Shown here piece after piece: positions 1 to 22,082 of a DNA stretch of 22,082 bases. The translations under genes were made by a program, and so were the position numbers. The notes under the pieces are model-generated. The model made no database searches and was not told the DNA's origin. It was given only the letters and a program-made list of their open reading frames with translations. Positions within the stretch are counted from its first letter, which is position 1; every line of letters begins with the position of its first letter. Source of the DNA: a virus; the IMG/VR virus record IMGVR_UViG_3300036790_000359, positions 1-22,082 of that record. One strand, written 5' to 3'.

Positions 1-166
1 GCTTGACGACCTGCACCAGGCAGTCACCGGGGACATGGACACGGGGCGGGGTGACGAACCGGACCCGCAACCTGGCTAGGGTGCTGGACTCGTCCAGCCT
101 GCAGCAGTACTTGCCGGGTGCGAGGTCGGCGGGGATCTCGCCGGGGTTGGCCACGGCCACGCTCAT
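1..166 (-). CDS. Hypothetical protein, truncated by window edge
   Basis: The frame is open from ATG at 166 to the window edge, so the C-terminus is missing. The start overlaps the stop of the upstream gene by ATGA, which implies translational coupling. About 55 residues are visible, with a Cys-Cys pair near residue 21 and a later Val/Arg-rich stretch. I recognise no family. It is the last visible member of the leftward small-gene operon. Confidence 0.6.
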   Translation of the reverse strand, partial: MSVAVANPGEIPADLAPGKYCCRLDESSTLARLRVRFVTPPRVHVPGDCLVQVVK

Positions 167-384
167 GACTGCGCCCTCACTTCTGCCCAGATCGCGGCTG
201 CGGCTCCGGGGTCGGTGACCGGGTTCACGGCTGTGAGATGCGTGTGCCCGGTCACCTTGAGGTCGTGGGCCATCCCGCTCTGGCAGGTGGCTAGGTAACC
301 CGACCAGCCCTTCCGGGGGCCGTCCGGGATGACGCGGTACACGAAGCAGCGGGTTCCGCAGTAGTTGCAGTAGGCACCAGCCAT
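163..384 (-). CDS. Small CxxC protein, probable zinc knuckle
   Basis: A 73-residue protein begins with a Cys cluster (C6, C9, C13 in a CNYCGTRC context), suggesting a small metal-binding fold. The start ATG follows the upstream stop by a few bases, with GAGGG as a weak SD. It overlaps the next gene by ATGA. Function is unknown; short zinc-knuckle proteins of this sort are common in actinophage small-gene regions. Confidence 0.65.
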   Translation of the reverse strand: MAGAYCNYCGTRCFVYRVIPDGPRKGWSGYLATCQSGMAHDLKVTGHTHLTAVNPVTDPGAAAAIWAEVRAQS

Positions 385-387
385 CGG

Positions 388-585
388 TCAGCCCTCATCT
401 TCCGCGTCGCCGCTTGCCCACTGCGGGTCGTTCTCAGTACCTGCGCAGTGCTCACACACCCGGAACCCGGCCCGCCACTCGCTGGCCGCCATGCCGTCGC
501 CGCACTCGCCGAGCACGTAGGTCCCGAGTGGGTGACCTTCGATCACGTCGCCGGGCTTGAGGCCGGTCATGTCTGGCCATGCCAT
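388..585 (-). CDS. Hypothetical protein with CxxC
   Basis: A 65-residue acidic protein with a Gly-rich N-terminal half and a CEHC motif near residue 45. Start 585 is set by the strong SD GGAAGGAAC about 6 nt upstream. A GGTACCACA element lies between this SD and the upstream stop codon. No family recognised. Confidence 0.65.
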   Translation of the reverse strand: MAWPDMTGLKPGDVIEGHPLGTYVLGECGDGMAASEWRAGFRVCEHCAGTENDPQWASGDAEDEG

Positions 586-613
586 CGCATTGTTCCTTCC
601 GTTCGTGGTTGAG

Positions 614-622
614 TGTGGTACC
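614..622 (+). repeat. GGTACC start-associated repeat, copy 1
   Basis: TGTGGTACC on the + strand, between the stop of the 631-879 gene and the SD of the 388-585 gene. Read along the leftward transcript it is GGTACCACA. Confidence 0.7.
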
Positions 623-630
623 TAGGCCAG

Positions 631-879
631 TCAGTAACGCGAAGTCCCGTCCGGCCAGTGATCTTCCAGCAGTTCCGTGTCATGCTCGTCACAGTTCCCG
701 AACGAGGCACCCGGCCTGGATGGTGCGCCGCAGTGCACAACCCTGGGACCGTTGCCATACTCGATCACCCACCCGCAGCGGCCACGGCGGAACAGTGCGG
801 CCTCCTCGGCGGTGAACCGGCCCGGATCGACGTCCGGGGTGACGATCGTGTCATGTGGGTACGGGTAGTTGTAGCTCAC
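631..879 (-). CDS. Hypothetical Cys/His-containing protein
   Basis: An 82-residue protein starting with GTG four bases after the upstream stop. It has a Tyr/Pro-rich N-terminus, then Cys residues in CGW, HCGAP and NCDEHD contexts, which could form a C-C-C-H zinc site. No enzyme motif is visible. It is probably translated by coupling to the 883-1089 gene. Confidence 0.6.
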   Translation of the reverse strand: MSYNYPYPHDTIVTPDVDPGRFTAEEAALFRRGRCGWVIEYGNGPRVVHCGAPSRPGASFGNCDEHDTELLEDHWPDGTSRY

Positions 880-882
880 CGG

Positions 883-1089
883 TCAGCCCCGGTCCAGTGG
901 GGCAACCGCGAGATATTCCTCGCTGGCAGGTTCGCCGCCCGTGTCGAACGCGGCCCGGTCGTCGCCCTGGCTGACCAGGAGCATCCTGTCGTCCACGAGT
1001 AGTTCCACGGGGGCCATCTTTTCGCCGGGCGTGGCCCATGCGGCGGCTGCCCGCAACTGCTCTGCGCTGCATGAAAGGTCGAACAGCAT
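883..1089 (-). CDS. Hypothetical protein
   Basis: A 68-residue acidic protein. Start 1089 lies 5-6 nt after the SD GGGAAGGAAC and has a GGTACC element upstream. It contains an Ala-rich helix followed by a beta-like segment (ELLVDDRMLLVSQGDD). Family unknown. Confidence 0.6.
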   Translation of the reverse strand: MLFDLSCSAEQLRAAAAWATPGEKMAPVELLVDDRMLLVSQGDDRAAFDTGGEPASEEYLAVAPLDRG

Positions 1090-1118
1090 CTTCTTTGTTC
1101 CTTCCCGTAGTAGCTGGT

Positions 1119-1127
1119 TGTGGTACC
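1119..1127 (+). repeat. GGTACC start-associated repeat, copy 2
   Basis: TGTGGTACC immediately downstream of the HAD gene stop and upstream of the SD of the 883-1089 gene, in the same orientation as the other copies. Confidence 0.7.
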
Positions 1128-1130
1128 TGC

Positions 1131-1649
1131 TCAGTCTTGCGGGTCCTGCAGCCCGGTCAGGAACTTCCGGGCCAGTTCAATGTCATCGTCGGTGAGCCCA
1201 GTACGCTCGTCCACCTGCACTACCAGGTGCGGCTGGTCACCTGCCAGCGAGGCGGTCACCTCGGCCGCGTCCGGCTCATCGTCGAACCACACGAACGGGC
1301 GCCCCGCGGTCCACGGCACGAACCCGTGTGCTTTGTGGATCCGCGGCCCGCTGAACTTCACCCACCCGGGCATCGTTGCCGCAGGCAGGCGGGGCAGGCC
1401 GATCTCCGGGCCGACCCATGTGTTGGCCTCATCTTCCCAGGTGCTGCCCCACGCGAGTTCCGCGCCTGTGTCCGCGGCGAGTTTCAGCAGCGCCGGGCCG
1501 TGAGCCGGGTTGAGGTACAGCGTGAGCCGCAAGCCCTGGACTTCAACGCGCCGCTTGACCCATCCGGGGTGACACCGGCAGTACGGCGGCTTGCACCGCA
1601 GCATGGGGTTGAGAACCCCGTCTACGTCGATGAGGATCAGCGGTTGCAT
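1131..1649 (-). CDS. HAD-superfamily hydrolase/phosphatase
   Basis: A 172-residue protein with the HAD signatures in order: motif I DVDGVLNP (residues 8-15, nucleophile Asp and acid Asp), motif II Ser/Thr in AWGSTWED, a Lys in HKAHGF, and motif IV WFDDEPD. The HAD fold transfers phosphate through an aspartyl intermediate; the substrate cannot be read from sequence. Known phage HAD proteins include polynucleotide 3'-phosphatases and nucleotidases, but the length suggests a minimal cap-poor phosphatase. Start 1649 lies 9 nt after the upstream stop, so translation is probably coupled. Confidence 0.85.
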   Translation of the reverse strand: MQPLILIDVDGVLNPMLRCKPPYCRCHPGWVKRRVEVQGLRLTLYLNPAHGPALLKLAADTGAELAWGSTWEDEANTWVGPEIGLPRLPAATMPGWVKFSGPRIHKAHGFVPWTAGRPFVWFDDEPDAAEVTASLAGDQPHLVVQVDERTGLTDDDIELARKFLTGLQDPQD

Positions 1650-1658
1650 CGGGAGCGT

Positions 1659-1868
1659 TCAGCCTTCCTGCTCGGCGATGGTGATCTCGGCCCAGTACAG
1701 GTAGCGGGGCGGAACCCCGTTGATCTTCGAGCAGGTGTGCGCCTCGTAGGGCGCGATCTCCATCGCGGGGTCGAGCCCGAAGAAGTTCCCGGCCTGGTCC
1801 AGTGCGTTCTGCTCCATCTCGCGGGCACTGTCGCCCTCGACTCTGACGGTGATCTGACGTGCGGCCAC
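1659..1868 (-). CDS. Hypothetical small protein
   Basis: A 69-residue protein. I chose the GTG at 1868 because GGAAGGAAC sits 6 nt upstream; a longer frame back to 1928 would run across the promoter. It alternates beta-like segments (QITVRVEGD, WAEITIAEQ) around an Ala/Asn-rich helix. Family unknown. Confidence 0.6.
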   Translation of the reverse strand: MAARQITVRVEGDSAREMEQNALDQAGNFFGLDPAMEIAPYEAHTCSKINGVPPRYLYWAEITIAEQEG

Positions 1869-1900
1869 TGCGGTGTTCCTTCCGCTTGATTGGTGCTTCC

Positions 1901-1929
1901 ACTGTAACACTCTTCCGGGGTACCACACA
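1901..1929 (-). promoter_or_regulatory. Putative leftward promoter
   Basis: The strand complementary to 1901-1912 reads GAGTGTTACAGT, identical to the 12-mer at the operon-head promoter near 11,210. The -10 would be TACAGT (1901-1906). No good -35 is visible. An inverted-orientation GGTACC copy (1919-1924) covers the spacer/-35 edge, suggesting repression. Confidence 0.45.
1919..1927 (-). repeat. GGTACC repeat in inverted orientation
   Basis: GGTACCACA on the + strand, the reverse of the other intergenic copies. It overlaps the spacer of the putative promoter at 1901-1929. It is the only inverted intergenic copy seen. Confidence 0.55.
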
Positions 1930-1997
1930 GCTAAACGCGCTGGTCAGAGCAAGAATCTTCCCCGAAAACCGGCGTCTCATCCTGCACAGCTACCCCC

Positions 1998-2441
1998 CTA
2001 GAACCCCCCGAAGATCCCGAACCCATAGCCATGGAACCCGCCGGTGCCGGGCATGTGGAACGTCCCGCCCCTAGCCATGCGCGCACCCCGGAATCCCCAC
2101 CGTGCAGCATGCCCCACAGCATGCGCCGCGCCCCGTGCCTCACCAGCGACCGCCGCCGCACCGTAAGCGGGGTTATGCGGGTAGATCTGGCTGCTGCCGC
2201 CACCGTCCCATCCTGGGGCCTGAGCGGGGTGCCTGGTAGCGAGGCTCACGCAGAACACGACGCCGGCGAGCAGTGCTGCGGCACCGAGAGTTCTGACGGT
2301 CAGGCCACCCCACCGGCCGTGCCTGTGGCAGTCCACGCCGCACACTGGCTTGTGTGGCAGGGGGGCACGCGGCGCGGGGGGCTGGGCAGGTGCCCGCCTG
2401 GTGCCGTACACGCCCATGTAGTCCCAGAACGGGTCGCTCAT
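1998..2441 (-). CDS. Small membrane protein with Gly/His-rich tail
   Basis: A 147-residue protein. A Pro/Arg-rich N-terminal segment precedes one hydrophobic helix (residues ~50-68, starting TVRTLGAAALL). A long Gly/Ala/His/Phe-rich low-complexity C-terminus ends in repeated GFG/GFGIFGGF. It is likely a single-pass envelope protein; function unknown. Its ATG overlaps the ATPase stop (ATGA) and has SD GGAAGGGA. About 130 bp downstream hold no further gene, only promoter-like sequence. Confidence 0.65.
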   Translation of the reverse strand: MSDPFWDYMGVYGTRRAPAQPPAPRAPLPHKPVCGVDCHRHGRWGGLTVRTLGAAALLAGVVFCVSLATRHPAQAPGWDGGGSSQIYPHNPAYGAAAVAGEARGAAHAVGHAARWGFRGARMARGGTFHMPGTGGFHGYGFGIFGGF

Positions 2442-4024
2442 CGCTGCATCCCTTCCATCTGTGACCAGAACGAGGGTGCGGGCACCGCAGCGTCCGCTTG
2501 AGCGTCCGCGCGGTCGTCCGCGAGACTCTTGAGCATGTCCTCAACGGTGATCAGGTCTCCGGCGTCCGCGATGAGTTCCTCGGCCGCCTCGTCCATCGCT
2601 TCGGGCCACATGCCGCCCGCGACACGGGCAACGGCCCGCAACTGGCGGAAGATCTGCGCCGTGCGCCCGCCGTCGCCCTCGGTGATCTGCTGGCCGCGGG
2701 CTTCCCGGTCGAGTTCCTTCACGGCCTGGAGCAGTGGTGTCTCCAGTGCACCCATGATCGCGGCGAGAGCCTTGCCGATCACCTCGCCCTCAGCGTCGGC
2801 CTCATCGTCGGGCTGCGGCATGTATTGCGCCGGCCGCTCCATGCGGATGATGACCGAGCGGGCGAGCAGATCCGTGAGCTTGTCCCGCTGCACGGTGATC
2901 AGCTGATCCTTCCCCGCGATGACCGCAGGCCCGTACACGGGCTTGACGCTCACGGTTGACTTCCCGGTGACCCATGAGCCTTTCTTGCTGTAGGAGCCGA
3001 GCAGTACGGCCTGCAGATCTTTCGCCGCCGACCCGGTCGTCCCAAAGACAAGCTGCGCATCATCGGGCAAAGCGACATCGTTCAGCTCATTCAGGATTCC
3101 CGCCATCCCCGCCGGCGTGACCTTCACCAGCCGGCCCACCCGTGACAGCAGCAGCACGGCGATCAGGTCCATGAGCGTCGACTTACCCGAGCCGTTCTGC
3201 GACGAGGTGAGCAGCAGTCGCGCGGTCGCCCGCCAGATGAGTTTCTTATCGGCGCCTCGCGCTGCGGCATGCGCGATCCACAGCACCACGGCGACTACGG
3301 CGGCACGCGACGGAAACTGAATGTACTTGCAGAGGTACAGGCCCATCTCCTCTAGTACCTGCCGCAGCAGTTCCGCCGCGTCTGGCCTAGCCCGCCGCGC
3401 GGGTGCCCGCACCGCTGACGGCTCGAGCGCATCCGTGTCGCGCGTGGCGATCTGCGCCCGGCCTGCGTCGGCCCGTTCCCGCCGCAACGCTGCCCGGTCA
3501 CGGTAGTGCTGGCTGCCTTCCCAGGCCTGGCCAGCTTCCGCGGCTGGTGCCGGTGTGCCGGTCTCGGTGTCCATAGTGTCCCCTTCTATGTCCTGGCGCT
3601 GTACCCGTGCCATGGCTGCCCGCTGCTGCCGCCATTTGGCGAACCCCGTCCGGGGATGCAGGTCCCACCAGTTCCCCAGCTCCTCCGAAGCGCGCTCGCG
3701 GGCCCAGTCTTCCGCGCCGATCCACAGCCGTAGCGTTTCCTTGATGCCCTCGGCCTCACCGAGGCGTGAGAGCAGGAACGAGCAGGCGGCTTCCGCTGCG
3801 GCGTGCTCAGGTTCTACGCAGTCCGCCCACCATTCGCGCTTGAGCGCGTCATACCGGGCCCGCGCGTCCCTCGCTGCCGCGTCGGCACGTTCCTGCCGTA
3901 GCGCTTCCCGGTCGCGGCGTTCACCTTCCGCGATCACAGCCGTGATCACGTCTTCATCGGCGCCGGCGCACAGTGCGGCTAGCTGCTCATCGGTGTACCC
4001 GGTCAGATCCATGGTGGTGGTCAC
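2438..4024 (-). CDS. P-loop ATPase, DUF3631/primase-helicase-like
   Basis: A 528-residue protein, the largest in the leftward arm. The GTG at 4024 overlaps the upstream stop (GTGA). The first ~200 residues are charged and helical (repeated RxRADA/RRERADA). A Walker A-like SSQNGSGKST follows at ~274-283. After it come VYGPAVIAGK and LARSVIIRMER (~363-397), resembling the conserved end of DUF3631 domains found with phage and plasmid primase/helicase proteins. No clear acidic Walker B is seen. I infer a role in replication initiation or helicase loading. Confidence 0.65.
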   Translation of the reverse strand: MTTTMDLTGYTDEQLAALCAGADEDVITAVIAEGERRDREALRQERADAAARDARARYDALKREWWADCVEPEHAAAEAACSFLLSRLGEAEGIKETLRLWIGAEDWARERASEELGNWWDLHPRTGFAKWRQQRAAMARVQRQDIEGDTMDTETGTPAPAAEAGQAWEGSQHYRDRAALRRERADAGRAQIATRDTDALEPSAVRAPARRARPDAAELLRQVLEEMGLYLCKYIQFPSRAAVVAVVLWIAHAAARGADKKLIWRATARLLLTSSQNGSGKSTLMDLIAVLLLSRVGRLVKVTPAGMAGILNELNDVALPDDAQLVFGTTGSAAKDLQAVLLGSYSKKGSWVTGKSTVSVKPVYGPAVIAGKDQLITVQRDKLTDLLARSVIIRMERPAQYMPQPDDEADAEGEVIGKALAAIMGALETPLLQAVKELDREARGQQITEGDGGRTAQIFRQLRAVARVAGGMWPEAMDEAAEELIADAGDLITVEDMLKSLADDRADAQADAAVPAPSFWSQMEGMQR

Positions 4025-4224
4025 TGGGATTCCCCGCACTCGGACGCCTCGAACAGTGCCGCGTCATCCGGGGTGGCCGGCTCGCTGGCGCTGCCGCCGA
4101 ACAGGTCACCCTGACCGGGCATCTGCTGGGCCTCTGACCGGCCGAACAGTCCCGGCTGCGGCTCACGCCTGCCTAGCTGGGTCCGGTCGAAGTGCCCGGG
4201 CCGGAACTCGCTCCAGTCCGCCAT
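4021..4224 (-). CDS. Hypothetical acidic/Gly-Pro-rich protein
   Basis: A 67-residue, probably disordered protein. Repeated LFG-type tripeptides (GLFGRSE, DLFGGS, ALFEAS) may be short linear binding motifs. Start 4224 has SD AGGGGGA. It directly precedes and overlaps the ATPase, so it may be an accessory factor, but this is inference only. Confidence 0.6.
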   Translation of the reverse strand: MADWSEFRPGHFDRTQLGRREPQPGLFGRSEAQQMPGQGDLFGGSASEPATPDDAALFEASECGESQ

Positions 4225-4253
4225 GGTGTCCCCCTAGTTCTGCTGTGTTCCGG

Positions 4254-4409
4254 TCAGGACTCGCGGATGCGCGCCTTGATGCCCTCGACCAGGTACGGCT
4301 CAAGCTCGTTGCAGACCGCGTAAGCGGTGTGCTCGTACTCGACGGTCACCACGTCGGCGACCTCGGCTCGCTCCCCGATGCTGGTGTCGACCAGGTAGAC
4401 ATTCCACAT
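4254..4409 (-). CDS. Hypothetical 51-residue protein
   Basis: A short ORF of 51 residues, acidic (many Glu/Asp and Val). Its RBS is part of the repeated element: GGAGGTACCACA runs straight into ATG. GC-rich third positions and tight spacing to both neighbours support it as real. Family unknown. Confidence 0.6.
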   Translation of the reverse strand: MWNVYLVDTSIGERAEVADVVTVEYEHTAYAVCNELEPYLVEGIKARIRES

Positions 4410-4418
4410 TGTGGTACC
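4410..4418 (+). repeat. GGTACC repeat fused to an RBS, copy 3
   Basis: TGTGGTACC directly abuts the start codon of the 4254-4409 gene. On the transcript, GGAGGTACCACA doubles as Shine-Dalgarno and repeat. Confidence 0.7.
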
Positions 4419-4427
4419 TCCGGTGTG

Positions 4428-4640
4428 CTAGTTGACGCTCGCTGTATTCACGCGCCGTACGGCCTGCTGCAGGTCCCGTGCTGCCTCGCATGCGATGACC
4501 AGTGCCCCGTGTGCTGCCTGCCCGGCTGCATAGTCGTGGCCGCCCGGTGCGTCCAGCCATGCGCCGGTCAGTGTGTCTGCGGCTTGTGCTGTACGCGCTG
4601 CGTGTTCCCGCAACTGCTGTATGTGATCAGCGTAGCTCAT
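4428..4640 (-). CDS. Hypothetical helical Ala-rich protein
   Basis: A 70-residue protein, mostly predicted helix (Ala/Gln/Arg-rich), with a central Gly/Asp/Pro turn. A GGTACCACAC element touches the ATG at 4640, with a G-run ahead of it as SD. Possibly a small coiled-coil protein. Family unknown. Confidence 0.6.
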   Translation of the reverse strand: MSYADHIQQLREHAARTAQAADTLTGAWLDAPGGHDYAAGQAAHGALVIACEAARDLQQAVRRVNTASVN

Positions 4641-4641
4641 G

Positions 4642-4650
4642 TGTGGTACC
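4642..4650 (+). repeat. GGTACC repeat, copy 4
   Basis: TGTGGTACC adjoining the start of the 4428-4640 gene. It is one of two copies only 33 bp apart. Confidence 0.7.
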
Positions 4651-4674
4651 CCCGCCCCGTGAAACGCCGTGTTG

Positions 4675-4683
4675 TGTGGTACC
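4675..4683 (+). repeat. GGTACC repeat, copy 5
   Basis: Second copy of the tandem pair, in the gap after the stop of the 4702-4959 gene. Confidence 0.7.
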
Positions 4684-4701
4684 TAGAGCGACTAGGCTTA
4701 G

Positions 4702-4959
4702 TCAGTCGCGGGTTAGCTCAGTGCGCATCGGGCGGCCGGGCCCGATGACACTCGACAGGCAGTGCCCCGGAATGTGCGGCACGGTTCCGCTGATCCCATA
4801 CCCGTAGCCCTGGATCCACGCTGGCCATAGGTCACGGTCGGCGGGCAGTTCCCGCTGCGCCGCGAACCTGATCGCAGGCGTGTTGAGTGTGGCGAGCGCG
4901 TCAGCCTCGCCCGCGTCCCGGCCTGCGAGCCATGCCCGCCGCTGCGGTGTGTCCGGCAT
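4702..4959 (-). CDS. Hypothetical protein
   Basis: An 85-residue protein with an Arg/Ala-rich N-terminal helix (RRAWLAGRDAGEADALATL) and a Gly/Tyr/Pro-rich second half. Start 4959 lies just inside the upstream gene's TAG context, so coupling is likely. The RRAWLAGRxAGExDA type of start occurs in several actinophage small proteins, but I cannot name a family. Confidence 0.6.
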   Translation of the reverse strand: MPDTPQRRAWLAGRDAGEADALATLNTPAIRFAAQRELPADRDLWPAWIQGYGYGISGTVPHIPGHCLSSVIGPGRPMRTELTRD

Positions 4960-4961
4960 GA

Positions 4962-5189
4962 CTAGCGCTCATCCTCGTGCAGCCGGATGATCCGGGCGCC
5001 GTCCTGCCGCCAGATCCGCCCGTCAGCGTCCCCGCCGCGTGACTCGTCCTCGGGCGAGACGTCGACCCGGGTGACCTTCCGTCCCTCCGTGTCGTGCAGC
5101 CCTACGCGGATGTTCACGATGCATCCGTCCGTCTCGATGTGCAGCGTATTGTCCCGCTCATCGCCGGCGTAAAACTCGATGCGCTTCAT
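4962..5189 (-). CDS. Hypothetical beta-rich protein
   Basis: A 75-residue protein beginning MKRIEFYAGD, with alternating hydrophobic strands (TLHIETDGCIVNIRVGLHD). Start 5189 is chosen because GGAAGGAACACC precedes it; a longer frame to 5321 runs into the upstream intergenic element. Family unknown. Confidence 0.6.
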   Translation of the reverse strand: MKRIEFYAGDERDNTLHIETDGCIVNIRVGLHDTEGRKVTRVDVSPEDESRGGDADGRIWRQDGARIIRLHEDER

Positions 5190-5220
5190 GTGTGGTGTTC
5201 CTTCCCTTGCTGCTCGGTTG

Positions 5221-5229
5221 TGTGGTACC
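5221..5229 (+). repeat. GGTACC repeat, copy 6
   Basis: TGTGGTACC upstream of the GGAAGGAAC SD of the 4962-5189 gene. The linker on the transcript is GGTACCACACAACC followed by about 12 nt to the SD. Confidence 0.7.
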
Positions 5230-5293
5230 CGGTAAGTCCATGACCCGCGGCCCGTCTGGGGAGCAGGCGAGCCGGGATCAAGGCCCGGCCGGG

Positions 5294-5488
5294 TCAGGTC
5301 GTGGGCTTGCAGGCTGGGCACGGCTCATCGAACACGTGATGCGGGCCGGCCGGGGCGGGTGTGACCTGGTATCCGCTGCGCTCCCAGTCCGCCGCGGATT
5401 CCGCGACACGCAGGGCGCGCTGCTCCTTGGTGAGCGTCATCAGGTGGGCCGTGCCGATGTGCACGACCCCGTGCGGCTTGCTGGTCAC
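5294..5488 (-). CDS. Hypothetical protein with C-terminal CPAC
   Basis: A 64-residue protein. The GTG at 5488 overlaps the upstream stop (GTGA) and has GGGAG upstream; an alternative GTG at 5503 is less likely. It contains a helical segment (TKEQRALRVAESAADWERSG) and ends with CPAC, a possible half zinc site. Confidence 0.55.
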   Translation of the reverse strand: MTSKPHGVVHIGTAHLMTLTKEQRALRVAESAADWERSGYQVTPAPAGPHHVFDEPCPACKPTT

Positions 5489-5661
5489 GGCGTGATCTCC
5501 CACTGGCCGATGATGTTGCCGTTGCCGTCCAGCACGTTGCCGTTCCGGAAGCCGTCGCGGGCGCGTGCGCTGACCCGCTCAAGGTATTCCGGGATGGCCA
5601 GATCGGTGCCCATCTCTTCGGCTTCGGCGTTGTCCAGGCTGAGCGTAAGCGTGAACTTCAT
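5485..5661 (-). CDS. Hypothetical 58-residue protein
   Basis: A 58-residue ORF starting MKFTLTLSLDN and ending in a G/N/D-rich segment plus GQWEITP. The pattern is a beta strand, an acidic helix (AEAEEM) and a beta hairpin. ATG at 5661 is preceded by GGGAGACCGGAACC. It overlaps the next gene by GTGA. No function inferred. Confidence 0.6.
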   Translation of the reverse strand: MKFTLTLSLDNAEAEEMGTDLAIPEYLERVSARARDGFRNGNVLDGNGNIIGQWEITP

Positions 5662-5699
5662 GGTTCCGGTCTCCCGTGGTTGTGGTGTGGCCGTGCCGG

Positions 5700-5933
5700 T
5701 CAGGTGGTGGTGGGCTTGCGCAGGTACACGAGCCGGCCAGCGCGGGACAGTTCCGCGTCGTGCGGCTGGTCGCGGTACTCGCGGTTCGTGATGCCGTAGT
5801 TGACAGCGGCGTCGGACTGCGTCTCGATCACGCTGCCGTCATCGAAGACAACGGTGTAACGCGGGTTGCCGTTCACGCTGTTGTTGAGGCGGTTCGTGCT
5901 GACGACCTTCACGCCTCGCAGGATGTTAGCCAT
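5700..5933 (-). CDS. Hypothetical beta-rich protein
   Basis: A 77-residue protein with strands around RYTVVFDDGSVIETQS and a C-terminal basic segment. SD GGAAGGAACC lies 8-9 nt before the ATG. The upstream leader keeps ACCACAACC but lacks GGTACC, so it is a degenerate copy of the start-associated element. Confidence 0.6.
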   Translation of the reverse strand: MANILRGVKVVSTNRLNNSVNGNPRYTVVFDDGSVIETQSDAAVNYGITNREYRDQPHDAELSRAGRLVYLRKPTTT

Positions 5934-5982
5934 CGGTTCCCGGTTCCTTCCGGTGCTGGGTTGTGGTCTGGTCTGGTGCAGG

Positions 5983-6276
5983 TCAGGCTGCGGTGCGCTT
6001 GATCACGATCGGCGCCGGATGCGGCGTGCCGGGCGGGTCCTCCTGTGACCCGTCATCGTGGATCCGGCCGCACCGCTGGAAGACGACCGCGATGCTCCGG
6101 CACGTGAGTGGGCCCATGTCCGGCCCGGGCCGGACGCCGCGCATCTCCCAGCAGCCGCACCCTAGGCGGGTGACCTGCTCCGCGATAATGTCGGCGGTCA
6201 CCCGCCGGTTGTCGGTTGTGTCGCACGGAACCCGCACGATCCCGCCGGGCTCAACTGGGTTGTCTTGGCTGGTCAC
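5983..6276 (-). CDS. Hypothetical Cys-containing protein
   Basis: A 97-residue protein with four Cys in the centre and second half (GCGCWE, LTCRS, QRCGR), a possible metal site. GTG at 6276 follows GGAAGGAACGCGGAAAC. It is the first leftward gene after the 6.3-kb divergent promoter. Confidence 0.6.
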   Translation of the reverse strand: MTSQDNPVEPGGIVRVPCDTTDNRRVTADIIAEQVTRLGCGCWEMRGVRPGPDMGPLTCRSIAVVFQRCGRIHDDGSQEDPPGTPHPAPIVIKRTAA

Positions 6277-6301
6277 GTTTCCGCGTTCCTTCCGGTTGGC
6301 T

Positions 6302-6369
6302 TATGTAATGCAGTCTAACACGCTGACCAGCGGTTGCATAGTGAAACACGCCGCAAGATGCATTACACT
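6302..6369. promoter_or_regulatory. Divergent promoters with inverted-repeat operator
   Basis: Leftward: TGGTCA (6324-6329), 16-nt spacer, TACATA (6302-6307). Rightward: GTGAAA (6341-6346), 17-nt spacer, TACACT (6364-6369). A perfect 8-bp inverted repeat, GTAATGCA (6305-6312) and TGCATTAC (6359-6366), overlaps both -10 regions. This is the expected layout for autoregulation by the RHH protein encoded at 6377. The region is AT-richer than its surroundings. Confidence 0.55.
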
Positions 6370-6376
6370 TGGGGGC

Positions 6377-6586
6377 ATGGTCACACCCAACAGAAACCAC
6401 AGAGTCAGCGACACGGTCTATAACGCTGCCGCATCCCAGGCCGGCCACGATGACATCACGGTCACAGACGTCATCGTGGCCTGTCTCGCCGCGTACGGCG
6501 GTACCGACGCACGCCCCGCGGGTGTCCAGCTCGCCGCAGCGATAACCCGTGCCCTGGGCATACAGCGGCGCCAGCACGCGAAGTGA
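6377..6586 (+). CDS. Ribbon-helix-helix (Arc/CopG-like) regulator
   Basis: A 69-residue basic protein. It has a short strand (HRVSDTVYNAAASQ) followed by a helix-turn-helix pair (ITVTDVIVACLAAYGG), as in RHH DNA-binding proteins, which act as dimers inserting a beta ribbon into the major groove. ATG lies 7 nt after a -10 hexamer with only a G-run between, so the mRNA is probably leaderless. It is on the strand opposite to all flanking genes. Likely autorepressor or switch protein of the local divergent promoter. Confidence 0.6.
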   Translation: MVTPNRNHRVSDTVYNAAASQAGHDDITVTDVIVACLAAYGGTDARPAGVQLAAAITRALGIQRRQHAK

Positions 6587-6604
6587 TGCACGGAAGGAGA
6601 ACCG

Positions 6605-6889
6605 TTGCCCGATCTCATCCCGCTCACCGGCTTGGACGCTGGGCGCACAAACATCCCCGCCGGGGGGATCCGTCTCGCGGACCATCCCGCTGGGAGGATC
6701 ATCGCGAGTATCACCGTCCACCATCCCGCCACGGGCACAGCCGAGCCTCCCAGTGAGGCCGACTATCTCCACTGGGAAACCGGGCCGGATGGGTCCGTGA
6801 CATGCACCGATGGTTACGAGGCGATCGTCTATGACGGCTACCTGACCGCGTTCCGGATGGTGCCCGGTCACCCGTCCCCGGCCTGCTGA
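6605..6889 (+). CDS. Hypothetical protein downstream of RHH gene
   Basis: A 94-residue protein with TTG start at 6605, set by GGAAGGAGAACCG directly upstream. It lies 18 nt after the RHH gene, so they are co-transcribed. It contains strands and Gly/Asp turns (LHWETGPDGSVTCTDGYEAIVYDGY) and no known motif. Its last 22 nt overlap tail-to-tail with the leftward 6868-7038 gene. Confidence 0.6.
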   Translation: MPDLIPLTGLDAGRTNIPAGGIRLADHPAGRIIASITVHHPATGTAEPPSEADYLHWETGPDGSVTCTDGYEAIVYDGYLTAFRMVPGHPSPAC

Positions 6890-7038
6890 GCTTGACGGTC
6901 TTTCTTCCACCATGCGGCCAGCACCGCAAAGGGTGTTCCGGTGAAGTACCGGGCCGCATCCCCGATGGTGACCGGTTCGCCGTCGTGAGCGTCACGCCAC
7001 GCAACGAAATCCCCGTACGTGTCCGGGTGGCTAGTCAT
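6868..7038 (-). CDS. Hypothetical 56-residue protein
   Basis: A short ORF with many aromatics (YGDFVAWRDAHDG, ARYFTGTPFAVLAAWWKKD). The DAARYFTGTPFAVLAAW segment resembles a small helix-turn-helix-like recognition unit, but this is weak. It starts 6 nt past the upstream stop with no clear SD, so coupling is likely. Confidence 0.55.
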   Translation of the reverse strand: MTSHPDTYGDFVAWRDAHDGEPVTIGDAARYFTGTPFAVLAAWWKKDRQAQQAGDG

Positions 7039-7043
7039 CGTGG

Positions 7044-7238
7044 TCAGAGCATCTCAAGCCGGGTAAGGCCGGTGGCCTTCTCGTAGCCGGCGCGCTGCCC
7101 GTCTTCTACACGCACCCGTCCTACGGCGGGAAGGCCATCTTGCGGCGGGTGAATGTGCGGGCCCGTGTTACCAGACCCGCACGCGGACCCGTCACAGACC
7201 ACCTCAAAGCAGCTCAGCGGGAACTGATCCGGATTCAT
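7044..7238 (-). CDS. Hypothetical protein
   Basis: A 64-residue protein containing two Cys in VCDGSACGSG and an HIHPP motif, a possible C-C-H-H metal site. SD GGAAGGA is 11 nt before ATG 7238. Family unknown. Confidence 0.55.
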   Translation of the reverse strand: MNPDQFPLSCFEVVCDGSACGSGNTGPHIHPPQDGLPAVGRVRVEDGQRAGYEKATGLTRLEML

Positions 7239-7244
7239 CGCTGG

Positions 7245-7586
7245 TCATCCTTCCTTTGCCTGCGTGTATGCGTCCCGGTACGCCTGGAGGAGTGCGAGGC
7301 GCCGCGGGTGGTTGCCTTCCGTGGTCGGCCCGGTCTCGCCTAGCGCGGTCATCAACTGTGCCTTCCCGCCGGCGTCCAGGTCACCGAACCGCGTGGTACC
7401 CGGCCGGCAATCCCGGCCGTCCTGCCAGCCGAGCACACCGGCCTGCTTGAGTGATACCGCATAGCCGATGTCGTGCACTTCCCGGCACGTACCACACTGG
7501 CCGCGTGCGTTACCGGGTACCCCGCCGGGCAGCATCACCGTGAGATGCGCCAGCCCATCCGGTGCCTGCCAGATAATCTCGGTCAC
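7245..7586 (-). CDS. Hypothetical protein with CxxC
   Basis: A 113-residue protein. An N-terminal beta segment (LAHLTVMLPGG) precedes CGTC and a Cys-Arg-Pro later (GRDCRPGTTRFGD), then a helical C-terminus. GTG at 7586 starts 7 nt after the upstream stop. The coding sequence contains two GGTACC hexamers out of the usual intergenic context. Confidence 0.6.
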   Translation of the reverse strand: MTEIIWQAPDGLAHLTVMLPGGVPGNARGQCGTCREVHDIGYAVSLKQAGVLGWQDGRDCRPGTTRFGDLDAGGKAQLMTALGETGPTTEGNHPRRLALLQAYRDAYTQAKEG

Positions 7587-7592
7587 GGCTGG

Positions 7593-7892
7593 TCAGTCCT
7601 CGTCCGGGAACATGCACCCGTTGTAGGTCAGCTCTGACTCTTCATCGGCCCACGGGATGCCGACCGTGCTGTCTCCGTCCTCGATGGATGCCTCGAAGTC
7701 TGTGACCGAGGCGAAGTCCCCGGCGTGCCCGTCCAGCCACACCTGTACTGACTCGCGGGTGATCTGCCCGTCATCCCCGCGGGCGTTCTCAATGTCGTAC
7801 CCGGTCAGGTTGTACCGGGTAGCGCCCGTGGTGGACGGCATCCATATCTGGCCGATCACGTTGACGTACGATTCCCGCACCGTGTAACGCAT
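7593..7892 (-). CDS. Hypothetical acidic protein
   Basis: A 99-residue acidic protein, mostly strands with Asp/Glu turns (SIEDGDSTVGIPWADEESEL). ATG 7892 has SD GGAAGGAACACACGCC and a GGTACC element upstream. No family recognised. Confidence 0.65.
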   Translation of the reverse strand: MRYTVRESYVNVIGQIWMPSTTGATRYNLTGYDIENARGDDGQITRESVQVWLDGHAGDFASVTDFEASIEDGDSTVGIPWADEESELTYNGCMFPDED

Positions 7893-7922
7893 GGCGTGTG
7901 TTCCTTCCGTAGTTCCCGCCTG

Positions 7923-7931
7923 TGTGGTACC
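7923..7931 (+). repeat. GGTACC repeat, copy 7
   Basis: TGTGGTACC 10 nt after the stop of the 7941-8129 gene and upstream of the SD of the 7593-7892 gene. The transcript reads TGACCAGCC then GGTACCACAC, a pairing also seen at 10,349. Confidence 0.7.
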
Positions 7932-7940
7932 TGTGGCTGG

Positions 7941-8129
7941 TCAGTATGCCGTCACGTGCTGACTGTCCGGCCGGCTGGCCAGCAGCGCAGCGAACGCCTG
8001 CTCACCGTGGCGGCGTTCCGTTTCCCGTATCCGCGCGATGTCGCGGCGGGTGAGCGTACGTGCCCGCCCAGACACCCGCCTAGCCCGCTTGACTGTCTCC
8101 CGTGGGAGCGGATCAGCCTGTGTTCTCAT
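7941..8129 (-). CDS. Small basic helical protein
   Basis: A 62-residue, strongly basic protein (clusters RARRVSGRARTLTRRDIARIRETERRH split by turns). It is likely a nucleic-acid-binding helix protein. SD GGGGGAACACGGC precedes ATG 8129. No HTH family can be named. Confidence 0.6.
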   Translation of the reverse strand: MRTQADPLPRETVKRARRVSGRARTLTRRDIARIRETERRHGEQAFAALLASRPDSQHVTAY

Positions 8130-8167
8130 TGCCGTGTTCCCCCTGTTTGTGATCTTGCCCTGAGCCG

Positions 8168-8386
8168 TCAGACCGGTTCTGACACGCTGAACGTTGTGTA
8201 CTCCCGCACCCAGTACGACTCGGGGGACGTGTAGAGCGCGGCTTGCACCGCGGCCTGGAGCCGCCCGGTCATGTCGTCAGCAACCCCGCCGGCGGGCTGG
8301 TATTCGGCTGCGTACGCGGCGCGCTGCCCGGGCGTGACCTTGACCGTTACTGTCACGGCCATGAAGTCCGGCTGACTCTCGTCCAT
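8168..8386 (-). CDS. Hypothetical protein
   Basis: A 72-residue protein starting MDESQPDF. Start 8386 is chosen over an upstream ATG because GGAGGCACCACAC, a near-copy of the GGAGGTACCACA leader, abuts it. One strand (VTVTVKVTPGQ), an Ala-rich helix and a C-terminal strand suggest an alpha/beta fold of unknown role. Confidence 0.6.
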   Translation of the reverse strand: MDESQPDFMAVTVTVKVTPGQRAAYAAEYQPAGGVADDMTGRLQAAVQAALYTSPESYWVREYTTFSVSEPV

Positions 8387-8470
8387 GTGTGGTGCCTCCG
8401 TTGCCCTGTGGTTGCCTGAGCCGTTCCCCACCCTGCCCCCCTGTAGCAGCGAGGGCAGGATGGCCAGCGG

Positions 8471-8791
8471 TCAGAGCCAGAGGTCCGACCAGCCGGTCAC
8501 TGGCCCGCGTGGCTGGTTACCGTTGGCCCGGTAGGCGTCCAGGAGGTAGGTACCGAGCATGTCTGCGGCGAACCGGTCTCCCGTGCCCATGGTGGAGTAC
8601 GCGTCGCTGAACAGTTCCCGCCAGAGGATGTGAGGGTGGTCGAACGCCCCGGTAGAGACGAACGAGTATCCAGCGGATGCCTGCCCGCGGTGCCACTGGG
8701 ATGCGATGACCTGCGCGCACGCGTCGCTGATCTCCCGGTCTTCGGCCCGTGCGGCCCGGCACTCTGCCCTGACCTTCTGGTCGTCACTCAT
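8471..8791 (-). CDS. Hypothetical protein
   Basis: A 106-residue protein. It has an N-terminal charged helix (CRAARAEDREISDACAQVIASQWH), then an aromatic-rich half (HILWRELFSDAY). Start 8791 is set by GGGGAGGTACCACAC directly upstream. It is the first gene after the ~250-bp non-coding region, which probably holds its promoter. Confidence 0.6.
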   Translation of the reverse strand: MSDDQKVRAECRAARAEDREISDACAQVIASQWHRGQASAGYSFVSTGAFDHPHILWRELFSDAYSTMGTGDRFAADMLGTYLLDAYRANGNQPRGPVTGWSDLWL

Positions 8792-8792
8792 G

Positions 8793-8801
8793 TGTGGTAC
8801 C
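8793..8801 (+). repeat. GGTACC repeat, copy 8
   Basis: TGTGGTACC fused to the RBS and start of the 8471-8791 gene (GGAGGTACCACAC then ATG). Confidence 0.7.
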
Positions 8802-8824
8802 TCCCCGGTAGATTCCCTGCTCTG

Positions 8825-8833
8825 TGTGGTACC
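8825..8833 (+). repeat. GGTACC repeat, copy 9
   Basis: Second TGTGGTACC 32 bp from copy 8, at the edge of the non-coding region. The pair mirrors the doublet at 4642/4675. Confidence 0.7.
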
Positions 8834-9082
8834 TACGCTAGCCCAACCACACACAGCGCGCTACCCGAACACACCATTGACCTTGAGACTTTGCCAAACC
8901 TTGCCTAACACCCAACCATGCAAACCTACGGCAAGTTACCAAACCGTTACATTCGATAGGCGTCGAACCATATAAGCAGACAGGAGCCACAACCATAGGT
9001 TGTGACCCCTGCTCAGCCCTACCGCGCATGCATACGGCTCTGAGACCGATTCTGAGCGTTCCGGCATCCTGTGACCCGTGGC
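8834..9082. promoter_or_regulatory. Non-coding control region with short repeats
   Basis: About 250 bp without a credible ORF and AT-richer than its flanks. On the leftward strand it carries spaced GGTTTGG/GGTTTGC/GGTTGG motifs (near 8894, 8912, 8920, 8939). It also has TTCGA-N6-TCGAA (8952-8967) and a perfect palindrome (8988-9004). It may hold promoters, an operator cluster or an iteron-like origin; the sequence does not settle which. Confidence 0.4.
8988..9004. repeat. Perfect inverted repeat, operator-like
   Basis: CACAACC-ATA-GGTTGTG, 7-bp arms around a 3-bp centre. No T-run follows on either strand, so an operator is more likely than a terminator. Confidence 0.5.
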
Positions 9083-9232
9083 CTAGCGTCCTACCGCGCC
9101 TACGGCCAGCAGGAGCCCAGCCAGGATGGCTAGCGAGCCCAGCACGGACCTGGTAACCGCCCGGCCCTCCCCGATGGGCAGGAGTTTGCGGCGTGGCTTG
9201 CGGTGCTGGGCAATCGGGTTGTGCGTGAACAT
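9083..9232 (-). CDS. 49-residue single-span membrane protein
   Basis: A short ORF. The basic N-terminus (HRKPRRKLLPIG) is followed by one hydrophobic helix (SVLGSLAILAGLLLAVGA) at the C-terminus. The positive-inside rule predicts a cytoplasmic N-terminus. SD GGGGGAACC abuts ATG 9232. Small single-span phage proteins can act as holin-like, superinfection-exclusion or conversion proteins, but nothing here distinguishes these. Confidence 0.65.
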   Translation of the reverse strand: MFTHNPIAQHRKPRRKLLPIGEGRAVTRSVLGSLAILAGLLLAVGAVGR

Positions 9233-9303
9233 GGTTCCCCCGTGGTCGTGTAGGTAATTCGCTGACCTGCGGAAAGTCAGGTTCGCTCACCGGCGGGTAA
9301 GCG

Positions 9304-9522
9304 CTACCCGGCGACCTTCCCGGTACGCCGCCACGTGTCGAACGCGTCCTTGACGTTGGGCATGGAGCCAACCCCGGAGTTCCCGTCGTTGTATGCCTGC
9401 TGCCGTGCGGCGTAGGCGTCCGCGAAGTCGGTTGCCTGCTGCGTGTCCTTCGGCAGGTCTCCGGCGTCCTGCCGTCCCCACACGTAGCCTGCGGCCAGTG
9501 CGTGAGCCTCGGTGTACTGCAT
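9304..9522 (-). CDS. Hypothetical helical protein
   Basis: A 72-residue protein with a pattern of Ala/Gln/Asp helices (DFADAYAARQQAYNDG) ending in FDTWRRTGKVAG. ATG 9522 has SD GGAAGGAACACGATC, and a variant GGTACC element lies upstream. Family unknown. Confidence 0.6.
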   Translation of the reverse strand: MQYTEAHALAAGYVWGRQDAGDLPKDTQQATDFADAYAARQQAYNDGNSGVGSMPNVKDAFDTWRRTGKVAG

Positions 9523-9544
9523 GATCGTGTTCCTTCCGTGGTTG

Positions 9545-9553
9545 TGCGGTACC
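9545..9553 (+). repeat. GGTACC repeat, variant copy 10
   Basis: TGCGGTACC, one mismatch from consensus, upstream of the GGAAGGAAC SD of the 9304-9522 gene. Confidence 0.6.
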
Positions 9554-9563
9554 CGTCCGTGCG

Positions 9564-9608
9564 GGCTGTGAGCTGGCCGCCGTGATGGGGGCGGCCGGCA
9601 GTACAGCC
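9564..9608. repeat. GC-rich hairpin in intergenic gap
   Basis: Inner 7-bp stem GGCCGCC/GGCGGCC (9575-9581 with 9590-9596, 8-nt loop) inside an outer 6-bp stem GGCTGT/ACAGCC (9564-9569 with 9603-9608). It lies just after the stop of the secreted-protein gene. No T-tract is present in the leftward direction, so it may be a processing or attenuation structure rather than a classic terminator. Confidence 0.45.
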
Positions 9609-9616
9609 AGCGCGGC

Positions 9617-9961
9617 CTAGTCGTTGCCGCAGTCGTGCGCGACGATCACAGCCGGCCCGCTCCCGTCGGTGCCGCCGATCACGGTCAGCACCAGGGCGGC
9701 GACATCGGCCTGCAGCGTGTCATTGGGCAGCATGCGCGGCCCCTGCTCCAGCCGGGCAGCGTCGTGTGCGAGCGTCCGCAGCTGCCGGTATGACGGGATG
9801 CCTGCGGCGTTCCACCGTGCGAACGCCTCACACGTGCGCGTGTAGCCGCGGGTCGGGTAGTGCCCGGTGCTGGCCTGAGCCGTGGCCGTGTAGGCCAGCG
9901 TTCCCCCCGTGGCCAGCGTGACAGCGGCGACAGCACCAGCGGCAATGCGGTTGATTCTCAA
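9617..9961 (-). CDS. Secreted small protein with signal peptide
   Basis: A 114-residue protein. TTG at 9961 is preferred because GGGGGAACAC is 0 nt upstream; the same SD precedes other starts here. It has a typical signal peptide: basic start (MRINR), hydrophobic core (IAAGAVAAVTLATGGTLAY) and an ATAQA-S cleavage site near residue 30. The mature part has two Cys (TCEAFARW near its start, HDCGND at the end) that could form a disulphide. An extracytoplasmic, possibly lysogenic-conversion role is inferred. Confidence 0.65.
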   Translation of the reverse strand: MRINRIAAGAVAAVTLATGGTLAYTATAQASTGHYPTRGYTRTCEAFARWNAAGIPSYRQLRTLAHDAARLEQGPRMLPNDTLQADVAALVLTVIGGTDGSGPAVIVAHDCGND

Positions 9962-10048
9962 GTGTTCCCCCATGATCGGTTCGGTTGCCCGTATGGACAG
10001 AGGCGCCTCCGTCCGTGGTGGCACGGTTGCGCCCCAGCCCATACGGGG

Positions 10049-10324
10049 TCAGCGCTGGTGCCGCGGGTTGTCTTCCGCGTGATACACGCACTCGGTCTCT
10101 TCCCCGCGTGCCACACCCGGGCCGCAGTGGCAGGCAGACTCGCAGGCTGGGCAGTCGAACAGCCGGCCCGCCTCGTGTGGGTAGTTCACGTGGCGCACAA
10201 CCTTGCCGCCGATGCTGCCAGCAATGAGGCTGGCACGCTCGCGCGGGAATCCGCTTACCCCGTCGGCATCGCTGAACAGTGACCCGTCAGGCCAGATCAC
10301 TTCGTGGGCAGCGTTCTCGCTCAT
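10049..10324 (-). CDS. Cys-rich probable zinc-binding protein
   Basis: A 91-residue protein with CPACESACHC in the C-terminal half and a further Cys-Val-Tyr-His, consistent with a zinc knuckle. The N-terminal half is alpha/beta. SD GGAGGGAACACGGCC precedes ATG 10324. Family unknown. Confidence 0.65.
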   Translation of the reverse strand: MSENAAHEVIWPDGSLFSDADGVSGFPRERASLIAGSIGGKVVRHVNYPHEAGRLFDCPACESACHCGPGVARGEETECVYHAEDNPRHQR

Positions 10325-10348
10325 GGCCGTGTTCCCTCCGTAGTGGTG

Positions 10349-10357
10349 TGTGGTACC
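10349..10357 (+). repeat. GGTACC repeat, copy 11
   Basis: TGTGGTACC just after the stop of the 10365-10565 gene and before the SD of the 10049-10324 gene. The transcript context is TGACCAGCC then GGTACCACAC. Confidence 0.7.
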
Positions 10358-10364
10358 CGGCTGG

Positions 10365-10565
10365 TCAGGATGCCTGCAGGCGACGGCGGACAGCGATACC
10401 CGTAGGGCTGGCCGCTACCGTGGCGGACTGGCTTAGCCAGCCCTGCGCCGCTAGCTCCTGCACCCGTGCACGGTGCTCACGGGAGCCGCAGAACCAGATC
10501 TCCTCGCTGGAGCCGCGCCGGTAGCAGACTTCGGTACCCGGCTGGCCGCATTCACAGGTAGGCAT
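10365..10565 (-). CDS. Small zinc-finger-like protein
   Basis: A 66-residue protein with the N-terminal pattern CECGQPGTEVC...WFCGSREH, a probable C4 or C3H zinc site, then a helix (RARVQELAAQGW). ATG 10565 has SD GGAGGGATCACGACC. Several actinophages carry such short zinc proteins; role unknown. Confidence 0.65.
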   Translation of the reverse strand: MPTCECGQPGTEVCYRRGSSEEIWFCGSREHRARVQELAAQGWLSQSATVAASPTGIAVRRRLQAS

Positions 10566-10584
10566 GGTCGTGATCCCTCCATAG

Positions 10585-10593
10585 CGTGGTACC
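10585..10593 (+). repeat. GGTACC repeat, variant copy 12
   Basis: CGTGGTACC, one mismatch from consensus, placed right after the stop of the 10597-10863 gene. Confidence 0.6.
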
Positions 10594-10596
10594 CGG

Positions 10597-10863
10597 TCAC
10601 CAGTCGAACGCGGTGCACACCGGACCACAGTTGCTTGCCGTGCAGTCGTGAGCCTTGATCTGGCAGGCGTAGCACACGGGCACCATGCAGCCTGCATCAT
10701 CGGGCTGGCCGCACTTGGTGCACCGCTTACGGCTAGCGCCTGCCCACTGCACCGGTGCGGCACCGGCTAGCAACTCGTCGCACCGTGGGCAGCCGGGAGT
10801 CTTGCGACCGAACACCGGGCCGCCGCACGTGTGCTGTGTGGTGGTGCTCTTGGCCCATGCCAT
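10597..10863 (-). CDS. Multi-zinc-knuckle protein
   Basis: An 88-residue protein with about eleven Cys: HTCGGPVFGRKTPGCPRC, then CTKC, GCMVPVCYAC, HDC, NCGPVC. The phrase GRKTPGCPRCDELLAG is a recurrent start of small zinc proteins in actinophages, to my knowledge. It probably binds two or more zincs and nucleic acid or protein. It is coupled to the upstream 41-residue ORF. Confidence 0.7.
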   Translation of the reverse strand: MAWAKSTTTQHTCGGPVFGRKTPGCPRCDELLAGAAPVQWAGASRKRCTKCGQPDDAGCMVPVCYACQIKAHDCTASNCGPVCTAFDW

Positions 10864-10866
10864 GAC

Positions 10867-10992
10867 TCAGACCCACCGGATGTCGAGGCCAACGCTGGCC
10901 AGCGTGGCAGCGGCAGCGGTGATGCTGCCAGCCCGCACCGTCACAACGTCCCAGACAGCGCCGTCCACCGTGATCAGCTCGAAGACGAACAT
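10867..10992 (-). CDS. Hypothetical 41-residue protein
   Basis: A very short ORF: strand (MFVFELITVDGAVWDVVTV), Ala-rich helix, then LDIRWV. GGAG lies 9 nt before ATG 10992, overlapping the end of the preceding gene, and its stop lies 4 nt from the next start. GC-rich third positions support coding. Family unknown. Confidence 0.55.
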   Translation of the reverse strand: MFVFELITVDGAVWDVVTVRAGSITAAAATLASVGLDIRWV

Positions 10993-10995
10993 TGC

Positions 10996-11202
10996 TCAGA
11001 TCTCCTCGTCCGTGTAGCCGTACACACCGTGTACCTCTGCGATGTGCCAGTCCCGGCCGTCTGTGGTGGTGAACCGGCCGTTCGTACCGGGCACCGTGGC
11101 CATGATGAGGTGCTCGCACATGCGACCGCACCCAACGATGGCACCCACTGCGAAGGTGCGGGCACCACCAGCACCGATGCCCCGGCTTCCCGTGTTCGTC
11201 AT
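10996..11202 (-). CDS. First gene of leftward operon, hypothetical
   Basis: A 68-residue protein with a Gly-rich N-terminus, one Cys pair (GCGRMC) and an aromatic/acidic C-terminus. I use ATG 11202, not a longer frame to 11592, because a good promoter ends 7 nt upstream and the longer frame is low-complexity Pro/Arg. The transcript is then leaderless. Family unknown. Confidence 0.6.
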   Translation of the reverse strand: MTNTGSRGIGAGGARTFAVGAIVGCGRMCEHLIMATVPGTNGRFTTTDGRDWHIAEVHGVYGYTDEEI

Positions 11203-11209
11203 GCCACTG

Positions 11210-11238
11210 ACTGTAACACTCAACCGGCCAGTTGTAAA
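11210..11238 (-). promoter_or_regulatory. Main leftward promoter (leaderless start)
   Basis: On the - strand, TTTACA (11233-11238), an exact 17-nt spacer and TACAGT (11210-11215). The -35 matches consensus at 5 of 6 positions. The start codon of the first leftward gene is 7 nt past the -10, so transcription should begin at or next to the A of ATG. The GAGTGTTACAGT block is identical to that at 1901-1912. Confidence 0.65.
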
Positions 11239-11481
11239 GCTAGGGAATGCAGATTCCCGAACACTAGCCCGTGGCCAACGTGCACAGAGGAACGTGCGCG
11301 CGTGCGTGGGAAGGGGAGAGAGACCAGGGGCGGGAGGGTTGCGCGGGGCCTGCCCGCGGCGTGCCGCACCCGTGTCCGATTCCACCCACCCAGCCACTTT
11401 CCGTCCCGCTTGAGCCCGATTTGTTCCCAAAGGGCACCCTGTCGTCTTGTGAGTCAGGTGAACGCCTCGCGCATTGGCTGG

Positions 11482-11490
11482 TGTGGTACC
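11482..11490 (+). repeat. GGTACC repeat, copy 13
   Basis: TGTGGTACC in the divergent control region, about 245 bp upstream of the leftward promoter and 118 bp upstream of the RHH gene. It is not next to a leftward RBS, unlike most copies. Confidence 0.65.
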
Positions 11491-11578
11491 TCGTGGTGAG
11501 GATCTTGGTTCGGGGACCACGTTGCTCGTGTTTTTCACCGGGTTTTTGGGCTTCGCGTGTAAGCCCGGGGTCTGTGGT

Positions 11579-11587
11579 TGTGGTACC
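11579..11587 (+). repeat. GGTACC repeat, copy 14, in RHH promoter
   Basis: TGTGGTACC lies 9 bp upstream of the putative -10 (TAGGAT) of the RHH gene, within the spacer. Protein binding here would occlude the promoter. Confidence 0.65.
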
Positions 11588-11595
11588 TGCACTGG

Positions 11596-11601
11596 TAGGA
11601 T
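11596..11601 (+). promoter_or_regulatory. -10 element of leaderless RHH promoter
   Basis: TAGGAT ends 6 nt before ATG 11608 and no SD intervenes. No convincing -35 is found; activation or an atypical promoter is possible. Confidence 0.4.
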
Positions 11602-11607
11602 GTGATC

Positions 11608-11955
11608 ATGGCTACGGTGCGTCCGGGGGCGCGGACGAGTGTGTATCTGGCGGCTCCTTTGAAGGAGAAGGTGTCGTCGGCGATGGCGGCTGGGTTTAAT
11701 TTGTCGCAGATTGTGGATGTGGGTGCGAGTGTGCTGCTGGAGGGCCGGGTTCCGGAGGGTGCGAGGGTGTCTGGTGGGCCGTCTGCTCGTGTGGTGCGGG
11801 AGCGTGTGCGGTTGCGTGGTGAGGGTTTGAGGGTGGTGGCTCCGGAGGCTCGCCTTCCGGTGGACCGGAATGGGGGGACTCCGCTGGCGGTGTTTCAGCC
11901 TCCTCCGGATGCGTACCGTCCGCCGCTTGAGGTTGTGGATGACGACGATGAGTGA
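11608..11955 (+). CDS. Ribbon-helix-helix DNA-binding regulator
   Basis: A 115-residue protein. The N-terminal ~45 residues fit an RHH/CopG fold: strand RTSVYLAAP, helix LKEKVSSAMAAGF, turn, helix LSQIVDVGASVLLEG. The rest is basic then Pro-rich and acidic, ending in a run of Asp, probably disordered. Codons use more GGT/GCT than the neighbours, hinting at separate origin. It overlaps the XRE gene by 8 nt, so they form an operon. It is a plausible binder of the GGTACC elements. Confidence 0.65.
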   Translation: MATVRPGARTSVYLAAPLKEKVSSAMAAGFNLSQIVDVGASVLLEGRVPEGARVSGGPSARVVRERVRLRGEGLRVVAPEARLPVDRNGGTPLAVFQPPPDAYRPPLEVVDDDDE

Positions 11956-12352
11956 GGACGCGGTGTTGCTGCGTACCGTTGGGAGGCGCGTGCGGGGGGC
12001 ACGGCTGGCCGCTGGGTTGTCTCAGGCGCAACTGGCGCAGCGGATTGGGATGACGCGTTCGTCGGTGTCAAACCTTGAGGCCGGGCGGCAGGATATGAAC
12101 ATCACCCGGATAGCCGGGATTCTGTCTGCGCTTGGTCTTGATCTGAGTGCGCTTGTTCAGCCGGATGACTTGCCGGTGCTACGCCCGCTTCCGCTTCCTC
12201 CTCATGAGGTGGTGATCCGGTCTGTGCTGGAGGTGTCGTGCTCGACGTGCGGGGGGACGGTCTTGGATGTGACGGAGTCGCGGGAGAAAGCGCGGGGGGC
12301 GAAGGCAGCCCATATTGGGGAGATGCTTATGCCCAGTCCCGTGGGTCCCTGA
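11948..12352 (+). CDS. XRE-family helix-turn-helix regulator
   Basis: A 134-residue protein. Residues ~10-62 are a Cro/CI-type HTH: VRGARLAAGLSQAQLAQRIG, then TRSSVSNLEAGRQDM and ILSALGLDL. A short C-terminal part has CSTCGG, half a zinc site. XRE proteins commonly act as phage repressors or as antitoxin-like regulators. Pairing with the RHH gene next to the divergent promoter suggests control of the early switch. Start 11948 is the ATG overlapping the RHH stop. Confidence 0.85.
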   Translation: MSEDAVLLRTVGRRVRGARLAAGLSQAQLAQRIGMTRSSVSNLEAGRQDMNITRIAGILSALGLDLSALVQPDDLPVLRPLPLPPHEVVIRSVLEVSCSTCGGTVLDVTESREKARGAKAAHIGEMLMPSPVGP

Positions 12353-12592
12353 ATTTCAAGTGGTCGTAGATGAGCCAGTCTTCTCTTTGAGTTCCGGGTG
12401 TGTACCAGAGGACGAGGATCCGCCAGCCGTGCAGGCGGTCGCGGGTTTGGGGGCGAGGATTTCGCAGTGCTGCCATGTGCCGTCGGTCATGAGGACCTGG
12501 CGGATGGCGTGGTCAACTTTCTGGTAGGTGCCGGGGATGGCGGTGGAAGGTGGGGCGCGTTTCAGGTCTGGCCGTGGATCCGGTTCGCGGGC
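12327..12592 (-). pseudogene. Frameshifted small gene
   Basis: The coding pattern starts in one frame (GTYQKVDHAIRQVLMTDGTW, then QHCEILAPKP) and continues, after a shift near 12,442, in another frame (DRLHGWRILVLWYTP ... REDWLIYDHLKF) to TAA at 12327. Restoring one C in the CCCGCG run joins them into one alpha/beta protein similar in style to small Streptomyces proteins. The start is unclear: ATG 12490 is possible but would lose the N-terminal part. The gene overlaps the XRE gene tail-to-tail. Confidence 0.5.
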
Positions 12593-12594
12593 CC

Positions 12595-12792
12595 TTAGGG
12601 GTGGCCGCCCGGCTGCTTCCACGCAGGTGCCCAGTGTCCCGTGGCTTCGCACAACTTCCGTTCACTAGACCCTTTCGGCACGTGCGCTGGCACGACGCCA
12701 TGTTTCAGGGTCACGCTCCAGCCGCATTCTGGGCACGAGCCTAGGGTCTCGCCCCAGCCGCAGTTCACTGCGGGCGTGATGGGTCGATCCAT
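12595..12792 (-). CDS. Small zinc-knuckle protein, leftward accessory gene
   Basis: A 65-residue protein with CPECGWSV, then HGVVPAHVPKG and a later Cys (KLCEATGHWAP), a typical C-C-H/C zinc arrangement of small actinobacterial proteins. GGGAGAA lies about 8 nt before ATG 12792; GAGAAT there could also be a -10 for a leaderless start. It is divergent from the putative small terminase. Confidence 0.65.
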   Translation of the reverse strand: MDRPITPAVNCGWGETLGSCPECGWSVTLKHGVVPAHVPKGSSERKLCEATGHWAPAWKQPGGHP

Positions 12793-12831
12793 GCGTTCAT
12801 TCTCCCACGCCAAGCCTCCCGGGGGTGGTCC

Positions 12832-13434
12832 ATGACCAAGACCGCGCTGGCGGCTCCTGATCCGGGGGACCGGCCCCGTGACCCGTATGCCGGGGGTGTG
12901 AAGATCACGAAACTGCCGTCGCAGACGTCTGCGGTGGTGCAGTTGTGCCTGCGGGCCGCGCAGTTGCGGGCGGAGCACCGGACGTTCGCTCAGATCGCTG
13001 TCGAGCTGGAGTTGGGGTCCCCGGCGGATGCGCAGCGTGCGGTGCGTCAGGGCCTGGCGCTGACCCCGGCGGATGATGTGCGTGAGGTGCGGCGGCTGGA
13101 GGACATGCGGCTCGCGGAGATCGCGGTGGAGATGCGTGAGATCCTTCTGAACCCGCCGCCGCTCGCGCAATTGGGGAATGTGGTGAGGGGCGGCGATGGC
13201 CTGCCGGTGCCGGATGAGCAGGCCCGGTCGAAGGCGGCAGAGGTCCTGCTGAAGGTGTCTGCGGAAATGCGGAAACTTCACGGTGCCGATGCGCCGAAGA
13301 AGACGCTCGCGATCACGCACGAGATGGTCGCGGAGCGGATCGTCGAACTGAAACGGGAACTCGGCATCGGTGATGATGGCCTGCCGGGGTTCGCTCTGCC
13401 ACCCGGGCTGGACGGGGACGGGTCAGATGGATGA
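12832..13434 (+). CDS. Putative terminase small subunit
   Basis: A 200-residue protein. Residues ~38-70 look like a helix-turn-helix (LRAEHRTFAQIAVELEL ... ADAQRAVRQGLAL), followed by long charged helices (ERIVELKRELG) that could oligomerise. HTH followed by helices, ahead of the large terminase by about 1 kb, fits a small terminase that recognises packaging DNA. SD GGGGGTGG is 2-4 nt before ATG. No diagnostic motif confirms it; another DNA-binding role is possible. Confidence 0.55.
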   Translation: MTKTALAAPDPGDRPRDPYAGGVKITKLPSQTSAVVQLCLRAAQLRAEHRTFAQIAVELELGSPADAQRAVRQGLALTPADDVREVRRLEDMRLAEIAVEMREILLNPPPLAQLGNVVRGGDGLPVPDEQARSKAAEVLLKVSAEMRKLHGADAPKKTLAITHEMVAERIVELKRELGIGDDGLPGFALPPGLDGDGSDG

Positions 13435-13590
13435 CCCGAACGTGATGCCGGGGGCGGGCCTGGCGGTTACCACACGCCGGGAAGGCGCCTCGAGCGCGTG
13501 ACGGAGAGCGGCGAGAAGGTTTTCGTCATTGGCGAGGTCCCCCAGCGACATGTCCATCAAGGGGATTTTCGTTTCCACCACGTCGTCCAT
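13423..13590 (-). CDS. FxsA-like FXSXX-COOH RiPP precursor peptide
   Basis: A 55-residue peptide ending exactly in F51-G-S53-S-I55, matching the Phe-x-Ser-x-x-COOH signature. Before it lies a leader with the family's pattern of hydrophobic D/S-L-x-D-L segment, acidic spacer and amphipathic helix (MSLGDLANDENLLAALRHAL). In actinobacteria these precursors sit with a radical SAM/SPASM enzyme (FxsB) that makes three-residue cyclophanes. No such enzyme is visible in this window. It is on the opposite strand from the packaging genes and overlaps the 12832-13434 gene by 12 nt. No SD; TAGGAT lies 7 nt before ATG, so probably leaderless. Confidence 0.7.
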   Translation of the reverse strand: MDDVVETKIPLMDMSLGDLANDENLLAALRHALEAPSRRVVTARPAPGITFGSSI

Positions 13591-13597
13591 ACCCCTC

Positions 13598-13603
13598 ATC
13601 CTA
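13598..13603 (-). promoter_or_regulatory. -10 element of the FxsA-like gene
   Basis: TAGGAT on the - strand, 7 nt before the ATG at 13590. It is the same hexamer and spacing as at the RHH gene. An in-frame ATG at 13599 would overlap it. No clear -35. Confidence 0.4.
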
Positions 13604-13639
13604 CCTGCATTGATGCCCTGGACGTGGGAGGATGACTGT

Positions 13640-13705
13640 ATGCATCTACCCGGGAACCCACAGCAGTCAGGTGCAGGGGACGCGCCGCTGGGGGTTGCGC
13701 CGTGA
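13640..13705 (+). CDS. 21-residue leader-like peptide
   Basis: ATG 13640 has a strong SD (GGGAGG, 8-nt spacing). The 21-codon frame ends in TGA overlapping the GTG of the next gene. It is Gly/Pro-rich with no motif. It may be a translational coupler for the packaging operon rather than a functional protein. Confidence 0.4.
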   Translation: MHLPGNPQQSGAGDAPLGVAP

Positions 13706-13890
13706 CTTGTGACTTCCCCCGGGCGTGGGAGATCGCCAGCGCCACCCCGGTCGCGGGACACGACCTCTGCTGCTCCTACCGGGTGACCATCGGGGCCATG
13801 CTGTGCGACTGCCCGGTGCTGACCGGCCACCCCGAATACGCCGACGAGGTACTCCACGGCCGCGGTGGGGCGGTACGTACCGTTGGGTGA
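13702..13890 (+). CDS. Small Cys-rich protein
   Basis: A 62-residue protein, GTG start overlapping the upstream stop (GTGA). Cys appear at C3, a CC pair (~23-24) and CDC (~34-36), with a His (GHPEY), suggesting metal binding. It overlaps the next gene by 26 nt in another frame. No family recognised. Confidence 0.5.
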   Translation: MTCDFPRAWEIASATPVAGHDLCCSYRVTIGAMLCDCPVLTGHPEYADEVLHGRGGAVRTVG

Positions 13891-14401
13891 GCGCGACGGC
13901 GACACGATCTGGGTGATCTCCACCCGCGGCCCGGACGACAAGCCGGTCTGCGAGATCAACTGGGGCAAGAAGCGTTACTACGCACCCGTCGCAGACGTGC
14001 GGCAGACCGCCCTCGACCTGGTGACGTGTGCTGCGTACGCCGAGATGATGATGAAACTCGCCGGGCTCGGCCTCCCCGCCCGGCACGTCTCCGCGTTCAC
14101 ATCGGATCTTCTGTCAGACGCTGGCCGTACCATGTTCGGCACCCCCCGCACGATTACTCTCCTGCCCGCCGGGTCCACCAAACGCAAGCAGGCCCTCGTG
14201 CTCCTGAACCGCGGGTCATCGGAGGGTGCCCTGTCCCCGGACGAGGCGCGGGGCATGGCCCTGCAGTGGCTTGAGGCGGCCGAGGCCACCGAATCCGACC
14301 AGCTGGTTACGGAGGCGCTGCGCGCTACCCGGATCGCCAGCGCTACGGACATCGTCCAGCTGTTCGGCTACCTCCAGAAACTACGGGAACGGAAGCAATA
14401 A
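13865..14401 (+). CDS. Hypothetical protein upstream of terminase
   Basis: A 178-residue protein. An N-terminal beta part (YVPLGERDGDTIWVISTRG, KKRYYAPVADV) precedes a helical part (AAYAEMMMKLAGLGL; SPDEARGMALQWLEAAEA) and a C-terminal helix ending in KLRERKQ. It lies in the usual place of a terminase accessory or small subunit, so it is the alternative candidate for that role. GTG 13865 has only a weak SD. Confidence 0.6.
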   Translation: MGRYVPLGERDGDTIWVISTRGPDDKPVCEINWGKKRYYAPVADVRQTALDLVTCAAYAEMMMKLAGLGLPARHVSAFTSDLLSDAGRTMFGTPRTITLLPAGSTKRKQALVLLNRGSSEGALSPDEARGMALQWLEAAEATESDQLVTEALRATRIASATDIVQLFGYLQKLRERKQ

Positions 14402-14437
14402 CCCTTCCGCCTCAGAGATACCACGTGGGGGTGAACG

Positions 14438-16111
14438 TTGCCCCCACGCCCGCAGTACGACGACGCGCCGACACTCGCGCTCAAGGAACTCCTCGACCTG
14501 ATCGAGCTGCAGAAACTCGGGCAGCGGGCGAAGGCGCCAGAGCGGACGGCAGCGCAGTACATCGACGATCCGCTCGGGTTCGTGGACAACTGCGTGAAGT
14601 TCCCCGAGCCGCGGCGGCGCGGGAAGGCGACAAAATCGACCGGTCTGGCGACGTACCAGCGGGACATCATGGCCAGCGTCCCAGAGAAACACCGTGTCGC
14701 TGTCCGCGGTCCAAGAGGATTGGGCAAGTCGGCGGTCGCGTCCCTGACCTTGTTGTGGTTCGCGCTGACCCGGGACGCGGCCGGGGTGGACTGGAAGTGT
14801 GTCACCACCGCTGGGTCCTGGTCGCAGCTTCTGTCCTATTTGTGGCCCGAGATCAAGAAATGGTCTTATTGCCTGAATTGGGAGACGGTCGGCCGGGGCC
14901 CGTTCAGCGAGCGCAACGAACTGATGAAGGCCGGCCTGTCGCTGCGGCACGGGCTGGCGACCGCAGGCTCCCCGGATCAGCCGCAGAAACTTGAGGGCGC
15001 ACACGCGGACAGCGTGCTGTACATCTTCGACGAGTCGAAAATCATCGCCGCCGACACGTTCGACGCCGCTGAGGGCGCATTCTCCGGCGCGGGTGAGGAT
15101 ACGGGCCTTGAGGCGTTCGCCCTAGCCATCAGTACACCAGGTGAGCCGGCAGGCAGGTTCTACGACATCCACCGGCACGCCGAGGGGCTCGAAGACTGGC
15201 ACACGCGCCACGTCACATTGGCCGAAGCGGTCGCCGCCGGGCGGATGACATACGACTGGGCCAGCAAGCGGAAACGTCTCTGGGGGGAAACCAGCGCCCT
15301 TTACCAGAACCATGTCCTTGGCGAGTTCTGCTCCGAGGACGAGGACGCGATCATCCCGCTCGCGTGGGTGGAGGCGGCACAAGAACGGTGGCGGGACTGG
15401 GACCGCACTGGGCGCCCGGATCAGGATGGGCAGCACACCATCGGGGTGGACGTAGCACGCAGCGGCCAGGACAAGAGCGTCGCTGCGGTCCGGCAGGGGG
15501 ACGTCATCACTCACCTGGTGACGTGGGCGAAGGAAGACACCATGGAGACTGTCGGCCGGGTAAAGGGCCTGCTCGACGCAGACCCGCTGGCCACCGCGAT
15601 CGTTGACGTGATCGGCATCGGAGCCGGGGTGTACGACCGGCTCCGGGAGATGGGCACGAAGGTGGACCCGTTCAACGCGGCGAAGAAAACCACCAGAAAG
15701 GATGTTACTAGACAATTCGGTTTTATGAACCTCAGATCTGCGGCCTGGTGGAATTTGCGTGAGCTACTTGACCCTTCCCGGCCGGGTGGCTCCAAGGTGG
15801 CGCTGCCTCCCGACGATGAACTCGTAGGCGACCTCACCGCGCTGCACAAGAAGTACATGTCCGAGGGCAAGATCCTCGCCGAGGCCAAGGACGACGTAAA
15901 AAAGCGAATCGGCCGGTCAACGGACAAAGGTGACGCTGTAATTCAAAGTTACTTTACCGTCGTCGGCTCATTCCACGACATTTACGGCACACAGATGTGC
16001 CCCGACGAGAAGTGCGGTCGCGGGTTCGCGCAGAACGAGAACGGCAAACCCCGTACCCGCTGCCCTTACTGCAACGCACCACTCGAGACCGAGGAAGACG
16101 AGGCTGCCTGA
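14438..16111 (+). CDS. terL: Terminase large subunit
   Basis: A 557-residue phage DNA-packaging motor. Walker A RGPRGLGKS (90-98) and Walker B VLYIFDES (193-200, D198 and E199) form the ATPase. The nuclease half has GVDVA (D338), AIVDVIGIG (D390) and KGDAV (D499), the three acids of the RNase H-like fold. An unusual C-terminal zinc-ribbon (C521, C526, C542, C545) follows. TTG 14438 is the first start after an in-frame stop and has GGGGGTGA upstream. Its stop overlaps the next start (TGATG). Intein-free and intact. Confidence 0.93.
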   Translation: MPPRPQYDDAPTLALKELLDLIELQKLGQRAKAPERTAAQYIDDPLGFVDNCVKFPEPRRRGKATKSTGLATYQRDIMASVPEKHRVAVRGPRGLGKSAVASLTLLWFALTRDAAGVDWKCVTTAGSWSQLLSYLWPEIKKWSYCLNWETVGRGPFSERNELMKAGLSLRHGLATAGSPDQPQKLEGAHADSVLYIFDESKIIAADTFDAAEGAFSGAGEDTGLEAFALAISTPGEPAGRFYDIHRHAEGLEDWHTRHVTLAEAVAAGRMTYDWASKRKRLWGETSALYQNHVLGEFCSEDEDAIIPLAWVEAAQERWRDWDRTGRPDQDGQHTIGVDVARSGQDKSVAAVRQGDVITHLVTWAKEDTMETVGRVKGLLDADPLATAIVDVIGIGAGVYDRLREMGTKVDPFNAAKKTTRKDVTRQFGFMNLRSAAWWNLRELLDPSRPGGSKVALPPDDELVGDLTALHKKYMSEGKILAEAKDDVKKRIGRSTDKGDAVIQSYFTVVGSFHDIYGTQMCPDEKCGRGFAQNENGKPRTRCPYCNAPLETEEDEAA

Positions 16112-16371
16112 TGTCCATGCCCAGTGACCCGGACGACGCCCGGAACATGTTCCAGCGCCTCACCGAAGGCCTTCCCCCTGGCATGCGGCAGGCGATGGAG
16201 GGTTACGCCAGCCAGTTCGCACGGGAGCAGGAAATCGGCCAGATCGACATGGGCATGCAGGTGACCGCACTGCACTCGTACTTCGTCATGCTCACTACCC
16301 CGGCCGGCCCTGAGCGGTTCACGGAGAGCCAGGCGCTCTACTACCTTGCCAAGCTGACCCCGGGCTTGTGA
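16111..16371 (+). CDS. Hypothetical helical protein
   Basis: An 86-residue, mostly helical protein with Met/Gln-rich segments (ARNMFQRLTEGLPPGMRQAMEGYASQ). It is coupled to terL through TGATG and to the next gene through GTGA. It has no CxxC motif. Possibly a packaging or head accessory protein; inference from position only. Confidence 0.6.
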   Translation: MSMPSDPDDARNMFQRLTEGLPPGMRQAMEGYASQFAREQEIGQIDMGMQVTALHSYFVMLTTPAGPERFTESQALYYLAKLTPGL

Positions 16372-16673
16372 CCGCCAACCCTGACGAGGCGTGCCCGCAC
16401 GAGAACTTCGATGCGGATGTCACGATCGAGCGGGTCCTCGCCAGCGAAGGCGACGCGATGCCGGCGTGCTTCATGGCGGAGATCACTGCGGCGTGCGCCG
16501 ATTGCGGTGAGCCTTTCCGGTGGACCGGCCTGCAGGCGGGCATGTCGCCCCGTAAACCGATGTGCTCGCCGGATGAGACCAAGATGCGTGCACCACTGCG
16601 ACCCGCATCCGCTGACCCGGACTTCGGGATGAGCCTCCCCGGGTTCGCGGTGACGTGGCGGGAGGGGCGGTGA
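16368..16673 (+). CDS. Putative zinc-binding small protein
   Basis: A 101-residue protein with C9PHENF early and ACADCGEPFRW mid-sequence, a possible C-H/C-C zinc ribbon; the pattern resembles small phage proteins with ADCGxxFxW. GTG 16368 overlaps the upstream stop. Role unknown. Confidence 0.6.
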   Translation: MTANPDEACPHENFDADVTIERVLASEGDAMPACFMAEITAACADCGEPFRWTGLQAGMSPRKPMCSPDETKMRAPLRPASADPDFGMSLPGFAVTWREGR

Positions 16674-16957
16674 GCCACGGGAAGAAGCACAAGAAGCGGA
16701 AACGCGGCAAGATCCGCACAGTGTGCCCCCGGTGCCTCACGCCGCAGGACGGCTCGTCAGCGGCCCTGCTCACCGGCCTCGCCGCCGCGCTGAACGCATG
16801 TGAGGTTGCGGGCTTGCGGGTGAAACCGTGGCACGGTGCCCTCAGAACGCCGGGAGGTTACGTGCTCCAGCTGGAGGATGCCCAGTGGGCCGCGCGGACC
16901 CTGTCCTACGACCCGCTGACCGTCTCCGGCTTCACCGGCGACTCCGACGACGACTGA
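16670..16957 (+). CDS. Basic zinc-motif protein
   Basis: A 95-residue protein. The Lys/Arg-rich start (SHGKKHKKRKRGK) resembles a nucleic-acid-binding tail, followed by CPRC and an alpha/beta rest. GTG 16670 overlaps the upstream stop and has SD GGAGGGGCG. A longer frame from 16655 is less likely. The region downstream holds the RNA structure. Confidence 0.6.
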   Translation: MSHGKKHKKRKRGKIRTVCPRCLTPQDGSSAALLTGLAAALNACEVAGLRVKPWHGALRTPGGYVLQLEDAQWAARTLSYDPLTVSGFTGDSDDD

Positions 16958-16969
16958 CATCATTGGTCA

Positions 16970-17096
16970 GTGCCGGGGCGTCAAAGTCACCCTGGGCCAC
17001 CAGTTTCGCGTTCCTCCGGTGGCCCGCCGGGAACCAAGGTGCGGATGGCCGCTGGTTTCGTTCCTTCCGGGCGGTCACCCTCCTGCGCCCCGGCAC
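16970..17096 (+). ncRNA. Candidate structured RNA, three-helix junction
   Basis: The closing helix is perfect over 11 bp (16970-16980 with 17086-17096, plus one G-U). Inside are an 8-bp hairpin GGGCCACC/GGTGGCCC (16994-17001 with 17018-17025) and a longer arm (17030-17036 with 17053-17059, then GCGG/CCGC around ATGG). Two GTCACCCT copies (16986-16993, 17074-17081) flank the arms. The frame through here is unlike protein. It ends 9 nt before the SD of the next gene, so it may be a cis-regulator; a free RNA is also possible. Confidence 0.5.
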
Positions 17097-17116
17097 CTAC
17101 AACGAAGGAGGGCTGC

Positions 17117-17536
17117 TTGCCCGTCGCTGCCGTGGACGTGAAGGACCGGGAGATCACCCGGCTCAAGCGGCGCCTCCGCGAGGTCCAGGCGCTCCTGCGG
17201 GACGCTAAAGTGATGCTCGCAGCCCCCCCGGCTGCTGCCGCGGCCGATTCAGACGTAGAGCCGCCATTGAGTGCTGCGGAGATCCGCCACCTCCACGACC
17301 AGTTCGCCCCGCCCACCGGGAGCGCCTGCACCATCTGCGGGGCGGTCCACCCCGGACCCTGCCAAACTTGCGGTGGTTTGCATGCCCGGGCGTGCCCGCG
17401 GATCCGCAGCGTCGAGTACCAGCCGCAGGGAGATAACATCCTCATCCGCAAGGTCGAGTACTGGCCGGACGGCCGCTGGTCCACCGACGGCATCTACTTC
17501 CCCGAGTCATTGCCGCCGCTGCCGGACGAGGGCTAG
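17117..17536 (+). CDS. Coiled-coil plus zinc-ribbon protein
   Basis: A 139-residue protein. TTG 17117 is chosen because AAGGAGG lies 6 nt upstream; a longer frame runs through the RNA structure. The N-terminal basic coiled coil (KDREITRLKRRLREVQALL) is followed by an Ala-rich linker and a Cys cluster CTICGAVHPGPCQTCGG ... ARAC, then strands (VEYQPQGDNILIRKVEYW). Function unknown. Confidence 0.65.
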   Translation: MPVAAVDVKDREITRLKRRLREVQALLRDAKVMLAAPPAAAAADSDVEPPLSAAEIRHLHDQFAPPTGSACTICGAVHPGPCQTCGGLHARACPRIRSVEYQPQGDNILIRKVEYWPDGRWSTDGIYFPESLPPLPDEG

Positions 17537-17802
17537 GGCGCTGCACCTTCCTGGTGCACCTCAACGCCGCCCGCATCGGGGTTCCCCTCAAACGCCACCA
17601 TGACCCGCGGCTCCCTCCGTCCTGCGCCGGCCATGCCCGGCATCAGTGACGCCTCATTCGAGCCCGCGTCGACAGCGAGCACGAAATCCAGGGGCCGGTG
17701 CACCGTCAGCTGGTAGACCGCGTCGTTGTCGTAGACGATCCCGACGAACAGGGTCGCCACGCGCCCCTCGCGGGACTCCCCGGCCTGCCGTTCCAGCTCC
17801 AT
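17533..17802 (-). CDS. Leftward hypothetical protein in late region
   Basis: An 89-residue acidic protein. Third codon positions are almost all G or C, supporting coding. Strands VATLFVGIVYDNDAVYQLTVHR and RVMVAFEG suggest a beta fold. No SD; a -10-like TAGCCT lies 6 nt before ATG 17802, so it may be leaderless like the other leftward accessory genes. Its stop overlaps the end of the preceding rightward gene. Confidence 0.55.
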   Translation of the reverse strand: MELERQAGESREGRVATLFVGIVYDNDAVYQLTVHRPLDFVLAVDAGSNEASLMPGMAGAGRREPRVMVAFEGNPDAGGVEVHQEGAAP

Positions 17803-17817
17803 ACAGGAAGGCTACCG

Positions 17818-18039
17818 ATGCCAACCGGATACACGCCCAGCCCGTCCAGCATCCTGCCCGAGCAGATCGTCGGCGCACCGATCAAACTGCCCTGCGTCAT
17901 GATGTGCCACGCGGGTGAGGTCTGGTGCGGGTGGAAGCGGACCGCTAACACGCGCACCCAGTTCGCGGAGTACGCCACCGAACGCCGCCGGCACGAAGAC
18001 AAGTGCAACGGCGGCCTGATCGTCGTAGGGGAACACTGA
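17818..18039 (+). CDS. Hypothetical protein
   Basis: A 73-residue protein with Cys/His in VMMCHAGEVWCGW and HEDKC, a possible zinc site. ATG 17818 has SD AGGAAGG. It overlaps the next gene by TGATG. Confidence 0.6.
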   Translation: MPTGYTPSPSSILPEQIVGAPIKLPCVMMCHAGEVWCGWKRTANTRTQFAEYATERRRHEDKCNGGLIVVGEH

Positions 18040-18552
18040 TGACCGCGCTCACCATCCCCGGCGACCTGGTCCTCACACTTCACCCCCGGCCAGAACGCGG
18101 CGAGACCATACATAGTCACGAAAATCCCCGCCCGGCAGGCCCTTGAGGTACCCACCACCCTCACGGGCATCTGGGACGGCCCCACCCCGGCACAGTTCCC
18201 CGAACCGCCGTTCATCCTGCTGGACATCGGCTGGCACCGCACCTTCGCCGGGTACGGCTTCGAGGACACCTGCCGCATGGCCGCGGAACTCGCCGCGCAC
18301 CTCGCCGCAGCTGACGATGAGTGGCCGTCCACCGAAGCTCACGTCCGGGCGCTCCCCGTCGTGGACATCCGGTTCAGCTTCGTCATCGCACCAGCACGAG
18401 TCCCCGAGTGGGCCGGCCGGTACACCCTCAAAGCGCTCGCGGAGAAACTCGCCGGGCAACTGGACGCCACCACGCCGGACGTCGCGGAGAAAATCCGTGC
18501 GCTCGCAGTGGACGACGATGGGTGCGACTGCGGGTGCGACTGCTGTGGTTAA
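18039..18552 (+). CDS. Hypothetical protein, frameshifted, Cys-rich tail
   Basis: ATG 18039 overlaps the upstream stop (ATGA). Frame 1 reads MTALTIPGDLVLTL and ends early. The coherent protein continues in the next frame from about 18,081 (TPGQNAARPYIVTKI ... ) to 18552; removing one C in the CTTCACC context joins them into ~170 residues. The conserved-looking part has WDGP, LLDIGWHRTFAGYG and long helices, then a striking tail DGCDCGCDCCG with five Cys, likely metal-binding. It may be a real frameshift, a programmed shift or a sequence error. Confidence 0.5.
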
Positions 18553-18582
18553 TTGCCAAGCACTCCGGGAGGGCACTAAACT
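18553..18582 (+). promoter_or_regulatory. Weak promoter candidate
   Basis: TTGCCA (18553-18558), an 18-nt spacer and TAAACT (18577-18582). The predicted transcript would run straight into the terminator at 18594-18630, so this may mark a short RNA, an attenuator, or chance. Confidence 0.3.
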
Positions 18583-18593
18583 CGCGTGCTAGC

Positions 18594-18630
18594 AGGTTCC
18601 TTGGCTGAACAATCAGCCGAGGGCCTTTTT
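18594..18630 (+). terminator. Intrinsic terminator
   Basis: A 10-bp stem (18599-18608 with 18613-18622, one G-U) with ACAA loop, extended by AGG/CCT around a small internal loop and followed by Ts. It ends the gene block before the homing-endonuclease region. Confidence 0.7.
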
Positions 18631-18697
18631 CGTCTGACACGGACTCCCGTGAACACGCTGGCTACGGCGCGTATCCGGTAGACTGTTCGACGTCAGC

Positions 18698-18733
18698 GGC
18701 CCCCACAGCGGCTCTCACCTCGCTGCAGGGGCC
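18698..18733 (+). repeat. Strong hairpin upstream of homing gene
   Basis: GGCCCC/GGGGCC (18698-18703 with 18728-18733) and an inner CAGCG/CGCTG stem (18706-18710 with 18721-18725) separated by a 2x2 internal loop, with a 10-nt apical loop. It lies in the leader of the LAGLIDADG gene. Role unknown; it may insulate or regulate translation. Confidence 0.45.
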
Positions 18734-18771
18734 TTCGCTCAGTACCTGATCCAGACAGGACCAAGCGATCC

Positions 18772-19900
18772 ATGAAGGCTAGCAAGCCCACCGCAGGCTT
18801 CAGTGCGGACACCGAGATCCTCACCCGTTCGGACGGGTGGCTCACGTTCGATCAACTCCGCTACTTGGATCAAGTAGCCACTAGGGATTCGGACGGGAAG
18901 TTCTGCTGGCAGAGTGTCCAGCGCGTTACGTGGGAGCCCTACTGCGGGGACATGGTGTGGTTCCATAGCCGCACCACCGATTGCGCTGGTGACTCCCGCG
19001 CATCCCATGCTCTACCTGGAACGCAAGCGCGACTGCCGGGGCGGCAAGCGCATCGAACTGCCCAAGGTTGAGTACGTCAGCCGCGCCGACACCTTCATTG
19101 GGGCACCGAAGTCTCTCGTCGCCACGAGCCGCTGGGAATCCACGGATACGAGGCGCGAGATCGCCCTGAGGTCAAAGCCGGTGCGCAGTGACGGGAAACG
19201 CAACGTCGGCAACGCCCCGCTCGACTTCGTGGCCAGCACCAGTGATTTCGCAGCCTTCATGGGCATGTACCTGTCGGAAGGAAGCCTCGGCGTCGGGTCG
19301 AGTCCCGGTAACTATCCGATCAGCATCTGGCAGACCCAGCAAGGCAAAGGGATCGACATCTACCGGGAGCGGCTGGAGGCCATGCTCGGCCGCAAGGTGG
19401 CGTGGTACCACACCAAGGGTGTCTTCAGGTTCTTCAACAAGGCATTGTACGAGTACCTGAAGACGCTCGGCGGCTACGCGTGGACGAAGCGCATCCCGGC
19501 TGAGGTGCTGGAACTCGGCACCGAGGATCTGGAAACCTTCTGGCATTACTACTGGCTAGGCGACGGCTCCATGATGAGTTCCGAGGGCCGACGGGACATT
19601 GAAGTCCAGCAGACCACCAGTAAGGCCATAGCGGATAGCTTCCAGGAGATCCTGCAGAAGCTCGGTGGCTGGAGCAAGGTACACACGGTCAGCAGGGCAG
19701 AACGTCACGGAAGTGTCTGTGGCGTGCCCGTGAAGGCTCGGCACACTCTCTATCGCGTCGTGCGCCGCGCTGGGACTGTGGCGTTCCCCACCCACGTTGA
19801 GCGCGTTCCGTATCGGGGCCTGATCGGCTGCGCGAGCGTCCCCGCCGGTTCGGTGTACGTCCGCAGGAACGATCATCCCGTGTGGGCAGGTAGCGCCTAG
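18772..19900 (+). pseudogene. Intein-derived LAGLIDADG homing endonuclease, frameshifted
   Basis: About 375 residues over two frames. The N-terminal Hint block GFSADTEIL (Gly where inteins need Cys/Ser/Ala) sits in the first frame. After an extra T near 18,981, the next frame gives the TPAHPM block and LAGLIDADG motifs FMGMYLSEGSLG and WLGDGSM. It ends YVRRNDHPVWAGSA-stop, the intein C-terminal form but with Ser where the terminal Asn belongs. So it is a free-standing, splicing-dead relative of an intein endonuclease, probably non-functional unless the shift is an error. It lies 47 bp before the portal gene. Confidence 0.75.
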
Positions 19901-19947
19901 CATCTAACGTCGCCCGGCCGCGTCCCAGCAGGAAGCAGGGGGGCGGC

Positions 19948-22082
19948 GTGGCGGCAGACGCTCGGCAGATCCTGAGGGCACTCAAGGCCACCGCTCCGCC
20001 TCCGAGCATGGGCGGGTACGGGAATCATCCAGCTCCGTATATCGGGCCGGGCCCAAGCCCGCTGGTTCAGTCATACAACGAGAGCTTCGGCGCGCACCAG
20101 TACGGGACGAACGGTGCCCTGCCGCGGGACTGGCGTACGTTCCTGAGCGGCATGTTCGGCCCACTGGCCCCGATCCAGCCGGTACCGATCGACGTACCTG
20201 CGCCTGGTGCTGAGCGGCCGGAGCCGAGGCGCTTCCAGTATCCGGTGAGCTACAATATGCCCGGATATATGCCAGGTCAGCCTGGTTTGGGTCGTCTGGC
20301 CGACTTTGAGACGCTTCGTAAACTTGCGGATTTGTACTCCATTGCCCGGTCCGCGATCGAGCTGCGGAAGTCTGAACTCCGCGGGATCGGCTGGGACGTA
20401 GCACCGACGGCCCAGGCCGCCAAGGCGATGCGTGGTGACCACAAGGCGGCCCGCGACTTCCAGGAGCGCCGCGCCAAGGTCGTCAAGTTCTTCCGCCGGC
20501 CTGACCCGAATTACGCGGACTTCACCTCGTGGTTCAACGCCATCCTGGAAGAGTTTTTCGTCACCGACGCACTCTCGTTGTACTTTCACCCTTCCCGGGT
20601 AAATGGCAAGGGCCTTCTCGGGTCCAATCTAGCGGCCCTTGATCTAATCGACGGCGCGCAAGTGAAGCCATTGTTGAACGTCCGCGGAGGAATGCCAGCT
20701 CCCCCCAACCCGGCCTTTCAAATTTTCGACTACAGCGTCCCGCGCGTCGAACTTATGACCCTTCTCGCTGACGCGGATGAGGATGGGCTCCTAGGCCAGT
20801 ACGGAAACGACCAGCTGTTCTACCTGCCGTTCACGCGGCGCGTATGGACGCCATTCGGTCACAGTTTTCTAGAGCGGGCACTTGTGCCCATCATGGCTGG
20901 AATCAACAAACAGCAGTATCAATTGGACTTTTTCGCTGAAGGTACGGTTCCGGCCGTATATGTGAGCCCTGGGGACACAGCGATGACCCCGTCCCAGCTG
21001 CGGGAACTCCAGGACGCCCTGAACGCGATTGCCGGGGATATCGCATGGAAGCACAAGATCATCGTGCTGCCCGGCGGCAGTAAGATCGACCCGCAGAAGG
21101 GTACGACACTCGCCGACGAGTTCGACACGCTCGTGCAAATCCAGACGGCAATGGGCTTTGATATACAGCCATTCGAGCTTGGAATTTTGCCCCAGTTGTC
21201 CGCCGCTGCTTCTGCATCGTCTGGTGCGGCCCGGCAGGCCGTTACCGCCCACGTTGAGCTTCGCCAGCGCAAGTCCACCATCCCGATTCTCCTGTTCCTG
21301 AAGCTTGCCATTTTCGACAAGGTCATTCAGGACATCTGCGGAATGTCGGACATGGAGCTTTCCTGGGAGGGATTGCAAGAAGAAGGAACTGAAGACGAGG
21401 TCGGCCAGATCGTTGCGGAGATTGGTGCGGGCCTGCTCTCAATTGACGAGGGACGCCAAATGCTGGGGCTGGAACCGTGGGGTCTTCCGATCACTTCGGA
21501 CCCTGGGTGGAGCACTTCGTGGGCGGGCTTCGTGCCGCTAACCGGCGTTTCGGGCGCTACGTCCATGCCTCAGGGCGGCGCACCAGCGCCAGGTAGTTCG
21601 CCCGGTGCGGCGGTCCCGCAAGCTGCGGACTTCACCGGTCCGTCGACTGCATCCAGGCCCGGCGGCCCGTCCGTTCCAGCGAAGCCCCGCAACCAGATGT
21701 CCCGCTCTCAGCGCCAAGGCCAGGCGCGCGGCGTGACGGCTACCCAGAATCGCACCGGAGCTGTCGGTACACCCGCCCACTCTGGCGCCCGGGCGGTCTC
21801 GGGGCCAGTGGCACCCTTGCGGACTGCGGCCCAGCGGACGGGCCAGCCGACCTCCGCGTCCCAGACGCCGCCCCGGGCCACCAAAGTCATTCAGGGCATG
21901 CTGCTCGCGGAGGACGAGGACGAGCTGAACGCCCTGGCCGCTGGTGCCGCGGACCTGACGCAGCCGACGGGGTATAAGGGGCTGGATGCCGCGAAGGCGG
22001 CCCGTGAACTGGGGCTGCTGCGCTCTCACCTGCGCCGGGGGGGGCAGATAACGGCGTGGCAGCCCCGCCATGTCCCTGTCCG
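19948..22082 (+). CDS. Phage portal protein, truncated by window end
   Basis: The frame is open from GTG 19948 (SD AGGAAG/GGGGGG upstream; ATG 20008 is an alternative) to the window end, 711 residues. A Pro/Gly-rich N-terminus is followed by the core of HK97-like portals: LYSIARSAIELRKSELRGIGW, FRRPDPNYADFTSWFNAILEEF, VWTPFGHSFLERALVPI, FAEGTVPAVYVSP, GFDIQPFELGILPQ. A long Pro/Ser/Ala linker and a helical acidic C-terminal region follow. The portal forms the dodecameric DNA-entry ring at the head vertex and binds the terminase. The extended C-terminus is unusual and could be a fused minor-head domain. Confidence 0.85.
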   Translation, partial: MAADARQILRALKATAPPPSMGGYGNHPAPYIGPGPSPLVQSYNESFGAHQYGTNGALPRDWRTFLSGMFGPLAPIQPVPIDVPAPGAERPEPRRFQYPVSYNMPGYMPGQPGLGRLADFETLRKLADLYSIARSAIELRKSELRGIGWDVAPTAQAAKAMRGDHKAARDFQERRAKVVKFFRRPDPNYADFTSWFNAILEEFFVTDALSLYFHPSRVNGKGLLGSNLAALDLIDGAQVKPLLNVRGGMPAPPNPAFQIFDYSVPRVELMTLLADADEDGLLGQYGNDQLFYLPFTRRVWTPFGHSFLERALVPIMAGINKQQYQLDFFAEGTVPAVYVSPGDTAMTPSQLRELQDALNAIAGDIAWKHKIIVLPGGSKIDPQKGTTLADEFDTLVQIQTAMGFDIQPFELGILPQLSAAASASSGAARQAVTAHVELRQRKSTIPILLFLKLAIFDKVIQDICGMSDMELSWEGLQEEGTEDEVGQIVAEIGAGLLSIDEGRQMLGLEPWGLPITSDPGWSTSWAGFVPLTGVSGATSMPQGGAPAPGSSPGAAVPQAADFTGPSTASRPGGPSVPAKPRNQMSRSQRQGQARGVTATQNRTGAVGTPAHSGARAVSGPVAPLRTAAQRTGQPTSASQTPPRATKVIQGMLLAEDEDELNALAAGAADLTQPTGYKGLDAAKAARELGLLRSHLRRGGQITAWQPRHVPV

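What the first reader, a model, noticed from the sequence alone, without database searches (positions are those of the whole stretch)
13423..13590. Phage-encoded FxsA-like (FXSXX-COOH) precursor peptide without its maturase
The 55-residue ORF ends exactly in F-G-S-S-I and has the family's leader-like helix. FXSXX-COOH peptides are normally chromosomal substrates of a radical SAM/SPASM cyclophane synthase (FxsB), with FxsC and an NB-ARC/TPR partner nearby. Here it stands alone, antisense and probably leaderless inside a phage packaging region. I infer it could be matured by a host FxsB, or act as a decoy of, or cargo for, a host Fxs system. The latter is attractive because STAND-type NTPases often serve in defence.
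Basis: partly seen in the sequence, partly recalled or inferred. Interest (0 to 1): 0.85.

Follow-up and report, generated by a model that had tools for sequence, protein, structure and literature searches.

The report
Orphan FxsA-like peptide gene in actinophage
A phage that probably infects actinobacteria carries a tiny self-standing gene resembling the precursor of a bacterial modified peptide, without the enzymes that finish that peptide, and about a dozen other viral sequences do the same, which suggests that phages feed such peptides into a bacterial pathway that may belong to immunity.

Summary
The ORF is real: 55 aa, minus strand, ending exactly F-G-S-S-I, antisense in the gap upstream of TerL. 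Its codon composition matches the phage's own genes, and a -10-like TAGGAT lies 7 nt before its ATG. It misses NCBI's FxSxx-COOH model and scores 5.8 bits on my HMM (known members 25 or more). But its leader alone resembles FxsA leaders (z 4.0; 0 of 221 control phage proteins reach this), and in 1.27 Mb of viral DNA only clear FxsA genes share its strict tail. I rate it a divergent FxsA-like precursor (about 0.8).

The larger finding: eleven other IMG/VR records carry clear FxsA precursors, two of them among the window's 29 terminase relatives. None of the eleven, nor the window, has FxsB or FxsC, whereas FxsB adjoins FxsA in 38 of 39 cellular loci of that class. The exception, in Streptosporangium carneum, lies beside an integrase remnant at tRNA-Sec and is 60% identical to the FxsA at that host's separate FxsB locus. 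Most likely these are mobile genes whose peptide is matured by host FxsB and enters, or jams, the host Fxs pathway. Maturation in trans and any decoy role are untested inference.

The parts
13423..13590 (-). FxsA-like precursor ORF, 55 aa, ends F-G-S-S-I
   Evidence: Translation; coding composition like TerL; leader similarity z 4.0; strict tail; below family HMMs
13489..13569 (-). Leader region, residues 8-34 (KIPLMDMSLGDLANDENLLAALRHALE), resembles FxsA leaders
   Evidence: Leader-only alignment test against shuffles and native small phage proteins; alignment
13426..13455 (-). C-terminal ten residues APGITFGSSI, in register with VPVAAFNSSI; F51-G52-S53 (13432-13440) is the putative cyclophane motif
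   Evidence: Alignment; cyclophane is inferred from the family description
13598..13603 (-). TAGGAT, -10-like element 7 nt before the ATG, suggests a leaderless transcript
   Evidence: Sequence; background about 1%; no -35 match
12832..13434 (+). Neighbour in small-terminase position (PHROG 645)
   Evidence: PHROG hit E 3e-13, named there 'Rnase E'; small-terminase role inferred from position
13865..14401 (+). Neighbouring late gene of unknown function, 178 aa
   Evidence: Coding composition; no family at useful E-value
14438..16111 (+). Terminase large subunit
   Evidence: PHROG 2, E 1.4e-37; phage relatives at about 51% identity
19948..22080 (+). Portal protein, may be cut off by the end of the record
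   Evidence: PHROG 2662, E 5.7e-34

Best explanation
The ORF is an expressed, self-standing 'moron' gene for an FxsA-type (FxSxx-COOH) RiPP precursor, one of a recurrent set of maturase-less FxsA genes carried by phages and integrated elements of actinobacteria. During infection or lysogeny the peptide is recognised through its leader by a host FxsB (radical SAM/SPASM enzyme), the F-x-S of its tail is cross-linked as in the host's own FxsA, and the product enters the host Fxs pathway. The likeliest benefit to the phage is to perturb that pathway by competing with, or substituting for, the host FxsA. Shown here: the ORF and its tail, coding signature, leader resemblance, recurrence in phages, absence of FxsB/FxsC from the viral records, and one integrated copy resembling the FxsA of a host that has FxsB elsewhere. 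Inferred: leaderless expression, maturation in trans, perturbation of the host system.
For: Coding signature. Leader-only similarity to FxsA. Strict tail without other false match in 1.27 Mb. Two of 29 TerL relatives carry clear FxsA genes, against 11 records found by two tail patterns in 2.9 million viral contigs. Phage genes confirmed in G023-G027. FxsB and FxsC in 0 of 12 viral records but 10 of 10 cellular FxsA genomes; FxsB adjacent in 38 of 39 cellular loci. Leaderless -10 in the window and 4-5 of 13 other viral FxsA genes, 0 of 39 cellular. Antisense lone position also in G004 and G027. S. carneum: orphan FxsA beside an integrase remnant and tRNA-Sec, FxsB with its own FxsA elsewhere, 60% identity between the two.
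Against: The window ORF misses TIGR04268 and scores 5.8 bits on my HMM, where left-out members score 25.5 or more and 5% of scrambled-leader controls do as well. No homologue of it was found anywhere. Host unknown. The window is a fragment. Nothing biochemical supports maturation or any effect on the host.
Confidence: 0.5

Rival explanations
1. The window ORF is a small phage gene unrelated to FxsA (for example a helical regulatory peptide) whose last five residues match F-x-S-x-x by chance; the clear phage FxsA genes elsewhere are a separate matter.
For: No hit to TIGR04268; 5.8 bits against 25.5 or more for members; tail ITFGSSI differs from the VPVAAF class of all other viral copies; no equivalent ORF near TerL in relatives.
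Against: Leader without the tail resembles FxsA leaders better than any of 221 control proteins; strict tail rare; a -10 at the same distance as in other viral FxsA genes; two FxsA carriers among TerL relatives.
Confidence: 0.2
2. Decoy or competitive inhibitor: the phage peptide occupies host FxsB or the host receptor of mature FxsA and so blunts an Fxs-linked immune response. Same anatomy as the best explanation, but the peptide need not be matured.
For: Substrate without maturase in all viral records; the integrated copy in S. carneum resembles the host's own FxsA; FxSxx peptides coupled to AP-ATPase/TIR conflict systems by a computational study (PMC7159879).
Against: The F-x-S motif needed for cross-linking is kept in every copy, which a pure decoy would not need, though the scans selected for it. 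No infection data. No copy was shown near other counter-defence genes.
Confidence: 0.25
3. The viral FxsA genes are accidental passengers picked up from hosts by temperate phages and not under selection in the phage.
For: FxsA lies beside an integrase in G027 and in S. carneum, where host genes are readily acquired; carriage is rare, 11 records by the two patterns in 2.9 million contigs.
Against: Leader and tail are kept while the rest diverges; three tandem copies in G023; leaderless -10 elements recur in viral copies and are absent from 39 cellular ones; coding composition is kept.
Confidence: 0.15

Closest known systems
FxSxx-COOH cyclophane-containing RiPP precursor FxsA (NCBIfam TIGR04268)
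   Same: Length, acidic start, leader with leucine-rich helix, conserved proline and exact C-terminal F-x-S-S-I
   Different: Below the family model; two-residue shorter loop and longer linker; no FxsB/FxsC in the record; lone gene with leaderless -10
Cellular Fxs loci of the VPVAAF class with FxsB fused to an HExxH beta-hydroxylase-type domain (TIGR04269 plus TIGR04267)
   Same: Eleven viral records carry precursors with the same VPVAAFxS tail as these loci
   Different: In cells FxsB lies next to FxsA in 38 of 39 loci; in viral records it is missing
FxSxx peptide-processing systems of VMAP-ternary conflict systems (Kaur et al. 2020, PMC7159879)
   Same: Uses the same kind of precursor
   Different: Those are multi-gene chromosomal systems with radical SAM-SPASM enzyme, peptidase and AP-ATPase; here only the precursor, on a phage
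Phage morons (small cargo genes with their own promoter)
   Same: Small autonomous gene, against the direction of its neighbours, near the integrase in some records
   Different: The cargo is a RiPP precursor without its maturase

Membership tests
FxSxx-COOH / FxsA (TIGR04268) | Match to the curated model at or above 28 bits | tested here: not met
   No match by hmmscan or genome search; two TerL relatives give 19.4 and 25.9 bits, also under the cut-off
FxSxx-COOH / FxsA (TIGR04268) | Sequence ends in F-x-S-x-x | tested here: met
   Ends F-G-S-S-I then stop; strict form rare by chance
FxSxx-COOH / FxsA (TIGR04268) | FxsA-type leader | tested here: inconclusive
   Leader-only similarity z 4.0, 0 of 221 controls; but full HMM 5.8 bits, 5% of scrambles as high
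FxSxx-COOH / FxsA (TIGR04268) | FxsB maturase (TIGR04269) nearby | tested here: not met
   None in the window or in 11 viral FxsA records; the window is a fragment
FxSxx-COOH / FxsA (TIGR04268) | Phe-Ser cyclophane in the mature peptide | not testable with these tools
   Needs co-expression with FxsB and mass spectrometry
VMAP/AP-ATPase conflict system | AP-ATPase or TIR effector and peptidase encoded with the peptide | not tested
   FxsC absent from the viral records; AP-ATPase and TIR genes were not searched for in them
Phage moron | Autonomous gene inserted between phage genes, with its own promoter | tested here: inconclusive
   Lone antisense gene with a -10-like element; no -35; no relative that lacks the insert at the same site was aligned base by base

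The most novel reading that the evidence does not exclude
Actinobacterial phages carry a class of orphan RiPP precursors that mimic the host FxsA, are cross-linked by the host's own maturase, and thereby silence or redirect an Fxs-linked immune system: counter-defence through a substrate mimic of a peptide-modifying enzyme.
Probability: 0.2. Interest if true: 0.9.

Novelty: new variant of a known kind. Interest (0 to 1): 0.6.

Why it matters
I found no paper in the open-access library that reports phage-borne FxSxx precursors (most subscription journals are not held, so this is not proof). What Fxs systems do is an open question. A phage gene that supplies only the substrate gives a direct handle: if it changes infection of Fxs+ hosts, Fxs is linked to immunity, and the phage peptide is its natural probe.

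Tried and rejected
tblastn of the window peptide in phage and plasmid records and back-translated scans of viral and genome contigs found no homologue. The pattern ITFGSSI-stop gave 6 viral loci, none real: each frame reads on through Trp. LAGFxSSI-stop gave none in viral contigs. Two other viral peptides gave no significant named phage. The gap before TerL is not a shared FxsA site in relatives. L037 matched the VPVAAF pattern only in a 17-residue frame and was rejected. Loose F-x-S-x-x endings were rejected as evidence because they occur at chance rate. The HMM result pointed against the finding; I kept it as evidence against and then added leader-only and native-protein controls. These were run after seeing the HMM result, so they are not blind. 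Structure prediction was not run: a lone 55-residue leader peptide without relatives would not be informative.

Full report
What is there. The window is a 22,082-base virus record. Its left part carries many small genes on the minus strand and its right part late genes on the plus strand: a gene in small-terminase position (12832-13434), TerL (14438-16111, PHROG 2), a LAGLIDADG protein (18914-19900) and a portal protein (19948-22080). The best TerL matches among named phages are Streptomyces phage TurkishDelight and Actinoplanes phage phiAsp2, about 51% identity, so an actinobacterial host is likely. The ORF of the finding lies antisense in the gap at 13423-13590 and reads as described.

Is it a gene? 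Its GC content by codon position (0.65/0.45/0.80) is that of TerL (0.64/0.47/0.80), and its codon score is the best of the six frames at that place. No plus-strand gene was called from 13435 to 13701. A TAGGAT lies 7 nt before the ATG; TANNNT at 5-8 nt before a start is found at 1.0% of background ORF starts. No -35 was matched. The reading frame is open further upstream, so the start is inferred, not shown.

Is it FxsA-like? The curated model does not hit it. I collected cellular FxsA genes by a tail pattern and by TIGR04268 in 297 genomes of the class (33 positive; sequences) and built an HMM. With viral members added, the window scores 5.8 bits against 25.5-73 for left-out members, and 5% of scrambled leaders with the same tail do as well. 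That argues against membership. The left-out members were chosen by model or pattern, so they are the easy cases. For kinship: the leader alone, without the tail, aligns to FxsA leaders with z 4.0 over its own shuffles, as well as or better than some clear members, and none of 221 small phage proteins reaches that (maximum 3.0, mean 0.3). The strict tail F-x-S-[SA]-[ILVF] had no other false match in 1.27 Mb. The last ten residues APGITFGSSI are in register with VPVAAFNSSI, proline included. I put FxsA kinship at about 0.8.

Phages do carry FxsA. Two of the 29 TerL relatives hold clear FxsA genes: G001, 7.7 kb from TerL, and G004. Scans of 2.9 million viral contigs for VPVAAFxSx[ILV]-stop with either serine codon type found these and nine further records. 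One of them (G023, 120 kb) has three tandem copies between tRNA genes. Phage genes were confirmed in G023-G027 and recombination and replication genes in G335; evidence for G334, G336 and G337 is weaker.

No maturase. FxsB (TIGR04269) and FxsC (TIGR04276) are absent from the window and all 11 viral records and present in 10 of 10 cellular FxsA genomes. FxsB lies beside FxsA in 38 of 39 cellular loci of this tail class, fused to an HExxH beta-hydroxylase-type domain in the two I scanned. Viral genes differ also in layout: a leaderless -10 at 6-7 nt in G024, G027, G334 and G335, and in G001 overlapping the stop codon of the gene before, against 0 of 39 cellular genes. In G004 and G027 the gene is, like the window's, antisense to its neighbours.

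A host with both. The one cellular FxsA without FxsB nearby, in Streptosporangium carneum (L052:4598-4750), lies beside a phage integrase remnant and a tRNA-Sec gene. That genome has FxsB on another contig with its own FxsA, 60% identical over 43 residues to the element's copy. This is the arrangement that maturation in trans requires, in one genome.

Mechanism. The common denominator is a mobile gene that supplies substrate only. Since leader and cross-link motif are both kept, I think the peptide is matured by host FxsB and acts within the host Fxs pathway. PMC7159879 (section 24) couples FxSxx peptides and their radical SAM enzymes to AP-ATPase/TIR conflict systems in actinobacteria, on computational grounds, so a role in host-phage conflict is reasonable but unproven. 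Whether the phage gains by competing, by substituting or otherwise is open.

Limits. The window is a fragment; its host is unknown; its ORF has no homologue; viral copies were found through one tail class, so their tail conservation is partly the result of the search. Nothing biochemical was shown.

Noticed in passing
L159:14701-15269 (record G023, 120 kb): Three tandem FxsA-like genes with different leaders and the same VPVAAF tail, followed by seven tRNA genes and preceded by three.
   Followed up: partly
L052:3410-4750 (Streptosporangium carneum): Orphan FxsA beside a phage-integrase remnant at a tRNA-Sec gene, in a genome with FxsB and another FxsA elsewhere.
   Followed up: partly
window 18914-19900 (+): 328-aa protein with a LAGLIDADG domain just before the portal gene; weakly similar to the part of a replicative DNA helicase model at positions 588-697, possibly its intein.
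   Followed up: no
window 17533-17802 (-): A second small coding-like ORF (89 aa) antisense among the late genes, no family match.
   Followed up: no
L019:10001-12358 and L020:4890-7247: TerL relatives spread over 2,358 bases for query residues 40-506, so an insert of about 1 kb, perhaps an intein or intron, splits the terminase gene.
   Followed up: no
G021:C1:96525-98090 (-): TerL relative with one in-frame TAG inside the matched stretch; recoding, an error or a split gene.
   Followed up: no
L053:395-1624; also L048, L060, L064, L067, L068, L070: Several Kitasatospora/Streptomyces Fxs loci hold a second FxsB-like gene, about 47-49% identical to the first and roughly 3 kb from it.
   Followed up: no
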